The notes below the pieces were generated by a model. The model was given only the letters and a program-made list of their open reading frames with translations, was not told where the DNA came from and did no database searches. A program made the translations under genes and the position numbers. A stretch of DNA of 64,000 bases from Fodinibius salinus (GTDB lineage: Bacteria; Bacteroidota; Rhodothermia; Balneolales; Balneolaceae). The stretch spans positions 62,001-126,000 of the forward strand of contig NZ_VNHY01000004.1 of the NCBI RefSeq assembly GCF_008124865.1, written 5' to 3'. This document shows, piece by piece, positions 1 through 64,000 of this stretch. Numbering within the stretch: position 1 is the first letter of the stretch; every line of letters begins with the position of its first letter.

Positions 1-76
1 GATAGTAATGGAAAAACTAAAGACCGAGGGCGCAACCGGTATTGTTATCCTTCCTATTGAAAGTATGATATTGTAA
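1..76 (+). CDS. hisG: ATP phosphoribosyltransferase, 3' end only
   Basis: Only the last 24 codons are present, in the frame that starts at base 2 and ends with TAA at 74-76. They read as the end of a HisG protein (residues ATGIVILPIE then SMIL), which matches the conserved C-terminal tail of ATP phosphoribosyltransferase, the first enzyme of histidine synthesis. HisG condenses ATP with PRPP and is the usual feedback-controlled step. It lies 2 bp before hisD on the same strand, as expected for the head of a his operon. The promoter and most of the gene lie outside the window to the left, so the long or short form of HisG cannot be judged. Confidence 0.85.
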   Translation, partial: IVMEKLKTEGATGIVILPIESMIL

Positions 77-78
77 CC

Positions 79-1368
79 ATGAGACAGTATACCTATAGCA
101 ACTTAACGGAAGAACAGATACAAAAGCTCTGCCAGCGGCCGAAGATGGATTTCAACTCTATCTTCGAGCAGGTTGAGCCTATTATCCAGCGTGTTACTGA
201 GGAAGGTGACGATGGGATCAACCATTTCACTACTAAGTTTGATGGCGTTACCCCTGACCCGTTGGTCATCAGCCCTGAGAATCAACAGATCAATTTGGAT
301 AATAAAATTAAAGAGGCCATAGATACGGCATTCGATAATATCTATAAATTCCATAAGGCCCAGCTTCCTTCTACATTAGAAGTAGAAACCATGTCCGGCG
401 TGGAGTGCAAACGTGTAACTCGTCCCATTCAGCGAGTGGGATTGTACGTGCCCGGAGGCACCGCCATTCTACCCTCTACCCTGATGATGTTAGGCATTCC
501 CGCAATGTTGGCCGGTTGTTCTACAATTGCAATTGCAACACCGCCTCAAAAAGACGGCTCCATTGCTGATGAAATTTTGTATATCGCCCAAAAGGTCGGT
601 GCTACACACCTACTTAAAGCCGGAGGGGCGCAAGCAGTAGCCGGAATGGCTTTAGGTACGGAGTCTGTGCCGAAGGTGGATAAAATATTGGGTCCGGGTA
701 ACCAATACGTAACTGCGGCTAAAATGATGCTTCAAAACAGTGAAGCACAAATAGCTATTGATATGCCGGCCGGACCATCAGAGGTACTGGTCATTGCTGA
801 TGGCTCTGCCAACCCAGAGTTCGTTGCTGCAGACTTACTTTCCCAAGCCGAACATGGCAAAGACAGTCAGGTGGTGCTGTTGGCTACTGCCAATTTTGAT
901 TGGAATACATGTAAGCAGGCCATTGCAAAACAAATGGACGATCTACCGCGCAAGGAAGTTGCTCAAAAAGCAATTGAGCAAAGTTTCAGCATTACAGTAG
1001 AAAATATTGAGCAGGCCTTTACATTTTCAAATCAGTATGCCCCTGAGCACCTGATCATCCAGTGTAAAAATCCACAACAATTTGAAGAAAAAATCATTAA
1101 TGCTGGATCAGTATTCTTGGGACACTGGACCCCCGAGAGTGCCGGTGATTATGCTTCGGGAACGAACCATACATTGCCAACTTATGGCTATGCCCGGATG
1201 TTCAGCGGGGTCTCTGTAGATTCATTTATCAAGCAAATAACAATGCAGAAAATTACTGAGGATGGCTTGCAAGCACTTGGCCCCACGGTAGAAAAATTGG
1301 CCGAAATTGAAGGATTACAAGCTCATAAAAATGCAGTCTCTATTCGGCTTGCTGACATAAATAAGTAA
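79..1368 (+). CDS. hisD: Histidinol dehydrogenase
   Basis: This zinc enzyme catalyses the last two steps of histidine synthesis, L-histidinol to L-histidinal to L-histidine, with two NAD+. The 429-residue length is normal for the family. Family signatures seen are GLYVPGGTA near residue 122, the KILGPGNQYV stretch, the QAEHGKDSQ segment that carries metal and active-site residues, YAPEHL, and SAGDYASGTNHTLPT near the C-terminus. The ATG lies 2 bp after the hisG stop, and hisC follows after 23 bp, so the genes are probably one transcript. Confidence 0.97.
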   Translation: MRQYTYSNLTEEQIQKLCQRPKMDFNSIFEQVEPIIQRVTEEGDDGINHFTTKFDGVTPDPLVISPENQQINLDNKIKEAIDTAFDNIYKFHKAQLPSTLEVETMSGVECKRVTRPIQRVGLYVPGGTAILPSTLMMLGIPAMLAGCSTIAIATPPQKDGSIADEILYIAQKVGATHLLKAGGAQAVAGMALGTESVPKVDKILGPGNQYVTAAKMMLQNSEAQIAIDMPAGPSEVLVIADGSANPEFVAADLLSQAEHGKDSQVVLLATANFDWNTCKQAIAKQMDDLPRKEVAQKAIEQSFSITVENIEQAFTFSNQYAPEHLIIQCKNPQQFEEKIINAGSVFLGHWTPESAGDYASGTNHTLPTYGYARMFSGVSVDSFIKQITMQKITEDGLQALGPTVEKLAEIEGLQAHKNAVSIRLADINK

Positions 1369-1391
1369 CACAACAAATACTTTTTAAGACG

Positions 1392-2453
1392 ATGAGTAGT
1401 TCATTTAATATTGAAAATTTTGTTCGTCCTAATATTCGACAACTTGAACCTTACCACAGTGCTCGCGAAGATTTTGAAGATGGGTTGCTACTTGATGCCA
1501 ATGAAAATAGCCTGGGTGCACCTTTTACTGATGACAGTAAGCTACATCGCTACCCGGATCCAGCCCAAAAAAGGCTGCGGGGGCTCATTGCCAAATGGCG
1601 GGGTGTTCGAAGGGAAAATATATTTACCGGAGTTGGCAGCGATGAGGGGATCGACCTGTTATTTCGCATCTTCTGCACTCCCGGTAAAGATCGGATATTA
1701 ACGGTCCCTCCTACTTATGGGATGTACACCGTATCTGCTAATATTTACGATATTGCAATTGATGAAGTATTGCTGGAAGAAGAAACGTTCCAGCCACGGG
1801 TAGAGCCCATCCTAAATGCGACAACTCCAGAGACAAAGATTCTATTTCTCTGTTCTCCCAATAATCCAACGGCTAATACTTTTGAAGCTGACAGAGTAGA
1901 ACAACTGGTGGAAAAATTCCCAGGTATTGTGGTAGTGGATGAGGCCTATATCGACTTTAGCGAAGAACCTAGCTGGACTTCAAAAATAGCTGAATATTCA
2001 AATCTTGTTGTTTTACAGACGATGTCTAAGTCGCTGGGCCTAGCCGGAATTCGACTAGGCATTACCTATGCTCAGGAACAGATTATAAATTATATGATGA
2101 AAGTAAAGGCCCCTTATAACATCAATAAATTAACGGCTCAAAAGGCCATCGAAGGATTACAAAATTGGGATACGGTCAGTTTTAAAATTAATGCCATCAA
2201 AAAGGAACGTAAACAGCTTGCTGAAAAGTTAAATCAACTGAATGCTGTGCAGAAAGTGTATCCCAGCGAAGCTAATTTCTTACTGGTCAAAATCAACAAT
2301 GCCCGCACGCTTTATGAGCAACTCACTAAACGAGATATCATCGTCCGATATCGCGGTGATGAACCGCACTGCAACAGCTGCCTGCGGATTACAGTAGGAA
2401 CGCCGGACGAAAACGAACGGTTAATTTCAGCATTACAAGACCTAACATCATGA
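1392..2453 (+). CDS. hisC: Histidinol-phosphate aminotransferase
   Basis: A class I/II PLP aminotransferase that moves an amino group from glutamate to imidazole-acetol phosphate. At 353 residues it is full length. The substrate-recognition region LDANENSLG lies near residue 34 and HRYPDP near 50. SPNNPT and the PLP-facing VVDEAYIDF are present, and the Schiff-base lysine lies in TMSKSLGLAGIRLG (around residue 210). Its TGA overlaps the hisB ATG as ATGA (2450-2453), which indicates translational coupling. Confidence 0.96.
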   Translation: MSSSFNIENFVRPNIRQLEPYHSAREDFEDGLLLDANENSLGAPFTDDSKLHRYPDPAQKRLRGLIAKWRGVRRENIFTGVGSDEGIDLLFRIFCTPGKDRILTVPPTYGMYTVSANIYDIAIDEVLLEEETFQPRVEPILNATTPETKILFLCSPNNPTANTFEADRVEQLVEKFPGIVVVDEAYIDFSEEPSWTSKIAEYSNLVVLQTMSKSLGLAGIRLGITYAQEQIINYMMKVKAPYNINKLTAQKAIEGLQNWDTVSFKINAIKKERKQLAEKLNQLNAVQKVYPSEANFLLVKINNARTLYEQLTKRDIIVRYRGDEPHCNSCLRITVGTPDENERLISALQDLTS

Positions 2454-3343
2454 ATATCAGAATTTCTACAGCATCACTAATCGGTGAAAATGATGACATG
2501 CTATGGAGTGGCGCTCTCTATGGACTCAAGCGCCTGCAGGAAATGGATCATCAACTCTTTTTTATCCCAGATGATCTTTCCAAACAACAGCTTGCGTTGC
2601 TGGGAAACGAAGAAATTTCTGCCAGTGATATGGACCCCAATGCTGTTGACTTGCAAGTGATTACTGATAATGGCATCCTTAAGGTGATGGATACGAACGG
2701 TGCCGAGATCGAGTCCGCTAAAAACTGGATTATCCTGAGTACTAAAATTTGCTTCCCCTCGCGGAAAGCCTTTCTACAACGAACAACCTCTGAAACAGAT
2801 ATCGAAATAGCCCTCAATCTGGACGGCACCGGAGAAAACAGTATCGATACGGGACTTGATTTCTATGATCACATGCTGGAACAAATTGCCAAACACGGAC
2901 TCATTGACCTGAATATCTCCTGCGACGGTGATTTGAATATTGATGAACATCATACTATCGAGGATGTGGCGATTTGCCTTGGTCAGGCGATAAATCAGGC
3001 ATTGGGCGACAAAGTTGGTATTCAGCGATACGGATTTACGTTGCCCATGGACGAGTCGCTGGCTGAAGTAGCAATTGATTTTTCAGGCCGCCCTTTTTTG
3101 AAGTTCAATGGCGAATTTCAACGTAACATGGTTGGCGATTTCCCCACAGAAATGACGCAGCATTTCTTCTATTCGTTAACTATGAACCTGAAGGCTACCC
3201 TACACATTTCGGTACAAGGCGATAATGATCATCATAAAATTGAAGCCTGTTTTAAGGGGCTAGCAAGATGCCTGCGAACGGCTGTCAGTCGTAATGAACG
3301 AATAGCAAACATTTTACCCAGTACAAAAGACTTACTTGAATAA
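2450..3343 (+). CDS. hisB: Imidazoleglycerol-phosphate dehydratase with a non-catalytic N-terminal extension
   Basis: Residues about 105-297 are a complete IGP dehydratase: FYDHMLEQIAKHG, the metal-binding DEHHTIED (HHTIED at 167-172), PMDESLAEVAIDFSGRP, EMTQHFF and NDHHKIEACFK. This is the dehydration step of histidine synthesis. The first ~105 residues occupy the place of the HAD-type histidinol-phosphate phosphatase domain found in bifunctional HisB. A stretch LYGLKRLQEMDHQLFFIPDD aligns by eye with the HAD segment that follows the nucleophile, but the DxDxT nucleophile motif is absent: the protein begins MNIRISTASLIGENDD. I infer a degenerate phosphatase domain. The phosphatase step would then need another enzyme, and none is visible in this window. 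The gene overlaps hisC by 4 bp and hisH by 1 bp. Confidence 0.93.
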   Translation: MNIRISTASLIGENDDMLWSGALYGLKRLQEMDHQLFFIPDDLSKQQLALLGNEEISASDMDPNAVDLQVITDNGILKVMDTNGAEIESAKNWIILSTKICFPSRKAFLQRTTSETDIEIALNLDGTGENSIDTGLDFYDHMLEQIAKHGLIDLNISCDGDLNIDEHHTIEDVAICLGQAINQALGDKVGIQRYGFTLPMDESLAEVAIDFSGRPFLKFNGEFQRNMVGDFPTEMTQHFFYSLTMNLKATLHISVQGDNDHHKIEACFKGLARCLRTAVSRNERIANILPSTKDLLE

Positions 3344-3954
3344 TGATCGCAATTATTAATTATGAAGCCGGAAACTTGGCATCGGTATCCAATGCCCTTA
3401 GCCGACTGAATGCTAACCATATTGTTACCAACCAAAAGGAAGAGCTAAACCAAGCTGAAGGCATTATCTTTCCCGGGGTTGGTCATGCTGAACCGGCAAT
3501 GGAATCACTGAGAACAAACGAGCTTGACCAATGGTTAAAAGATACCAATAAACCGGTTCTTGGCATCTGCCTGGGCATGCAGCTGCTGTATGAATCCTCA
3601 GAAGAAGGTAATTCTGAAGGGCTGGGACTCATCCCTGGTACGTTAAAAAAGTTCAATTCTGAAACCAAAAAAGTTCCACATATGGGATGGAATACTTTTA
3701 CCGAAGTCAATACCGACCACCCACTAGTCAGTAATTTTGACGATTCGGAGTATTTCTACTTTGTGCACAGCTATTTTGCCCCAATCAACAAATATTCAAT
3801 AGCCAATTGCCATTATATTCAAGACTTTACAGCTGTTGTTAGCAAGGGCAACTATATGGGAGTACAATTTCATCCAGAAAAATCGGGAAAGGCCGGATCA
3901 CTGCTGCTTCAAAATTTCTTGGATTACGTGCACTACACCGATCTTGAAACCTAA
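3343..3954 (+). CDS. hisH: Imidazole glycerol phosphate synthase, glutamine amidotransferase subunit
   Basis: A class I glutamine amidotransferase that supplies ammonia to HisF. The nucleophile cysteine lies in GICLGMQLLYESS (near residue 80), and the catalytic His-Glu pair in GVQFHPEKSG near residue 174. The start IINYEAGNLASVSNAL is typical of HisH, and 203 residues is normal. Its ATG shares one base with the hisB stop. It is the last gene of the first his block. Its partner hisF lies about 12.3 kb downstream, behind two interruptions. Confidence 0.97.
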   Translation: MIAIINYEAGNLASVSNALSRLNANHIVTNQKEELNQAEGIIFPGVGHAEPAMESLRTNELDQWLKDTNKPVLGICLGMQLLYESSEEGNSEGLGLIPGTLKKFNSETKKVPHMGWNTFTEVNTDHPLVSNFDDSEYFYFVHSYFAPINKYSIANCHYIQDFTAVVSKGNYMGVQFHPEKSGKAGSLLLQNFLDYVHYTDLET

Positions 3955-4077
3955 ACAGGCCAGTAGCGTCACCAGCGTCCCGTAGATCTTGCGATACCAT
4001 ATTCTCTGACCTGCCTATACCCTTCTTCGCACCTCCACCTTAACGGCTTGTAAATCTTATTTATAAAATTTAACTTA

Positions 4078-4097
4078 TTGACTGAACATTCAGTCAA
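4078..4097. promoter_or_regulatory. Perfect palindromic operator in front of tetR
   Basis: TTGACTGAACATTCAGTCAA is a perfect inverted repeat with 9-bp arms and a 2-bp centre. It ends 6 bp before the tetR start codon. The half-site TGACTGA is typical of operators used by TetR-family repressors, so autoregulation of this gene and the exporter genes behind it is the simplest reading. No convincing -35/-10 or Bacteroidota-type -33/-7 pair could be fixed upstream. Confidence 0.75.
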
Positions 4098-4103
4098 CAT
4101 AAT

Positions 4104-4700
4104 ATGGCACCGCGAACACCTGAACAAAACGAAAAAATCCGAGAGCAACGCAGCCAGAGTATCATTAATGCGGCGCTCAAGCTTTTTGCCGAAAATGGCG
4201 TTGCAAACACCAGTATCAGTCAGATTGCCAAAGAAGCTGATACATCCAAGGGACTCATTTATAACTACTTTAGCGGAAAAAGAGACTTACTTCATAATGT
4301 AATCCAAGAGGGTATGGAGAAGATGCCGTTGGATATGCCCGCTCCCCAAACCAAAATGCAAGCCCGCCAACAGCTCGAGCTTACCCTGGACCAAATGCAT
4401 GAATTAGCAGTCGAGGGCAAACTCTTTTGGAAATTCTATGCAGAGCTTCTGTTCCAATTGGTTCGTAACGAAGAGCTTTCAAAGGAGTTTGAGGACGAGT
4501 TTAATTTATTTATCGACTTCTTTACAACACTGCTTGATTGTATGGACTACCCTGATCCACAGATCAACGGCCGTATCCTGGCTGCGAAGCTGGATGGTAT
4601 ACTTTTGCACGGTTTATATTACGACAACTATCCCACCAAACAGATTTTTGAACAGATAAAAAAAACATATCTGACCGATGAAACCAATGAACATCAATAA
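4104..4700 (+). CDS. TetR/AcrR-family transcriptional regulator
   Basis: A 198-residue repressor-type protein. The N-terminal helix-turn-helix (residues about 20-65) contains the family pattern TSISQIAKEADTSKGLIYNYF followed by GKRDLL. The C-terminal half is helical and variable, as expected for a ligand-binding and dimer domain, so the effector cannot be read. The start at 4104 follows the palindromic operator directly. The 3' end overlaps the start of the next gene, so the regulator and the LolA-like gene are one transcript and the exporter genes are the likely targets. Confidence 0.9.
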   Translation: MAPRTPEQNEKIREQRSQSIINAALKLFAENGVANTSISQIAKEADTSKGLIYNYFSGKRDLLHNVIQEGMEKMPLDMPAPQTKMQARQQLELTLDQMHELAVEGKLFWKFYAELLFQLVRNEELSKEFEDEFNLFIDFFTTLLDCMDYPDPQINGRILAAKLDGILLHGLYYDNYPTKQIFEQIKKTYLTDETNEHQ

Positions 4701-5454
4701 ATCTCTTTCTTTAAAGTCCCTGTTAATACTTGGTGTGGCCTTACTATTTGCCAGACCTGCCCAATCGCAGGATGCTACTGAAATTGTCCGAAAGGCCAAC
4801 GAAAAGATGCAGGGCAAGAGTTCACAGGTCAAAATGACTATGCAAATCGTGCGCCCAAACTGGGAGCGTAGCATCTCGATGAAAGCCTGGAGCAAGGGAC
4901 AGGATTACAGCCTTATTTTAATTACCGGTCCGGCCCGTGATAAAGGATCGGCGTATCTAAAACGCGGAAATGAAATCTGGAACTGGCAGCCAAGTATCAA
5001 CCGGACAATCAAGATGCCGCCTTCAATGATGAGCCAATCCTGGATGGGATCAGACTTTTCAAATAATGACCTAGTCCGCGAATCTTCTATCGTCGTGGAT
5101 TACAACCACACCCTACTTGGTGATTCGACTCTTAGCGGATACGATAGCTACAAAATTGAAATGATCCCCAAGCCCGAAGCACCTGTAGTCTGGGGAAAGG
5201 TTATCTCCTTTATATCAAAGGACAAGTATATGCAGCTGCGGGCCGAATTTTATGATGAGGATGGCGAACTGGTTCGACTGATGAAAGGTTCAAAAGTAAA
5301 AGAGATGGACGGACGTATTGTCCCTACCCGAATGGAGATGATTCCCGTAGATGAGAAGGGCAACAAAACAGTTATCAACTATGATAAAATGGAATTTAAT
5401 ATTGACATCTCTCAGCGATTCTTTAGCATCCAGAATATGAAAAATGTAGAATGA
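4678..5454 (+). CDS. LolA-like outer-membrane lipoprotein-sorting protein
   Basis: A periplasmic protein of about 255 residues with a cleavable signal peptide (hydrophobic core LKSLLILGVALLFA, cut after AQSQ). The mature part resembles the LolA/LolB-fold family annotated as outer membrane lipoprotein-sorting protein: TEIVRKANEKMQGKSSQVKMTM, SMKAWSKGQDYSLILITGPARDKGSAYLK split across two strands, and IWNWQPSINRTIKMPPSMM. Proteins of this fold carry lipid or hydrophobic cargo across the periplasm. It overlaps the end of tetR. A second in-frame ATG at 4687 is equally good as a start. It is followed by two permeases, an ATPase and an outer-membrane barrel, which suggests a lipid or hydrophobic-compound export line rather than classical LolA itself. 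Confidence 0.85.
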   Translation: MKPMNINKSLSLKSLLILGVALLFARPAQSQDATEIVRKANEKMQGKSSQVKMTMQIVRPNWERSISMKAWSKGQDYSLILITGPARDKGSAYLKRGNEIWNWQPSINRTIKMPPSMMSQSWMGSDFSNNDLVRESSIVVDYNHTLLGDSTLSGYDSYKIEMIPKPEAPVVWGKVISFISKDKYMQLRAEFYDEDGELVRLMKGSKVKEMDGRIVPTRMEMIPVDEKGNKTVINYDKMEFNIDISQRFFSIQNMKNVE

Positions 5455-5565
5455 CACAGTAAAGAGTTCAACAATAATTAATTCTCTTTCTGTATGGCTG
5501 TCAACAAGATAATTACTAACAGAATTAACTTTCGATATCTGTTCACGGAATAACTGGTACGTAAT

Positions 5566-6786
5566 ATGCTGACTTTAAAGCTAGCTTGGCGAAATATTTG
5601 GCGGAACAAACGCCGTACACTTATCACGACGACTTCCATCATTATAGCGGTATTGCTTTCTTCAGTGATGCGTTCCATGCAAGAAGGACAGTACAAAGAT
5701 ATGATTGAAAGTACAGTCGGTACCTTTTCCGGCTATATTCAAGTACATGCTAAGGGGTATTGGGACGAGAAAACGCTGGACAACAGTTTCCAAGCTACCG
5801 ATTCGCTAATGAAAAAATTGCAAACTCCTGAGGAGGTCTCAGGGGTTGTGCCACGTATCGAATCATTTGCTCTGGGCGCCGGCAAGCAACAAAGTCGGCC
5901 GGTGATGGTAATGGGCATTGATATCGAAACCGAACAACTCCTAAGCAAACCGAAGGAGCGGCTTCAAAAAGGGAGCTATTTTAAAAGCAATAGCGAACAA
6001 TCCGTTCTCGTCGGCCATAAGGTGCTCCAGCGACTGAATATGCAGGTAGGGGACAGTCTTGTATTATTGGGACAGGGATTTCGCGGAATGAGCGCCACAG
6101 GGTTATATCCCATTAAAGGAACCCTGGAATTCCCTAATCCGGAAATGAATAAGAACCTTGTAATGCTGCCGCTGCAAACCGCCCAACACTTTTTAGCCGC
6201 TGACGAACGCTTAACAACAGCGGCATTTACTGTTGAAAATCCAGAGCATATTGCCCCCCTCGTAAACCAATTAAAGAGTAATCTTACTGATGATTATGAA
6301 GTGATGAGCTGGCGCGAAATGATGCCCTCACTCGTCCAAAGTATTGAGGCAGATCGCGGAAGTGGCTATATCATATTAGGGGTTCTCTATATGGTTGTTG
6401 GTTTTGGAATTTTAGGTACAGTCCTGATGATGGTTACCGAACGGACATATGAATTCGGCATCATGCTCTCCGTCGGCACTCCACAAGGTAAACTAGCTCG
6501 CATTTTGAGCATCGAAATACTATTCATCGCCATGCTGGGTAGCGCCATCGGCATTCTACTGAGTCTGCCTATTACTTGGTATTTTCACCTTAATCCCATT
6601 CAGCTTACCGGCGATATGGCTGTAGTAACAGAAAGTTATGGCTTGCAACCGATTATCCCCTTTTCGGTAGAACCCTCAATATTTCTTTCACAGGCACTGG
6701 TTATCTTTATTATCACACTTTCATTCAGCCTGATTCCCGTCATAAAAGCTAGCAATATTAATCCCGTAGAAGCCATGAGGTCTTGA
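5566..6786 (+). CDS. ABC transporter permease, FtsX/LolE-like
   Basis: A 406-residue permease with the layout of the MacB/FtsX family: one N-terminal membrane helix (about residues 20-36, after AWRNIWRNKRRTLIT), a large periplasmic MacB-like domain, and three C-terminal helices (from YIILGVLYMVVGFGILGTVLMMV through LVIFIITLSFSLIPVIKA). The C-terminal NPVEAMRS is the usual family ending. The cytosolic loop TYEFGIMLSVGTPQGKL matches the coupling-helix motif that contacts the ATPase. The next permease starts 3 bp later, so the two probably form a heterodimer. Confidence 0.92.
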   Translation: MLTLKLAWRNIWRNKRRTLITTTSIIIAVLLSSVMRSMQEGQYKDMIESTVGTFSGYIQVHAKGYWDEKTLDNSFQATDSLMKKLQTPEEVSGVVPRIESFALGAGKQQSRPVMVMGIDIETEQLLSKPKERLQKGSYFKSNSEQSVLVGHKVLQRLNMQVGDSLVLLGQGFRGMSATGLYPIKGTLEFPNPEMNKNLVMLPLQTAQHFLAADERLTTAAFTVENPEHIAPLVNQLKSNLTDDYEVMSWREMMPSLVQSIEADRGSGYIILGVLYMVVGFGILGTVLMMVTERTYEFGIMLSVGTPQGKLARILSIEILFIAMLGSAIGILLSLPITWYFHLNPIQLTGDMAVVTESYGLQPIIPFSVEPSIFLSQALVIFIITLSFSLIPVIKASNINPVEAMRS

Positions 6787-6789
6787 TTT

Positions 6790-8010
6790 ATGTTTAGCAC
6801 TATCATCAAACTTGGCTGGAAGAACATTTGGCGAAACCCCACGCGTAGTGCGGTCGTTATTATTGCCGTGCTTTTGGGTACCTGGTCAGGCATTTTCTTA
6901 TCAGGATTTTTTACTGGGATGATGCAAGGCTATCTCGATAACCAATTTGAACTTACTGTCGGACATATTGAAATAAGCCACCCGCAGTTCGATGATATGT
7001 ATAGCCCGGAATACTATGTTCCTAACTCTGATCAAGTAATCAGAGAACTTGATCAGCTATCCTATATTCAGGATATCTCAACACAAAGCCTTGCTACCGG
7101 CTTGGCACAAAGCGCGCGTAATAACTACGGTGCAACTATCCACGGACTCCATCCCGACAGCAATTATAGTATCAAAGAATACCTCAAAAAAGGATCGATG
7201 CCCGGGGCATCGCAAAAACGGAACCCAATTATCATTGGACAGAAACTGGCTGAACGGCTAGATATTAAACTGGACTCACGTATAGTACTCAGCTTTCAAG
7301 ACAAAAACGGGGAAATCACTGGTGGAGCATTCCGGGTGGCAGGCATTTTTGATACGTTCAGCAATCCCTATGACGAAAGTAATGTGTTTGTCAACCGAAA
7401 TGATTTAAACGGGTTGATGGAACTAAGTAATCAGGTTCATAATATTCGATTAACCCTCAGCGACTTTAGTCAGGCGCAACACTATACTCAGCAACTTCAG
7501 GACCAATTTCCAAATCTGCAGATTAAAACCTGGGGTGAAACAGCACCCGAACTGCAGTACATGTATGATATGACTGATCTTATGATGTATATCGTAATGG
7601 TGATCATCATCATTGCGCTAATTTTTAGTATCATCAACACCATGCTAATGGCCGTACTTGAACGTACCCGAGAGCTGGGGATGCTTCGCGCTGTGGGAAT
7701 GAATAAACCCCGAGTGTTTTCGATGATTGTCTCCGAAACTGTATTTCTTACGATGGTCGGCGCCCCCATCGGTATGTTGTTGAGCTGGATCACGATCTCC
7801 TACTTTGGGGATGTAGGCATTGACCTGAGTATTTTTGCCGAAGGGCTTAGCGCTTACGGTTTTGGGACCGTCATTTATCCGTACTTGCCTAATATGTACT
7901 ATCTGAATATCACACTGATGATCGCCGGAGCTGCCCTGCTTTCAGCATTGTATCCCGCTTTCAAGAGCTTGCAACTAAATCCTGTAAAAGCAATCAGAAA
8001 ATTCAATTAA
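6790..8010 (+). CDS. ABC transporter permease, FtsX/LolC-like
   Basis: This is the second permease of the pair, also 406 residues, with the same architecture: an N-terminal helix near residues 20-40 after GWKNIWRNPTRSAVV, a periplasmic domain to about residue 265, and three C-terminal helices. The coupling loop RTRELGMLRAVGMNKPRV is textbook for FtsX/LolC permeases, and the end reads LNPVKAIRKF. It follows the first permease after 3 bp. The ATPase gene comes 109 bp later, after a stretch of quasi-repeats. Confidence 0.93.
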   Translation: MFSTIIKLGWKNIWRNPTRSAVVIIAVLLGTWSGIFLSGFFTGMMQGYLDNQFELTVGHIEISHPQFDDMYSPEYYVPNSDQVIRELDQLSYIQDISTQSLATGLAQSARNNYGATIHGLHPDSNYSIKEYLKKGSMPGASQKRNPIIIGQKLAERLDIKLDSRIVLSFQDKNGEITGGAFRVAGIFDTFSNPYDESNVFVNRNDLNGLMELSNQVHNIRLTLSDFSQAQHYTQQLQDQFPNLQIKTWGETAPELQYMYDMTDLMMYIVMVIIIIALIFSIINTMLMAVLERTRELGMLRAVGMNKPRVFSMIVSETVFLTMVGAPIGMLLSWITISYFGDVGIDLSIFAEGLSAYGFGTVIYPYLPNMYYLNITLMIAGAALLSALYPAFKSLQLNPVKAIRKFN

Positions 8011-8019
8011 AAACCCTAT

Positions 8020-8117
8020 TCCACCTAAACCTCAAATTCGGCTATAAAATTACCCGTAACACAGAAAAAGTAACCTGCAACGTCTAACCCGAAATCCTGC
8101 AACACGAATCACCAAAA
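8020..8117. repeat. Degenerate short-unit quasi-repeat between permease and ATPase genes
   Basis: The spacer is built from drifting 8-11 bp units that share the cores acccgtaac, aacctgcaac, aacccgaaat and ctgcaacac. It has no open frame and interrupts an otherwise tight operon. Its role is unknown; it may be a simple intergenic repeat family. Confidence 0.55.
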
Positions 8118-8119
8118 CC

Positions 8120-8806
8120 ATGGCTGTTATAGAAACCACGGAACTTACAAAAGTGTATAACTCAGATCAGGTACCTGTTCATGCTTTACGAGGAGTAGAC
8201 CTGACAATCGAAAAAGGAGAGTTTACGGCCATTGTCGGTCCCTCTGGATCGGGTAAAACGACATTGCTAAATATTATCAGCGGCCTTGATGAACCTACCA
8301 AAGGCAAAACCGTAGTACAGGGTACGGAGCTCAATACCTTATCCGACCGTGAACTCATCGACTTTCGACTACATCATATCGGATTTGTCTTTCAGGCCTA
8401 TAATCTAATTCCAGTGCTTACCTCAATCGAGAACGTTTCGTTTGTGATGCAGATGCAGGGACGTCCGACCAAAGAGTGCCGCGAAAAGAGCAGAAATTTA
8501 TTAGAAGCTGTTGGATTGGGAGACAAAATCAACAAACGTCCCTCAGAGCTTTCCGGCGGACAACAACAGCGTGTAGCCGTTGCACGTGCCTTGGCTTCCA
8601 AACCTGACTTTGTACTGGCCGATGAGCCCACAGCCAATCTCGACTCCGTATCTTCAGCAGATCTTCTTGATATGATGGCTGAACTCAACGAAAAAGAAGA
8701 AATGACTTTTGTTTTTTCAACTCATGATCAGCGGGTAATAGATCGTGCACGGCGGGTGGTTACGCTCGTAGATGGTAAAATTGATAAGGATGAAATACGA
8801 AAATAA
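8120..8806 (+). CDS. ABC transporter ATP-binding protein, LolD/MacB type
   Basis: A 228-residue ATPase subunit with every catalytic motif intact: Walker A GPSGSGKTT near residue 40, the Q-loop in FVFQAYNLIPVLTSIENV, signature LSGGQQQR near 143, Walker B VLADEPTANLD and the H-loop in FSTHDQRV. The sequence is of the LolD/FtsE/MacB subfamily, which powers mechanotransmission from the cytoplasm rather than passage through the membrane. It is the energy subunit for the two FtsX-type permeases just upstream. The barrel gene starts 2 bp after its stop. Confidence 0.95.
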   Translation: MAVIETTELTKVYNSDQVPVHALRGVDLTIEKGEFTAIVGPSGSGKTTLLNIISGLDEPTKGKTVVQGTELNTLSDRELIDFRLHHIGFVFQAYNLIPVLTSIENVSFVMQMQGRPTKECREKSRNLLEAVGLGDKINKRPSELSGGQQQRVAVARALASKPDFVLADEPTANLDSVSSADLLDMMAELNEKEEMTFVFSTHDQRVIDRARRVVTLVDGKIDKDEIRK

Positions 8807-8808
8807 GT

Positions 8809-10047
8809 ATGCTGAATTACTACATAAAGTTACAGAAAGAAGTCTTTCATAGTTTTCTGAACCTTCTTTATAACTCTTTGTGCAAGAGCTTAACATGTTT
8901 AAGTCTGATAGCCGCGATAATATTTTTTAGCACTCATACCATAAATGCCCAAGGTAACAGTGAATTCGATGTTGAACTCAGTGGCTATCTAAAAGAGCTT
9001 GGTAAACTTTCAGTTAGTAATAATTTTTCCACCGCACGATACGATAACATTCTGCATCACCGCATCGAAAGTGACTGGACATTATCAGATCATTTTGAAT
9101 TCAGGGCAGATTTGCGAACACGGTTACTCAATGGCTATACGGTCAATAACACTCCGGGATTGGAACAAATCTACGAGCGGGATGACAACTATTTTGATTT
9201 GTCTTGGGTCTGGTTTAGCACCGACCACTCGCTGATGCACTCCAATATCGACCGCCTACACCTTAGTTATATTAACGGTCCATGGGAGGTACATGCCGGC
9301 CGCCAGCGCATCAACTGGGGGCGCACGTTGGTTTGGAATCCCAATGACTTGTTTAACAACTATGCTTTTCTAGATTTTGACTACGAAGAACGTCCCGGCG
9401 TGGATGCCATCAGCGCGCAATACAATTGGAGCTATGCTTCAAACGTAGAAGTTGGCTACCGCATCGCTGACAGCTGGGAGCGATCCGTGCTGGCCGGGAT
9501 GGTCCGTACGAGCTTGGGCAGCTACGACATCCAGTTTACCGGCGGGCACTACCTAGACCAACTGACTATAGGAACGGGATGGGCCGGCTATCTGGGGGAT
9601 ACCGGCTTCAAAGGTGAAATCTCATACTTCCATCCCGAAGAGCAGTTTGTTGAACAAACAGGACATTTTACTGCTACAACAGGATTTGACTATATACTTT
9701 CAAGCGGTATTTATTTACAGAGCGAACTACTTTACAACGGAGGCTATAATTCCCAGGCCAATCCGCTTAATATACTTACACAGCCACCATCTGCTGATAA
9801 TCTCTTTGTCGCAAAATCGGGCTTTTATCTCAGCGGCTCCTACCAAATTCATCCATTGGTGAATAGTAATCTAGGATTTATGAGCAGCTTTGATCGCCCC
9901 ATGTTTATCGTAATTCCACAAATCACAATATCAGCAACCGAAAATCTGGATCTGTTATTCCTCTCTCAGCTGCTGAAAGGGGCGGTATTTAATCAAACCA
10001 TCGAAACTCCCAACCTGTTTTATTTCCGAGTCAAGTGGTCGTATTAA
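8809..10047 (+). CDS. Outer-membrane beta-barrel protein at the end of the exporter operon
   Basis: A 412-residue protein with a long basic N-region, a hydrophobic signal segment around residues 28-45 (LTCLSLIAAIIFFSTHTINAQ) and a mature part rich in alternating aromatic strands, ending in FRVKWSY with a terminal aromatic residue as in barrel proteins. The stretch HAGRQRINWGRTLVWNPNDLF resembles DUF1302 and alginate-export type porins. Position and spacing (2 bp after the ATPase) make it the outer-membrane element of the TetR/LolA-like/FtsX system. The substrate is not evident. Confidence 0.75.
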   Translation: MLNYYIKLQKEVFHSFLNLLYNSLCKSLTCLSLIAAIIFFSTHTINAQGNSEFDVELSGYLKELGKLSVSNNFSTARYDNILHHRIESDWTLSDHFEFRADLRTRLLNGYTVNNTPGLEQIYERDDNYFDLSWVWFSTDHSLMHSNIDRLHLSYINGPWEVHAGRQRINWGRTLVWNPNDLFNNYAFLDFDYEERPGVDAISAQYNWSYASNVEVGYRIADSWERSVLAGMVRTSLGSYDIQFTGGHYLDQLTIGTGWAGYLGDTGFKGEISYFHPEEQFVEQTGHFTATTGFDYILSSGIYLQSELLYNGGYNSQANPLNILTQPPSADNLFVAKSGFYLSGSYQIHPLVNSNLGFMSSFDRPMFIVIPQITISATENLDLLFLSQLLKGAVFNQTIETPNLFYFRVKWSY

Positions 10048-10074
10048 CAGTTACCAGATACTGCTAATCTTTTA

Positions 10075-11661
10075 CTACTTCGGTTCTACAACTTCATAGT
10101 TGAACTCATCGGTAAACGTACGCCCAAACATATCAGTTACACGTATCTCGACGGTATATTCACCAAGCGATAAATCATTGGGCACCCAGGTTTTCCATAA
10201 GTGCGTGGACTTCTCGGGGTTGGCGGGGCGCTTGCCTTTGGGTAAAGTCTTTGAGTTATCCCACTCGTACTGCAATTCAATCGCATGCGGGTCACGCTCC
10301 GATACCTTACTCATCGGTCGCCACTGTTCATGGTCTTGAAGTTTATATTCCACCGTTGTGTATTCACTTCCCAAAAAGTAATTAACATAAAACTGTGGCG
10401 TCGGCCAAGAATTTTGAGCCACAACGTCCGGTCCCCAAATGCTCATCTTGAAATCGGCTGGCTTACCTGCCACCTTGTAATCGATCGTGAATGTATTGCC
10501 ATCAACATTTAACATGGCATAGCCATTGGGTGTGCCATCCGCCATGAGCGCAGGCGGAATACCATCCTCACCGAGAATGCCCGACCACCAGCTGCCGCCC
10601 GAAGCTCCTACGTTATAATGCATATGAGGGGTTATCCGCTGCCAACCTTGTTCGGGACCAAAAAAGTGAATTTGCTGAGTATGGGTGTGGCCGGACAATG
10701 ACAGTGTATGAGAATAATCTTTCAGCAGGCTAAACAATTGCCGCCGGCTATTTTCTTTGAACGATCCAAAAAGCGGTACATGAAAAGCCAGTACCACCAG
10801 CCGATCTTTTGAAACATGCTCAAGATCATTTTTGACAAACAGCAGCTGATCTCTCGTCAAGGTGTAATGCATTCTTGCATCATCCTCGGTGGGATAAATC
10901 ATATCATCAAGGATGATGAAGTGGGCCTTGCCGTGATTGAACGAATAGGTAGCTGGCCCAAACGTTGCCTCAAATGTTTCATCGGCATGTCGGTCTGTTT
11001 CGGCATCCAAATTAATATCATTGTTGCCATATACATTAAACCACGGGATCCCGATCTTGGCAACCGACTTACTATACAGGGGATACAGATCCATATCTCT
11101 ACCGACAAGATCTCCCAGTGTAATGCCAAAATCATAGCTCGTTACATCCTGAAGTTCTGCTACAATATCACGATCAAAATATTCCACTTCTTTTTTTGTA
11201 TACGGCTGTGGATCACCAAAAAGAAGCACGCTGAATTGGTTATCCTTTTCACCTTTCAAAAGCGGAAAGTTCACCGATTCCGGAAGCGGACCTGTTGGCT
11301 CAACTCCATCATAGTTTAACTCAGGCGAACCTTCAGGTTTGTGTAAATAGTAAAATTTTGGATGGTTTTGCTCATCAGTGGGCAATCGGTATCCCGAGGG
11401 CTTGATGACAAAAATATTCCCTTCCATTTTGCCAATATCCAGCGAATAGCGGCCCTCATCATCAGTAAGCACTACCTCCCGTCCATTGGAAACGGATACC
11501 TCAGGAATCCCTTCCTCACTGGGATCCATCCTCCCGTTATTATTCTCGTCCAGAAATACAGTTCCTGTGGCTGTTTCTTGAGCTTGTGCAGGCAGTGTAC
11601 AACAGGTCAGAGTGCTAAAAATAAGAAAGAACAACTGTTTCATATTAATTGATGTCATCAT
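10075..11661 (-). CDS. Exported metallophosphoesterase with calcineurin-like C-terminal domain, variant active site
   Basis: A 528-residue secreted protein. It has a signal peptide to about residue 28. Residues 32-90 form an Ig-like domain with an Asp/Asn-rich calcium-type loop (FLDENNNGRMDPSEEG). A calcineurin-like catalytic domain covers about 143-370, followed by a C-terminal metallophosphatase-C type domain. Motifs: GDPQ at 149-152, GDLVGRD at 183-189, His294 in AFHVPLF, and GHTH at 324-327. The GNHD motif is replaced by GNND (212-215), so the usual catalytic histidine is asparagine. The neighbouring paralogue at 12829-14427 keeps it. Activity may therefore be altered. In-frame downstream ATG codons exist close to the start (MMTSINMKQ), so the exact start is open within 7 codons. 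Confidence 0.88.
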   Translation of the reverse strand: MMTSINMKQLFFLIFSTLTCCTLPAQAQETATGTVFLDENNNGRMDPSEEGIPEVSVSNGREVVLTDDEGRYSLDIGKMEGNIFVIKPSGYRLPTDEQNHPKFYYLHKPEGSPELNYDGVEPTGPLPESVNFPLLKGEKDNQFSVLLFGDPQPYTKKEVEYFDRDIVAELQDVTSYDFGITLGDLVGRDMDLYPLYSKSVAKIGIPWFNVYGNNDINLDAETDRHADETFEATFGPATYSFNHGKAHFIILDDMIYPTEDDARMHYTLTRDQLLFVKNDLEHVSKDRLVVLAFHVPLFGSFKENSRRQLFSLLKDYSHTLSLSGHTHTQQIHFFGPEQGWQRITPHMHYNVGASGGSWWSGILGEDGIPPALMADGTPNGYAMLNVDGNTFTIDYKVAGKPADFKMSIWGPDVVAQNSWPTPQFYVNYFLGSEYTTVEYKLQDHEQWRPMSKVSERDPHAIELQYEWDNSKTLPKGKRPANPEKSTHLWKTWVPNDLSLGEYTVEIRVTDMFGRTFTDEFNYEVVEPK

Positions 11662-11852
11662 TCCAACTCTTACTTTTATCTATAATAACCTAATTACTTT
11701 AGCCATTCTTAACAATATCTATTGCTATATCCTTAACGTTTTTTATTCTCCCCACATACTGTAACACAATTAAATCTAATACTGTATGAATTTAAAAACG
11801 ATATATCCGAACTACCTCTGAATTAAAACTGACGAGAAAAATTGCCAGTACA

Positions 11853-12812
11853 ATGCGTTTACTATTCACACTATTTTATTGCTTTCTTTGTGTTCTTAGT
11901 GTCCATGCCCAATCAGAATGGGAAAAACATCAGAGTCCGGTACAGGCCGATTTGCACAATGTCTTTTTTACTAATAATTCGGTGGGTTGGATCGTAACTC
12001 ACAATACAGGTACCATACTCCATACAAAAGACGGCGGGAAAAACTGGTTTATTCAAGCTCAGAAGGATTCAATGTTTTTTGAGGATATCCATTTTTTGAA
12101 TGAGCAAAAAGGTTGGGTTTCCGGCGAACATGGTCTCCTTTTTAAGACAACCGACGGCGGGAAAAACTGGTCGAGCCATAAAATTTCTAAAGATGATGCA
12201 TGGATTTACGGAATCCATTTTCATGATAAAAATCACGGCATAGCTGTTGGTCTTCGTGAAAAAGGACCAACGACACTATTTTTGGAAACTCAAACAGGTG
12301 GTACTGAATGGAATGATGTCACTCAAAAAGTACCCGCTTCGTTTTATGAACCAATATCATTTATTAATAAGCAAAGAGGATATGTAGCCGGGGGCAAAAA
12401 AATAATTTACACACCCGACAGCGGAAAGACTTGGGAAACTCAATTTTCCGATACTACTTCGAATTCCAAGTGTAGAGAAGCTATCCGTGGATTAACTTTC
12501 GCAAACAATAATATTGGGTGGGCCGTTGGCCACTGTGGACTTGTTCTCAGAACTCTGGATGGGAAACAATGGAAACGACTCGATAAATTTACAACAAACC
12601 GACTGAGAAGTATTGCATTTCTCAGCAAATCGGAGGGATATATTGTCGGAGACAGTAATAATGAGCCGGGTGTACTCTATCACACTCAAGACGGCGGCCA
12701 AACATGGAGCACCGCCTTAAAAGATACTACTGACCTACACCGAGTTGAACTTACGGAAGAGAAAATATGGGTCGTCGGCGATAACGGCACAATTTTGTCG
12801 AAATCCCGATAA
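11853..12812 (+). CDS. YCF48-like / BNR-repeat beta-propeller protein
   Basis: A 319-residue exported protein (signal peptide ending SVHAQS). The mature part is a repeated propeller with the YCF48/BNR signature: GTILHTKDGGKNW, GLLFKTTDGGKNW, KIIYTPDSGKTW, GLVLRTLDGKQW and VLYHTQDGGQTW, each followed by a GWxVG- or GYxVG-type strand. In plants and cyanobacteria YCF48 helps photosystem II assembly. In non-photosynthetic bacteria such proteins are secreted propellers of unknown role. The gene sits alone on the plus strand between two minus-strand paralogous metallophosphoesterases, and its stop lies 16 bp from the end of the second one. Confidence 0.85.
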   Translation: MRLLFTLFYCFLCVLSVHAQSEWEKHQSPVQADLHNVFFTNNSVGWIVTHNTGTILHTKDGGKNWFIQAQKDSMFFEDIHFLNEQKGWVSGEHGLLFKTTDGGKNWSSHKISKDDAWIYGIHFHDKNHGIAVGLREKGPTTLFLETQTGGTEWNDVTQKVPASFYEPISFINKQRGYVAGGKKIIYTPDSGKTWETQFSDTTSNSKCREAIRGLTFANNNIGWAVGHCGLVLRTLDGKQWKRLDKFTTNRLRSIAFLSKSEGYIVGDSNNEPGVLYHTQDGGQTWSTALKDTTDLHRVELTEEKIWVVGDNGTILSKSR

Positions 12813-12828
12813 GATAGACAGGTTCAGC

Positions 12829-14427
12829 TTATCGCTCCGGTTTAACTACCTTGTAGGTATATTCATCGGTAAACGTACGGCCAAACATGTCGGTCACCAG
12901 TATCTCGATGGTATGTTTACCAAGCGATAAATTGTTGGGTACTCCTGTTTTCCAGAGATGTGATGAAGAAACCGGATTCGACGGACGCTTACCTTCAAGT
13001 ACGGTATCGGATCGATCCCACTTCTGTCGCAACGCTGCCACATGCGGATCTTGCTCTTCCACTTTATTCATGGTGCGCCAGTCACTTTGTTCACCCTTCA
13101 CTCGATATTCGACTTCAGTATACTCATTTCCCATAAAAAAATTCACAAAAAGCTGCGCGCCATGCCATGAATTTTGTGGAACAACCTCTGGTCCCCACAA
13201 GCTCATCTGGTAATCAGCGGGCTTATCAGCAACTTTATAATCCAGCGTATAATCATTGCCATTGATATTGAGCATTGCATATCCGTTTGGCGTACCGTCG
13301 CGCATCAACGTATGGGGAATACCACGCTCATCAGCTACGCCCGACCACCAATCTCCGCCGGTAGTACCCACATTGTAATGTACATGAGGATTAACGAGAT
13401 GCCACCTTTCATCCGCATCAAAGAAACGAAATTGCTGTATATGGGTGTGGGCCGAAAGCGATAAGGTGTTTGGATAATCTTCGAGCAGGTCAAACAGTCG
13501 ATCCCGATTCTCAACACGGAACGTCCGTCCCGATTCATCGGGCAAAAAGATGGGAATGTGGAATGCAATAATTACTAAACGATCGTCCGGCACGTGTTTT
13601 AAATTATTTTTAATAAAGGTGAGTTGACGATCAGTAAAACCACCGATATATCCCGACTTCCCATCCTTTCGAGGATAAACGACATCATCCACAATGATAA
13701 AGTGAGCATCACCGTGATTAAACGAATACGTAGCAGGACCAAAGGTAGCCTCGAAAGTCTCATCGGCAAGAGAATCACTTTGTACATCAACATTCATGTC
13801 GTGATTGCCATACACATTGAACCATGGTACTCCAATTTTAGCAACTGATTGAGTATAGGGCTTAAACAGATCTAAGTTGTCACCCACAATATCGCCGAGT
13901 GTGATACCAAAAGCGTAGCCTCTGGCATCCTTCAACTCCGATACAATATCCCGATCGAAATACTCCACTTGCTGACGCGTGTAGGGCTGGGGATCCCCAA
14001 ATAACAACACCCTGAACTCCTCTTTGGTATCAGCTTTTAGCAACGGAAAATTGATTTCATCAGGCAAATTTTCCGTCGGCGAAACGCCATCAAATTCTAG
14101 TTCTGGAGATCCTTCTGGCTTATGCAGATAATAAAACTGTGGACGATTTCGCTCATCAACCGGCAGGCGATACCCTGATGGTTTAATAACAAACACTTTG
14201 GCATCATTTTCGTCAATGGATATGGAATATTCCCCATTCTCATTGGTAAGCACAACCTCTTTGCCGTTGGATACTGGAACTTTAGCCATGCCTTTTTCAC
14301 CAGAATCGAGTATTCCATTACCATTTGAATCGACAAAAACGGTTCCCTTTGCTGTATCTTGCGCCACTCCTTGAGATACCGAAACCAAGCAAAAGAAAAT
14401 AATGAGTGAAATTAATCGGGTATTCAT
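12829..14427 (-). CDS. Exported metallophosphoesterase with calcineurin-like C-terminal domain
   Basis: A 532-residue paralogue of the protein encoded at 10075-11661, with the same order of parts: signal peptide (about 1-22, ending GVAQ), Ig-like domain with a FVDSNGNGILDSGEKG loop, catalytic domain and C-terminal domain ending in TDMFGRTFTDEYTYKVV. Here the catalytic GNHD is intact (207-210), while GHTH is AHTH, which still keeps both histidines. GDPQPYT and GITLGDIVGDN are also present. It is therefore the more canonical of the pair. The substrate is unknown; a periplasmic or surface phosphoester is likely. The two copies share long identical stretches, which points to a local duplication. 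Confidence 0.9.
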   Translation of the reverse strand: MNTRLISLIIFFCLVSVSQGVAQDTAKGTVFVDSNGNGILDSGEKGMAKVPVSNGKEVVLTNENGEYSISIDENDAKVFVIKPSGYRLPVDERNRPQFYYLHKPEGSPELEFDGVSPTENLPDEINFPLLKADTKEEFRVLLFGDPQPYTRQQVEYFDRDIVSELKDARGYAFGITLGDIVGDNLDLFKPYTQSVAKIGVPWFNVYGNHDMNVDVQSDSLADETFEATFGPATYSFNHGDAHFIIVDDVVYPRKDGKSGYIGGFTDRQLTFIKNNLKHVPDDRLVIIAFHIPIFLPDESGRTFRVENRDRLFDLLEDYPNTLSLSAHTHIQQFRFFDADERWHLVNPHVHYNVGTTGGDWWSGVADERGIPHTLMRDGTPNGYAMLNINGNDYTLDYKVADKPADYQMSLWGPEVVPQNSWHGAQLFVNFFMGNEYTEVEYRVKGEQSDWRTMNKVEEQDPHVAALRQKWDRSDTVLEGKRPSNPVSSSHLWKTGVPNNLSLGKHTIEILVTDMFGRTFTDEYTYKVVKPER

Positions 14428-14554
14428 AACAAATCATTAATTAAAATTGGGTTCCAAAACCTACCAAAAATCAAAGATCTTTGTTTAACGTGGAGATTAA
14501 CGAATCATAAACTTACTTTCCCTGCTTCAAACATAATCTAACAACCAACAACTC

Positions 14555-15274
14555 ATGCGCGTAATTCCAGCTATAGATTTACTCAACGGCAAGGTTGTTC
14601 GTCTACACAAAGGAAACTATGATGAAGCCAAAATTTACAATGACGATCCCATTGCCGAAGCCCAAAAGTTTAAAGATGCCGGATTTGATCATATCCACGT
14701 GATTGACCTTAACGGCGCCAAAGAAGGGAAATTTGTGAACCTTGAGTATATCCAGAAAATAATAAATGGGGTTGGGCTATCCGTTCAAACGGGAGGCGGA
14801 ATCCGCAGCTATGAAGATGCCGCCATGCTGCTCGATACAGATTTATCAAACATCATTTGTAGTTCCATGGCTGTAAAAAGCCCGAATGAATGGCTCAACG
14901 TGTTGGATAAATACGGTGATTCTGCCATTCTGGGTATGGATTTAAAAGATGGCCAGGTAGCTTATAGCGGCTGGCTAGAGACACTTGATAAATCACTAAA
15001 TGATTTTTTGCAGCCGATGATTAAGCGTGGTTTATCTACTGTGTTGAGTACAGACATCTCCCGGGACGGTACACTCGAAGGACCTAATATGGAACTTTAC
15101 CGGCAACTTTCTGAACAATTTCCAAACCTCAATTTTATTGCTTCCGGCGGTGTCTCAAATGCTTCTGATCTCGCTACACTAAACAACGATGGTCAATATG
15201 GGGTAGTTGTAGGACGTGCTTACTATGAAGGAAAAATATCTCTGGACGAGATGCTCCAATATCATTCAGGATAG
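14555..15274 (+). CDS. hisA: ProFAR isomerase
   Basis: A TIM-barrel enzyme that isomerises ProFAR to PRFAR in histidine synthesis. At 239 residues it is normal length. The start VIPAIDLLNGKVVRLHKG holds the first catalytic aspartate, QTGGGIRS and ASGGVSN are the two phosphate-binding loops, and the second catalytic aspartate lies in STDISRDGTLEGPN. It is detached from hisH by about 10.6 kb and is read divergently from the metallophosphoesterase on its left, so it must have its own promoter in 14428-14554, although none is obvious. Confidence 0.96.
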   Translation: MRVIPAIDLLNGKVVRLHKGNYDEAKIYNDDPIAEAQKFKDAGFDHIHVIDLNGAKEGKFVNLEYIQKIINGVGLSVQTGGGIRSYEDAAMLLDTDLSNIICSSMAVKSPNEWLNVLDKYGDSAILGMDLKDGQVAYSGWLETLDKSLNDFLQPMIKRGLSTVLSTDISRDGTLEGPNMELYRQLSEQFPNLNFIASGGVSNASDLATLNNDGQYGVVVGRAYYEGKISLDEMLQYHSG

Positions 15275-15280
15275 TAATTC

Positions 15281-15784
15281 TTAACGACCAAAATCGTCCT
15301 GCACGCGCACAATATCATCTTCGTCGGAAGGATTATCTACATCGGTATGCTGCCAAATCTCAGCTAAAATGCCCCAGTTATCTAATCCAATCAACCGGTG
15401 ACGCTCACCCTGCTGGAGCCGTACAAACTCTCCTGTTTCATATTCTTTAACGGGACCTTGCTCATCGGTATCGCTGGTCATGACTCCCACTGGCCCTTCA
15501 AGCACTTTCCAGATTTCGGCCCGGCGGTGGTGATATTGCCACGACAGGCGTTTATCAGGCTGAACCACCAAAATTTTGGGACTTAATTTCCCTGATATTT
15601 TAAGCTCTTCCACATCAATATCACCAAAATAAGTTTTAGCAAACTTAGCAGCTTCACTCTCGTCAATCACGAAAAAACCGCCCCACGGTCGCTCGTAATC
15701 CTGATCGACAATGGTAAACCCATTCTCGGTAATTTGTTTTTTAATCTTTTTGAATAATTTTTTCTTTGATTGATTGGTACTCAT
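15281..15784 (-). CDS. Cupin-fold phosphomannose-isomerase-like protein
   Basis: A 167-residue cytosolic protein resembling small type II phosphomannose isomerase-like cupins. It shows YERPWGGFFVID near residue 25, LSWQYHHRRAEIWKVLEGP with the metal-binding HHRR...E set near 80, and GERHRLIGLDNWG...EIW near 125, the second cupin motif. These proteins isomerise or epimerise sugar phosphates, but this short version lacks the N-terminal nucleotidyltransferase domain of bifunctional enzymes, so the substrate is uncertain. It is convergent with hisA (6-bp gap) and breaks the his gene order. Confidence 0.75.
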   Translation of the reverse strand: MSTNQSKKKLFKKIKKQITENGFTIVDQDYERPWGGFFVIDESEAAKFAKTYFGDIDVEELKISGKLSPKILVVQPDKRLSWQYHHRRAEIWKVLEGPVGVMTSDTDEQGPVKEYETGEFVRLQQGERHRLIGLDNWGILAEIWQHTDVDNPSDEDDIVRVQDDFGR

Positions 15785-15971
15785 TAACCAAATACTTAGA
15801 AGTTATCAGTTCATATTTTCTGGCTGGAATTTACAAATAATCATCCCCAAAAATTACTTATTAATCCCTTTAGCCAACTAGATAAAAGATTCCCTCTTCA
15901 GCAAGATATCCATCGTAAATTGAAGTGGAAACTCTAAGAAAGGAAAGCTGTATCAGGACGTGCTCATAACT

Positions 15972-15985
15972 GTTTAATTTTACTG
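15972..15985 (+). repeat. 14-bp direct repeat, left copy
   Basis: GTTTAATTTTACTG occurs here and again, exactly, at 16277-16290. The two copies flank the small cysteine-rich gene and its terminator. See the right copy and the related finding. Confidence 0.7.
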
Positions 15986-16011
15986 AAAATCACTGATCAG
16001 TATCGTATAAC

Positions 16012-16049
16012 GCACAAAATAAAAAAGGCTGCGAAATAAATCGCAGCCT
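16012..16049 (-). terminator. Intrinsic terminator of the small cysteine-rich gene
   Basis: Nine-bp perfect arms AGGCTGCGA (16026-16034) and TCGCAGCCT (16041-16049) enclose a 6-nt loop. On the minus strand the hairpin is followed by a T-rich tail (TTTTTTATTTT). It lies 27 bp after the stop of the 30-codon gene read from the right, so it terminates that transcript. Confidence 0.9.
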
Positions 16050-16075
16050 CAAAATCGTTTCAAAGTAATTAACTA

Positions 16076-16168
16076 TTAGTGATCACGTTCACAATCGATC
16101 TTTGGTTCTTTCTGACATGGATCAACTGCTGTTGCTCCGCATTGTGGACATTCAGTTGGTTGTGCCAT
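16076..16168 (-). CDS. Small cysteine-rich (CPxCG) protein, 30 residues
   Basis: A 30-codon frame on the minus strand, starting ATG at 16168 and ending TAA at 16076-16078. It encodes an acidic peptide with four cysteines (7, 10, 18, 26) and a C-terminal histidine. The first pair is CPQCG, a classic zinc-knuckle half, with ECPQCGATAVDPC and then DCERDH. Support for a real gene is the cysteine spacing, the strong terminator 27 bp downstream, and an upstream leader with a 15-bp palindrome (16208-16222). No Shine-Dalgarno site is obvious. I do not recognise the family. A very small zinc- or iron-binding protein is the inference. Confidence 0.65.
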   Translation of the reverse strand: MAQPTECPQCGATAVDPCQKEPKIDCERDH

Positions 16169-16207
16169 AGTGTCTTCGGTTTTTGGATTAACCTTCACTT
16201 CTATTCT

Positions 16208-16222
16208 ACCAAAAAATTTGGT
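16208..16222. promoter_or_regulatory. Palindrome upstream of the small cysteine-rich gene
   Basis: ACCAAAAAATTTGGT has 6-bp perfect arms around an AAA centre and lies about 40 bp upstream of the small gene's ATG, in its probable promoter or leader. It could be an operator. AT-richness makes chance possible. Confidence 0.35.
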
Positions 16223-16276
16223 AATATGATTCCCTTTTGCACAAATTTATATTCAATCTAATTTAAATACATTAAA

Positions 16277-16290
16277 GTTTAATTTTACTG
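16277..16290 (+). repeat. 14-bp direct repeat, right copy
   Basis: An exact second copy of GTTTAATTTTACTG, 291 bp after the left copy and ending 4 bp before the hisF start codon. The intervening segment holds just the small cysteine-rich gene, its leader and its terminator. This looks like a duplication made when the segment entered the hisF leader, but no terminal inverted repeats are seen. Confidence 0.7.
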
Positions 16291-16294
16291 CAGC

Positions 16295-17056
16295 ATGCTT
16301 GCAAAACGGATTATCCCCTGCCTCGATATCAAAGACGGACGAACAGTGAAAGGCGTAAATTTTGAAGGACTCCGTGATGCCGGAGACCCCGTAGAGCTGG
16401 CAAAACGTTATTCTGATGAAGGTGCCGACGAGCTGGTGTTTCTCGATATAACGGCCACTAAAGAAAAACGTAAAACGCTGGTCGATCTAGTGAAAAGGAT
16501 TTCAAAAAAAATTAATATTCCCTTTACTGTAGGCGGTGGCATCAACAGTGTTAGCCAAATTGCCGAACTACTGCATGCCGGAGCTGATAAGGTATCGCTA
16601 AATAGCGCAATTGTTCGAAATCCCGATCTTATTAATAAAGCAGCACAACAATTTGGCTCACAATGTATTGTTGCTGCAGTAGATGCCAAGCGAATCGGGA
16701 ATCAGTGGACGGTCTTTATTTCCGGGGGATCTATCAACACCCAAAAAGATGCACTGCAATGGATTAAAGAAGTTCAGCAACGTGGCGCGGGCGAAATACT
16801 GCTTACTAGCATGGATAAAGATGGAACCAAATCCGGTTATGATCTGGAACTTCTTCAAGCAGTAAATGCCTTTGCCCAAGTTCCCGTTATTGCCAGCGGT
16901 GGTGCCGGCACAAAGCAACACTGCATTGAAGCTATTACTGAAGGTAATGCTGATGCTATTCTGGCTGCCAGTATTTTTCACTTCCAAGAGATTGCAATCA
17001 GCGATTTAAAAGGAGAACTTAAGAAAGCTCATATAACAGTAAGAGAAACAACTTAA
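16295..17056 (+). CDS. hisF: Imidazole glycerol phosphate synthase, cyclase subunit
   Basis: A TIM-barrel cyclase that uses ammonia delivered by HisH to turn PRFAR into IGP and AICAR. At 253 residues it is full length. It shows the HisF-specific start [22 protein letters not shown], the second catalytic aspartate in [14 protein letters not shown], and the phosphate loops TVGGGIN and ASGGAG. The start ATG follows the right copy of the 14-bp repeat by 4 bp. hisIE follows after a 73-bp spacer made of inverted and iterated motifs. Confidence 0.97.
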
Positions 17057-17123
17057 TATTGCGTATTTGTAGTGCGTAGCATCTCCTAATCACTACTTTT
17101 GCGCAATACGAACTACGCAATAT
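17056..17123. repeat. Inverted, iterated repeat between hisF and hisIE
   Basis: ATATTGCGTA (17056-17065) is repeated in inverse as TACGCAATAT (17114-17123). The interior carries further variants of the same word (gtagtgcgtag, gcgcaatacg, aactacgc). It fills almost the whole spacer between two genes of one pathway. It may form a hairpin or belong to a genome-wide short repeat family. Confidence 0.6.
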
Positions 17124-17129
17124 GCTACT

Positions 17130-17744
17130 ATGATTGACATCGAAACATTAGATTTTAAAAAGGTCAACGGGCTTATTCCGGCTATCATTCAAGATGCCAA
17201 AACATTCCAGGTACTAATGCTGGGATACATGAATAAAGAAGCTCTTGAAACTACACTAGAAAATGAACGCGTCACCTTTTACAGTCGAAGCAAGGAACGT
17301 CTTTGGACCAAGGGCGAAACTTCAGGCAATTACCTTGACCTGGTCGATATCCAACAAGATTGCGATGATGATACGCTTTTGATCCTGGCAAATCCCCAGG
17401 GACCAATATGTCATACGGGCGAACAGTCATGTTTCTATGAAAAGGATTTTAAACCCAAACAAAAATTAGCCTTTCTCAATGATCTCGAAGAGCTGATTAT
17501 CAGTCGTAAAAATGAGATGCCCGACAATTCGTATACTACCTCCCTTTTTGAAAAAGGAATTGATGAAATTGCCCAAAAGGTAGGAGAAGAAGCCGTAGAA
17601 ACAATTATTGAGGCTAAGAACAATCAAGAAGAAGCGCTTAAGAATGAAACGGCTGATTTGTTATATCACTTGCTGGTATTGTTAGCTGAAAAAAATCTTT
17701 CACTCTCTGATATCACAGACTTATTAAAGAAACGTCACGAATGA
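17130..17744 (+). CDS. hisIE: Bifunctional phosphoribosyl-AMP cyclohydrolase / phosphoribosyl-ATP pyrophosphatase
   Basis: A fusion of the second and third enzymes of histidine synthesis. The HisI half (about 1-110) contains VTFYSRSKERLWTKGETSGN, the zinc and magnesium set in DCDDDTLL and the cysteine-bearing CHTGEQSCF. The HisE half (about 115-204) contains EIAQKVGEEAVETIIEAKN and ETADLLYHLLVLL, the acidic pyrophosphohydrolase signature. At 204 residues it matches other bifunctional HisIE proteins. It is the last his gene here. No terminator is obvious behind it. Confidence 0.97.
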   Translation: MIDIETLDFKKVNGLIPAIIQDAKTFQVLMLGYMNKEALETTLENERVTFYSRSKERLWTKGETSGNYLDLVDIQQDCDDDTLLILANPQGPICHTGEQSCFYEKDFKPKQKLAFLNDLEELIISRKNEMPDNSYTTSLFEKGIDEIAQKVGEEAVETIIEAKNNQEEALKNETADLLYHLLVLLAEKNLSLSDITDLLKKRHE

Positions 17745-17873
17745 ATTCATAATAATACCTTGAGGATATCAAAACTATTGCCTGTTAAATCAGAGATCTT
17801 ATTGCTTTCCTCAGCACTTTCCATTTCGTAAGTTTGACAATCTAATTTCTGCTAACATCTAAACTAGAAAATA

Positions 17874-18290
17874 ATGAAAATTACGATTGACCAGCTGAAA
17901 AACACTCACATGGAAGCCGAAAACGAGGAGGGTGGACTTATTCGCATGGATGGATCCACTGAAATTGGAGGGCTCGAGGGTGGATTTAGTCCCATGCAAT
18001 TACTGTTGGCCGGTGTTGGAGGTTGTAGTGCCATTGATATCATTGGCATCCTCAAAAAACAACGGCAAGATCTACAGGATCTGAAAGTAGAAGTGGAAGG
18101 TGATCGCCAGTCAAAAGAAGAGTATTCTGAATTTAAGACCATCCATATAAACTTTATTTTTACCGGAGATCTTGATGAATCAAAAGTAGAACGAGCTATT
18201 AATCTTTCGCTTGATAAATATTGTTCAGTTTCCAAAACCCTTGAGCAAGCATCCGAAATAACCCACAGCTACGAAATTTTATCCGGCTAA
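17874..18290 (+). CDS. OsmC family protein
   Basis: A 138-residue OsmC/Ohr-superfamily protein, whose members reduce organic and inorganic peroxides with a pair of cysteines. Seen here are GLEGGFSPMQLLLAGVGGCSAIDII, with the first conserved cysteine near residue 45, and KYCSVSKTLEQASEI, with the second near residue 120 in the usual place. It belongs to the YhfA-like branch rather than to Ohr, judged from the C-terminal CSVSKTL. The sulfhydrylase gene starts 4 bp after its stop, so they are co-transcribed. A thiol-protective role fits with metZ and msrB next door. Confidence 0.85.
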   Translation: MKITIDQLKNTHMEAENEEGGLIRMDGSTEIGGLEGGFSPMQLLLAGVGGCSAIDIIGILKKQRQDLQDLKVEVEGDRQSKEEYSEFKTIHINFIFTGDLDESKVERAINLSLDKYCSVSKTLEQASEITHSYEILSG

Positions 18291-18294
18291 CATC

Positions 18295-19461
18295 ATGAAT
18301 AATCAACAGGAAGAGACAAAAGCAATACGAAATCAGACTAATCGTACCGAGCAGCGAGAACATTCGACACCACTTTTTATGACGTCGAGTTTCGTCTTTG
18401 ATTCGGCCGAGCATGCTCGCGCCTTGTTTGCCGACGAGATAAAGGGGAATGTATACAGCCGGTATTCAAACCCCAATGTAGACGAGTTTGTTGCCAAAAT
18501 TTGCGATATGGAAAAGGCACAATCTGGAGTAGCCACGGCATCAGGGATGTCAGCCATCTTTTCGAGCCTTGCTGCTTTATTAGAACAAGGTGATCATGTA
18601 CTAGCTTGCCGATCGCTGTTTGGATCATCGCATCAGATTCTAAGCGGCATTCTTCCCAAATGGGGTATTGACTTTTCGTATGGTAACATTGACAATCCCG
18701 AAAAATGGGAGTCTCGTATTGAGGATAATACCAAGGTACTTTTCCTAGAAACTCCTTCCAATCCCGGGCTTGACCTGATTGATCTTGAATGGGCCGGTAA
18801 ACTTGCTGATGCTCATAACTTAATCCTCATTGTCGATAATTGCTTTGCTACACCTTATCTCCAAAAACCAATGGAGTATGGCGCTGATGTAGTGCTCCAT
18901 TCGGCCACAAAATTTATTGACGGACAGGGACGCGGTATTGGCGGAATTGCTGTAGGGAAAGAAAGATATCTTGAAGAAATCAGTTTTTTCTGCCGGCATT
19001 CGGGTCCTGCACTTTCGCCCTTCAATGCCTGGATGTTTTCAAAAAGTCTTGAGACACTACCTGCACGCATGGATCGGCATTGTAATAATGCCCTGGCACT
19101 TGCCAGCTCGCTGGAAGATCATCCCAATGTGGATTGGGTTAAGTATCCCCATTTAGAAAGTCATCCGCAGTACAATCTTGCAAAAAAGCAGATGAAAAAA
19201 GGCGGCGGTGTAGTATCGTTTAATATTAGTGGTGGATATGAAGCAGCAAAGCAATTTCTGGATAAATTAAATACTTTATCTCTCTCTGCTAATCTGGGAG
19301 ACTCCAGAACTATAGCTACACACCCTGCTTCTACAACACATTCGAGCCTGACAGAAGAAGAGCGTGCCGCAGTTAATATAACCTCTGGCATGATACGTAT
19401 TGCAGTAGGACTGGAGGGTAAAGATGACATCCTTGAGGATGTACACCAAGCATTAAATTAA
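18295..19461 (+). CDS. metZ: O-succinylhomoserine sulfhydrylase
   Basis: A PLP enzyme of the Cys/Met metabolism family that makes homocysteine from O-succinylhomoserine and sulfide, a direct route to methionine. At 388 residues it is full length. Seen are SRYSNPNVDEF, ATASGMSAIFSSL, LETPSNPGLDL, DNCFATPYLQKP, and the PLP lysine in LHSATKFIDGQGRGIGG. The FIDGQGR element is typical of MetZ rather than of cystathionine gamma-synthase. The ending TTHSSLTEEER...GMIRIAVGLE is also standard. Its stop abuts the stop of the convergent msrB gene with no gap. Confidence 0.9.
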   Translation: MNNQQEETKAIRNQTNRTEQREHSTPLFMTSSFVFDSAEHARALFADEIKGNVYSRYSNPNVDEFVAKICDMEKAQSGVATASGMSAIFSSLAALLEQGDHVLACRSLFGSSHQILSGILPKWGIDFSYGNIDNPEKWESRIEDNTKVLFLETPSNPGLDLIDLEWAGKLADAHNLILIVDNCFATPYLQKPMEYGADVVLHSATKFIDGQGRGIGGIAVGKERYLEEISFFCRHSGPALSPFNAWMFSKSLETLPARMDRHCNNALALASSLEDHPNVDWVKYPHLESHPQYNLAKKQMKKGGGVVSFNISGGYEAAKQFLDKLNTLSLSANLGDSRTIATHPASTTHSSLTEEERAAVNITSGMIRIAVGLEGKDDILEDVHQALN

Positions 19462-19920
19462 TTATACACCTTCCTCTGCCAGCTGTAATGCTGCAGAATT
19501 AATACAATATCGCAGTCCGGTAGGTTCTTCACCATCAGGAAATACGTGCCCTAGATGGGCATCACAAACGTTACACCTCACCTCTATGCGCTTCGTCATA
19601 AGTCCGTAATCTTCTTTGTAGCTAATCACATTTTCCTGTACTGGTTGTGTAAAACTGGGCCACCCGGTACCGGACTCAAATTTTTCGGTGGAGTCAAAAA
19701 GCTCGGTCCCGCAGCAAACGCAGGTATATAATCCTGGTTTATGAAACTCACAGTATTCACCGGAACCAGCTCGCTCAGTGCCCTCCTCACGAGTTATCCG
19801 GAATTGCTCGTTGGTAAGCTGTTCTTTCCACTCTTCATCAGATTTTTCAACACGCTGAGGCGGCTTAGGATTACCATCTTCGGCAAAAGAATTTACCTGT
19901 TCCCAGTCAATCATATTCAA
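19462..19920 (-). CDS. msrB: Peptide-methionine (R)-S-oxide reductase
   Basis: A selenium-free MsrB of 152 residues that repairs the R form of methionine sulfoxide. Motifs are complete: CVCCGTELF and RCNVCDAHLGHVFPDG supply the two CxxC zinc pairs, SGTGWPSF is the substrate pocket, and the catalytic cysteine is in LRYCINSAAL. No signal peptide is seen, so it is cytosolic. It is convergent with metZ with zero spacing between the two stop codons. Confidence 0.95.
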   Translation of the reverse strand: MNMIDWEQVNSFAEDGNPKPPQRVEKSDEEWKEQLTNEQFRITREEGTERAGSGEYCEFHKPGLYTCVCCGTELFDSTEKFESGTGWPSFTQPVQENVISYKEDYGLMTKRIEVRCNVCDAHLGHVFPDGEEPTGLRYCINSAALQLAEEGV

Positions 19921-20041
19921 TAGAAATTAATATCCAATTATACTTCCGTTAATAACTTTACAATTATTTAGGTTATTACATTCCTAGTTATAAAACAGAA
20001 TCTTCATAATTAGCAAGTCTCATTATGCATAACACTTTAAT

Positions 20042-20078
20042 TAACAAAGGGTAGCCCGAATTCTCATCCGAACTACCC
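20042..20078 (-). terminator. Probable terminator of gap
   Basis: Arms GGGTAG (20049-20054) and CTACCC (20073-20078) form a hairpin just after the gap stop codon as read on the minus strand, followed by TTTGTTAATTAA. The stem is short and the loop is long, so the strength is modest. Confidence 0.55.
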
Positions 20079-20101
20079 GCTGTTTCAAATAAGCTTGCAA
20101 A

Positions 20102-21106
20102 TTATCCTATTTCGGTAATCAAATCAGCAGTACGAGCAGAATATCCTGCCTCGTTATCATACCAAGCTAATATTTTTACCAAATTGCCATCGGTTTTTGT
20201 AAAACCACTATCATAAATACAGGAGTGAGGATTACTCAGGATATCCGTAGAAACCAGCTCTTCTTCGGAGTATTGCAGGACTCCATGCATGGCTCCATCG
20301 GCAGCACTGCAAAAAGCATCGTGCACTTCATCTACCGAAACATCACGATCAACAACAGCTGTCAGATCGGTTAGTGAACCATCAGCTACCGGAACACGAA
20401 CAGCGCTTCCGTCTAGCTTTCCATCAAGATTGGGCAATACTAACCCTACAGCATCTGCCGCACCTGTTGTGGTAGGGACCAGATTATTAGCTGCTGTTCG
20501 TCCGCGTCGCAGATCCTTATGCGGGCCATCAAGAATATTCTGGCTGCCGGTATAAGCATGCGTCGTAGTCATAAATCCTTTTTGCAGACCAAAAGCATCA
20601 TCCAGCACTTTCACCATGGGCGCCAAACAATTAGTGGTACAGCTAGCATTGGAATAGATCTGAATATCATCCTCAATCTCTTCATTATTTACCCCCAGCA
20701 CAATAGTTTTTACATCCTTATCTCCTTTAGCCGGAGCTGAAATAATTACTTTGTCTGCCCCTGCTTCCAGATGCTTGGCAGCTGCATCCCGGGTTCGAAA
20801 CAATCCAGTGGATTCAATCACGACATCAGCACCGCGCTTATCCCAGTTGAGGTCAGCAGGATCACGTTCCGACGATATCCCAATTTCCATGCCGTCAATA
20901 CTAATACTGTCTTCCGTAGCACTTACGTCACCGTCAAAGGTTCCATGCACAGAATCACGCTTAAATAAATATGCTAACGTTTCTGCATCCGTTAAATCAT
21001 TAATACCTACAATATTAATTTCATCGTTATGATAGGCGAATATTGATCGTGCCACTAATCGACCAATACGTCCAAATCCATTGATACCGACATTAATTTT
21101 AGCCAT
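20102..21106 (-). CDS. gap: Glyceraldehyde-3-phosphate dehydrogenase, type I
   Basis: The glycolytic enzyme that oxidises glyceraldehyde-3-phosphate to 1,3-bisphosphoglycerate. At 334 residues it is standard length. The Rossmann start is INVGINGFGRIGRLVAR, the catalytic cysteine lies in SNASCTTNCLAP near residue 153, and THAYTGSQNILDGPHKDLRRGR and WYDNEAGYSART are further signatures. The aspartate in GINDLTDAETLAYL after the second strand points to NAD+ use. It is the last of a run of minus-strand housekeeping genes, separated from fmt by 127 bp with an inverted repeat. Confidence 0.97.
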   Translation of the reverse strand: MAKINVGINGFGRIGRLVARSIFAYHNDEINIVGINDLTDAETLAYLFKRDSVHGTFDGDVSATEDSISIDGMEIGISSERDPADLNWDKRGADVVIESTGLFRTRDAAAKHLEAGADKVIISAPAKGDKDVKTIVLGVNNEEIEDDIQIYSNASCTTNCLAPMVKVLDDAFGLQKGFMTTTHAYTGSQNILDGPHKDLRRGRTAANNLVPTTTGAADAVGLVLPNLDGKLDGSAVRVPVADGSLTDLTAVVDRDVSVDEVHDAFCSAADGAMHGVLQYSEEELVSTDILSNPHSCIYDSGFTKTDGNLVKILAWYDNEAGYSARTADLITEIG

Positions 21107-21151
21107 AAATGTAATCGTTTATTTGTCTCTGTGTTGAGTTAAACTCTAAAT

Positions 21152-21185
21152 TTTTTGGGCGCTACTAGTTTAGAGCGCTCAAAAA
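21152..21185. repeat. Inverted repeat upstream of gap / downstream of fmt
   Basis: TTTTTGGGCGCT and AGCGCTCAAAAA form 12-nt arms with one mismatch around a 10-nt centre. It stands between the fmt stop and the gap start. It could serve as a terminator for the fmt operon or as a regulatory structure in the gap leader. There is no separate U-tail beyond the stem on the minus strand. Confidence 0.45.
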
Positions 21186-21233
21186 TAATAGTTAATCCAT
21201 CATTTGTAAATTTTTGGGCTGATTTATTTATAT

Positions 21234-22148
21234 CTATTTCAGCTGTCCGGTCCCGTGATATCCATTCATAAAATCGATCCCGCTCATCCGACGTTTCCCC
21301 TCCAGTTGGACTTCACGCAGTACAACAGTACCCGGCTCACATCCTACCAGCAAATCACCATTCCGAACCTCCAGCTGGCCTTTTTTTAGCGAGATATCAG
21401 GACCAACTTCGGAGCGATACATGTTAAACTTTAACCCATCGAGCGTGGACCATGCTGTGGGAAAGGGACTCAAACCCCGAATTTTATTGTGTACCGATTC
21501 AGCCGGCTCATGAAAATCAATCTCACAATCATCGGTAAATAATTTAGGTGCCGGCGTCGCTTCACTGTCATCCTGTGGAATCGTTTCATACTCATCGGCC
21601 GCAATTTCTTGCACGGACTGCAATAACGCCTCACTACCCTGCTCTTTCAGCCGCTTATACACATCACCAGTCGTTTCATTGTCACCAATTTCTGTTTTTT
21701 TCTGTTTAATGATGTTACCAGTATCTACCTCCTCATCCAAAAAGAAAACAGTACAACCTGTTTGTTCTTCACCATTCATTACTGCCCAATGGATAGGAGC
21801 TGCTCCGCGATATTTCGGTAACAGCGATGCGTGCAAATTGATTGAACCTTTTTTAGGGAGAGATAAAATATTGGGTGGCAGAATGCGAAAGGCAACAACC
21901 ACAAATAAATCGGCATCAAGTAGTTCTAACTGTTCATAGAACTCCGGATCATCTAATTCTTCAACCTCAATTACAGGCAAGTCCAGCTCCAGAGCACGCT
22001 TCTTTACTTTTGTGGGATGCGTTTGAGAGCCGCGCCCCCGGCGTTTATCTACGTTACTGACCACCGAAACAATCTCATGCTCTGACTGATGCAGTTTCTC
22101 AAGGCTGGGAATAGCAAAATCCGGAGATCCCATAAAAACAATGCGCAT
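21234..22148 (-). CDS. fmt: Methionyl-tRNA formyltransferase
   Basis: Formylates initiator Met-tRNA with 10-formyl-THF. At 304 residues it is family length. Seen are the start MRIVFMGSPDFAIPSLEKL, NVDKRRGRG, SLLPKYRGAAPIHWAVMNGEEQTGC with the catalytic Asn/His region (NLHASLLP), and the C-terminal OB-type domain. It lies 6 bp after def, as in most bacteria, and forms the end of the HU/ruvX/def/fmt operon. Confidence 0.95.
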   Translation of the reverse strand: MRIVFMGSPDFAIPSLEKLHQSEHEIVSVVSNVDKRRGRGSQTHPTKVKKRALELDLPVIEVEELDDPEFYEQLELLDADLFVVVAFRILPPNILSLPKKGSINLHASLLPKYRGAAPIHWAVMNGEEQTGCTVFFLDEEVDTGNIIKQKKTEIGDNETTGDVYKRLKEQGSEALLQSVQEIAADEYETIPQDDSEATPAPKLFTDDCEIDFHEPAESVHNKIRGLSPFPTAWSTLDGLKFNMYRSEVGPDISLKKGQLEVRNGDLLVGCEPGTVVLREVQLEGKRRMSGIDFMNGYHGTGQLK

Positions 22149-22154
22149 AGACGT

Positions 22155-22724
22155 TTACCCTGCCTGAGCCTTTTTTGAAACTACCGGATAATCAATCTCC
22201 ATACGTCCCTCATCAATCTCTTTTAACTTTGAGGACAGCAATTTACGCTTGAAATACGAAAGATGATCCAAAAATAATATGCCATCAAGATGATCAGCTT
22301 CGTGCTGTATAACACGTGCCCACCAGCCATCAATTTCGAGCTCTCGCTCCTCAAAATGCCGATCGCGATAGGAAACTACAATCTTTTCGGGACGACTGAC
22401 TGTACTGTTTACGCCCGGAATACTCAGGCAACCTTCATCCATATCTACTTCCCGATCACTTTGAAAAGTTATTTCGGGATTAATCATCGCAACCGGTCCG
22501 CGTTTATCTTCTTCATCCTCGTACATCGGGTCGGCATTGGCCACAAAAATACGAAGCAGCTTTCCAATCTGCGGAGCTGCTAATCCAACCCCATCAGAAT
22601 TATACATGGTATCAAACATATCGTCGATAAGCTGCTTCAGCTCCGGACCAAATTCTTTGATGGGCTCCGCTTTTTTGCGGAGCACCTCATCATCATACGT
22701 AACGATCGGTAATACGGACATCAT
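22155..22724 (-). CDS. def: Peptide deformylase
   Basis: Removes the N-formyl group from nascent proteins using Fe2+ or Zn2+. All three metal motifs are intact: GVGLAAPQIG, EGCLSIPG (metal cysteine) and QHEADHLDG (HEADH). I place the start at the tandem Met pair before SVLPIVTYDD (22724 or 22721). A start 6 codons further upstream (22742) is possible but enlarges the overlap with ruvX, which already covers about 30 bp. The C-terminus is a basic helix of usual type, and length fits the family. Confidence 0.94.
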   Translation of the reverse strand: MMSVLPIVTYDDEVLRKKAEPIKEFGPELKQLIDDMFDTMYNSDGVGLAAPQIGKLLRIFVANADPMYEDEEDKRGPVAMINPEITFQSDREVDMDEGCLSIPGVNSTVSRPEKIVVSYRDRHFEERELEIDGWWARVIQHEADHLDGILFLDHLSYFKRKLLSSKLKEIDEGRMEIDYPVVSKKAQAG

Positions 22725-23148
22725 CTGATTTGTTCTGTTCAATATATTTTTGGAGAATTATCGCAGCGGCTGCCTGGTTAACACGGTCTGACTCACGACG
22801 CTTCATTTTGGGTACATCGGCTTCGACCATAGCCCGCACTGCTTCTTTGGTGGTATAACGCTCGTCGATCTTAGCAACTTCCATATCTGGGAATTTAGCT
22901 TCAAGCTCTACGAGAAATTCTTCAACCATTTTAATGGCTCTGCCTTCGTTACCTTCGGGTGTAAGAGGCCAACCAACAACAATCTTTTCAACCTCTTCTT
23001 TGCTAATTAATTCGTGAAGCGCCTCCATAACCTCTTCAGTATGGTAGGTATCAATAGGATTGGCAACTGTTTTTAACAGATCAGTGCGTGCCACCCCAAT
23101 CCACTTAGTACCAATATCAAGACCTATGATTCTTCCGTATTCTGCCAC
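22693..23148 (-). CDS. ruvX: Pre-16S rRNA nuclease / Holliday junction resolvase-like protein
   Basis: A RNase H-fold protein (YqgF family) of 151 residues. Members mature the 5' end of 16S rRNA and were first named putative Holliday junction resolvases. Seen are the start RIIGLDIGTKWIGVA with the first catalytic aspartate, VVGWPLTPEGNEG, and DERYTTKEA with the second acidic site. Its 3' end overlaps the def start by about 30 bp, and it follows the HU-like gene after 2 bp, so translation is probably coupled. Confidence 0.92.
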   Translation of the reverse strand: MAEYGRIIGLDIGTKWIGVARTDLLKTVANPIDTYHTEEVMEALHELISKEEVEKIVVGWPLTPEGNEGRAIKMVEEFLVELEAKFPDMEVAKIDERYTTKEAVRAMVEADVPKMKRRESDRVNQAAAAIILQKYIEQNKSDDVRITDRYV

Positions 23149-23150
23149 TG

Positions 23151-23483
23151 TTAACCTTCTGATTCTTCTTTTTCCTCTTCTTCAAGAGGCTGTTTTAGAA
23201 ATTGTTTAAGTAACTTGCTGGGCTTAAAATGTGTTTTGCGATGCGGAGGCACATATATTTCCTCATTGGTACGAGGATTTCGTGCCCGCGGCTTTGCTTT
23301 GGTTTTCTTCACTTCAAAAACACCAAAATTACGTAATTCGATCCGGCATTCAGGATCAGCATCCATCATTGTTTCGCGCAGTGCGTTGAGTACACTGTCA
23401 ACCCACGGTTCGGTGTGCACTTTCGGCTCATCCATCTTTTCAGCTACGCGACGAACAATATCTCGCTTGGTATAGGTGATCAT
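23151..23483 (-). CDS. HU/IHF-family DNA-binding protein
   Basis: A 110-residue nucleoid protein. The start MITYTKRDIVRRVAEKM is the HU dimer helix, and the DNA-clamping beta arm reads KPRARNPRTNEEIYVPPHRKTHFKPS with the conserved Arg-Asn-Pro. The acidic tail EEEEKEESEG lengthens it beyond the ~90 residues usual for HU. HU or IHF identity cannot be told from sequence alone. It is the first gene of the ruvX/def/fmt transcript. Confidence 0.9.
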   Translation of the reverse strand: MITYTKRDIVRRVAEKMDEPKVHTEPWVDSVLNALRETMMDADPECRIELRNFGVFEVKKTKAKPRARNPRTNEEIYVPPHRKTHFKPSKLLKQFLKQPLEEEEKEESEG

Positions 23484-23639
23484 AACCAGAGATTAATAAT
23501 TTATTCTGCCTGCCGCTTGAAACACAAACTTCCAACAGCGAATAGACAATAACGAAATTAATTTATGAATGCTGGATGATATTACTTTTATCAGGAATAT
23601 GAAAGTTCTTACACCTCCACATATGCCTATTGTTATCAG

Positions 23640-25886
23640 CTATTCGTAACGAAATACACTCTTCACACCATCCACTTTCTGAAGCTTCGTGATAATACGG
23701 TCCAAGTGATCAATATCATCCACAAAGACGGTAAGCATTCCCTCAAACATGCCGCTGTTACTATTTACGTTTATACTCTTCATATTTGTTTCCATCGACT
23801 TTGAGAGCACATCTGTAATATCATTAATCATACCTACACGGTCTTCGCCGATTACTTTGAGACCGCCCAAAAATTTCGAATCAATATTCTTAGCCCACGA
23901 TACGTCAACAATGCGCTCACCGTCCGTTTGAATAAGATGATGGATATTCTTGCAGTTTGAGCGGTGAATCTTCACCTCACCATTACGGCTAATAAATCCC
24001 ATAACGTCATCACCTGGAATGGGATTGCAACAATTGGCATAATTGTACTTAACATTGGTAAGCTCACCTTTTACAATCAGTGCTTTATCATCGCTGACCG
24101 AACGCGCCGCGTCAATATAGGTCTGCTGAACCTGCTCATCAGTTACCGGCTCTGGTGCTTCCTCATTTTTCTGATCGTCATCAACCCGCCCCTTACTGGT
24201 ATACTGTTTCGCAGCTTTGTAAAGGTCATCAACATCATAAGTGCCCTTTCCTATGTCATAAAATAGATCCTGAGTAGTATCATAATCCAACTTTTGAGCA
24301 ACCGGCATCAAATCTTGCTCGGAAATTTCAATATTGCCACGATCGACTCTTTTCTCCCAGGCTTTGCGACCCTCATCAGCTGTTTCGCGCTCTTTCTGCT
24401 TGATAAACTGTCGAATCCGCGACTTTGCCTTATGCGTTACGACATCATCAATCCAGTCAGGATTCAAATTAATATCGTTGCTCATAATAATTTCAACCTG
24501 ATCCCCCACACTCAGCTCTTCGCGCAATGGAGCCATCTTGCCGTTTACTTTTGCTGCTTTGGCTCGCTCCCCAATTTCACTGTGGATCTCAAACGCAAAG
24601 TCGATAGGCGTGGCGCCCTGTGGTAATGTGCGCAGCTCTCCGTCGGGCGTAAATACATAAATTTCATCCTGATACAGATTAAGCTGAAAATCCTTTACAA
24701 ACTCTGTTGCTGCCTCGGGACGCGGATTATCTAAAATATCACGTACCCAGTGCACAAATTTATCGAGGGTCTCTGAACCTCCTCCCTCTTTATACTTCCA
24801 ATGGGCGGCCACTCCTTTTTCGGCGACATCATCCATGGGACGCGTACGAATCTGCACCTCCACTTTACGCCCCTTTTCGGTGATCACTGTGGTGTGCAAC
24901 GACTGATAGCCATTTGCTTTGGGTACTGAGATAAAATCTCGAAATCGCTTAGGGATGGGCGTGTACCAGTCCGTAATAATAGAATACACACGCCAGCAGT
25001 CTTCTTTACTATGCGGATCTTCGAGAATAATCCGAATGGCAAATAGATCATAGATTTCCTCAAACGGCTTCTGCTGACGCTGCATCTTTCTAAAAATAGA
25101 ATAGATGTGCTTGGGTCGTCCTTTTATTTCAAATGTGAAGCCCTGACTGTCCAGTTCTTCGCGAATGGGCTTCATAAATTTTTCAATAAAGGCCTCCCTG
25201 GCTTCCCGCTTTTCGCGTAGCTTACGAGAAATAAATTTATAGGAGTTTGGATCAATAACTCTAAAACAGAGATCTTCGAGCTCACTTTTGATGCTAAAAA
25301 GACCAAACCGGTGTGCCAACGGAGCATATAGCTCCATAGTTTCGGTGGCCTTTTGCATCTGCTTTTCGCGCGGCAAATGCTGAATCGTCCGCATATTATG
25401 GAGCCGATCGGCGAATTTTATCAACACCACGCGGATATCCTCGGCCATGGAGAGCAGCATCTTCATAAAGGTTTCGGCCTGCTTAGTATTTCGGCTTTTA
25501 AAAACGCCCGAAATTTTTGTAACACCATCTATGAGATGAGCAACAATATCACCGAACAGTTCTTCAATATCTTTGATTGTAACGCTGGTATCTTCAACCG
25601 TGTCGTGCAGCAGCGCAGCGATTACCGAAACATCATCAATATTAATTTCGGAAGCCACTATTTTTGCTACGGTAACGGGATGACGGTAAAACGGCTCACC
25701 AGATGCCCGGTCAACATCTTGATGAGAGATATAACAAAGCTTAAATGCCCGTGAAACCATCTCTTCATCCACGGAATCAAGGTTTTCTCGACATACCTCT
25801 AACAACTGATCCAGATCCTGCTGCTGAGCAGCATCCAAATCAAAAGCGCTGAAATCAATATTTTCTATGGTTTTTAAGTCAGCCAT
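23640..25886 (-). CDS. Bifunctional (p)ppGpp synthetase/hydrolase
   Basis: A RelA/SpoT homologue of 748 residues, the stringent-response enzyme. The HD hydrolase domain (about 45-200) is intact: YRHPVTVAKIVA, LLHDTVEDT and KFADRLHNMRT. The synthetase domain (about 240-400) shows EEIYDLFAIRII and PKANGYQSLHTTV. TGS (about 410-470: EIYVFTPDGELRTLPQGATPIDFAFEIHS read in parts), a zinc-finger region with YANCCNPIPGDDVMGFIS, and a C-terminal ACT domain follow. This makes a Rel/SpoT enzyme with both activities likely. It is transcribed alone, 156 bp upstream of the HU-like gene, and no terminator is obvious between them. Confidence 0.95.
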   Translation of the reverse strand: MADLKTIENIDFSAFDLDAAQQQDLDQLLEVCRENLDSVDEEMVSRAFKLCYISHQDVDRASGEPFYRHPVTVAKIVASEINIDDVSVIAALLHDTVEDTSVTIKDIEELFGDIVAHLIDGVTKISGVFKSRNTKQAETFMKMLLSMAEDIRVVLIKFADRLHNMRTIQHLPREKQMQKATETMELYAPLAHRFGLFSIKSELEDLCFRVIDPNSYKFISRKLREKREAREAFIEKFMKPIREELDSQGFTFEIKGRPKHIYSIFRKMQRQQKPFEEIYDLFAIRIILEDPHSKEDCWRVYSIITDWYTPIPKRFRDFISVPKANGYQSLHTTVITEKGRKVEVQIRTRPMDDVAEKGVAAHWKYKEGGGSETLDKFVHWVRDILDNPRPEAATEFVKDFQLNLYQDEIYVFTPDGELRTLPQGATPIDFAFEIHSEIGERAKAAKVNGKMAPLREELSVGDQVEIIMSNDINLNPDWIDDVVTHKAKSRIRQFIKQKERETADEGRKAWEKRVDRGNIEISEQDLMPVAQKLDYDTTQDLFYDIGKGTYDVDDLYKAAKQYTSKGRVDDDQKNEEAPEPVTDEQVQQTYIDAARSVSDDKALIVKGELTNVKYNYANCCNPIPGDDVMGFISRNGEVKIHRSNCKNIHHLIQTDGERIVDVSWAKNIDSKFLGGLKVIGEDRVGMINDITDVLSKSMETNMKSINVNSNSGMFEGMLTVFVDDIDHLDRIITKLQKVDGVKSVFRYE

Positions 25887-26010
25887 ACATTTTAAAACCC
25901 TACCAAAAGATCATCACGGGTTATTATTAACAATCTAATATCAGTCTGCATTCAAAATAAACGAACTTGCTGCTTATTCCAATCAATCATCAGGCACATA
26001 CTGCCCTAGT

Positions 26011-26046
26011 AAAATAAAAAAAGCGGGCGCCGTTAAACGCCCGCTT
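26011..26046 (-). terminator. Intrinsic terminator of the small barrel gene
   Basis: AAGCGGGCG (26021-26029) and CGCCCGCTT (26038-26046) pair perfectly around an 8-nt loop. On the minus strand the stem is followed by TTTTTATTTT. It lies 18 bp after the stop of the gene at 26065-26631. Confidence 0.92.
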
Positions 26047-26064
26047 AACATACTTGTGCTCCAA

Positions 26065-26631
26065 TTAGAAACTAAAAGAAATACCAAAAATCAGACGGCC
26101 TGTATTACTGTCAAAACTGGCATTTTGTGTAACACCGCTGAAACTTTCAGCAGATTGGAACCGATATTCCACAAACGGTTTTAGTGCAGGAATCGGACTT
26201 ACTTTTGCCCCAACAAAGCCATTCCAAAAGAATCTGTTTTCTGATCCGGAAGCAAGTTGGGAAATCTCCACATCCGTTGTTGTAGAACCTACTCCTGTAC
26301 CTACATATGGACTGACCAGTCCAATTGAGGCACCCACTGTTGCTGCAACCCCATAGTCGTAGTTTGTTATTTCTCTGGAGAAACTTTGGTTGTTCTGAGT
26401 AATTGTATTTTCATCATTGAAATAGCTAAAGTGTGCCCGCAATCCCAAATTTAGAACCGGCATTTTACTCAAAATCTCGCGTTCCAAACGCACACCAAAA
26501 CCATTTGTGGGATCTTCATTCCTAATTTCATAAGAAGCACCAATACTCCATTGTGCCGCAGCAGATTGTGGTATACCACTTATGACAAATGCAAAAACAG
26601 CGAAGGCAAATAGTAGCTTATGTAGTCTCAT
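26065..26631 (-). CDS. Outer-membrane beta-barrel protein (OmpA-like/OmpW-size)
   Basis: A 188-residue exported protein. The signal peptide is about residues 1-27 (LLFAFAVFAFVISGIPQSAAA). The mature part has about eight amphipathic strands such as WSIGASYEIR, LRAHFSYF, YDYGVAATVGASIG, FFWNGFVGAKVSP and FVEYRFQSAE. It ends in LIFGISFSF with a C-terminal phenylalanine, the BAM-recognition signature of outer-membrane barrels. No specific function can be assigned. It has its own strong terminator. Confidence 0.8.
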   Translation of the reverse strand: MRLHKLLFAFAVFAFVISGIPQSAAAQWSIGASYEIRNEDPTNGFGVRLEREILSKMPVLNLGLRAHFSYFNDENTITQNNQSFSREITNYDYGVAATVGASIGLVSPYVGTGVGSTTTDVEISQLASGSENRFFWNGFVGAKVSPIPALKPFVEYRFQSAESFSGVTQNASFDSNTGRLIFGISFSF

Positions 26632-26718
26632 AGTAATAATTAAATTAAGGATTAATGTTTATGTTGATTATGAGCAACATACAAGCTTATAAAAAGTAAT
26701 TCCACATTCTGCGAAATA

Positions 26719-29700
26719 CTATTTTATAAGCGTCATCTTTTGAACTTGAACAGTATTTCCTGCTTTTAAGTGTATAAAATAAGTTCCGCTGGCTAAATCA
26801 CTCCCATCAAATTGTAGATTATATTTTCCGGGACGCTGTCTGTCATTAACCAAGGTTCGTACTTTGCGACCCAAGACATTATACACATTAATATTTACAT
26901 CTGCTTCTGAAGAAAGCTGGTAGCGTATTTTTGTCGAGGGATTAAACGGGTTAGGATAATTTGGCTTCAAACTCGTTTCGGTTATGCCGCCTGCCACCTT
27001 TGAATTATCCAGTAATAGTTTTTCATATTCGCGATCTATACTAACCGTTTTACCGGGCGCTAAATCATAAAATACCGTATCCTGGTCGGTAACTCCTTTA
27101 ATAGTATACCCTTCTGAAAGAGATTGAGCCGACAGCCGTGCTTTAACCGGAAAGTTATAAGTGGTAAGCTGTAATTCTGTATTTGGCTTGTCTGCTATGC
27201 GATATCCCTCCTCCGAACGAACATCAAGCTTAGGTTTTGGAGATTGGGGAGGCATCAAATAGGATTGACGCTGCTGACCATTAAGTTCTGATGGGGACAC
27301 ATAAAACTTCTGTACGTTATTGCCACGACGAAAGGTAACAACATCAGGCTGATTTTTATCAGTGGATACGATCCTGTTTTTAGGTGTACTGGCTCCCACA
27401 GCCATGGAAATAGTACCCGATTGATTAGCATTAATCCAGTAACCGTCATTCGGGTTAATTTCAGTGGCCGATTGATAAGTTCCACCTTCATATTTAAAGA
27501 TGTCTGCCGAACTTAAAATAGCTCCCGGATCGTTGATAGCTGAAGCTTGTACTGTATCTGCAATTCCGGCTATTAAGTTCCAACCCTGATCAAGGGTAAT
27601 ACTTGCCGAGATGCTAGCCTCTCCGGCAAAGCCTATCTGTGAACCTGAGCGACTTTTAACCCAGTATCCCGTTTGGGATTCTAAATCAGAAGACGAACTA
27701 TAGCTGCCTGCAAAACCATATACCGTTACATCATTACCAATTTGACTACTGCCGGTGGAAGATGTCAGTGGTGAACCAATGAGATTCCAGCTGTCAGTAA
27801 CGGATGCATTTCGTTGATGGTAACCCAGCAGTCCGGAAGCATTACTTTCATTATCATCTATATCTTTAGCCGTAATTTTATAATAGTAAAAATTATTCCC
27901 CACATTGGTATCAGTATAAGAAGGACTACCCAATGCAGCCACAGAATCATACTTGGCTAAAGTATTGCTATCCAGTCCACGGTAAATATAATATTTCGTG
28001 ATATCTGACTCTGTGTTTGCATCCCATTGCAGCTCTACGCTAGAACTATCGCCAGTTAGTGCCGAACCGGTAGGAGCACTTGGCGTCATGCCATCACTTG
28101 TCAGCTGTACATCAGCAGAACCGGCAAAAATACCACGACCGTGGGTAGCGGCCGCCACCGTACCATCTGATGGTCGAGATGTAATATGCTCAACAATAGA
28201 ATAGCCAATACTGCCGGGCGAACCGTCATCCGATTCGCGAACCCATGTTGTGGATGGCCCGTTTAATGCCCCCGTAGAATAGATACCGGTACTTGTACCT
28301 ACAAAATACACCGGCCCAGCCTGGGTGGGCAAAATTGTTGCACTGCGTAACGAAGGTCCCGGATCGGAATTAGTACCTTCCAGATCTCCTTCAATAGCCG
28401 TCCAATTGGTACCCCCATCAGCTGTATGATATAAACCTACGATATCATAGTTAGACATTACCACCATCGCTTCGTCACCGTCAATAGGGTTAACTGCAAT
28501 ATCATGCACGTAAGCACCTGATGGCGCCCCAGAAATCGAAATATCTTGGGGGGTAAAATTATTTGAGGCATCATCCGAATAAAATATTTCAGGAGTCCCA
28601 TTTGTTGATGAAGTAGCATAATACAACCGATCCGATGGTTGTGAGGTTGTTACTGCAAGCGTTGTCACCTGATAACCTGTACTCGTAGTCGCATCATACT
28701 TACTCCAGCCTTGCGTAGTCCCTCCACTATTAAAATTTGAGATTTGATCTAGTTCGGTATTAATCCACATATTTGCCTGAGACGGATAATACATAATAGC
28801 ATCATCATTCGGGTCAATGGCAAATGGGTGCACAAATAATTGGCCTGAAGCTTGGGACGGATATACAGATGTCCACTCGGTTGAAGTAGATGAATTATAA
28901 CGAGAGGTTAAGTTTCCATCATTTTCTATCGTTAATCGAGTTACCTTTCCTTGTTGGGAAGAGACATAAGCATAGTCTGTGCCCCAAAATGCATAACTGC
29001 CGTCACCACTAGAAATATCAACCAAATTTGTCTGTGAAGTATTTTGGGTAGCCGCACGAAAGTATGGTGTTCCATTATCCTGTGTGCCCCCCATATAGCG
29101 ATTGTCTCCTGCCTGTGAGGGAATAGCTACGGTATAAAATTGACCTGTCACATATCCTTCATCCTTGTCTTGCCAGCTAACTGATGAAGCTGTGATATCT
29201 GACGATACGCTGATACCCCCGTCATGACCACTCCAAACCCTGTCCGGGTTGGCAGGGTCATACGCAACTACATGCTGATCGGGATGCTGACCGGGATACT
29301 GAGATACATTGTTAATTTTTGCATATCCGCCAATCCAATGCTCGTCTTTGCTTGTATTAGCAGCAGTTGAAAATCCATCTCGAGATCGGAATAAGTTGGT
29401 GCCTCCAATCATAACAAAATCTGAATCATCTGGTTTTACTGAAACAACCATATTATACCCGCCTTGTAGATTAACCCCTCCGACAGAACCTCCAAAGTCA
29501 GGCAAGTTGGCAGATCGATCTTCAGCAGTAGGATTTTGAGGATCAGAAATATCAATTTTGTAAAAGCTAACTCCCTGATTCGAGGTATTATTCGCCCCTT
29601 TCAATGTAAAAACGTATAGAATATCCGGACTGCTTGGTGCAAAAGCCAAAACACTGCGGCGATAAGTATCAGGAAAATCACTTGGCGTTATCTCCGTCCA

Positions 29701-30657
29701 ACTGCCCGATTGTCCGTCATTGTCAGAAATATAGATACCGGGATTGTGGTTATTTGCAGGATCCGACGACGACTGATCACTAAACGATGCCTCTGATATT
29801 ACGGCTCCCACTGTACCATCAGAAGCAACCGTGACATCCGTAAAAAGTTGTTCTCCTTCAGTACCTAAGACCGGAGAACTGGAGAACGATTGGCCATCTG
29901 TTGAACGGTATATACCATAACCTGTGCTGGCGATAAAAATACTTCCAGTGGTAGGGCTAATTCTAATGCGGCTTACCGAGTTAAACTTATCAACCAATCC
30001 TTCGGTATCAGAACTTGCCTGGGAAAGCAGCTGCCAAGTATCGCCGTTGTCGGTTGACTTGTAGATTCCTTGCCCATAATAGGCCGCATTCGGAGCACTG
30101 GCAGAATTAGCCAAAACTTCTCCCGAGGCATAATACCAGTTGTCCAGATTCACGGGACTCTGGGCAAGGCTGGTTACGCTCATATTTTGATTGGGATCAG
30201 ATCTAAGATTCCATGTACTACCGCCGTCCGTACTTTTCCAGATACCGCCTGATACTCCTCCTGCAATAATGATATCCGAGTTACGCTCATCAATAGCTAA
30301 TGCTCGCGTACGACCACCTAAATCTTTGGGACCAGCAAGCTCCCAAGTGAGATCAATATTGGGATTACCCTGCACTGTTTTCGGACGCAGACCACTTCCA
30401 CTTTTGCTGGGGATTGTTTGGGCATGCTTCAACTCTCGTGAACGAATATTTTGGGGAATTTTTCCTGTTGCCGGATCTCTGAGTAATCGGTGAAAATATT
30501 CACCCCGAGCCTTCTTCATCTTAATGGGATTCTCTTCAACCTCCTCAGCTACCTGCTCACTGTTAATCTTTTGTGATGGCTGAACATACCATAAGCCTGT
30601 AAAAATAATGAGGATCCCTACTGTAATCCCAACAAATATATACGCTTTTTTACTCAT
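26719..30657 (-). CDS. Giant T9SS-exported beta-propeller protein (BNR/sortilin-like, FnIII, sorting domain)
   Basis: A 1312-residue protein. The N-terminal hydrophobic segment (about 5-24) is a signal peptide or anchor. Residues about 100-800 hold many BNR/VPS10-type repeats: GGIWKSTDGGSTWNL, GIYKSTDNGDTWQLL, GIYRSTDGQSF, LYHTADGGTNW. A fibronectin type III domain (about 855-945: PTGSALTGDSSSVELQWD then YYIYRGLD) follows, then a repeated NLIGSP/NLIAGI region. The C-terminus (about 1225-1312) is a type IX sorting domain: NYPNPFNPSTKIRYQL, VNINVYNVLGRKVRTLV, SGTYFIHLKAG and KMTLIK. The protein should be carried through the outer membrane by PorSS/T9SS and kept on the surface or released. Its target is unknown. 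Confidence 0.9.
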   Translation of the reverse strand: MSKKAYIFVGITVGILIIFTGLWYVQPSQKINSEQVAEEVEENPIKMKKARGEYFHRLLRDPATGKIPQNIRSRELKHAQTIPSKSGSGLRPKTVQGNPNIDLTWELAGPKDLGGRTRALAIDERNSDIIIAGGVSGGIWKSTDGGSTWNLRSDPNQNMSVTSLAQSPVNLDNWYYASGEVLANSASAPNAAYYGQGIYKSTDNGDTWQLLSQASSDTEGLVDKFNSVSRIRISPTTGSIFIASTGYGIYRSTDGQSFSSSPVLGTEGEQLFTDVTVASDGTVGAVISEASFSDQSSSDPANNHNPGIYISDNDGQSGSWTEITPSDFPDTYRRSVLAFAPSSPDILYVFTLKGANNTSNQGVSFYKIDISDPQNPTAEDRSANLPDFGGSVGGVNLQGGYNMVVSVKPDDSDFVMIGGTNLFRSRDGFSTAANTSKDEHWIGGYAKINNVSQYPGQHPDQHVVAYDPANPDRVWSGHDGGISVSSDITASSVSWQDKDEGYVTGQFYTVAIPSQAGDNRYMGGTQDNGTPYFRAATQNTSQTNLVDISSGDGSYAFWGTDYAYVSSQQGKVTRLTIENDGNLTSRYNSSTSTEWTSVYPSQASGQLFVHPFAIDPNDDAIMYYPSQANMWINTELDQISNFNSGGTTQGWSKYDATTSTGYQVTTLAVTTSQPSDRLYYATSSTNGTPEIFYSDDASNNFTPQDISISGAPSGAYVHDIAVNPIDGDEAMVVMSNYDIVGLYHTADGGTNWTAIEGDLEGTNSDPGPSLRSATILPTQAGPVYFVGTSTGIYSTGALNGPSTTWVRESDDGSPGSIGYSIVEHITSRPSDGTVAAATHGRGIFAGSADVQLTSDGMTPSAPTGSALTGDSSSVELQWDANTESDITKYYIYRGLDSNTLAKYDSVAALGSPSYTDTNVGNNFYYYKITAKDIDDNESNASGLLGYHQRNASVTDSWNLIGSPLTSSTGSSQIGNDVTVYGFAGSYSSSSDLESQTGYWVKSRSGSQIGFAGEASISASITLDQGWNLIAGIADTVQASAINDPGAILSSADIFKYEGGTYQSATEINPNDGYWINANQSGTISMAVGASTPKNRIVSTDKNQPDVVTFRRGNNVQKFYVSPSELNGQQRQSYLMPPQSPKPKLDVRSEEGYRIADKPNTELQLTTYNFPVKARLSAQSLSEGYTIKGVTDQDTVFYDLAPGKTVSIDREYEKLLLDNSKVAGGITETSLKPNYPNPFNPSTKIRYQLSSEADVNINVYNVLGRKVRTLVNDRQRPGKYNLQFDGSDLASGTYFIHLKAGNTVQVQKMTLIK

Positions 30658-30972
30658 CTTTGAAGAATTTATTAAAAACTAATATAGCTATCTAATGATC
30701 ATTATTTCTAACAATCCTACTTCTAATTAAAGCATTTTTTAACAATTCTGGAAATCCGACACTACCATCTTACTTAGCAACAAAAAAGCATTTTCAAATT
30801 TATAAATTCAGAAAATAATGAATGGACATTTCACAATTATACCCTTATTTTATGATACAATTTTAATTCCCACCTGTAGCAATACATCTTAATTAAGATA
30901 TGTAACGGTATACACGATGCTATTCTTATTCAAAGATGAAGCTTGAGGTGCAAAACACAACATTTATTTTAC
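30658..30972. other. Divergent intergenic region, T9SS cargo gene / cspA leader
   Basis: About 315 bp of strongly AT-rich DNA between divergent genes, with no credible coding frame. It must hold the promoters of both genes. A long cspA leader would fit the cold-shock family. The only clear structure is the 14-bp palindrome at 30886-30899. Confidence 0.5.
30886..30899. promoter_or_regulatory. Palindrome ATCTTAATTAAGAT upstream of cspA
   Basis: A perfect 14-bp palindrome about 75 bp before the cspA start, flanked by TAC on the left and ATGTA on the right, which extend the symmetry imperfectly. It could be an operator or part of a structured leader. AT-only composition weakens the case. Confidence 0.3.
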
Positions 30973-31191
30973 ATGACACAACAAGGAAAAGTTAAATGGT
31001 TCGATATCGAAAAAGGATACGGTTTCATCGAGCCTGAGGACGGAAGCAAAGATGTATTCGTCCACCGAAACAACGTAGAAAATTTAGATTATAATCAAGG
31101 TCTTGAAGACGGAGAAAGCGTAGAATTTGACGTCGAAGAAACCGATAAAGGATTAAGTGCGACTGATGTTCGCAGCCTTGATTACAAGTAA
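30973..31191 (+). CDS. Cold shock domain protein
   Basis: A 72-residue single cold-shock domain, an RNA chaperone. RNP1 is KGYGFIEPE and RNP2 is DVFVHRNNV, with the start QQGKVKWFDIEKG. I chose ATG at 30973 because upstream codons (from a TTG at 30943) are not conserved in the family. The acidic linker DYNQGLEDGESVEFDVEETDKG is slightly more charged than in E. coli CspA, but the length is normal. It stands alone and ends at a strong bidirectional terminator. Confidence 0.95.
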   Translation: MTQQGKVKWFDIEKGYGFIEPEDGSKDVFVHRNNVENLDYNQGLEDGESVEFDVEETDKGLSATDVRSLDYK

Positions 31192-31207
31192 TTCTTAGCT
31201 TGTTTAT

Positions 31208-31246
31208 AAAAAAAGGTCCGTTTCTTTATTGAAACGGACCTTTTTT
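31208..31246. terminator. Bidirectional terminator between cspA and the glycosyltransferase run
   Basis: AAAAAAAGGTCCGTTTC (31208-31224) pairs with GAAACGGACCTTTTTT (31231-31246) around a 6-nt loop. A-run and T-run flank both sides, so it can end transcripts from both convergent genes. Confidence 0.95.
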
Positions 31247-31265
31247 ATTTTTCTCCTGTTTCTCC

Positions 31266-32624
31266 TTATTCCTTTTCTTGCATCAGCCACTGCAGTCTTG
31301 GCTTGGCCTTCTTTTCTGTTCTATAGTAGTCAAGCCCGATTACCACAGCCAACAATAAGTATTCCACTGCTACTAACCACAGATTTTCGGTGTAGTCTGC
31401 CGTAGCATAGGTTACATAGCTAAGAGGAATAACCACTGACCATGCCACCGGATACAACATGCCCGTCAGTGGCATAAACACGAGTAGTGAACTTATATAC
31501 CAGGGATGCACTGTCGTTGAAAACAGATAATAGGCAGTAAGCGTGATCAAAAATACCAAGGGGATATTTTTAAGGGATCGATCTCGCAGCTTCCATGAAA
31601 TCCCGAAAATTAAAGCTGTACTTACTGCTGCCAAAGTGGGTCCCGCGAATTGAATTATATTATATCCCACAACCTGCATTCCTACCCAGCGAATTACATA
31701 ATACAGACTGGCATTAAATTCGAAGGTTTGAAAATAAAGTCCCAAGCTATCGCCAAAATTTTGGAAAAATGAGGGATCGAGAAAAGGCATATGCAGCAAT
31801 ATTGTACCTCCTCCCAAAACGCCTGTAAGCCAAAGGGCCTGTTTGCGAGACAAACTAAACAGCAGATATGGAACCAGTAAAAGTGGAATAAGCTTCACAT
31901 TTACTGCAATCACAAATGAGATGAGCGCCCATAGCTTTTGATGTATCACAAAAAAGTATAACGAGAGTACCAAAAAGAAAATCATCACCGCTTCGAAATG
32001 CAGATTTCCGGAAAGCTCAACAATAATTAACGGGTTTAATGCATAAATAAGAAGATAAGAGGAGTTTAACCCGTAGTACTTCAGCAATTTTTTTAGTAAC
32101 CATATTGTACCTAGTTCGACACCAATAACAAATAAACGGATGGTGACCACATTGCCCAGCAGCTCTCCTCCAAATATCCACGCAGAAAAGCCAAAAATAT
32201 ATTGGCAAACCGGTGGATAAACCGAGTAATAGTCCGGCGAATTAAGCTGCTGATATAAATGATCACTCACAATTGACAGTGAGGCAGATTCTTTCAGAGC
32301 CGAAGGCGTATGTGCAAAAGGATTGATACCGTTTACAAAAAGATTGCCGTCCCAAATAAACCGAAAAATATCATCCGAAAGCTCGGGAACAGAAAAAAGA
32401 AACAACAACCGGAAAATAACCGCTGCGGCAATCCCCCATTGTAGTTTAATCGTAGTATCCCAAGATGACCTCAGCATTAGAATATACTGAACAAACAAGA
32501 GGCCAAAGGTAGCCAGTACCCAACCAGTTTGGCTACGTTCCAGAGCGTATCCCAACAAAAAATATGCGCCCAGTGATACCAGCACTAGTCCCGCAAAACG
32601 AATATGGCTGCCGGATTTTTTCAT
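31266..32624 (-). CDS. GT-C fold polyprenyl-phosphate mannosyltransferase-like membrane protein
   Basis: A protein of about 452 residues with roughly eleven to thirteen membrane helices and the acidic loop DDIFRFIWDGNLFVNGINPF near residue 85. This loop is typical of GT-C glycosyltransferases that use polyprenyl-phosphate sugars. Downstream elements such as YYSVYPPVCQYIF and TTVHPWYISSLLVF also fit this class. I place the start at 32624 because that ATG overlaps the previous gene's stop as ATGA and has GAAGG 5 bp upstream. An in-frame ATG at 32639 is also possible. It is the last gene of a six-gene minus-strand run and probably attaches a sugar in the periplasm using a donor made by the DPM1-like enzyme. 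Confidence 0.8.
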   Translation of the reverse strand: MKKSGSHIRFAGLVLVSLGAYFLLGYALERSQTGWVLATFGLLFVQYILMLRSSWDTTIKLQWGIAAAVIFRLLFLFSVPELSDDIFRFIWDGNLFVNGINPFAHTPSALKESASLSIVSDHLYQQLNSPDYYSVYPPVCQYIFGFSAWIFGGELLGNVVTIRLFVIGVELGTIWLLKKLLKYYGLNSSYLLIYALNPLIIVELSGNLHFEAVMIFFLVLSLYFFVIHQKLWALISFVIAVNVKLIPLLLVPYLLFSLSRKQALWLTGVLGGGTILLHMPFLDPSFFQNFGDSLGLYFQTFEFNASLYYVIRWVGMQVVGYNIIQFAGPTLAAVSTALIFGISWKLRDRSLKNIPLVFLITLTAYYLFSTTVHPWYISSLLVFMPLTGMLYPVAWSVVIPLSYVTYATADYTENLWLVAVEYLLLAVVIGLDYYRTEKKAKPRLQWLMQEKE

Positions 32625-34114
32625 ACCGCCTTCGCCCATCGCTCATAGAAAGAATAGCCCACGAGAATTCCAAAACCGGCACTAAGCATCAGGTGAAAAA
32701 CAAGCATAGCCTTATCCCCAATGAGAAAGGCAGCTACAACCCCGAGCAGAAAATAGAGCGCCAATAGGCCCTCTGCAACCGTCGAGAATGAAATATCGTT
32801 GCTTAGATACTCATTCGATTTCCATGAATCTGAAAGACCTGTAATATTAAATTTGGGCGTTCGAATGAAGGCAGAAGACTTTCCCAAAAATCCCTTGAAG
32901 ACGGCAATAGAATTATGGGCGGAAAGAGCCATAGATATAGATAAAAATACGGGAAACATCAGTATAAATCGCCCGATTTTTCTACTTGTTTTACCTTCTT
33001 CAGTAAGTAACGGCAGGCTATAAATAAAAATCCATAGCAAAATACCACTCAAGAAGAAGCTTAATGTTTTCAGTACGGTACTTATGCCTCCTGTTGAAGC
33101 ACTTATTAAAAGAAGAGGTACACTTATAACCGATATCAAGAGGATACATACAAAGATACTGCTGCTCATCAGATGACTGCTTGCCTGTAGTTTGGTGATA
33201 AATGGAAGGCGGCTATTCCAAATATTGGTGAAATGTTTGCGGGCAGTCTCCGCTGCACCCTTCATCCAGCGATACTGCTGACTTTTAAGTGCAGACACCG
33301 TAACCGGCAATTCGGAGGGCGATGTTACTTTTTCCAGATATTTAAAATCCCAATCCTTAAGCTGGGCACGATAGCTGAGATCCAAATCCTCGGTAAGTGT
33401 ATCGTGATGCCAACCTCCGGCGTCTTTTATACAGGAGTTGCGCCACACTCCGGCCGTGCCATTAAAATTCATAAAAAAACCGGCACTATTTCGTCCCTTC
33501 TGCTCAACCGTAAAATGAGCATTCAGCGCAAAAGCCTGCATCCGGGTGAGCAGTGAATAATCGCGATTCAAATGGTCCCAGCGTGTTTGAACCAGCCCAA
33601 CCTCCTCATCTTCAAAATGAGGGATCGTCTGCTTTAAAAAGTCAGGATCAGGTACAAAATCCGCATCAAAGATAGCAGTAAACTCACCTTTTGCCCGCTC
33701 CAGCCCATGCTGCAGAGCTCCGGCCTTGTATCCCTCGCGCGAATCTCTGCGTATGTGCTTAATGTTAATATTCTCCGACTGAAGCTGTTGTACCTTCTCT
33801 GCAATAATATCAACCGTTTCGTCAGTAGAGTCATCAAGGACCTGGATTTCAAATCGCTCTTTCGGCCAGTCGAAATCCGCCACCGCATCAATCAACCTGT
33901 TGACCACATATTTTTCGTTAAAAATCGGCAGTTGCACCGTCACCATAGGACATTCATCCGGACTCCTTTTTGACCAGTCCACCTTCGGCTCCCGGGATTC
34001 ACCTCTGCCCTTCAGGTAGTGATATGCCAAATGACTTTGGCCCAGCGTATAAATAAAGATAGCTGCAAGCCCCAGCATATATAAGCCAACCACAATGACA
34101 TCTACAAACTCCAT
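32621..34114 (-). CDS. Membrane-bound family 2 glycosyltransferase (cellulose-synthase-like)
   Basis: A 497-residue processive-type GT2. One N-terminal helix (5-25) is followed by a catalytic domain. TVQLPIFNEKYVVNRLIDA opens the fold, VLDDSTDETVD and FDADFVPDPDFL supply the first aspartates, TEDLDLSYRAQLKDW is the catalytic TED, and QQYRWMKGAAE is the QxxRW acceptor motif. Four or more C-terminal helices follow. All catalytic residues are present. Relatives include ceramide glucosyltransferase-like and beta-glycan synthases. The product here is unknown. It sits 6 bp after the DPM1-like gene and overlaps the GT-C gene by 4 bp. Confidence 0.88.
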   Translation of the reverse strand: MEFVDVIVVGLYMLGLAAIFIYTLGQSHLAYHYLKGRGESREPKVDWSKRSPDECPMVTVQLPIFNEKYVVNRLIDAVADFDWPKERFEIQVLDDSTDETVDIIAEKVQQLQSENINIKHIRRDSREGYKAGALQHGLERAKGEFTAIFDADFVPDPDFLKQTIPHFEDEEVGLVQTRWDHLNRDYSLLTRMQAFALNAHFTVEQKGRNSAGFFMNFNGTAGVWRNSCIKDAGGWHHDTLTEDLDLSYRAQLKDWDFKYLEKVTSPSELPVTVSALKSQQYRWMKGAAETARKHFTNIWNSRLPFITKLQASSHLMSSSIFVCILLISVISVPLLLISASTGGISTVLKTLSFFLSGILLWIFIYSLPLLTEEGKTSRKIGRFILMFPVFLSISMALSAHNSIAVFKGFLGKSSAFIRTPKFNITGLSDSWKSNEYLSNDISFSTVAEGLLALYFLLGVVAAFLIGDKAMLVFHLMLSAGFGILVGYSFYERWAKAV

Positions 34115-34120
34115 GGAGTA

Positions 34121-34813
34121 CTATAAATTTTTAAAAATCGTATATAAGATTTTGTACCCGGCTTTAATTGATCCGTTGATGGTACCCGAAATTTTAGAAA
34201 CGCCAATACGCTTTTTATAGCTTACCGGCACCTCGGTATATGCAAAATTGTGCTTTAATGCTTTTACCTGCATTTCTACGGTCCATCCAAAAGTTGTATC
34301 TTGCATATTCAACTCCAGTAACTTGTTGAATTTTATAGCCCGGAACGGACCAAGGTCAGTAAATTTTGCATTCCAAAACAGTCGCATAAGACTCGTAGCC
34401 AGCCAGTTACCAAAAATTTGCTGTGGTTTCATCGCTCCCGGCTCTCGGTTACCCAACGCCCGAGAACCGATGACCAAATCAACATTATTTTCAATAATCG
34501 GATCTACTATTTGTCCCATTTCATCAGGGCTGTCGGAATAATCTGCATCTAAAAAGACAACAATATCCGGCGGATTCTTACTTTTCTTCAGATAGTCAAT
34601 GCCTTTTAAACAAGCATTGCCATATCCCCTTTTGGGCTGATCAATGACCGTAGCCCCTGATTGTCGTGCTCGCTTTGCCGTGGCATCGCTGGAGGCGTTA
34701 TTAACAACTACAATTCCATCAACCAGCTTCTTGGGAATATCCTCAATGACCTGTTGAATGGATTGCGATTCATTAAAAGCCGGAATAATAACTTTAATTA
34801 CAGGTTCTTGCAT
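34121..34813 (-). CDS. DPM1-like polyprenyl-phosphate glycosyltransferase (GT2)
   Basis: A 230-residue GT2 enzyme resembling dolichol/polyprenyl-phosphate mannose or glucose synthases. VIIPAFNESQSIQQVIEDIP opens the fold, VVNNASSDAT and FLDADYSDSPDEM are the nucleotide-sugar motifs, and VEMQVKALKHNFAYTEVPVSYKKRIGVSKISG is the typical end. It has no clear membrane helices apart from a C-terminal hydrophobic stretch. Its likely job is to charge polyprenyl phosphate with a sugar that the GT-C enzyme, two genes downstream, can use. Confidence 0.88.
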   Translation of the reverse strand: MQEPVIKVIIPAFNESQSIQQVIEDIPKKLVDGIVVVNNASSDATAKRARQSGATVIDQPKRGYGNACLKGIDYLKKSKNPPDIVVFLDADYSDSPDEMGQIVDPIIENNVDLVIGSRALGNREPGAMKPQQIFGNWLATSLMRLFWNAKFTDLGPFRAIKFNKLLELNMQDTTFGWTVEMQVKALKHNFAYTEVPVSYKKRIGVSKISGTINGSIKAGYKILYTIFKNL

Positions 34814-34867
34814 CTAAATAATAACACTAAAAAATTCGTACTGTTTCCTTTATAGGAATACAACTAT

Positions 34868-35827
34868 TTATAGCCCCAGCTTCTTTCGCAGTTTCTCATC
34901 TGAATTTGTATTTTTCTGCCAATAAGAGCTTTTGATGGAGTGCGTTCGCACTGATTTTGCCGTTAACGTATCGTCCTCTGAGGTCACCTTCGACTGTATC
35001 CACCCCGCAATTTGGTGCGGAAACGACTGCTCATAAATAATATTCAGCATGCGTCCGCTCTCATTATATCGCAAGGAATAAGATTTTAAGCTGTCGCCGG
35101 GAAAGCTGCTGCCTGTCCATTTACTTTTTTTAGCCGTTGCTTGTTGAATACCCCATTCGGCATGAGTGGTACGAATAGAAAAACTAGAGGGAATAACCTG
35201 AATATTACCTTCCGGCAGCAAGTCGGGATTGAGCCGCAGCTTGGTCCAAATCTCATCTTCCAGTAATGTAGCCTCAACCGATTTTTGGTAATCACCTTCA
35301 GCTTCAAAATATGAGTGCCCGGTGATTTTATACTTATTTTTTACAGCATTGAAATTCATCTGCGAATAGGTTGTTCCACACCACTCCTGGGATGAGCTGG
35401 CTACTTTTAAGGATCGCGGCCGATCTTGGTAGTTTACCGGCGTAAATATCGATGACATCATATTATATTCATAAATACCGGTTACAAACTCTTTTATAAA
35501 ATTGAGCTTTAGCACTGAGGCTGTTTCTCTGCCCTCGGCCGCCGACTCCAGCTTGACCTGTTCTTCAGTCAAAAAATCCTCCGTCACAAATACCATTACA
35601 GCATCACCATCACGTACTTCACCATATCGAATCTGCTCCATATCATACCGGTTCAGCTCAGCCTCGCCCTGGTACCAATAAGCTTTAAAAGTAGAATCAC
35701 TCATCAACGACTTGCCGGATGAGAAGGCACCGGACTGCACCTGAGGATTCCCACAGCCGGCTACTGCTAGCAGTACGACCAATGATAGATAAACGATTAC
35801 ATTACATTGTTGGCTCGTAATATCCAT
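34868..35827 (-). CDS. Uncharacterised lipoprotein in the redox/glycosyltransferase run
   Basis: A 319-residue protein with a hydrophobic N-terminus and a lipobox ending AVAGCGNP, acylated at Cys25. The mature part starts by describing a short strand-rich domain (STFKAYWYQGEAELNRYDMEQIRYGEVRDGDAVMVFVTEDF, in parts) and includes SSSQEWCGTTYSQMN. I do not recognise a domain with certainty. Similar Bacteroidota proteins carry unreliable names. It lies between the DPM1-like glycosyltransferase (54 bp) and the polyferredoxin (16 bp), so it is probably the periplasmic partner of one of them. Confidence 0.75.
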   Translation of the reverse strand: MDITSQQCNVIVYLSLVVLLAVAGCGNPQVQSGAFSSGKSLMSDSTFKAYWYQGEAELNRYDMEQIRYGEVRDGDAVMVFVTEDFLTEEQVKLESAAEGRETASVLKLNFIKEFVTGIYEYNMMSSIFTPVNYQDRPRSLKVASSSQEWCGTTYSQMNFNAVKNKYKITGHSYFEAEGDYQKSVEATLLEDEIWTKLRLNPDLLPEGNIQVIPSSFSIRTTHAEWGIQQATAKKSKWTGSSFPGDSLKSYSLRYNESGRMLNIIYEQSFPHQIAGWIQSKVTSEDDTLTAKSVRTHSIKSSYWQKNTNSDEKLRKKLGL

Positions 35828-35843
35828 GAAATATGAGTCTATT

Positions 35844-37478
35844 TTATGTTTCTATGCCGCCATTTACCGTTACTCCATCTTCGTGAACAGTGAAGGCCTT
35901 CGGCTCATTGAACCGACCTTCTTCGGGACCGTTTTCAAGTTTAAGAACGCCACGCGGACATACCGATGAACACACACCGCATCCTACACACGAAGAACGA
36001 ACAATATTTTGCCCGCGCTGGGCATACCAGCGCACGTCGATACCCATTTCACAGTATGTAGAACAGTTGCCACAGCTGATGCACTGTCCCCCATTAGTAG
36101 TGATGCGAAAACGGGATTTAAACCGCTGTATCAATCCGAGGTAGGCCGCCAACGGACATCCAAACCGACACCACGGCCGGTTACCCAAAATGGGATAGGT
36201 GCCTACTCCAATAACGCCGGCAAAAGCAGCACCAATTAAAAATCCATACCAAGATCGTAGGTTATACGTATCAATACCCAGTAAACTACTGCTGCCTGTA
36301 AAATAAGTGTAAAGCACGCCAATAGTCATTATAGTAACAAGGACCAGCACGCTGTGAACCGACCACCGCTCAAGCTTCCAGGCGCTTTTTGAGTTATCAG
36401 AAAGCTGGCGGTAAGGATCTCCGAATGTCTCAGCTAATCCCCCGCAGCCACATACCCAAGAACAATACCATCGTTTGCCGTAGAAATAAGTAAGAACCGG
36501 CACAACTACAACAGTTAAGGCAATGCCCCACATTAGCATAAACATTCCCAACGAACCACTGTTGACGAAGGTATTAATCTGCCAATCAAAAAAGAAATCA
36601 TAGTCGAGCGGCCAGATATTTTTAAAATCGTAATAGGGTTTATTAAAAGCCACCAGCAGCTCGGGGATAATAAAAGCAAAAGCAGTTTGAAAAAACATGA
36701 CCGATGAAGTGCGCACCAGATGATATTTGCTATGCCGATATTTGATAAACATGCGCACTCCCATCACAACAATGGCCAGTGTATATAGCAATCCATATAA
36801 AAACCACTGCCCGGCCGGCTGACCCTTAATAGCCATACTGATAGGATCTACCATTTTAATCCAGTTGACAGCATATTCGGGATACCAGTAGATAAACACA
36901 TAAAAAGCGATAAAATAAAGTCCCGTTGCCCAGCCGATGGTACCAAGACTCATAGCCGAATTGTGATAAATATGATCGTTATCGATACCCGGTAGCCGTA
37001 ACCAAATCTTAGGCAAAAAGAAGATAATAGCACCCAGACAACCCAGCCCTATGCTCAGCCAAAAGTATAGCATAGAATAGCTATCAATAATGCCCGTACT
37101 GGCCTGCTTAGCGATATTTAGTCGATATACTCCCTGTTTATAGTCATTAATCCTATCTCCATCATCTAACGTTTCATTCGCTTCCTCAATGGCCGGTTTT
37201 AAATTCGCAATAAAACTAAAAACAGTAGTATACGACTGTTGCTGCATCGTTGTGGTTTGCTGCGCTATAGCCTGCCGGTGCTGCTTATTTGAAATGGAAT
37301 CCTCAATGCTACTTTTGGACAGCTCAAAAGGACCCATAAACATGACATAAGTAAACAGCAGGAGTCCCATTACAAACAGCGCCAAGCCGGTATAACGAAT
37401 AATATACAGTCCCTTGGATGAGGGATTCGTATCGTCTTTAATTTCGTTGATAACCTTGTTCAATTTTTGGTCACTCAT
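35844..37478 (-). CDS. Membrane polyferredoxin (NapH/NosR-like 4Fe-4S protein)
   Basis: A 544-residue protein with about eight membrane helices. After the first helix (28-48) comes a charged loop to about residue 135, probably periplasmic. The family's conserved cysteine sets are present: WYCSWVCGC (Cys339, 343, 345) and WCRFGCP (437, 441), then two [4Fe-4S] ferredoxin motifs, CISCGNCSTYC (466-476) and CVGCGVCSSVC (497-507). It lacks the FMN-binding domain of NosR. Such proteins pass electrons across or along the membrane. It is 4 bp downstream of an FAD oxidoreductase that could feed it. The acceptor is unknown. Confidence 0.88.
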   Translation of the reverse strand: MSDQKLNKVINEIKDDTNPSSKGLYIIRYTGLALFVMGLLLFTYVMFMGPFELSKSSIEDSISNKQHRQAIAQQTTTMQQQSYTTVFSFIANLKPAIEEANETLDDGDRINDYKQGVYRLNIAKQASTGIIDSYSMLYFWLSIGLGCLGAIIFFLPKIWLRLPGIDNDHIYHNSAMSLGTIGWATGLYFIAFYVFIYWYPEYAVNWIKMVDPISMAIKGQPAGQWFLYGLLYTLAIVVMGVRMFIKYRHSKYHLVRTSSVMFFQTAFAFIIPELLVAFNKPYYDFKNIWPLDYDFFFDWQINTFVNSGSLGMFMLMWGIALTVVVVPVLTYFYGKRWYCSWVCGCGGLAETFGDPYRQLSDNSKSAWKLERWSVHSVLVLVTIMTIGVLYTYFTGSSSLLGIDTYNLRSWYGFLIGAAFAGVIGVGTYPILGNRPWCRFGCPLAAYLGLIQRFKSRFRITTNGGQCISCGNCSTYCEMGIDVRWYAQRGQNIVRSSCVGCGVCSSVCPRGVLKLENGPEEGRFNEPKAFTVHEDGVTVNGGIET

Positions 37479-37482
37479 ATCC

Positions 37483-38832
37483 CTAGGCCGTCATTTGATT
37501 TTCGAACTGAAAAAGTCCCAGCAGGCCGCGCTTTTGTTTTAGCTCAAGTTGCCGATCGGGATACCTTTCATTGTAATAGGTGATAATTTCTGACTCATGC
37601 TGATCACAAAATTCGGGATCAAAATTAACTTCTCCCAAGTGTTCCAGCACATATTCCAGCGTCTTGCCTTCATCAATCCACTGCTCACAAACCGCATGAC
37701 GGAGCCGCATGCCAAAAGAATTAAAACCAGTAACAGCACGATCTGATTTTTTGTAATTAATCCGCAACAGCAGATTTTCATCGGGATGTTGCCAGCAAAA
37801 TGTCTCACAACCATCAGGCAACTGCGGGGGGACACGTCCATACGTTTGCCACTCGATGGTCATAAACTTGGCCGAATTAAACCAAATTCCGCGATCATAA
37901 GCTTTGCGCTCTCCACACAGATTACGTGCCAGGCATTCACCCTGCAGGCGACCGGTGTACCAGAGTTGTTCAATAGACGGATCCCCATCAGGCACCTCCT
38001 TAAATTCGGCACAATCGCCGGCGGCATAAATATCATCAATATTAGTTTCGAAGTGACGATTCACCAATATGCCTCGGTCGGTTTCAACAGGTCCCGATTT
38101 GACCAGCTCTAAATTGGGATGGACGCCGGGTGTGAGAGCTACGAACTGGCAATCAATTTGGGTTCCCTCCTGCGTAACCACTGCCCGCACTCTACCATTA
38201 TCATCAGGCAATATCTTTTCTAGATTTGTTTCTAGCCGCAGATCAATATGATGCCTGCGAATTTCTTCGTTGATCATCTTGGCCTCATCTACCGGCAAAG
38301 CATTATCCCAATAGTTGGATTCGCGCACCAAAAAGGTGACGGGGATATCACGCGTGTGTAGCATCTCAGCCACTTCAATACCAATAAGTCCGCCACCTAC
38401 AATAACAGCGCGGTCAATATTCTTAGTATTTTCTTCCATCAACTGCAGATCTTGATAGCTGTAAAGCCCCTGAACACCATCTAGATCTTGTCCCGGCCAG
38501 CCAAACTTATTGGGCTGCGATCCGGTAGCCAATACCAGTTTATCATAGCTGACAGATTCGCCTTCCCGTAAATCCAGCTCCCTGTCTTCTACATTAATAT
38601 CCATAACGTGATCACAGATCAGGTTTAGATCGTTCTTTTCCCAGAAGTGATCCTCATAGGGCTTGGTATGCTCGTACTCCATGTGCCCCATATAGATATA
38701 CATCAGCGCTGTTCGCGAAAAAAAGTACTCCGTTTCGCTGGAGATAATAGTTATATCCCAGTCGGTGGCTTTTCGCACATAGCGCGCTGTAGTAACTCCG
38801 GTGATACCATTGCCAATAATTACAAGATGCAT
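37483..38832 (-). CDS. FAD-dependent NAD(P)H oxidoreductase (nitrite-reductase-large-subunit-like)
   Basis: A protein of about 449 residues with two dinucleotide folds. The start LVIIGNGITGVTTARYVRK binds FAD. AVIVGGGLIGIEVAEML near residue 145 binds NAD(P)H. LVLATGSQPN and IYAAGDCAEF are the standard FAD-binding motifs. The overall fold matches the NirB/rubredoxin-reductase class. The last 140 residues, including the cysteines of DGCETFCWQHPDE and DPEFCDQHESE, are not standard. The ATG at 38832 gives the canonical start; an in-frame ATG 9 codons upstream adds no conserved residues. It heads the minus-strand run and is 4 bp from the polyferredoxin. Confidence 0.85.
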   Translation of the reverse strand: MHLVIIGNGITGVTTARYVRKATDWDITIISSETEYFFSRTALMYIYMGHMEYEHTKPYEDHFWEKNDLNLICDHVMDINVEDRELDLREGESVSYDKLVLATGSQPNKFGWPGQDLDGVQGLYSYQDLQLMEENTKNIDRAVIVGGGLIGIEVAEMLHTRDIPVTFLVRESNYWDNALPVDEAKMINEEIRRHHIDLRLETNLEKILPDDNGRVRAVVTQEGTQIDCQFVALTPGVHPNLELVKSGPVETDRGILVNRHFETNIDDIYAAGDCAEFKEVPDGDPSIEQLWYTGRLQGECLARNLCGERKAYDRGIWFNSAKFMTIEWQTYGRVPPQLPDGCETFCWQHPDENLLLRINYKKSDRAVTGFNSFGMRLRHAVCEQWIDEGKTLEYVLEHLGEVNFDPEFCDQHESEIITYYNERYPDRQLELKQKRGLLGLFQFENQMTA

Positions 38833-39013
38833 AAACGACCCATAGGTTCTGTTTGCCAATTAGATGTAATTGGCAAATAAGATATTACGTTATTCCTTAC
38901 AGTTTCGGGAAGGTAGTATGGAAATCCAAACGAAGAACTACGAATGTATAAAAAAGTGATCAGTTACATTATATAAATATCATGATTCTAGAACTAAAAA
39001 AGAATAGTAGCTG

Positions 39014-39033
39014 GAGGCTTTGTAAAAAGCTTC
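39014..39033 (-). terminator. Weak terminator after the alcohol dehydrogenase
   Basis: GAGGCTTT (39014-39021) pairs with AAAGCTTC (39026-39033) with one G-U pair around a 4-nt loop, just after the stop at 39043 as read on the minus strand. There is a T-run about 15 nt further on. Confidence 0.4.
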
Positions 39034-39042
39034 TGCCGATAA

Positions 39043-40092
39043 TTAATTTTTCAACGAATCCATATCAATCACAAAACGATATTTGACGTCGGAGTTGACG
39101 ACACGTTCGTAAGCTTCATTGATATTCTGGATGTCAATCATTTCGACATCACACGTAATATCATGTTCCCCGCAGAAATTGAGCATCTCTTGCGTTTCCT
39201 TAATGCCGCCAATTACTGATCCAGCTACACGCTTGCGACCCATGATCAATCCGCCACCGTGCATCTCTTCTAGCGGTTCAATAGCCCCCACAAGTACCAT
39301 GGTAGCATCCAGTCCCAACAACTGAATGTAGGGATCCAAATCGTGACCAACAGGAATAGTATTCAGCAGGAAGTCAAAAGATCCCTGATGGGCCGCCATC
39401 TGATCATCATCCGTGGAGATCAGTACTTCATCAGCACCCAACCGCTTAGCATCATCGGCCTTTTCAGGAGAGCGGGTAATCATCACAACTTCAGCACCCA
39501 GTGCATCAGCAAACTTTACTCCCATGTGGCCAAGTCCGCCGAGACCAATCACTCCTACCTTGTCGCCTTCATCGACCTCCCAGTGCGACAGCGGAGACCA
39601 TGTAGTAATACCGGCACAAAGCAGCGGTGCCGCGGCATTGGTATCAATATTTTCGGGCATATCCAGCACAAATTCTTTATCAACTACAACCTGTTCGGAA
39701 TAACCACCATAGGTATGCCCGCCCAGATGCTCATCGGGGCCATTGTAGGTCATGACAGCTCCATTTTCGCAGTATTGTTCCAGATCTTGTTTGCAAGATG
39801 CACAATCCTGGCAAGAATCAACCATACATCCCACACCTACAAGATCGCCTTCATTGAAATTTGAAACGTTGTTTCCAACTTCCGTCACACGGCCAACAAT
39901 TTCGTGTCCCGGCACTACCGGATACATGGAATTTCCCCAGTCATCCCTCACTTGGTGAATATCACTATGACAAACACCGCAATATTCAATTTCAATTTTG
40001 ACGTCATCTTCGGTTATCTCTCTACGCTCAATTTCAAGGGGTTCCAAATCTTTATCTGAAGCATGAGCAGCATAAGCATCTACATTTGTCAT
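39043..40092 (-). CDS. Zinc-dependent NAD(P)-dependent alcohol dehydrogenase (YahK/Adh family)
   Basis: A 349-residue medium-chain dehydrogenase of the cinnamyl-alcohol type. The catalytic zinc site is GVCHSDIHQ with GHEIVG following. The structural zinc cysteines lie in CQDCASCKQDLEQYC. The cofactor fold is GVIGLGGLGHMGVKFA, with ITRSPEK after strand 2, which usually favours NADPH. Such enzymes reduce a wide range of aldehydes. It is divergent from the gene at 40364 and separated by 271 bp, where I see no other feature. Confidence 0.92.
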   Translation of the reverse strand: MTNVDAYAAHASDKDLEPLEIERREITEDDVKIEIEYCGVCHSDIHQVRDDWGNSMYPVVPGHEIVGRVTEVGNNVSNFNEGDLVGVGCMVDSCQDCASCKQDLEQYCENGAVMTYNGPDEHLGGHTYGGYSEQVVVDKEFVLDMPENIDTNAAAPLLCAGITTWSPLSHWEVDEGDKVGVIGLGGLGHMGVKFADALGAEVVMITRSPEKADDAKRLGADEVLISTDDDQMAAHQGSFDFLLNTIPVGHDLDPYIQLLGLDATMVLVGAIEPLEEMHGGGLIMGRKRVAGSVIGGIKETQEMLNFCGEHDITCDVEMIDIQNINEAYERVVNSDVKYRFVIDMDSLKN

Positions 40093-40363
40093 ATTACAGC
40101 TATTTTATCTGTGTTAATATTTTATTTGTGTCAATGAAGTTTATTGAACAGAAAGACTCTGTACTTCATTCCTAATATAGCTGCCCAAATTACAGCACAA
40201 TAACCGATCAGCCAGATAAAACGGAACGGAATCGAGGAATCTTCTTTTCTTCTACTCACCTATTTACTAAGACCCAACACTTACAAGCGGTACCCATAAA
40301 AATGGTATCAAAATAAGCACTGATTTTCTCTTTATAACGCAGGATTTTGTATCATTTGCATTC

Positions 40364-40897
40364 ATGAAACGGCATACCACCATACTGCTCCTTATTACCC
40401 TTATTTTCAATTTCTTGGGGGTTAGCTTTGTCTATAATATCTGGCTGTATTCTATAAAAGAAGAGGTTAAGAAAAAGATTGAAAGCGATTTCCAGGAAGA
40501 ACCAAAAGTGATCAAAGTCCCTTTAAGCTGGGCCGAACATCCGCCAAAAGAATTTAAGTGGCACGAGTCTCATGAATTTGAATACCAAGGACAAATGTAC
40601 GATATCATCCGCAAAGAGATCCACGGTGATACCATTTGGTATTATTGCCACTGGGATAAGGCCGAAACAAAATTGTTGAATAATCTGGCAGAATATATAT
40701 CGAACTACCTACAAGAAAGTAAAGCCAAGCAACAAAAATATGTCTCTTTAAAACAGTATCTCGATAAAATATTTCTCCTCTCTCATTCAGAACCTCGCTT
40801 TGAGCTATTTACCCAAACGCTAGCTCGTTTTGCGCACGATATATCCCGTCTACATATTTTTCTGGATGTGGATCTGCCGCCCCCAAAGATACAATGA
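40364..40897 (+). CDS. Hypothetical membrane-anchored protein next to the TonB receptor
   Basis: A 177-residue protein with one N-terminal membrane segment (about residues 7-29: ILLLITLIFNFLGVSFVYNIW), then a hydrophilic periplasmic part containing HPPKEFKWHESHEFEYQG and GDTIWYYCHWDKAETK, with several His, Glu and Trp residues and a proline-rich end DLPPPKIQ. I do not recognise a family. The following TonB receptor starts 51 bp later on the same strand, so the two are probably co-transcribed and this protein may assist uptake of the same ligand. Confidence 0.7.
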   Translation: MKRHTTILLLITLIFNFLGVSFVYNIWLYSIKEEVKKKIESDFQEEPKVIKVPLSWAEHPPKEFKWHESHEFEYQGQMYDIIRKEIHGDTIWYYCHWDKAETKLLNNLAEYISNYLQESKAKQQKYVSLKQYLDKIFLLSHSEPRFELFTQTLARFAHDISRLHIFLDVDLPPPKIQ

Positions 40898-40948
40898 GCA
40901 ACACATTCGATTCATTTTCACAATTTTTACTAAAACCCTATTTGTTTT

Positions 40949-43360
40949 ATGAAGAAGTATCTTTTAACGATGCTCTTAACAGTACTATATGTTTCTGGGG
41001 CATTTGCACAAAGCATTACCGTTGTTGATAAAGAGACCGGAGATCCACTGGAAGGAGTAAACATCTTTACCAAGGATCGGTCGATTGCAGAAGTCACGAA
41101 TAGTCAAGGTAATGCATCCATTGAGGATTTCGCAGAAGCAGAAACCATAATTTTTAGCTACGTCGGATACAATACCGTCCGGTTCTCTTATAATGAAATA
41201 GCTAACAGAACTTCTCCAATCGCACTTCAGCAAAAACCGCTGTCTATGGGTGATATGGTAGTCTCGGCCAACCGCTGGAAACAGGATACTCGGGAAGTAC
41301 CTGTATCAGTAGCCCAGATTACTCCCGAAGAAGCACAGCTTCAAAATCCACAGACTGCAGCCGATCTGCTGGGGGTCTCAAACGAAGTATTTATTCAAAA
41401 AAGCCAGATGGGAGGAGGCAGCCCCATGATTCGCGGCTTTGCCACCAATCGCGTGCTGCTGGTCATCGATGGCGTGCGGATGAATAACGCCATCTTCAGG
41501 GGTGGGAATCTACAAAACGTAATCTCACTCGATGCCAATGCCATCGAAAATACCGAGGTCGTACTCGGACCGGGATCCGTAACCTATGGCAGTGATGCCA
41601 TCGGTGGCGTCATGAGCTTCAATACTCTGACGCCAAAACTTAGTGTTAGCAGTGAGCCCAGAATAGAAGGCAATACCCTGACGCGTATTTCTTCGGCAAA
41701 CTGGGGCAAAACCGGTCATATTGATTTGAATCTCGGATTCAAAAATTGGGGGTCTGTTACCAGCCTGACCTATTCCGATTACCAAGATATGCGGATGGGT
41801 ACCGACGGCCCCTCCGATTATCGACGGTCGCAATATGTGGAACGCATAAACGGACAAGATCAAGTCCTGACGAATGAGCGGCCAAACATCCAGCATCCCA
41901 CCGGATATAACCAGGTAAATGTGATGCAGAAGTTTCGGTATCGACCGTCTGAAAGCTGGGATCTTAAGCTGGGCATGCATTATTCCACCACCACCAACCT
42001 GCCCCGTTACGATCGACTGACTGAAAAACAAAACGGACAGTTCCGAAAGGCAGAGTGGTATTACGGACCACAGCAATGGTTTATGACCAACTTCAATGCT
42101 ACTTACTATTCTGATGCTGCCCTTTTTGACAAGCTCAAAACAACAGTGGCATATCAGGATTACGAGGAAAGCCGTAATGACCGCGACTTCCAAGACCCCA
42201 ACCTGCGAAATCGCGAAGAGCATGTCCGTTCGTATTCGGCTAATGTTGATTTTGAGAAACAACTTACAAACCGCAGCACACTGTTTTATGGTCTTGAGGG
42301 TGTCATCAACAAGGTGTACTCGAACGCTCATGTGACTGATATTACGACCAATCAGCAAACGCCTACATCTACGCGCTATCCCGATGATTCACGATGGCAG
42401 TCGTATGCGGCCTTTGTAAATTATAAAAATAACCTCAGCGAGAAATTTACCCTTACAGCCGGTGCGCGCTACAATCAGTACCTGATTGACGCTACCATCG
42501 ACGCGCCTCAGTTTCAATACAATTTTGGTAGAGCGGATATCAACCGCAGTGCTGTAACAGGAAGCGCCGGATTTGTATATCGTCCCACAGAAAGTTGGAA
42601 AATTGACGGCCATATCTCTACCGGCTTTCGCGCTCCCAATATCGACGATATCGGCAAAATATTTGATTCCGAACCGGGATCAGTTATCGTGCCTAATTCT
42701 AATCTGGACCCCGAATATGCCTACAACTTTGAGCTGGGACTCCAAAAAATGTTTGGGGATCGTCTAAAACTCGATTTATCTGCCTTCTATACCATTCTGG
42801 ATAACGCCCTTGCCCGCCGTGACTTTACCGTCAACGGACAAGACAGCGTAGTTTATGACGGTACGCTAAGTCAGGTACAGGCCATCCAAAACGTAGCTTC
42901 AGCCAAAGTCTGGGGAGCACAGGCCAGCATGGAGCTTCAGATTTCTCCGTCACTCAACCTCTCGTCTGATATCAGCTTACAGAAGGGTGAAGAAGACGGA
43001 CCCAATGGAACCACCGTGCCCGTACGTCACGTTGCCCCCACTTTTGGCAGCACCCATCTGACGTATGAACCCGGTAACCTGACTATTGATGCCTATGCTG
43101 ACTATAACGGAGAGATTCCGTTTAGCGACTTAGCTCCATCCGAAAAGGGGAAACCGCATCTTTATGCGCTTAATAGCAACGGCAACCCCTATTCCCCAAG
43201 TTGGTACACCCTCAATCTAAAAAGCTCATATAATATTTCGGATAATATAAGCCTGAACTTTGGGGTTGAAAACATAACCAATCAACGCTACCGCCCATAT
43301 TCTTCCGGTATTGCAGCGCCGGGTCGCAATATTATTTTTGGAATTCGCGGGCACATCTAA
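40949..43360 (+). CDS. TonB-dependent outer-membrane receptor
   Basis: An 803-residue receptor. The signal peptide (1-20, YVSGAFAQ) is followed by a carboxypeptidase-regulatory-like domain (about 22-95: SITVVDKETGDPLEGVNIF), a plug domain (about 105-225) and a 22-stranded barrel. The plug motif SPMIRGFATNRVLLVIDGVRM with NAIFRGGNLQNVISLD resembles haem/haemoglobin and metal-type receptors such as HmuR-like proteins. The final strand ends NIIFGIRGHI. The ligand cannot be fixed from sequence. Neither a TonB/ExbB set nor a haemophore is nearby. A strong terminator follows. Confidence 0.93.
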   Translation: MKKYLLTMLLTVLYVSGAFAQSITVVDKETGDPLEGVNIFTKDRSIAEVTNSQGNASIEDFAEAETIIFSYVGYNTVRFSYNEIANRTSPIALQQKPLSMGDMVVSANRWKQDTREVPVSVAQITPEEAQLQNPQTAADLLGVSNEVFIQKSQMGGGSPMIRGFATNRVLLVIDGVRMNNAIFRGGNLQNVISLDANAIENTEVVLGPGSVTYGSDAIGGVMSFNTLTPKLSVSSEPRIEGNTLTRISSANWGKTGHIDLNLGFKNWGSVTSLTYSDYQDMRMGTDGPSDYRRSQYVERINGQDQVLTNERPNIQHPTGYNQVNVMQKFRYRPSESWDLKLGMHYSTTTNLPRYDRLTEKQNGQFRKAEWYYGPQQWFMTNFNATYYSDAALFDKLKTTVAYQDYEESRNDRDFQDPNLRNREEHVRSYSANVDFEKQLTNRSTLFYGLEGVINKVYSNAHVTDITTNQQTPTSTRYPDDSRWQSYAAFVNYKNNLSEKFTLTAGARYNQYLIDATIDAPQFQYNFGRADINRSAVTGSAGFVYRPTESWKIDGHISTGFRAPNIDDIGKIFDSEPGSVIVPNSNLDPEYAYNFELGLQKMFGDRLKLDLSAFYTILDNALARRDFTVNGQDSVVYDGTLSQVQAIQNVASAKVWGAQASMELQISPSLNLSSDISLQKGEEDGPNGTTVPVRHVAPTFGSTHLTYEPGNLTIDAYADYNGEIPFSDLAPSEKGKPHLYALNSNGNPYSPSWYTLNLKSSYNISDNISLNFGVENITNQRYRPYSSGIAAPGRNIIFGIRGHI

Positions 43361-43383
43361 CAAAAGTCAACAGGTCAATAATT

Positions 43384-43415
43384 ACAAAAGCCCCTCTATT
43401 ATGAGGGGCTTTTGT
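43384..43415 (+). terminator. Intrinsic terminator of the TonB receptor gene
   Basis: ACAAAAGCCCCTC (43384-43396) and GAGGGGCTTTTGT (43403-43415) pair perfectly around a 6-nt loop, 24 bp after the receptor stop codon. Confidence 0.95.
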
Positions 43416-43526
43416 ATTAAGGCCGTTAATAGATGTAAAATACTATGAGGTACTTTTAATCTCATCTATTAGTTATTAAAATTAAATAGCTGTATTGATA
43501 CCGTAATTATCAAATCAGGCATTGAG

Positions 43527-43916
43527 ATGGATGTATTCATACTTACACTCCTTTTTCTGCTGGGTATTGTTTTGATTAGCGGTCTTGTCTTTTGGCAATA
43601 TGGCGGATCGGAATACGAAGAAAAACGTATTATCAAAACTAGTTATGAAGATGCTTCAACTGTTGTGGAAGATGCACTGCGCTACTGTAAATTTACCCCG
43701 AAAAGTAAATATCCCAATCGAGGTATTATCAACGCTGAAAGCAAATGGACGATGAAATCATTTGGAGAAGATATACAGGTCATTCTTTCAGAAAAAGAAG
43801 AAGGCGTGCATATCTCTTTTTATTCGAGATGCAAGCTGGAAACGCAAATCATTGACTGGGGAAAGAACGAACAAAATGCTGAGCAATTTTTTAAGGCAGT
43901 AAAAGTGATGGCATGA
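43527..43916 (+). CDS. Hypothetical single-pass membrane protein
   Basis: A 129-residue protein with one N-terminal helix (3-23: VFILTLLFLLGIVLISGLVFW) and a cytosolic or periplasmic domain of about 100 residues. The pattern IINAESKWTMKSFGEDIQVILSEKEEGVHISFYSRC (in parts) followed by DWGKNEQNAEQFF recalls the DUF1499 and related lipid-bound folds only faintly. I do not recognise it with confidence. It stands alone, preceded by a long imperfect hairpin at 43427-43471. Confidence 0.65.
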   Translation: MDVFILTLLFLLGIVLISGLVFWQYGGSEYEEKRIIKTSYEDASTVVEDALRYCKFTPKSKYPNRGIINAESKWTMKSFGEDIQVILSEKEEGVHISFYSRCKLETQIIDWGKNEQNAEQFFKAVKVMA

Positions 43917-44157
43917 TTTTACGACCTCCTCTACAGAATAACAATGCCAATAAAATTACACTCCGAAATTTCCAGCATAGAATTTCACGCTGGAAAGGCC
44001 AAGAAGACAGTTTGGAATGTATACCTATTTATCCAGATCCCTCCTTCGATACAGATAATTACTTTTAAAAATAATTTCTTTTTAAATACAAGGTGACTCT
44101 TATATATTAGAGTATCTTAACATTGATAATAATTGAATATTTGATTAACCATTTGCA

Positions 44158-44847
44158 ATGATGAATATCAGTAATTCCCTTTGGGGTCGTTTTATACTGG
44201 TCGTTCTTTTTGTGGCAGGGATGGCAGCATGTAAAAGTACAGAAAACACAAAGACTGCTTCTTCAACTCCTGAAAAAGATAGCTTAGAAGAACTTTACTG
44301 GGCGCGTAAAGACAGTGCAAAAATGTCATTTACGCAAGCTGATGTGAAATTTATGACGGGGATGATTGCTCATCATGCCCAAGCACTAGTTATGTCTCGG
44401 CTGGCTCCTAAAAATGGAGCTAGTCAGCAGGTACAAACACTGGCTGCGCGTATCATCAACGCCCAGAAAGATGAAATACAATCCATGCAGAAGTGGTTGC
44501 GTACTCGTGAACAACCCGTGCCCCAAATAGAAATTAACGGTCTCATCCTATCTATTACGCTTGATGGCAAGCCCTATACAAGCTACCGAAAAATGCGGGG
44601 TGTGCTCGCGCAAGAAAAGCTGGAAGAACTTGCTGCTGCGCGTAACAAAGAATTTGACAAACTTTTTCTCAAGTATATGATTCAACATCATGCAGGAGCC
44701 GTATATATGGTCGAAAATCTTTTCGACACCGATGGCGCAGCTCAGGATAACCGTGCCTTCCGCCTTGCCTCTGATATACAAGTAGATCAGCGTACTGAAA
44801 TTGAACGTATGCGCCTGATGCTTGATAAGCTACAAAAATCAAGCTAA
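44158..44847 (+). CDS. DUF305 lipoprotein
   Basis: A 229-residue protein with a lipobox VAGMAACKS (acylated at Cys25). The mature part has a DUF305 fold in two halves: KFMTGMIAHHAQALVMSRL near residue 63 and KYMIQHHAGAVYMVENLF near residue 175, with His-His-Ala(Gln or Gly) in both. DUF305 is a ferritin-like helical bundle of unknown function, often linked with metal homeostasis. The LVIVD gene starts 57 bp later, so the two probably form one transcript. Confidence 0.88.
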   Translation: MMNISNSLWGRFILVVLFVAGMAACKSTENTKTASSTPEKDSLEELYWARKDSAKMSFTQADVKFMTGMIAHHAQALVMSRLAPKNGASQQVQTLAARIINAQKDEIQSMQKWLRTREQPVPQIEINGLILSITLDGKPYTSYRKMRGVLAQEKLEELAAARNKEFDKLFLKYMIQHHAGAVYMVENLFDTDGAAQDNRAFRLASDIQVDQRTEIERMRLMLDKLQKSS

Positions 44848-44903
44848 ATGGCCACTCCTTTAACCACCTTCATAAATCAATAACCATCTATAAAACCACT
44901 ATT

Positions 44904-46943
44904 ATGAACTTTGATTTTTTAAACCAAAGATCTGCCTCAGAGAATCGGGGTGCAAGAAAACCGTCACTCTGGTTATTAATGGCAGCATTGATGCTCATTA
45001 GTTATTCCTGTGCCACCTCTTCTTCATCGATGGAGGAAATGGAATCAACAAAGACGAACATTAAACCGTTAAGCCAGGTAGAAGCCCCCACTCCCGATCC
45101 ACGTGTGGGATTGGAAGCAGGGTTATTTGATGCCGAAGAGGCCAGCTGGAATATGACTATGGTTGCTCAAAAACGTCCTCCGGAAAAATACGTAGGAGTA
45201 ACTAATTCTGATCTTGCCTTTAAAGGAAAGTATGCCATCCAAGGTAATTATAACGGATTTCTTATATGGGATATCTCAACTCCCAGCTCTCCCAAGTTGG
45301 TAACTGACTTTCTCTGTCCGGCATCCCAAAGCGATGTATCAGTATATGGCGATCTCCTTTTTGTTTCCGGCGAAGGATTGGGCGGACGTCTGGACTGCGG
45401 AACTGAAGGTATAGATAAAAAAGTAAGCGAAAAACGACTACGCGGCATTCGAATTTTTAATATCGATGACATTAAAAATCCTGAGTACGTCTCTAATGTA
45501 CAGACCTGTCGAGGTTCACATACTCATTCTGTGCTCAAGGATCCCAAAGATGATGAAAATGTTTATGTATATGTTTCCGGATCAGCTCCTGTACGCCCCA
45601 GTGAAGAACTACCCGGCTGCTCTGATGCTATGCCCAAGGAAGATCCCAACTCTGCCCTATTCCGTATTGAGGTTATAAAGGTGCCGCTGGACAATCCTGA
45701 AAAGGCAGAAATTGTCAACTCTCCGCGCATCTTTGAAAACTTAACGGAAGCACCAAATCACGGCATGTCTCCCGCTGATGCTGAGCAATTGGCCCAAGCC
45801 AAAGAAGAAGGAGCCTTTGTTGCTGAAATTGGCGGTCAGCCACGCATTATCCCCGACCGGTATGTTCAAATTATGCTTAAGCAAGTAATGAAAGAGCAGG
45901 GCAAGACAGGCGAACCTACTGCTGCCGACAGTGCTATGCTGCGCAAAAAGTTGCCTGAAATTATTGCTGAGCGTTTTGGTGGAAATGATGAGGAGACCGA
46001 AGGCCCACAGCGCGGGCCCAACCAGTGTCATGATATTACACTCTATCCCGAAATTGGACTAGCTGGAGGAGCCTGCGAAGGATATGGACTGCTGCTCGAT
46101 ATTAATGATCCGGCCAATCCAAAGCGCGTAGATGCGGTAGCCGACTCTAACTTTGCCTACTGGCACTCTGCGACCTTCAATAACGAAGGCGATAAAGTAC
46201 TTTTTACGGATGAATGGGGCGGCGGCGGTCAACCCAAGTGCCGCGAAAAAGATCCTATGGAATGGGGGGCTAATGCTATCTTTACCATTAGTGAAGACAA
46301 TACAATGGACTTTCAGTCTTATTACAAGATGCCTGCACCACAAACAACACAAGAAAACTGTGTAGCGCATAATGGGTCGTTAATTCCCATTCCCGACCGC
46401 GACATCATGGTGCAATCGTGGTATCAGGGGGGTATTTCTGTCTTCGACTGGACCGATCCCAATAATCCGGTTGAAATTGCTTTCCACGATCGCGGCCCTG
46501 TAGATTCTACCCAAATGCAGATGGGCGGCAGTTGGTCGGTATATTGGTACAATGGTGCTATTGTGAATTCCGAGATAGCCCGTGGATTGGACATTTTCAA
46601 ATTGGAGCCAAGCCCATATCTAACGAAAAATGAGATAGCGGCTGCAAATACGGTCACCTTTGAACAACTTAATCCCCAAGGGCAGCCACAATACGACTGG
46701 CCGGCTACCTTCGCGCTTGCCAAAGCCTATGTAGATCAGCTGGAACGCAATAATGGAATGAGCATGAATTCGATTTCCACGGTCAGGAAGAAGCTTACAA
46801 AAGCTGAAAATGCACCTGAAGCTGAACGGCGTGAGATACTTACTGATGTAGCTGAGGACGTAAAAAAGCAGGGTAATAATTCAAGCCAGCCTCAAAAAAT
46901 TCGCAAACTTCGCAATACCTTGGAAACGCTGTCTACTAAGTAG
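44904..46943 (+). CDS. LVIVD-repeat lipoprotein
   Basis: A 679-residue exported protein with a basic N-region, hydrophobic core WLLMAALMLISYS and a lipobox-like Cys36. The mature part is a beta-propeller of LVIVD type: FLIWDISTPSSPKLV, IRIFNIDDIKNPEYV, GLLLDINDPANPKRV and ISVFDWTDPNNPVEI are the recurring NPxxV blades. HSVLKDPKDDENVYVYVSG and CHDITLYPEIGLAGGAC are further conserved patches. The C-terminal ~90 residues form a charged helical tail. The function is unknown. The pairing with DUF305 is a common Bacteroidota-type arrangement as far as I can recall. Confidence 0.85.
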   Translation: MNFDFLNQRSASENRGARKPSLWLLMAALMLISYSCATSSSSMEEMESTKTNIKPLSQVEAPTPDPRVGLEAGLFDAEEASWNMTMVAQKRPPEKYVGVTNSDLAFKGKYAIQGNYNGFLIWDISTPSSPKLVTDFLCPASQSDVSVYGDLLFVSGEGLGGRLDCGTEGIDKKVSEKRLRGIRIFNIDDIKNPEYVSNVQTCRGSHTHSVLKDPKDDENVYVYVSGSAPVRPSEELPGCSDAMPKEDPNSALFRIEVIKVPLDNPEKAEIVNSPRIFENLTEAPNHGMSPADAEQLAQAKEEGAFVAEIGGQPRIIPDRYVQIMLKQVMKEQGKTGEPTAADSAMLRKKLPEIIAERFGGNDEETEGPQRGPNQCHDITLYPEIGLAGGACEGYGLLLDINDPANPKRVDAVADSNFAYWHSATFNNEGDKVLFTDEWGGGGQPKCREKDPMEWGANAIFTISEDNTMDFQSYYKMPAPQTTQENCVAHNGSLIPIPDRDIMVQSWYQGGISVFDWTDPNNPVEIAFHDRGPVDSTQMQMGGSWSVYWYNGAIVNSEIARGLDIFKLEPSPYLTKNEIAAANTVTFEQLNPQGQPQYDWPATFALAKAYVDQLERNNGMSMNSISTVRKKLTKAENAPEAERREILTDVAEDVKKQGNNSSQPQKIRKLRNTLETLSTK

Positions 46944-46966
46944 GCACAAATTCTTTTGGCTATTGG

Positions 46967-47014
46967 AATCCTCTTTGGATGCGGTTACCTACCAATTCTG
47001 AAGGGGATTTTTTT
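46967..47014 (+). terminator. Terminator after the LVIVD gene
   Basis: AATCCTCTT (46967-46975) and AAGGGGATT (47001-47009) pair with one mismatch-like wobble, followed by a run of T. The loop of 25 nt is long. Confidence 0.6.
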
Positions 47015-47050
47015 ATGCGAAGAGTTTTTCAAGAGATGCTTTATAAAAAG

Positions 47051-47123
47051 TGGGCCCGGACGGATTTGAACCGCCGGCCAATCGATTATGAGTCGACTGC
47101 TCTAACCGCTGAGCTACGGGCCC
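47051..47123 (-). tRNA. tRNA-Ile2 (anticodon CAU, lysidine-dependent type)
   Basis: A complete cloverleaf on the minus strand: acceptor GGGCCCG paired with CGGGCCC plus discriminator A. The D arm is GCTC AGCGGTTA GAGC, the anticodon loop is CTCATAA with anticodon CAT, and the T arm is GGCGG TTCAAAT CCGTC. D-loop length, the TTGGCC variable region and the anticodon stem follow bacterial tRNA-Ile2 more closely than elongator tRNA-Met, so the C34 is probably changed to lysidine by TilS to read AUA. Elongator tRNA-Met remains possible. CCA is not encoded. A CTTTTTATAA run directly after the 3' end could terminate it. Confidence 0.88.
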
Positions 47124-47243
47124 GTTTTATTTGCTTTGAAAGGCTGCTAAAGTTAACGGTTTCATATTCACAATACAAGATGTAATCTTACTTTAGCTCT
47201 ATCCACTAATCTGCAAGGGGTATATATTTTGTACAATTTTCAA

Positions 47244-47273
47244 TTGCAGAAGTAAAGATGAATACCTTATATT
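47244..47273 (+). promoter_or_regulatory. Possible promoter of tRNA-Leu
   Basis: TTGCAG (47244-47249) and TATATT (47268-47273), with an 18-bp spacer, lie about 45 bp before tRNA-Leu. The match to housekeeping-sigma elements is only fair. Confidence 0.35.
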
Positions 47274-47317
47274 TAGCGTCTCTTAACGCACGTCCGACTG
47301 CAAGTTTTGACACACAT

Positions 47318-47405
47318 GCCCGAGTGGCGGAATTGGTAGACGCGTTGGACTTAAAATCCAATTGGCATCTAAATGCCAGTGTCGGTTCGAGTCCGACCTC
47401 GGGTA
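47318..47405 (+). tRNA. tRNA-Leu (anticodon UAA)
   Basis: A class II tRNA of 88 nt. The acceptor stem GCCCGAG pairs with CTCGGGT, with a G-U first pair, and the discriminator is A. The anticodon loop CTTAAAA gives anticodon TAA. The long variable arm (TGGCATCTAAATGCCAG) and the T arm GTCGG TTCGAGT CCGAC are normal. CCA is not encoded. Confidence 0.95.
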
Positions 47406-47414
47406 CATTACAGA

Positions 47415-47453
47415 ACCCTAAGTTGTTGACAATAAACAGCTTAGGGTATTTTT
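47415..47453 (+). terminator. Intrinsic terminator of tRNA-Leu
   Basis: ACCCTAAGTTGTT and AACAGCTTAGGGT form 13-nt arms with one mismatch around a 7-nt loop, followed by ATTTTT. It starts 10 bp after the tRNA. Confidence 0.9.
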
Positions 47454-47508
47454 ATGTGACTATGGCCAAACAAAAGGTCTTGTTTTCTCACCTCAGGATG
47501 GAATAAAC

Positions 47509-47754
47509 TCACCATTCTCTTTGCTCGGATGTATTCATGATTAATAGCAGGAGACAATCTCTCTTAGGCATTTTTACTGCCATACCAAAAATCTGTAACC
47601 TATTGGGATCTACCAAATTCACTGAATCGTTCAGAGCATACTTATGCAGGTTGCTCGTCCCTCCATCAAACAAGATCGGGGCTTTGGACATCCACCGGCC
47701 AGTGTGGCGGCTATACAATCCACCAGAAACCCCATATCGCTAAATTCGTCCTGG
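47509..47754 (-). pseudogene. Decayed rhs fragment (RHS-repeat-associated core domain)
   Basis: On the minus strand the frame reads GVSGGLYS, HTGRWMSKAPILFDGGTSNL and HKYALNDSVNLVDPNRLQIFG. This is the RHS core (FAGGLYD, DPETGRWTSKDPILF, GGDTNLYGYVLNDPVNLVDPxGL) with a deletion after GLYS, substitutions at conserved sites and an in-frame TAG at 47740-47742. Beyond that stop the residues PGRI still fit the family. No start codon, no repeats and no toxin module remain; only about 30 residues follow DPNR. It is the tail of an rhs/wall-associated toxin gene left beside tRNA-Leu. Confidence 0.75.
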
Positions 47755-48174
47755 TTTTGCAACTGCATAATGTTGTCCCTCTACTATGCTAAAGCTTTGT
47801 AGAGCAGGCAGGCGTCGTAGTCGATGCGCTCAAGAGCACTTTAGTTTCTCTGTTCATTTTTTTAGTTGCCAATTAAACACCTCATAGCTCTGGTCCGCCC
47901 CAAGTTTTCTCGAACTGCTTTGAGTGTTGGCAATAACCGAACTCTGTCAGGGAATTCCACCTTATCTTTTGGTTCCTTGGAAACCAACGAGTTAAAAATG
48001 AAGGATTTGACTAAATTTTAAGGAGCTTCTTTCTTATTGAATGATAGGAATCTTCGAAATCTGTACAGACTTTGAAGATTATCTTAAAAGTCGAAACGTT
48101 GGCAGTTTATTGTTAGTTTAGAGAGGCCTGCTTAACAGGTTTTCATCCCAAAAATTTAATGCATTCGCTATCCT
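47755..48174. other. Non-coding stretch between the rhs remnant and the RND operon
   Basis: About 420 bp with no supported gene on either strand. Short broken frames in the left half may be further rhs debris but cannot be matched. The right part holds the 32-bp inverted repeat at 48049-48080 and must contain the promoter of the RND operon. Confidence 0.5.
48049..48080. promoter_or_regulatory. 32-bp inverted repeat upstream of the RND efflux operon
   Basis: AATCTTCGAAATCTG and CAGACTTTGAAGATT form 15-nt arms with two mismatches around a TA centre. It is about 95 bp before the start of the membrane fusion gene. The symmetry without a T-run fits a repressor operator better than a terminator. 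No regulator gene is adjacent. Confidence 0.5.
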
Positions 48175-49296
48175 ATGAACCGCCGCAAATTATCGGTATT
48201 AGCCGGTGCCCTTATCTTCATCATTAGTATTCCTCTTGCATGGTACTTATCGGGCAGTGCTCCCGAACAGGCCGACCGTGAGCCACCCGTTGATGTTATT
48301 AAAGTACCAACTATTACTGCTAATCCCGGCACGCTCACCAATCGTATACAATTTACCGGGCGCGTCATTCCCGAAGGTCGATTTGATATCTTTGCTGAAG
48401 TAACGGGACGCCTAATGCCCGAAGGCAAACCCTTTAAAACAGGTACAACCTTTGAAAAGGGTGAAGCCATCATTACCCTTAATGATGATGAACAACGGCA
48501 ACAACTGAAGGCATCCAAGTATGAATTTTCGGCGCTGATATCTCGCATCTTACCGGATATCAATATTGACTACCCCAATGCTTATGATGATTGGCAGCAG
48601 TACCTCGAAAACTTTGACGCTTCCGACGCCATCCCTCCACTGCCGGAAGTTAACAACCGTCAGCTTCAATTATATTTAAACAGCCAAAATATATACAGCA
48701 GATATGCAAGTATCCGCCAGCAAGAAGTGCGGGTTGACAAATTTACCATTGAAGCCCCCTTCGACGGGGTGGTAACCGAAAATACGGTAGATCCCGGCGC
48801 ACTGGTACAGCCCAGTCAGCGCCTTGGAGAATTTACGAAAATAGATCCGCTGGAGATCGAAGCCTCTATTCCTGCCGAGCAGGCCCAGTTTATTAAGGTG
48901 GGCGATCGTGTGGAACTGCAATTTCGTACGGCTGGACGCAAAGATGTAGAAGCACGCATTGACCGCAAAAATGCAGTTATTGACCCTTCCAGCCAAAGCG
49001 TAAAGGTGTTTATGAAGATCAACGATTCTAATCTAAAAGCCGGTGCCTATGTGGAAGGGAGTATTGCCGGCCGACCTTTTGATAATGCAGTACGTATCCA
49101 CCAGGATGCACTCGTACGCGACAACAATATTTTTGTAATCCGCGACTCTACCGCCCACTTTACCGAGATTAACGTGCTGGCACAATCCGGTGACAGTGTA
49201 ACTATAAGCGGACTTAAACCGAGTACTGTCATCATTGATGATTTCCGTGAAGCATCTTTTGAAGGGTCAACAGTAGCACCGCTGGGGGATCAATAA
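48175..49296 (+). CDS. RND efflux membrane fusion protein
   Basis: A 373-residue periplasmic adaptor with an N-terminal anchor (about 7-25). The barrel-sandwich hybrid halves are FTGRVIPEGRFDIFAEVTGRLMPEGKPFKTG (in parts, about 55-90) and FTIEAPFDGVVTENTVDPGALVQPSQRLGEF (about 185-220). They are joined by a helical hairpin, and a beta-barrel domain follows. This is the standard MFP order. It links the inner-membrane pump and the TolC-like channel encoded next. Its stop (49294-49296) directly touches the pump's ATG. Confidence 0.93.
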   Translation: MNRRKLSVLAGALIFIISIPLAWYLSGSAPEQADREPPVDVIKVPTITANPGTLTNRIQFTGRVIPEGRFDIFAEVTGRLMPEGKPFKTGTTFEKGEAIITLNDDEQRQQLKASKYEFSALISRILPDINIDYPNAYDDWQQYLENFDASDAIPPLPEVNNRQLQLYLNSQNIYSRYASIRQQEVRVDKFTIEAPFDGVVTENTVDPGALVQPSQRLGEFTKIDPLEIEASIPAEQAQFIKVGDRVELQFRTAGRKDVEARIDRKNAVIDPSSQSVKVFMKINDSNLKAGAYVEGSIAGRPFDNAVRIHQDALVRDNNIFVIRDSTAHFTEINVLAQSGDSVTISGLKPSTVIIDDFREASFEGSTVAPLGDQ

Positions 49297-52200
49297 ATGA
49301 AGCGCATCATAGAATATTTCGTTAAGCACGTTGTACTGGTTAACTTTACGATTTTTGCCATTCTAGTCCTGGGATCGGTGGCAGCATTTAACATGACCTC
49401 CAGCTTCTTTCCTGAGGTAGAACCGCAGTTCATTACTGTGCAAGCAGTATATCCGGGTGCTTCACCTCTCGAGATGGAAGAAAGTATTGTCCTCAAAATT
49501 GAGGATAACATCGAAGGCGTCAATGGAGTAAAACGCATCACTTCTTACACCGAAGAAAATCGCTCTACAATAAATGCCGAAATTTATGCCTCTGTGGATG
49601 AGAATGAGGTACTCCAGGAAATAAAAAATGCTGTTGATCAGATTAGCACCTTTCCCACCGGCTTAGAAGAACTCATTGTATATAAGGAAGAACCCACAAA
49701 CCTGGCCGGCAAAATGGTACTGCGCGGAGACGTGCCCATTACCACTCTTAAAGATATGGTTGAGCAGATAGAAGATGACCTGCGGGACTATGAAAACATC
49801 ACTAACGTCAGCAATTTTGGGTATAACAATCCTGAGATTGAAATTAATGTTAGTGAAAAAGAGCTACGTAACTATGACCTCACTATTCGTGATATCAGCC
49901 GGGCCGTATCCGAAGAGAATATTCGCGGTACCGGGGGCATTATCCGCGGCCCCGAGCTGGAATACCGCATCCGGGTGGAACAAAAATCTGATTATGCCAA
50001 AAACTTCAAAAACATTCCTGTAAAAAATAAGCCCGATGGTACTATTATTCGGCTTAGTGATATAGCCAAGGTTAAAGATACTTTCAATGAAGGTACCCAG
50101 CGTGTATTCCTAGACGGTCAGCGCGGAGTCACTATTACTGTAAATACGACTAATAATGAAGATATACTTGCTGCGTCATCCAGTATTAAAGAGTATATCA
50201 AGGAGTTTAATAACCGTAAGAAAAACTCCGAGCTTATTCTGGTTGACGATGCCACAAAAAACCTGCGCGACCGCATTGACCTGCTGCAGGAAAATGGCCT
50301 GCTCGGGGCGGCACTGGTTCTGCTGTTACTGGGACTTTTTCTACGTATCCGACTGGCCTTCTGGGTGGCACTGGGAATCCCGATCTCTTTCTGCGGCATG
50401 TTTATGCTGGCCCTCTATTATGGTATTACAATCAACGTTATTTCTCTTTTCGGGATGATCATCGTCATTGGTATCCTCGTGGATGATGGCATTGTAGTGG
50501 GGGAAAATATTTACCAGAAGTACGAACAGGGCTTGCCGCCCATCAAAGCAGCTGTTGAGGGTACCCTGCAGGTGGTACCTGCCGTAACGTCGGCCATTAT
50601 TACAACTGTCATTGCCTTTAGCTTTTTCTACTTTATTCCGGGACAGCTGGGACAATTTTTCTCGGAGGTAGCGTTTGTGGTATCCGCCACACTACTCATC
50701 TCACTGATTGAGGTATTTATCTTTCTGCCGGCACACTTGGCACATTCAAAATCACTGCATCAAAATAACGGCAAAGGCGGGATACAGGAATATACTTCCA
50801 ACCTTGTAAAAAAAGTACGCGACCGTTTTTATATTCCCTTCCTCGAATTTTCGCTCCGCAACAAGACCTTGGTAGGCCTCAGCTCAGTTGCAATCCTGCT
50901 GGTGACGCTCGGAGCCATCAGCGGAACAACAATTCGTACCACTTTTTTCCCTGAAATTGAATCGAATACTATCCGTGTGGATATACGCCTGCGGAGAGCT
51001 CTCAACAATGACATTACCGAATCAAAGGGACGAGAGATTCTGGCAGCTGCACGGCGGCTGAATAAACGCTATCGCAAAGAATTTGACATGGATCGCGACA
51101 TGTTTGAGCATATGGAGCTACAGGTGGGGTATGAAAGTAATCAAATGAGTCTTGTATTTTATCTGATGCCGGCAGCTGAACGAGAAATACGCAGTGCCCA
51201 AATTACTGAGGACCTGCGCGAAGAGGTAGGCCCCATTCCCCGCACTAATCAGCTTTCGTACGGTGGAGGCACCCCTTTCGGGAAACCGGTGGCAATTTCG
51301 CTGGTCTCCCCCAATTTTGACCAGCTTCGCAAAGCGGCACAAGAGCTCAAAGTACGTCTCTCTGAAATGTCGGAGCTGACCGATGTTATTGATAACCAGA
51401 ACTCAAATGAACCGGAACTGCACCTTACCCTCAAAGACAAAGCTCGAGCACTTGGCTTTTCGCTGCAGGATGTGATCTCGAGAGTCCGTGACAGCTTTTT
51501 TGGAAATGAAGCTCAGCGTTTGCAACGAGGTAAAAATGAGATCCGCGTGTGGGTGCGTTATGACCTGGCCAACCGTAGCGGCGCTGACGATCTGCTAAAT
51601 ATGCGTATTGCTAATAACCAGGGTAATAAATATCCACTTAAAGAACTGGTAAATATTGATTATAAACTGGGACTGGTATCAATTAACCACCGGGGTGGAG
51701 AACGCGAAATCAGAGTCGAGGCAGATCTAAGTGATGCGGATCTGTCGGCACCGGATGTGTTGGAAGAAATTGAAACATCTATCTTGTCAGTGCTTACGTC
51801 CAAATATCCTTCGTTGGATTATTCACTCGAAGGACAGGCTCGCGAAACCGGCGAAGTGGCAACGGCAGCAAAAACAGTTTTACCTATTTTACTGCTGCTC
51901 ATTTTTGCACTCATCCTGTTCACCTTTAAATCATTCAGTCAGTCTATCGTGTTATTCCTGATCATTCCCTTTGGCATTATTGGCGCTGCCTGGGGGCATT
52001 TTATCCATGGGCTGGGGCTTGGTATTTTATCTGTCCTGGGTATTATCGCCTTGGTTGGAATTATTGTAAATGATGGGCTTGTACTTGTTACAACACTTAA
52101 TGATAAACTGCGGGATGGCATGCCCTATTATGAGGCGTTGGTTGAAACCGGTCGCGCCCGCTTTCGCCCCGTTATATTGACGACCGGTACAACAGCTGTT

Positions 52201-52446
52201 GGATTGGCACCACTTATCCTAGAGGAGAGTTTTCAGGCCCAATTCTTAATACCTATGGCTGTTAGCGTGGCTTACGGACTGCTGGTAGCAACTTTTCTCC
52301 TCTTGGCACTGCTACCCCTACTGCTAATGGCAGCTAACAATCTAACCCGGCTTTGCCATTGGATTTGGGAGGACGAATGGATTACGTACCGCGCTGCTGA
52401 ACCAGCCGTTAAAGAATTAAAGTGGGAGGAAGAAAATGAAGAATAA
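49297..52446 (+). CDS. RND efflux pump, inner-membrane permease (HAE/AcrB-like)
   Basis: A 1049-residue RND transporter with twelve membrane helices in two homologous halves. VYPGASPLEMEESIVLKIED is the typical N-terminal porter motif, and GMIIVIGILVDDGIVVGENIYQ (TM4, about residue 385) carries the proton-relay aspartate pair. LGIIALVGIIVNDGLVLV and RFRPVILTTGTTAVGLAPL mark the second half. It should expel drugs, lipids or other hydrophobic compounds by proton motive force; specificity cannot be read. It starts directly at the MFP stop and overlaps the TolC-like gene by 11 bp. Confidence 0.95.
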   Translation: MKRIIEYFVKHVVLVNFTIFAILVLGSVAAFNMTSSFFPEVEPQFITVQAVYPGASPLEMEESIVLKIEDNIEGVNGVKRITSYTEENRSTINAEIYASVDENEVLQEIKNAVDQISTFPTGLEELIVYKEEPTNLAGKMVLRGDVPITTLKDMVEQIEDDLRDYENITNVSNFGYNNPEIEINVSEKELRNYDLTIRDISRAVSEENIRGTGGIIRGPELEYRIRVEQKSDYAKNFKNIPVKNKPDGTIIRLSDIAKVKDTFNEGTQRVFLDGQRGVTITVNTTNNEDILAASSSIKEYIKEFNNRKKNSELILVDDATKNLRDRIDLLQENGLLGAALVLLLLGLFLRIRLAFWVALGIPISFCGMFMLALYYGITINVISLFGMIIVIGILVDDGIVVGENIYQKYEQGLPPIKAAVEGTLQVVPAVTSAIITTVIAFSFFYFIPGQLGQFFSEVAFVVSATLLISLIEVFIFLPAHLAHSKSLHQNNGKGGIQEYTSNLVKKVRDRFYIPFLEFSLRNKTLVGLSSVAILLVTLGAISGTTIRTTFFPEIESNTIRVDIRLRRALNNDITESKGREILAAARRLNKRYRKEFDMDRDMFEHMELQVGYESNQMSLVFYLMPAAEREIRSAQITEDLREEVGPIPRTNQLSYGGGTPFGKPVAISLVSPNFDQLRKAAQELKVRLSEMSELTDVIDNQNSNEPELHLTLKDKARALGFSLQDVISRVRDSFFGNEAQRLQRGKNEIRVWVRYDLANRSGADDLLNMRIANNQGNKYPLKELVNIDYKLGLVSINHRGGEREIRVEADLSDADLSAPDVLEEIETSILSVLTSKYPSLDYSLEGQARETGEVATAAKTVLPILLLLIFALILFTFKSFSQSIVLFLIIPFGIIGAAWGHFIHGLGLGILSVLGIIALVGIIVNDGLVLVTTLNDKLRDGMPYYEALVETGRARFRPVILTTGTTAVGLAPLILEESFQAQFLIPMAVSVAYGLLVATFLLLALLPLLLMAANNLTRLCHWIWEDEWITYRAAEPAVKELKWEEENEE

Positions 52447-53773
52447 AACGATTGTCACAACATTTGTTTTAGTTATAATCACAGCGGTAACAGCTGCAGG
52501 GCAATCCAACCCCGCACAGGCTGATACACTATCGCTGTCACAAGCTGTAGGCTTAGCACTCGAAAAAAATCATAATATTACTATTGCTCGCAACCGGGCA
52601 GAAATTGACGAAAATAATGCCACCTTGGGTAATGCCGGATACCTGCCATCGCTAACGGCAAACGGTTCGTATAGAAAATCTATTGAAAATACTACGTTAA
52701 ACTTTTCCGGCAATACTCCCGACACTTCGCGCACGGGCAGTATCTCGAGTCAACTTGCGGGCTCACTGAATGCACAATACACGCTTTTTGACGGTTTTGG
52801 TAATGCATACCGCCTAAAAAGCTTAAAGCGACAGGCTAAATTGGGAAGTGTACAAAGTCGCCTGGAGATTGAGAATACCCTTTTACAGGTCATCCAGCGC
52901 TACCTGCAAACCATTGCCCGCGCTGAGTTGGCAACAATAAATCGCCAAAGTATTGATATATCGGAACAGCGTTTTAAACGAGCGCAAAAGCAATATCAGA
53001 TGGGCGGTCGCACAAAAGTAAATCTGCTAAATGCCGAAGTTGCTCTCAACCAAGACAGTATCCGGTATGTTCAGTCAAATGCTGATCTCCAGGATGCCAA
53101 ACGAAATTTACTGGTATTGCTGGGAGAACAACCTTCAGGAGATATCCACGTACAAAAACAAATTTCTATTAATCGTGAGCTTAATTTACAGGAGCTCATG
53201 CAGTCTGCCCTTCAAAATAATGCCTCGCTGGTTACTTCTGAGTTGGAAACCAAACTGGCCGAAGTATCACTAAAACAGTCGCGTTCTGATCGGTATCCAC
53301 AACTAAATGCTGAAGCCTCCTATAACTACACACGCTCACAAAGCGAAGCTAATTTGCTTAGCTTCCAAGAAACCAATGGCTTAACCGGTACTCTCTCACT
53401 CAGCTTCAATATTTTTAATGGTTTCCAACGCAAAATCGACATCCAGAATGCTAAAATACGCCTCCGGAACAGCAAGGAACAACAGCAGCTGGCCCAAAAA
53501 CAACTACGCCGTGATATGCGTAATGCTTATGAAGACTATAGCACAAATATTTTTCTGCTAGATAAACAACAACTGAATGTACAAACTGCTGAACTTAATT
53601 TTCGGCGTACCCAAAAAGCATTTAAATTGGGACAAGTGTCGAACACTGAATTTCGGGAAGCACAACTGAACCTACTGCAAGCTCGCCAAGAATTGGTCAA
53701 CCTCAAAGTCAATGCGAAATTATCTGAAATTGAGCTGTTAAAGCTCGGAGGACGATTATTAGAAATAGAATGA
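52436..53773 (+). CDS. TolC-like outer-membrane efflux channel
   Basis: A 445-residue outer-membrane factor with signal peptide (LVIITAVTAAGQ). The TolC fold shows two repeats: LSLSQAVGLALEKNHNITIARNRAEIDENN and LNLQELMQSALQNNASLVTSELETKLAEVSLKQSRS, each read in parts, with the coiled-coil tunnel segments in between. YTLFDGFGNAYRLKSLKRQ and FNIFNGFQRKIDIQNAKIR are the two strand-turn-helix signatures. It forms the exit duct for the RND pump and adaptor encoded directly upstream. Confidence 0.93.
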   Translation: MKNKTIVTTFVLVIITAVTAAGQSNPAQADTLSLSQAVGLALEKNHNITIARNRAEIDENNATLGNAGYLPSLTANGSYRKSIENTTLNFSGNTPDTSRTGSISSQLAGSLNAQYTLFDGFGNAYRLKSLKRQAKLGSVQSRLEIENTLLQVIQRYLQTIARAELATINRQSIDISEQRFKRAQKQYQMGGRTKVNLLNAEVALNQDSIRYVQSNADLQDAKRNLLVLLGEQPSGDIHVQKQISINRELNLQELMQSALQNNASLVTSELETKLAEVSLKQSRSDRYPQLNAEASYNYTRSQSEANLLSFQETNGLTGTLSLSFNIFNGFQRKIDIQNAKIRLRNSKEQQQLAQKQLRRDMRNAYEDYSTNIFLLDKQQLNVQTAELNFRRTQKAFKLGQVSNTEFREAQLNLLQARQELVNLKVNAKLSEIELLKLGGRLLEIE

Positions 53774-54094
53774 TCCTTTACCTAAAACAGAATAGAATTT
53801 TTAAATAACTATTTTAAATTGTAAAATCTATTTAAGGGTTTATTGATTTATTTTCTAGCTAACAATTACTTACAGTTAGGAACTTGCATCTGATCGTTAT
53901 GATCAGCAATTTTTTGTGTAAGTTAAATACTAATACAGCTTTTCATTATGGGTGTACGCTACAATTTTTCGGGATGAACGGTTACATAATGCATGATTAT
54001 ACTGTTAACTTCTTTGACAATATATAATATAAAAGGTTGTCATACGTCTCGATTTTACTATTTTAATTGATCACCGAAAATAGATGACATAAAT
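53774..54094. other. AT-rich intergenic region after the efflux operon
   Basis: About 320 bp with no credible frame. CTGATC (53891-53896) and GATCAG (53902-53907) form a short hairpin followed by CAATTTTTT, which could be a weak terminator. The promoter for the receiver gene must lie to the right of it, but no convincing elements were fixed. Confidence 0.45.
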
Positions 54095-54472
54095 ATGAGT
54101 TTAAGCAATAAAAAAGTAATTATTGTTGAGGATGACCTTATCCTTAACCTTTTATACGAAAGCTATCTCGAACGGCTCGGATTTAAGACTGAAGGCGAAC
54201 TTGTTTATGGCAAGACAGCTATCAAATCAGTTGAAGAGCACGAGCCCGACTTAATTGTTATGGATATTTCTCTCGAAGGTGATATTGACGGCATTGACGC
54301 CATGCTGGAAATCAGGAAATTTTCTGACGTCCCTGTCATCTTTATTACTGGTAACTCTGATCCCCATCACGTTGAACGTGCCGAAGGGATTGACTATCTG
54401 GATTATCTGACTAAGCCCATCGAATTTGATGATCTGCAAAATGTCATTCAACAACATTTCCCGACTAAGTAG
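54095..54472 (+). CDS. Stand-alone response-regulator receiver
   Basis: A 125-residue CheY-like protein with no output domain. The acidic pocket is ED-D (12-14), the phosphorylated aspartate is Asp57 in DLIVMDISLEGDIDG, the switch threonine lies in FITGN (Thr85), and the lysine is in YLTKPIEF (Lys107). The loop SLEGDIDGIDAM is typical of receivers linked with PAS/hybrid kinases. No kinase is adjacent. It must act through protein contact. The M1 peptidase gene follows after 52 bp. Confidence 0.92.
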   Translation: MSLSNKKVIIVEDDLILNLLYESYLERLGFKTEGELVYGKTAIKSVEEHEPDLIVMDISLEGDIDGIDAMLEIRKFSDVPVIFITGNSDPHHVERAEGIDYLDYLTKPIEFDDLQNVIQQHFPTK

Positions 54473-54524
54473 TACTCCCATTCAATTCGTAACATTCTAA
54501 TTATAAACCAATCTGTTTATATCA

Positions 54525-56564
54525 ATGAGTTTGCCTAATCGCAGTTTTATCATCTCTATTTGTTTTCTCCTGAGCATAGCTTTGCTTGGTTGTTCAGGCT
54601 CTCAACAAATGACCGAGAATGAAAAGAGAGAGAAGGAATCGATGAATAAAGTGAAGCAAAAAAATCTTCACAAGCCTCCTTCGCAAATGGATCGGGCGGT
54701 TGCCAACGATATTACCAATGAAATTCCTTCATCATTTTTTAAGGCTATTGACAAGAATACTCGAACCATGTCGGGCAAGCCAGGTGCTGACTATTGGACA
54801 CAACGTGCCCACTATGATATTGATACCGAACTTATCCCTGATGATACCCTGCTGAAAGGAAGTGGAACCATCACTTATTACAATAATTCACCTGATACGC
54901 TTAACAAGCTAGTTATGGAACTGGCTCAGAACCTCCATAAAGAAGGAGTGCCACGTTTGAGCAACCAAGAAATAACGGGCGGTGTTAACCTGCATTATAT
55001 TGCTGTAAGTGGTGATACACTGTCACAAATACAGTCACGCAAAGCATCCAGCGGTTATACTGTTAATGGTACTTTGCTCAATATTCTTCCCGGCCAGTCC
55101 GTTTCGCCCGGAGACAGTGTCAAAATAAATATTGGATGGGATTTCAAGATTCCCCAACGAGGTGCAAGCGGCCGTATGGGTTATAATAAAGATAACCTCT
55201 TTTACATTGGCTACTGGTATCCCCAGATGCGTGTATATGATGATGTAATTGGATGGTTTATGGAACCGTTTCTTGGTAATGCTGAATTCTACCACGATTT
55301 TGGCAATTATGATGTAGATATCACTGCCCCTGAACAGTGGATGGTTGCCTCAACCGGTAAGCTCCAAAATGGGAAACAGGTTTTACAAGACAATATATAT
55401 CAGCGTCTAAAAAAAGCTCATCAGAGTGATACGGTGGTATCAGTTGTTACCAAAGATGACTTTGGCGACGTAACAAAATCGACAGAAAACGGAAAGGTTA
55501 CATGGTCGTTCAGCGCCAAAGATGTACGCGATTTTGCATTTAGTGCTACCAAAGAATCTATGTGGGATGCTACCCGTGCCAGTGTGGGTGACCTTGATGG
55601 AGACGGGCAAGAAAATTATTCAAGTATCAACGCTATATATCGCAGCTCTGCCCCACTTTGGACAAATGGTGCAAAATATACTCGCGATGCTATTAGCTTT
55701 TTGTCTGATTATACTGACATGTCGTATCCTTGGCCACATATGACTTCCGTTGAGGGTGGTGGTATTATTGGCGGAGGCATGGAATTTCCTATGATGACGG
55801 TCATCGGCGACTATAAAGATCAGCCCAAAAACGCCTTATATGCCGTCATTGCTCACGAACTTGCCCACATGTGGGTTCCCATGCAGGTTAGCTCAAATGA
55901 ACGCCGCTATGCCTGGATGGACGAAGGCACTACAACATTTAATGAGAATCAGGCCAAGCAATCATACTTCCCCGACGGACCTGATGCTGACAAACAAGAA
56001 ATGCAGAGTTACTTGCGTATCACACAAACCGACCTCGAAGGACCTATTATGCGATGGTCAAACTTTCATTATAACGGTGCTGCTTATGGTACAGCCTCGT
56101 ATCCCAAGCCGGCCACTATGCTTGCTAGCCTTAGAAATTTACTGGGCGAAAAGACCTTTAATAACGCTCTTCAAACCTTTATGGACCGCTGGCAGTACAA
56201 GCATCCCTATCCTTGGGATATGTTTAACACCTTTGAGGATGTAAGCGGCAGAGAGCTCGACTGGTTCTGGAGAGCTTGGTACTACGAAACGTGGACGCTG
56301 GACCAAGCCGTTGGAAAAGTAACCACTACTGAAAACAAAACTGAAATTGTTATTGAGGATCGTGGCCAAGCGCCAATGCCTGCTACAGTAGAAATTACCA
56401 TGGCCGACGGTTCCACTATTATGCGTACGATACCGGTTGAAAAATGGCTGAAGGGAATGAGAAGAACAACCCTCACGGTTGACGGTACTGCAACCAAAGT
56501 CGTAATCGATCCCGACAGCAACTATCCTGATAAAAACAGGAAAAATAACCAGTGGAAACAATAA
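54525..56564 (+). CDS. M1-family metallopeptidase lipoprotein
   Basis: A 679-residue gluzincin with a lipobox IALLGCSGS (Cys23). Residues about 90-300 are the beta-rich N-terminal domain of M1 aminopeptidases. The catalytic domain has VIAHELAHMW (His444, Glu445, His448) and Glu467 in RRYAWMDEGTTTF, a full HExxH-18-E zinc site. The exopeptidase motif GxMEN is GGGMEFP (416-422), so the usual Asn is Phe. It should work in the periplasm or at the outer membrane on peptides. The C-terminal strands end in a hydrophilic tail. A terminator follows at once. Confidence 0.92.
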   Translation: MSLPNRSFIISICFLLSIALLGCSGSQQMTENEKREKESMNKVKQKNLHKPPSQMDRAVANDITNEIPSSFFKAIDKNTRTMSGKPGADYWTQRAHYDIDTELIPDDTLLKGSGTITYYNNSPDTLNKLVMELAQNLHKEGVPRLSNQEITGGVNLHYIAVSGDTLSQIQSRKASSGYTVNGTLLNILPGQSVSPGDSVKINIGWDFKIPQRGASGRMGYNKDNLFYIGYWYPQMRVYDDVIGWFMEPFLGNAEFYHDFGNYDVDITAPEQWMVASTGKLQNGKQVLQDNIYQRLKKAHQSDTVVSVVTKDDFGDVTKSTENGKVTWSFSAKDVRDFAFSATKESMWDATRASVGDLDGDGQENYSSINAIYRSSAPLWTNGAKYTRDAISFLSDYTDMSYPWPHMTSVEGGGIIGGGMEFPMMTVIGDYKDQPKNALYAVIAHELAHMWVPMQVSSNERRYAWMDEGTTTFNENQAKQSYFPDGPDADKQEMQSYLRITQTDLEGPIMRWSNFHYNGAAYGTASYPKPATMLASLRNLLGEKTFNNALQTFMDRWQYKHPYPWDMFNTFEDVSGRELDWFWRAWYYETWTLDQAVGKVTTTENKTEIVIEDRGQAPMPATVEITMADGSTIMRTIPVEKWLKGMRRTTLTVDGTATKVVIDPDSNYPDKNRKNNQWKQ

Positions 56565-56586
56565 ACACCCCACTATTTGAGCATAC

Positions 56587-56615
56587 AAAGGGCGCCGTCT
56601 CCGGTGCCCTTTTAT
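56587..56615 (+). terminator. Intrinsic terminator of the M1 peptidase gene
   Basis: AAAGGGCGCCG (56587-56597) pairs with CGGTGCCCTTT (56602-56612) with one G-U pair around a 4-nt loop and continues into a T-rich tail. It is 22 bp after the stop codon. Confidence 0.92.
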
Positions 56616-56744
56616 TATTTAATGATCGTTTATACTTACCATCCATCAATAATCACAGCTATAAATTTGTAAACTGCGTATTTTTTTTACCTTTAAAGGT
56701 AGATTTCCAACATTAAGGGGACATTTTTCTTAATTTAGACTTTC

Positions 56745-58448
56745 ATGAAACGATACGGAACACTTCGCTGGGTACTTCTTGCAGTAGGCATTGTTGCTAT
56801 ACTGGGTATTACTGCTATGAATGTGTATTCGCTCTATGCTCTTCGTGAAAATACCCTGGAATCGAATCGTGAAAATAAAAAACTGCAAATAACAGAGTTT
56901 ACTGATAAAGTACGGTTCCGGTTCTTTGAATCTTTTGTTGGGCTAGGTTCGAAGGATATCAAACACTTGCAATCCACCTTTCAGCAAACCGGCCAATTTA
57001 CGAATGAGATGAACGAGCTGCTCATAGATGCGAGCAAAGATTCGATATATAAAAACATTTATTTTATTTCCGGTAATTCAGGAAAGTGTAAGGATAATAA
57101 GCCAATATTAACATACAACGGCTCTCAAGAAGAATTTACTTCTATAGCTGACTATCCGGAAGTTGTTTGTGACGGGATGAGCATTGCACGAACACAAATG
57201 AAAAGTCTCATCAATGATTATGAAAATAGTAGTAAAGTAATCTTTGATTCCCATCGTAGTATTATCATCGCGCTCATCATCCCCTCCGAAAATACTATTT
57301 TCGGGTATTTGATTATGCCCTTTGATCAGGATTACCTGACGAATGAGTATTTGCCGAAAAAAATAACGGAAAATTTTGGCGGACCCGAACAGGCAGGTAT
57401 TACCGTTTGGCTGCGCGACTGGACGAACAATAAAATTATTGCCAGCAGCAATCCCTATATTAATTACAGTCCCGAAAAGGTTAACTTTGAGCAGAATTTC
57501 CCCGACTTATTTGACTACTGGAAGTTGCATGTAGCATTCACTGAGCAATCAGCGGTGGCTGCTTCTAATGCCTCCTTATACCGAAATCTGGCCGTCTTAA
57601 GTATCGCTATTATCATTTTACTTGGTGCACTTGTATTCATGTTTATATCAGCACAAAAAGAACGGGCACTGGCACAGCAACAAGCAGGTTTTTTGGCAAA
57701 TGTAACACACGAACTTAAGACCCCCTTGTCGGTAATGCAGGCTGCTGGAGAAAACCTGGCAGATGGACGTGTTACCGATCAGCGACGGCTTAAAAGATAC
57801 GGCGGGCATATCTACAACGAAGCTGTACGACTGCGCAGCATGATTGAAAAGCTACTGGATGTCGCCAAAATTGATGCCGGTAAGTCATTAATAGACCCCG
57901 AACCGGTAGATCTGAGCCAAGCTGTCAATTCTTATATTGAAGAACATTGGGATTACATCAATGAAAAGGGATTTTCTCTGCAAACCTCTATTGAAGATGA
58001 CACCCCGATGGTTATGATAGACAGCGGAAGCTTCAATACGATCATAACCAACTTGGTCGAAAACGCTCTTAAATACAGTCCCAACTCAAAATCTATATAT
58101 ATTCGTTTATACAGCGAAAATGGAGAAGTGACCCTGGAGGTCGAAGACAACGGTATTGGCATGACCAAGAAGGTAAAGTCTCAAATTTTTGATAAATTCT
58201 ACCGAGCTGAAGATACGTTAACAGCCAAAACAAAAGGCCACGGACTTGGGTTATCTATTGTTAAAAATCTGGTTGAACTCAATGAAGGATCAATAACAGT
58301 ATCCACAGAACCAGAACAGGGATCGACCTTTATCGTAACTTTCCCTATTATTTCCGATACTTCAGAAAAGGTAGGAGAAGTACCGGATGAAGAATCATCG
58401 GAGAATAAACACGACTCACTAAATAAAGACTCTGAATCTTATGTCTGA
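56745..58448 (+). CDS. Membrane sensor histidine kinase
   Basis: A 567-residue kinase. Membrane helices at about 8-28 and 281-303 enclose a ~250-residue periplasmic sensor domain of no known family, which contains two cysteines that could pair (115 and 142). The H-box FLANVTHELKTPLSVMQ carries His322, the N-box NLVENALKYS carries Asn440, and VEDNGIGM and KGHGLGLSIVKNL are the ATP-lid motifs. A charged tail follows to residue 567. It overlaps the response regulator by 8 bp, which makes a two-component pair. The signal is unknown. Confidence 0.95.
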   Translation: MKRYGTLRWVLLAVGIVAILGITAMNVYSLYALRENTLESNRENKKLQITEFTDKVRFRFFESFVGLGSKDIKHLQSTFQQTGQFTNEMNELLIDASKDSIYKNIYFISGNSGKCKDNKPILTYNGSQEEFTSIADYPEVVCDGMSIARTQMKSLINDYENSSKVIFDSHRSIIIALIIPSENTIFGYLIMPFDQDYLTNEYLPKKITENFGGPEQAGITVWLRDWTNNKIIASSNPYINYSPEKVNFEQNFPDLFDYWKLHVAFTEQSAVAASNASLYRNLAVLSIAIIILLGALVFMFISAQKERALAQQQAGFLANVTHELKTPLSVMQAAGENLADGRVTDQRRLKRYGGHIYNEAVRLRSMIEKLLDVAKIDAGKSLIDPEPVDLSQAVNSYIEEHWDYINEKGFSLQTSIEDDTPMVMIDSGSFNTIITNLVENALKYSPNSKSIYIRLYSENGEVTLEVEDNGIGMTKKVKSQIFDKFYRAEDTLTAKTKGHGLGLSIVKNLVELNEGSITVSTEPEQGSTFIVTFPIISDTSEKVGEVPDEESSENKHDSLNKDSESYV

Positions 58449-59148
58449 TCAAACTAAAAAAATTGTAATTGTAGAAGACGAGCCGAGTCTTGTTTTTACT
58501 CTACAGGATACACTGCAAAATGAGGGCTATAATGTTTTTGTAGCTAAAAAAGGTGCCAAGGGAGTAGAAATTGTTAAAAAAGAAGATCCCGACTTGATGA
58601 TTCTTGACCTAATGCTTCCTGGGATGAGCGGCTATGACGTCTGTGAAAAAGTCCGTGAAATGGACTACACCTTTCCCATTATAATTTTGACTGCCCGCGA
58701 TCAGGAAATTGACAAAGTTACCGGGCTCAACATTGGAGCTGACGATTACATAACCAAACCATTTGGCGTTAAAGAACTGCTGGCTCGTATTCAAGCACGG
58801 CTTCGACGTTCCGACGAATATACCAACAAAACACTTATTGAAGAGGCTAAATTAGGTCCTGTTTATGTGGATCTTGACAATGCCGTAGCCGAACATCCTG
58901 AAAAAGGAGACATTGAACTTACCACCCGTGAGGTTGAACTTATCCGCTATCTGATGGCCCACGGTAATGAACCGGTATCACGTGATGCATTACTAGAAAA
59001 TGTATGGCGATACGAATTCAGCACCAATACCCGTACTGTTGATGTGCATATCTCCAAATTACGTTCCAAAATTGAGATGGAGCCTGATGATCCTAAATTT
59101 CTGGTTACACTACACGGGGTCGGATATATGCTGAAAGTAGGGACATAA
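58441..59148 (+). CDS. OmpR/PhoB-family response regulator
   Basis: A 235-residue regulator. The receiver domain (1-120) has Asp56 in DLMILDLMLPGMSGYD, the switch Thr in IILTARDQ, and Lys in ITKPFGVKELLARI. The winged-helix DNA-binding domain (about 135-235) shows ELTTREVELIRYLMAHGNEPVSRDALLENVW and TNTRTVDVHISKLRSKIE, read in parts, and ends RVGYML-like (HGVGYMLKVG). It is the cognate partner of the kinase encoded directly upstream. Confidence 0.96.
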   Translation: MSDQTKKIVIVEDEPSLVFTLQDTLQNEGYNVFVAKKGAKGVEIVKKEDPDLMILDLMLPGMSGYDVCEKVREMDYTFPIIILTARDQEIDKVTGLNIGADDYITKPFGVKELLARIQARLRRSDEYTNKTLIEEAKLGPVYVDLDNAVAEHPEKGDIELTTREVELIRYLMAHGNEPVSRDALLENVWRYEFSTNTRTVDVHISKLRSKIEMEPDDPKFLVTLHGVGYMLKVGT

Positions 59149-59186
59149 CCTGACTTTTATACTGCTCTATGTATGATGTTTCGGGG

Positions 59187-59753
59187 TTACCTTCCTGAAA
59201 CCGTTGATGACTTTCGTACATCCTGAATAAAAGAGGGAAACGAATTAACTTGAGACTCCAGCAGCTCCTGCTGAAATTCATCATCTATTCCTTCATCGTC
59301 GTCAAAATTGTCGTGAACTCTGGGGATAAATACCCGTTCGGGATACAGATGAGCATTCCGGTAACCTACGACCTGCTGCAGCTGTTCCACTGCGCGCATG
59401 GCTCCAAAAGCTCCTTTGGCTTCGCCGATCATAGCAACCGGCTTTTTGTTTAAACTTTCGGGAAACGGCAGATAATCAATAAACAGCTTTAATATTCCCG
59501 GATAGCCGCCGTTGTATTCGGGACAAACAAACACTAGTCCATCAGCCGAAATCAACTGATCGGCAAAAGCATCAACATCCGGAAGATCATCGTCATAACG
59601 TCCCCCGCTTACCTGCTTAACAGGAAAGTTTTGAAGATCAATAATTTGAGCGCCAACACCCTGCTCTTTGTACTTTTGTTGCACATATTTCGACACGCGT
59701 AAGGCATACGAACCCGGCCTGTCTGTTCCACTTATAATTCCTAAGTTAATCAT
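59187..59753 (-). CDS. NADPH-dependent FMN reductase
   Basis: A 188-residue flavodoxin-like protein. The start LGIISGTDRPGSYALRVSKYV binds FMN phosphate, and VCPEYNGGYPGILKLFIDYLP is the family's central PEYNxxxPxxLK motif. AMIGEAKGAFGAMRAVEQL follows. These enzymes reduce FMN, quinones or azo compounds with NAD(P)H. It is convergent with the response regulator. A hairpin overlapping its stop (59179-59203) may terminate both. Confidence 0.9.
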   Translation of the reverse strand: MINLGIISGTDRPGSYALRVSKYVQQKYKEQGVGAQIIDLQNFPVKQVSGGRYDDDLPDVDAFADQLISADGLVFVCPEYNGGYPGILKLFIDYLPFPESLNKKPVAMIGEAKGAFGAMRAVEQLQQVVGYRNAHLYPERVFIPRVHDNFDDDEGIDDEFQQELLESQVNSFPSFIQDVRKSSTVSGR

Positions 59754-59846
59754 CTGTTTTATTTGTAGTTTAAAAATCTGTTCAAATCTATAATATCACT
59801 TTGATCCCATGGACCAGAAAGGACACACAGGACTTACAAAAACTTT

Positions 59847-61220
59847 CTACTTATTCTGTGCTTTAGCATAGGCCTGCTTGATCTTTTCAAGCCGATCCCA
59901 AAGCTTCCCTTCGCGGCCAATAGTTCCGGGCTCATACCATTCTTCGTTGGCCAATTCCTGGGGCAAATATTGTTGTGGAATCCAATGATGATCGTACGAA
60001 TGGGGATAGTGATAATCATCGGATGCATTTTCTACGCCCAAATAACGAGATTGTTTAGAATTTGCTGTCTTGTCCCGCAGGTGCGGCGGCACGGGGTCTA
60101 TTCCCGCTTCGCGAATATGACTACGCACTGAAAAAATAGCCCCGGTACTGTTACTCTTGGGGCAAAGCGACAAATAGATACAGGCGTGCGCCAAAAAATA
60201 AAGCCCTTCGGGCATACCACATTTTGTGAAGGCTTCATGTGCTGCATTAACCACCGAAAGAGCGTGCGGTGTGGCCATCCCTACATCCTCAGAGGCAAGA
60301 ATAAGCATTCGCCGAAACAGAAAGTTCGGGTCTTCGCCCCCTTCTAGCATCGCCACCATCCAGTACAGGGCTGCATCAGTATCGGAACCTCGCATCGATT
60401 TAATAAAAGCTGAAGCATAATGGTAATGCTCATCACCGGTACCATCATAGCGAACGCCTCGCCGCTGGATACACTCTTTGGCAATATCTAAATCAATATG
60501 GATAGTACCGTCATCATCTGCATCACTCGACAGTACCGCCACTTCCAGTGCATTAATAGCATTGCGGATGTCTCCGCCAGCAAATTCTGCCAAATGGGCT
60601 TTAGCCTCATCGGTCACTTCAATGGACTTATTACCTAATCCCCGTTCTTCATCTTCAAGGGATCGATCAATCATAGTAAGCACGTGATCGGTGGTAAGGT
60701 CATACAACTCAAAAAGCTGGCATCGCGATAACAGCGGACTCACCATCGAATAAAATGGATTTTCGGTAGTAGCTCCAATCAGCGTAATAACGCCCGACTC
60801 CAGGTGTGGTAGCAGCGCATCCTGCTGGGCTTTATTCCACCGGTGAATTTCATCCACAAAAAGAATGGTCTTTTGCTCATTCATTTGCTGCATTTTTTCG
60901 GCCTTGGCCACCACTTTTCGCAGATCTTTAATGCCATCGAGTACGGCGTTCAGCTCTATATACTGGGCATTAATTTCACGCGAAATAACATGGGCCAGCG
61001 TCGTCTTGCCGGAACTGGGCGGTCCATGGAAAATAAGCGAACCAATCACCCCGGATTCGATCATCCGCCGCAGCATTTTGCCCTCTCCCACGATGTGGTC
61101 CTGGCCTACAAACTCCTCCAGCGATCGGGGACGCATGCGCGTAGCCAGCGGCTCATGCGGATTTACAAAATCGGATTGCTGGCTATCAGCTTGCCCATCA
61201 TCCTCGTTAAACAGATCCAT
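59847..61220 (-). CDS. rarA: Replication-associated recombination protein A
   Basis: A 457-residue AAA+ ATPase (MgsA/RarA) that works at stalled replication forks. Seen are the start [25 protein letters not shown], Walker [17 protein letters not shown], Walker [24 protein letters not shown], sensor 1 [12 protein letters not shown], and sensor 2 [12 protein letters not shown]. The MgsA C-terminal domain contains [11 protein letters not shown], and the end reads [12 protein letters not shown]. Length and order are normal. It is followed on the minus strand by the FMN reductase after 93 bp. Confidence 0.95.
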
Positions 61221-61224
61221 TGCT

Positions 61225-61317
61225 ACAGATTGTAAGTTGAATATTTCAGGTTTCTAGTTCTAAAATTAAACTCATTTAGCTGAATTAACATTCAACTTTT
61301 AACCTTCAATGTTCAAT
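61225..61317. repeat. Quasi-repeat spacer between carboxylase and rarA
   Basis: Iterated variants of ttcaac, ttaacc and ttcaat words (for example attcaacttttaacc then ttcaatgttcaatc) fill this 93-bp spacer. It has no coding frame. The style matches the spacers at 8020-8117 and 17056-17123, with a different core word. Confidence 0.45.
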
Positions 61318-62877
61318 CTATAGCGGAAGGTTATCATGTTTTTTCTCAGGAACGTTTTCTACCTTGTTCTCTGATATTTCGAGCGCATGGATCAGCTTTT
61401 CACGCGTCTCACTGGGTAATATTACGTTATCAATAAAGCCGCGTTCGGCTGCTTTGTAAGGATGTGCAAATTCTTCTTTATAGTAATCGATCAGCTCCTG
61501 CTCCTTCGCTTCAGGATCATCAGCATTGGCGATTTCTTTGCGAAAGATAATTTCAACCGCACCTTTGGGTCCCATCACCGCAATTTCTGCCGTAGGCCAC
61601 GCCACATTGTAATCAGCGCGGATATGTTTGGAGTTCATCACATCATAAGCGCCGCCGTATGCCTTACGTGTAATGACCGTCATCTTGGGAACGGTAGCTT
61701 CGCAAAATGCATACAGGAGCTTGGCTCCGTGTTTGATGATGCCTCCCCACTCTTGGTCGGTACCGGGCAAAAAGCCGGGAACATCTTCAAAGGTTACCAG
61801 CGGAATATTAAACGCATCACAAAATCGAACAAAACGTGCTCCTTTAAGAGAAGCATCAATATCGAGCACACCGGCCAGCGACAGCGGCTGATTGGCAACA
61901 ATGCCTACACTTCGTCCGTCAATACGGGCAAAGCCTACTACAATATTGGTGGCATAGTGTTCGTGGACTTCCATAAACGAATCCTTATCTACAATACCGC
62001 CAATCACCTCTTTAATATCGTACGGTTTATTGGGATTGTCGGGCACAATATCGTCAAGCTTGTCAGCTTTTGTGGAATCCGGTGCTTTAGATTCTTCACG
62101 CGGCGGCTTTTCTTCACAGTTTTGTGGTACATAGGTTAACAGCTGCCGCAGCTCTTGCAGGCAAAGAGCATCATTTTCTTCGGTAAAGTGCGCCACACCC
62201 GACTTTTTACCATGAGCACTGGCCCCACCCAACTCTTCGGAGGTGACTTCTTCATGGGTCACCGTTTTAACCACATTGGGTCCCGTTACAAACATATAGC
62301 TGGTATTTTTGACCATAAACACAAAATCCGTGAGCGCCGGACTGTAAACTGCTCCACCGGCACAAGGTCCCATTACAGCCGAAAATTGAGGCACCACGCC
62401 CGATGCCATGCTGTTACGATAAAAGACTTCGGCATAGCCCCCAAGTGATGAAACCCCTTCCTGAATACGTGCACCGCCGGAATCATTGAGACCAATAACG
62501 GGTACACCGTTCTTCATGGCCATATCCATAATTTTACAAATTTTCTCGGCGTGGGTCTCCGACAGCGAGCCGCCGATAACGGTAAAGTCTTGGCTAAACA
62601 CATAAATAGGTCGACCGTGAACTTTTCCAAAACCGGTAACCACTCCATCCCCGGCAATTTTTTTCTCATCAAGACCAAATTTTTCACTCCGATGGGTTAC
62701 AAAGGGATCAACTTCTTCAAACGATCCGTCATCCAGCAGCAAATCGATACGCTCACGAGCTGTAAGCTTACCCTTGTCATGCTGTTTTTGGATACGTTCT
62801 TCGCCACCTCCTTTTTTAGCGTCTTTCCGTTTTTGTTTAAGCCATTCTACTTTGTTATCCGGTTTTTCTGAAGCCAT
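61318..62877 (-). CDS. Acyl-CoA (propionyl-CoA) carboxylase beta subunit / methylmalonyl-CoA carboxyltransferase
   Basis: A 519-residue carboxyltransferase. The N-half starts [25 protein letters not shown]. The acyl-CoA pocket includes [39 protein letters not shown] and [17 protein letters not shown]. The C-half contains the biotin pocket with [47 protein letters not shown] and [37 protein letters not shown] (all in parts). It transfers CO2 from carboxybiotin to propionyl-CoA or a similar substrate. The biotin carboxylase and biotin carrier genes are not in this window; they may lie beyond the right edge, where an acidic gene of unknown role intervenes. Confidence 0.9.
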
Positions 62878-62887
62878 CTAATTGTTA

Positions 62888-64000
62888 TTAATTACGATTT
62901 TCTTTTTCTAAAAAATAACTCTGCAGCTGATCGGTAAAATCGACCGCTGCTTCTGAATACACATCAACGAGATTGCGCTTAAAAATATCTTTTTCTATAT
63001 ACTTGCTGGCATCACTCCAACTGCTGTAAGCCGCAATATCCTCAACAGCCGAGTCAAATGCCCGTTCAGAACCGCCAAAAATCTCTTCTACAAACAGCTC
63101 GCGATCGCCCTCAAGCAGATCGGCAAGCTCTTCGACCTCGTTATCCAACGTATCTTCGCTGGTTAAATCAATAATGGGATCCTCAATAAACCCTTCATCT
63201 TCGGCCTCCTGCTCTTCACGATATTCCCCCATCTCTTCATCACTCACAAACCGCATCCACATGGGGTTTTCATCTTCTTGCTGCCCATTCGTTTGCGAAG
63301 CCGCTTCCTTTTCTTCCTGAAGATCTCCTTCTGATTCCTCTTTGTCATCCACTTCTTTTGCTTCTGACGGCTGATCTTCTTCTCCTGATGTTTCTTTTTC
63401 TGTATTTCCCGGAACATTATCTCCAGAGGTATTATCAGCTTCTGCATTTTTGGACTCTGCCGGCTCCGATGGATCTAATTCATCATCTGATTCCTCCTGT
63501 TCTGCATCACTTTTTTCAACTTCCGAGACCTTGGATACAGCAGTCCCTTCATCAGTTTCATCATTTAACTGACCGGCAAAGGCATCATTCAATGCCTTAA
63601 GCTTTTGCTCTTTATTTTCTTCTGAGTCTGACTGAGTTGATTCGGTATCCCCTTTTTCTTCTTGCGCCTCACTGCTGGTGTCTGAATCTTTTTTTGCCTG
63701 CTCTTTTGATTGCTTGGCAAATGTTGATGCAATATCTACCTCTTCTGGGTCATCTTCGGCAGAAGATTGCAATTCGTTTTGGGTCTCCTTTTTATCAGCT
63801 TGGGTCTCATCCGATGCGTTCTGAATCTGCTGGTTTTTTTTATTCTCTTCTTTTACAATCTCCTGTTCATTCTTATCAACGGCACTTTCTGCCGGTTGAT
63901 CCTCAAAAAGCCTCGATTGTTCATCTTCATATCCTTCAAAATTTAACAAGTCAGGCGAAGATAATTCTTCAATAAGTTCAGCGCGGCTCAGTTCTTTATT
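62888..64000 (-). CDS. Strongly acidic protein of unknown function, 5' end cut by the window edge
   Basis: At least 370 residues, open through the right edge, so the true start is outside. The visible N-terminal piece reads NKELSRAELIEELSSPDLLNFEG. About residues 30-245 are low-complexity and rich in Glu, Asp, Ser, Gln and Lys, with no hydrophobic segments. The C-terminal ~125 residues are ordered-looking: MWMRFVSDEEMGEYREEQE, EDPIIDLTSEDTLDNEVEELADLLEGD, FGGSERAFDSAVEDIAAYSSWSDASKYIEKDIF, and LQSYFLEKENRN, each read in parts. I do not recognise the domain. It stops 10 bp before the carboxylase gene, so co-transcription is likely. Confidence 0.75.
   Translation of the reverse strand, partial: NKELSRAELIEELSSPDLLNFEGYEDEQSRLFEDQPAESAVDKNEQEIVKEENKKNQQIQNASDETQADKKETQNELQSSAEDDPEEVDIASTFAKQSKEQAKKDSDTSSEAQEEKGDTESTQSDSEENKEQKLKALNDAFAGQLNDETDEGTAVSKVSEVEKSDAEQEESDDELDPSEPAESKNAEADNTSGDNVPGNTEKETSGEEDQPSEAKEVDDKEESEGDLQEEKEAASQTNGQQEDENPMWMRFVSDEEMGEYREEQEAEDEGFIEDPIIDLTSEDTLDNEVEELADLLEGDRELFVEEIFGGSERAFDSAVEDIAAYSSWSDASKYIEKDIFKRNLVDVYSEAAVDFTDQLQSYFLEKENRN

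Follow-up and report, generated by a model that had tools for sequence, protein, structure and literature searches.

A conserved 30-codon tetracysteine gene of Fodinibius salinus, probably a member of an iron-responsive regulon

The 64-kb stretch of Fodinibius salinus DNA analyzed here (hereafter the window) contains a 30-codon minus-strand gene that, judged by comparison with its relatives, encodes a real protein. We propose that the locus is probably a stand-alone, monocistronic gene for an acidic tetracysteine protein that belongs to an iron-responsive (Fur/DtxR-type) regulon. The link to iron is drawn because the type of dyad found upstream of this gene also precedes iron genes in the same genomes. 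The features of the locus are collected in Table 1.

Table 1. Features of the small-gene locus and its neighbors in the window
Feature	Position	Strand	Evidence
Cupin gene, 3' of the terminator	15281..15784	-	PF01050, E 4.7e-11
Intrinsic terminator of the small gene	16021..16050	-	10-pair stem and T-run; -17.9 kcal/mol; z -6.2
30-codon gene for a tetracysteine protein	16076..16168 (stop codon included)	-	Conservation in 17 genomes; pS 0.70, pN 0.13
Leader box GAAGGTTAAT, conserved	16187..16196	-	Leader alignment
TAGAAT, putative -10 hexamer	16203..16208	-	Leader alignments; -10 assignment putative
Box GGAATCATATTA (conserved in the Fodinibius subgroup), approximately -35 relative to the small gene	16222..16233	-	Leader alignment
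Iron-regulon-type dyad, candidate operator, TAAATTAGATTGAATATAAATTT	16243..16265	-	Top match in the 64-kb window to the matrix from other genes
hisF, divergent neighbor	16295..17056	+	PF00977, E 1.2e-83

Results

Coding evidence for the small gene

The small open reading frame (ORF) begins with an ATG at 16168, ends with a stop codon at 16076-16078, and comprises 30 codons, with MAQPTECPQCGATAVDPCQKEPKIDCERDH as the predicted product of the minus-strand frame 16168-16076. A preliminary description of this DNA had proposed here a hidden 30-codon minus-strand gene with a CPxCG motif and two more cysteines, a proposal borne out by 17 orthologues. All four cysteines are kept in 16 of the 17 genomes, the exception being G030, in which the motif reads CPERG and Cys10 is absent. 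In the window peptide the CPxCG motif supplies Cys7 and Cys10 and is followed by Cys18, Cys26, and His30, and the cysteine spacing of the 30-residue form is C-x2-C-x7-C-x7-C. The final histidine, to which the description had also drawn attention, is present in the window copy but is not conserved, the C-terminal residue of the orthologues elsewhere being aspartate, glutamate, or lysine. The window peptide is acidic, with six Asp/Glu versus three Lys/Arg residues and a net charge of approximately -3, and the residues M1, C7, P8, C10, G11, A14, C18, C26, and R28 are invariant in a 13-sequence alignment. AlphaFold yielded no confident structure for the small protein (pLDDT 61, pTM 0.22).

Among 10 aligned copies of the ORF, pS reached 0.70, with silent sites near saturation, and pN was 0.13; variable columns at codon positions 1, 2, and 3 numbered 13, 5, and 27 of 29, respectively. 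A pS excess was observed in only one of the other five frames, an antisense frame, and is taken as a shadow of the real one. Based on the 17 orthologues, the pS and pN values, and the codon-position bias, we count the small ORF as coding. The frame and the cysteine spacing are kept in relatives while silent sites change, which is the pattern that the preliminary description had named as proof. Loss of the frame with retention of the terminator was to point to a small RNA instead; both are kept in the orthologues, and a non-coding small RNA was rejected on the grounds of the conserved frame and a pN far below pS. A chance ORF over a non-coding RNA has only the short length of the frame in its favor; it is refuted by the codon statistics, the invariant cysteines also speak against it, and we assign it a negligible probability. 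A longer form of 40 amino acids with a GTG start was discarded because relatives have a stop in that frame. Shine-Dalgarno matches of at least 5 nt precede the ORF in 12 of the 17 genomes; the match in the window copy is just 3 nt long.

Terminator of the small gene

The terminator stem at 16050-16025 consists of 10 pairs, nine Watson-Crick and one G-U, with a loop of 6, and is followed by a T-run. The strong hairpin and T-run that had been claimed for this gene were thus confirmed, with a stem of 10 pairs in place of the 9 bp first given and a stop-to-stem gap of 25 nt in place of 27 bp. Its folding energy of -17.9 kcal/mol corresponds to a z of -6.2 against shuffles. A scan of 4.5 kb yielded three terminator-like sites, of which this one is the strongest. 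Terminator-like hairpins are located shortly 3' of the stop codon in all 17 orthologues (four were folded and the remainder judged by eye), their sequences differing and the stem being kept. The terminator is assigned to the small ORF because hisF, on the plus strand, starts on the other side and the cupin gene, on the minus strand, starts beyond the hairpin, in agreement with the earlier statement that it belongs to no other gene.

Distribution and genomic context

A profile search detected the small gene in 17 of 92 Balneolaceae genomes. In the halophilic genus of the window (Fodinibius/Aliifodinibius) it is present in 11 of 12 genomes, and it occurs in a few other genera too (58 relatives searched); the named matches belong to Fodinibius/Aliifodinibius and one other Balneolaceae genome. 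No convincing homologue was found outside the Balneolaceae among 394 genomes of the phylum, where the inspected ones among the weak hits (E 0.003 and worse) proved to be generic CxxCG stretches, and no similar frame was found in the hisF flanks of 12 family genomes that do not have the gene. A plasmid match that would suggest a plasmid origin was not found, and a phage origin was rejected, phage matches reaching E values of 7-9 only and one IMG/VR match spanning just 14 residues.

In 15 of the 17 genomes the small gene resides in the his region, adjoining hisF, hisA, or both and transcribed in the opposite direction. The genes of G004 and G010 are relocated away from the his locus, retain both the dyad and the terminator, and encode a form of 48 residues that has an additional CxxCG unit (loci L096 and L088). 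At these two loci the promoter, ORF, and terminator, the last of differing sequence, seem to travel as one module. Other neighbors recur in part of the set. In several Balneolaceae, the his-region copy of the small gene has a serpin (protease inhibitor) gene beside it (L085, L090, and L092-L095; PF00079 in two), and predicted membrane proteins of approximately 170-230 residues adjoin the small gene in L084, L085, L086, L089, and L090. G021 (L091) has members of this membrane-protein family in tandem, at approximately 230-1750 bases on the downstream side of the gene. An operon partnership with the membrane-protein neighbor was dropped, the two being adjacent in some genomes only.

Comparison with known protein families

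Searches of Pfam, NCBIfam, and PHROGs returned only weak or sub-threshold matches for the small protein. Twelve of 13 members weakly match Phage_zn_bind_8 (PF24623), a putative DNA-binding phage zinc finger with which they share a C-x2-C-G start and a following cysteine, but the scores of 12.9-16.5 bits lie below the 24-bit cut-off and the alignments span only approximately 15-20 residues; the phage and plasmid searches yielded no convincing homologue. The 48-residue two-knuckle copies weakly resemble the ECs_2282 family putative zinc-binding protein (NF047912), at 20.5-21.5 bits against a cut-off of 37 bits, whereas the 30-residue forms do not match it. The CPxCG knuckle is also shared with rubredoxins, rubrerythrins, and zinc ribbons, with short alignments to rubrerythrin; these proteins have two CxxC knuckles, whereas the 30-residue form has one knuckle and two lone cysteines. 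By description alone, the protein can further be likened to the haloarchaeal CPxCG small zinc-finger proteins, which are very small and carry a motif of this type; among them is Brz, described as a zinc-finger regulator of bop in archaea (PMC2253796). Because the curated families match below threshold only, we file the small protein as a new lineage-specific family that may work in outline like a known kind.

The conserved dyad and promoter region

The aligned leaders contain one block that is better conserved than its surroundings, namely the dyad, located 71-82 nt 5' of the ATG in 17 of 17 copies, including the relocated genes of G004 and G010. The dyad does not figure in the preliminary description, yet of all features of the locus it tells the most. 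It lies upstream of the GGAATCAT box and of a TATAnT-like hexamer, which in most relatives occupies the position of the TAGAAT of the window. The small-gene dyads are related to the palindrome TATTTAGATTnAATCTAAATA and are imperfect and consistently asymmetric, the right half being mostly TATAAA rather than TCTAAA; the dyad is clear in 16 of the 17 copies and degenerate in G008, where it ranks third at its locus. Since it is placed 5' of the supposed -35 box, both repression and activation would be possible. Within the Fodinibius subgroup, the boxes GGAATCATATTA and GAAGGTTAAY (16187-16233, minus strand) show unusually strong conservation.

Relative to the hisF start of the window, the dyad is only 30-52 bp upstream, as would suit an element that controls histidine synthesis and in which the small gene has no share. 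However, another gene separates hisF from the dyad in several genomes, and where the small gene stands off the his locus, in two genomes, the dyad is still 71-82 bp from the small gene. These relocated copies largely refute the ownership of the dyad by hisF, which we regard as highly improbable.

The transcript of approximately 190 nt might also act as a dual-function iron-responsive RNA, that is, as a RyhB/FsrA-like base-pairing small RNA and the mRNA of the peptide at once. Its size, the iron-type operator, and the strong terminator suit such RNAs, as does the conservation of the leader boxes GGAATCATATTA and GAAGGTTAAC within the Fodinibius subgroup, but these boxes could be promoter elements and the ORF evolves as a protein. 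Moreover, no conserved leader structure was found (0 pairs), and the sole Rfam match is sub-threshold (suhB, 20.2 bits against 41). We consider a second, base-pairing role of this kind improbable.

The same palindrome upstream of iron genes

A sequence model of the small-gene dyad block was run on nine whole genomes. Besides the small-gene copies, the obtained hits were mainly palindromes of the TATTTAGATTnAATCTAAATA form upstream of other genes, which encode TonB-dependent receptors, FbpA/FbpB-type transporter components (among them an iron-type ABC permease and an FbpA-like binding protein), an FTR1-like protein that includes a cytochrome c domain, an ActA-like multihaem cytochrome, SufB, Nfu, ferredoxin-NADP-reductase-like and protoporphyrinogen-oxidase-like proteins, and a DUF4856 lipoprotein. 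Pfam supports the receptor plug, the transporter permease fold, the solute-binding protein, the cytochromes, Nfu, SufB, the oxidoreductase NAD-binding domain, and DUF4856; the names FbpB, ActA, protoporphyrinogen oxidase, FTR1, and FNR are readings of the sequence for which Pfam gives general families only. The three best sites in G000 are upstream of a ferredoxin-NADP-reductase-like gene, a TonB receptor gene, and the small gene, and in G002, where the small gene is again among the best sites, the other four are upstream of an Fe-type ABC permease gene, the FbpA-like and protoporphyrinogen-oxidase-like genes, and two TonB receptor genes.

In G000, G002, G003, G006, and G009, the symmetric pattern with at most two mismatches was found at 20 places versus 3 for the reversed control; places of the reversed pattern included one ferredoxin among 15 loci, with no clustering of iron genes. 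Scored with a matrix from 28 sites outside the small gene, the small-gene dyad took first rank at 16 of 17 loci and, in the 64-kb window, reached 17.8 versus 9.2 for the next best site. The test is partly circular, since the 28 sites had come from a model built on the small-gene dyad or from a pattern that the hits of this model had suggested. Only the functions of the other genes and the palindromic character of their sites are independent of that dyad. Within this partly circular comparison, the small gene has a candidate operator like the sites of other iron genes at a promoter-compatible distance.

These data also bear on the view that a conserved small zinc-knuckle protein is subject to ordinary or unrelated regulation, the dyad being a promoter-proximal site for a different transcription factor, with only a resemblance to the iron palindrome. 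The CPxCG motif is typical of zinc knuckles, the sub-threshold PF24623 matches point the same way, and the consistent asymmetry of the small-gene dyad would fit another factor; against this, the best genome-wide dyad matches precede iron genes and those of the reversed control do not. We hold such unrelated regulation to be possible, though rather unlikely.

Palindromes 5' of SufB, Nfu, and the divergent FbpA-like/protoporphyrinogen-oxidase-like pair (L158, L159, L162, L168, and L169) outline a candidate iron/Fe-S regulon for Fodinibius. Two palindromes 35 bp apart are present upstream of a TonB-dependent receptor gene in G000 (C4:261552-261606; L115/L123), approximately 8 kb from a DtxR-type regulator gene (G000:C4:269406). 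The genome encodes one Fur (FUR, 101 bits) and one full-length DtxR-type regulator (74 bits). The dyad has a 7-1-7 geometry that we take to fit Fur, and its TTAGATT half-site presumably resembles DtxR sites. Our literature search on an iron motif in Bacteroidetes returned nothing useful, and a description of a Balneolaceae iron-regulon operator was not found in this limited search.

Discussion

In the mechanism that we favor for this putative iron-regulon member, an iron-responsive regulator, either Fur or DtxR-type, would bind the 23-bp dyad immediately 5' of the promoter, and the peptide would be made according to iron status. The direction of control is a guess; we consider induction in iron-poor cells the likelier because many of the other palindrome-bearing genes serve uptake. 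One metal ion, Zn2+ or Fe2+, probably binds to the four cysteines and would give a folded knuckle, and iron appears at least as likely as zinc in view of the iron-type promoter element. During iron adaptation, the knuckle may then act on a partner, either protein or RNA, the choice of partner being again a guess.

In outline, such action would be like that of small Bacillus proteins under Fur control. The FbpA, FbpB, and FbpC proteins of Bacillus subtilis are very small Fur-controlled proteins of the iron-sparing response, described as basic putative RNA chaperones that work with the small RNA FsrA (PMC7430163). Compared by description only, they are the nearest known proteins by role, sharing small size and, should the proposed regulation hold, iron control; the Fodinibius protein, in contrast to these small basic proteins, has 30 residues but is acidic and carries four cysteines.

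A more far-reaching version, which we regard as distinctly unlikely, is that the peptide itself acts as a sensor or carrier of iron, through a mononuclear Fe(Cys)4 or an Fe-S site, and exerts feedback on the iron regulon; it would represent a new acidic tetracysteine family encoded by a compact promoter-ORF-terminator module that in most lineages remains next to the his genes and in others has moved as a unit.

Length cut-offs easily remove proteins of approximately 30 residues, and working out what such proteins do is harder than finding them. For the gene described here, comparative evidence gives proof of coding together with a specific and cheap hypothesis of iron control, the iron-type dyad making an orphan peptide a testable candidate member of an iron regulon. 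A candidate iron-regulon operator for the Balneolaceae was gained as a by-product. The small gene is probably a previously undescribed part of iron management in these bacteria.
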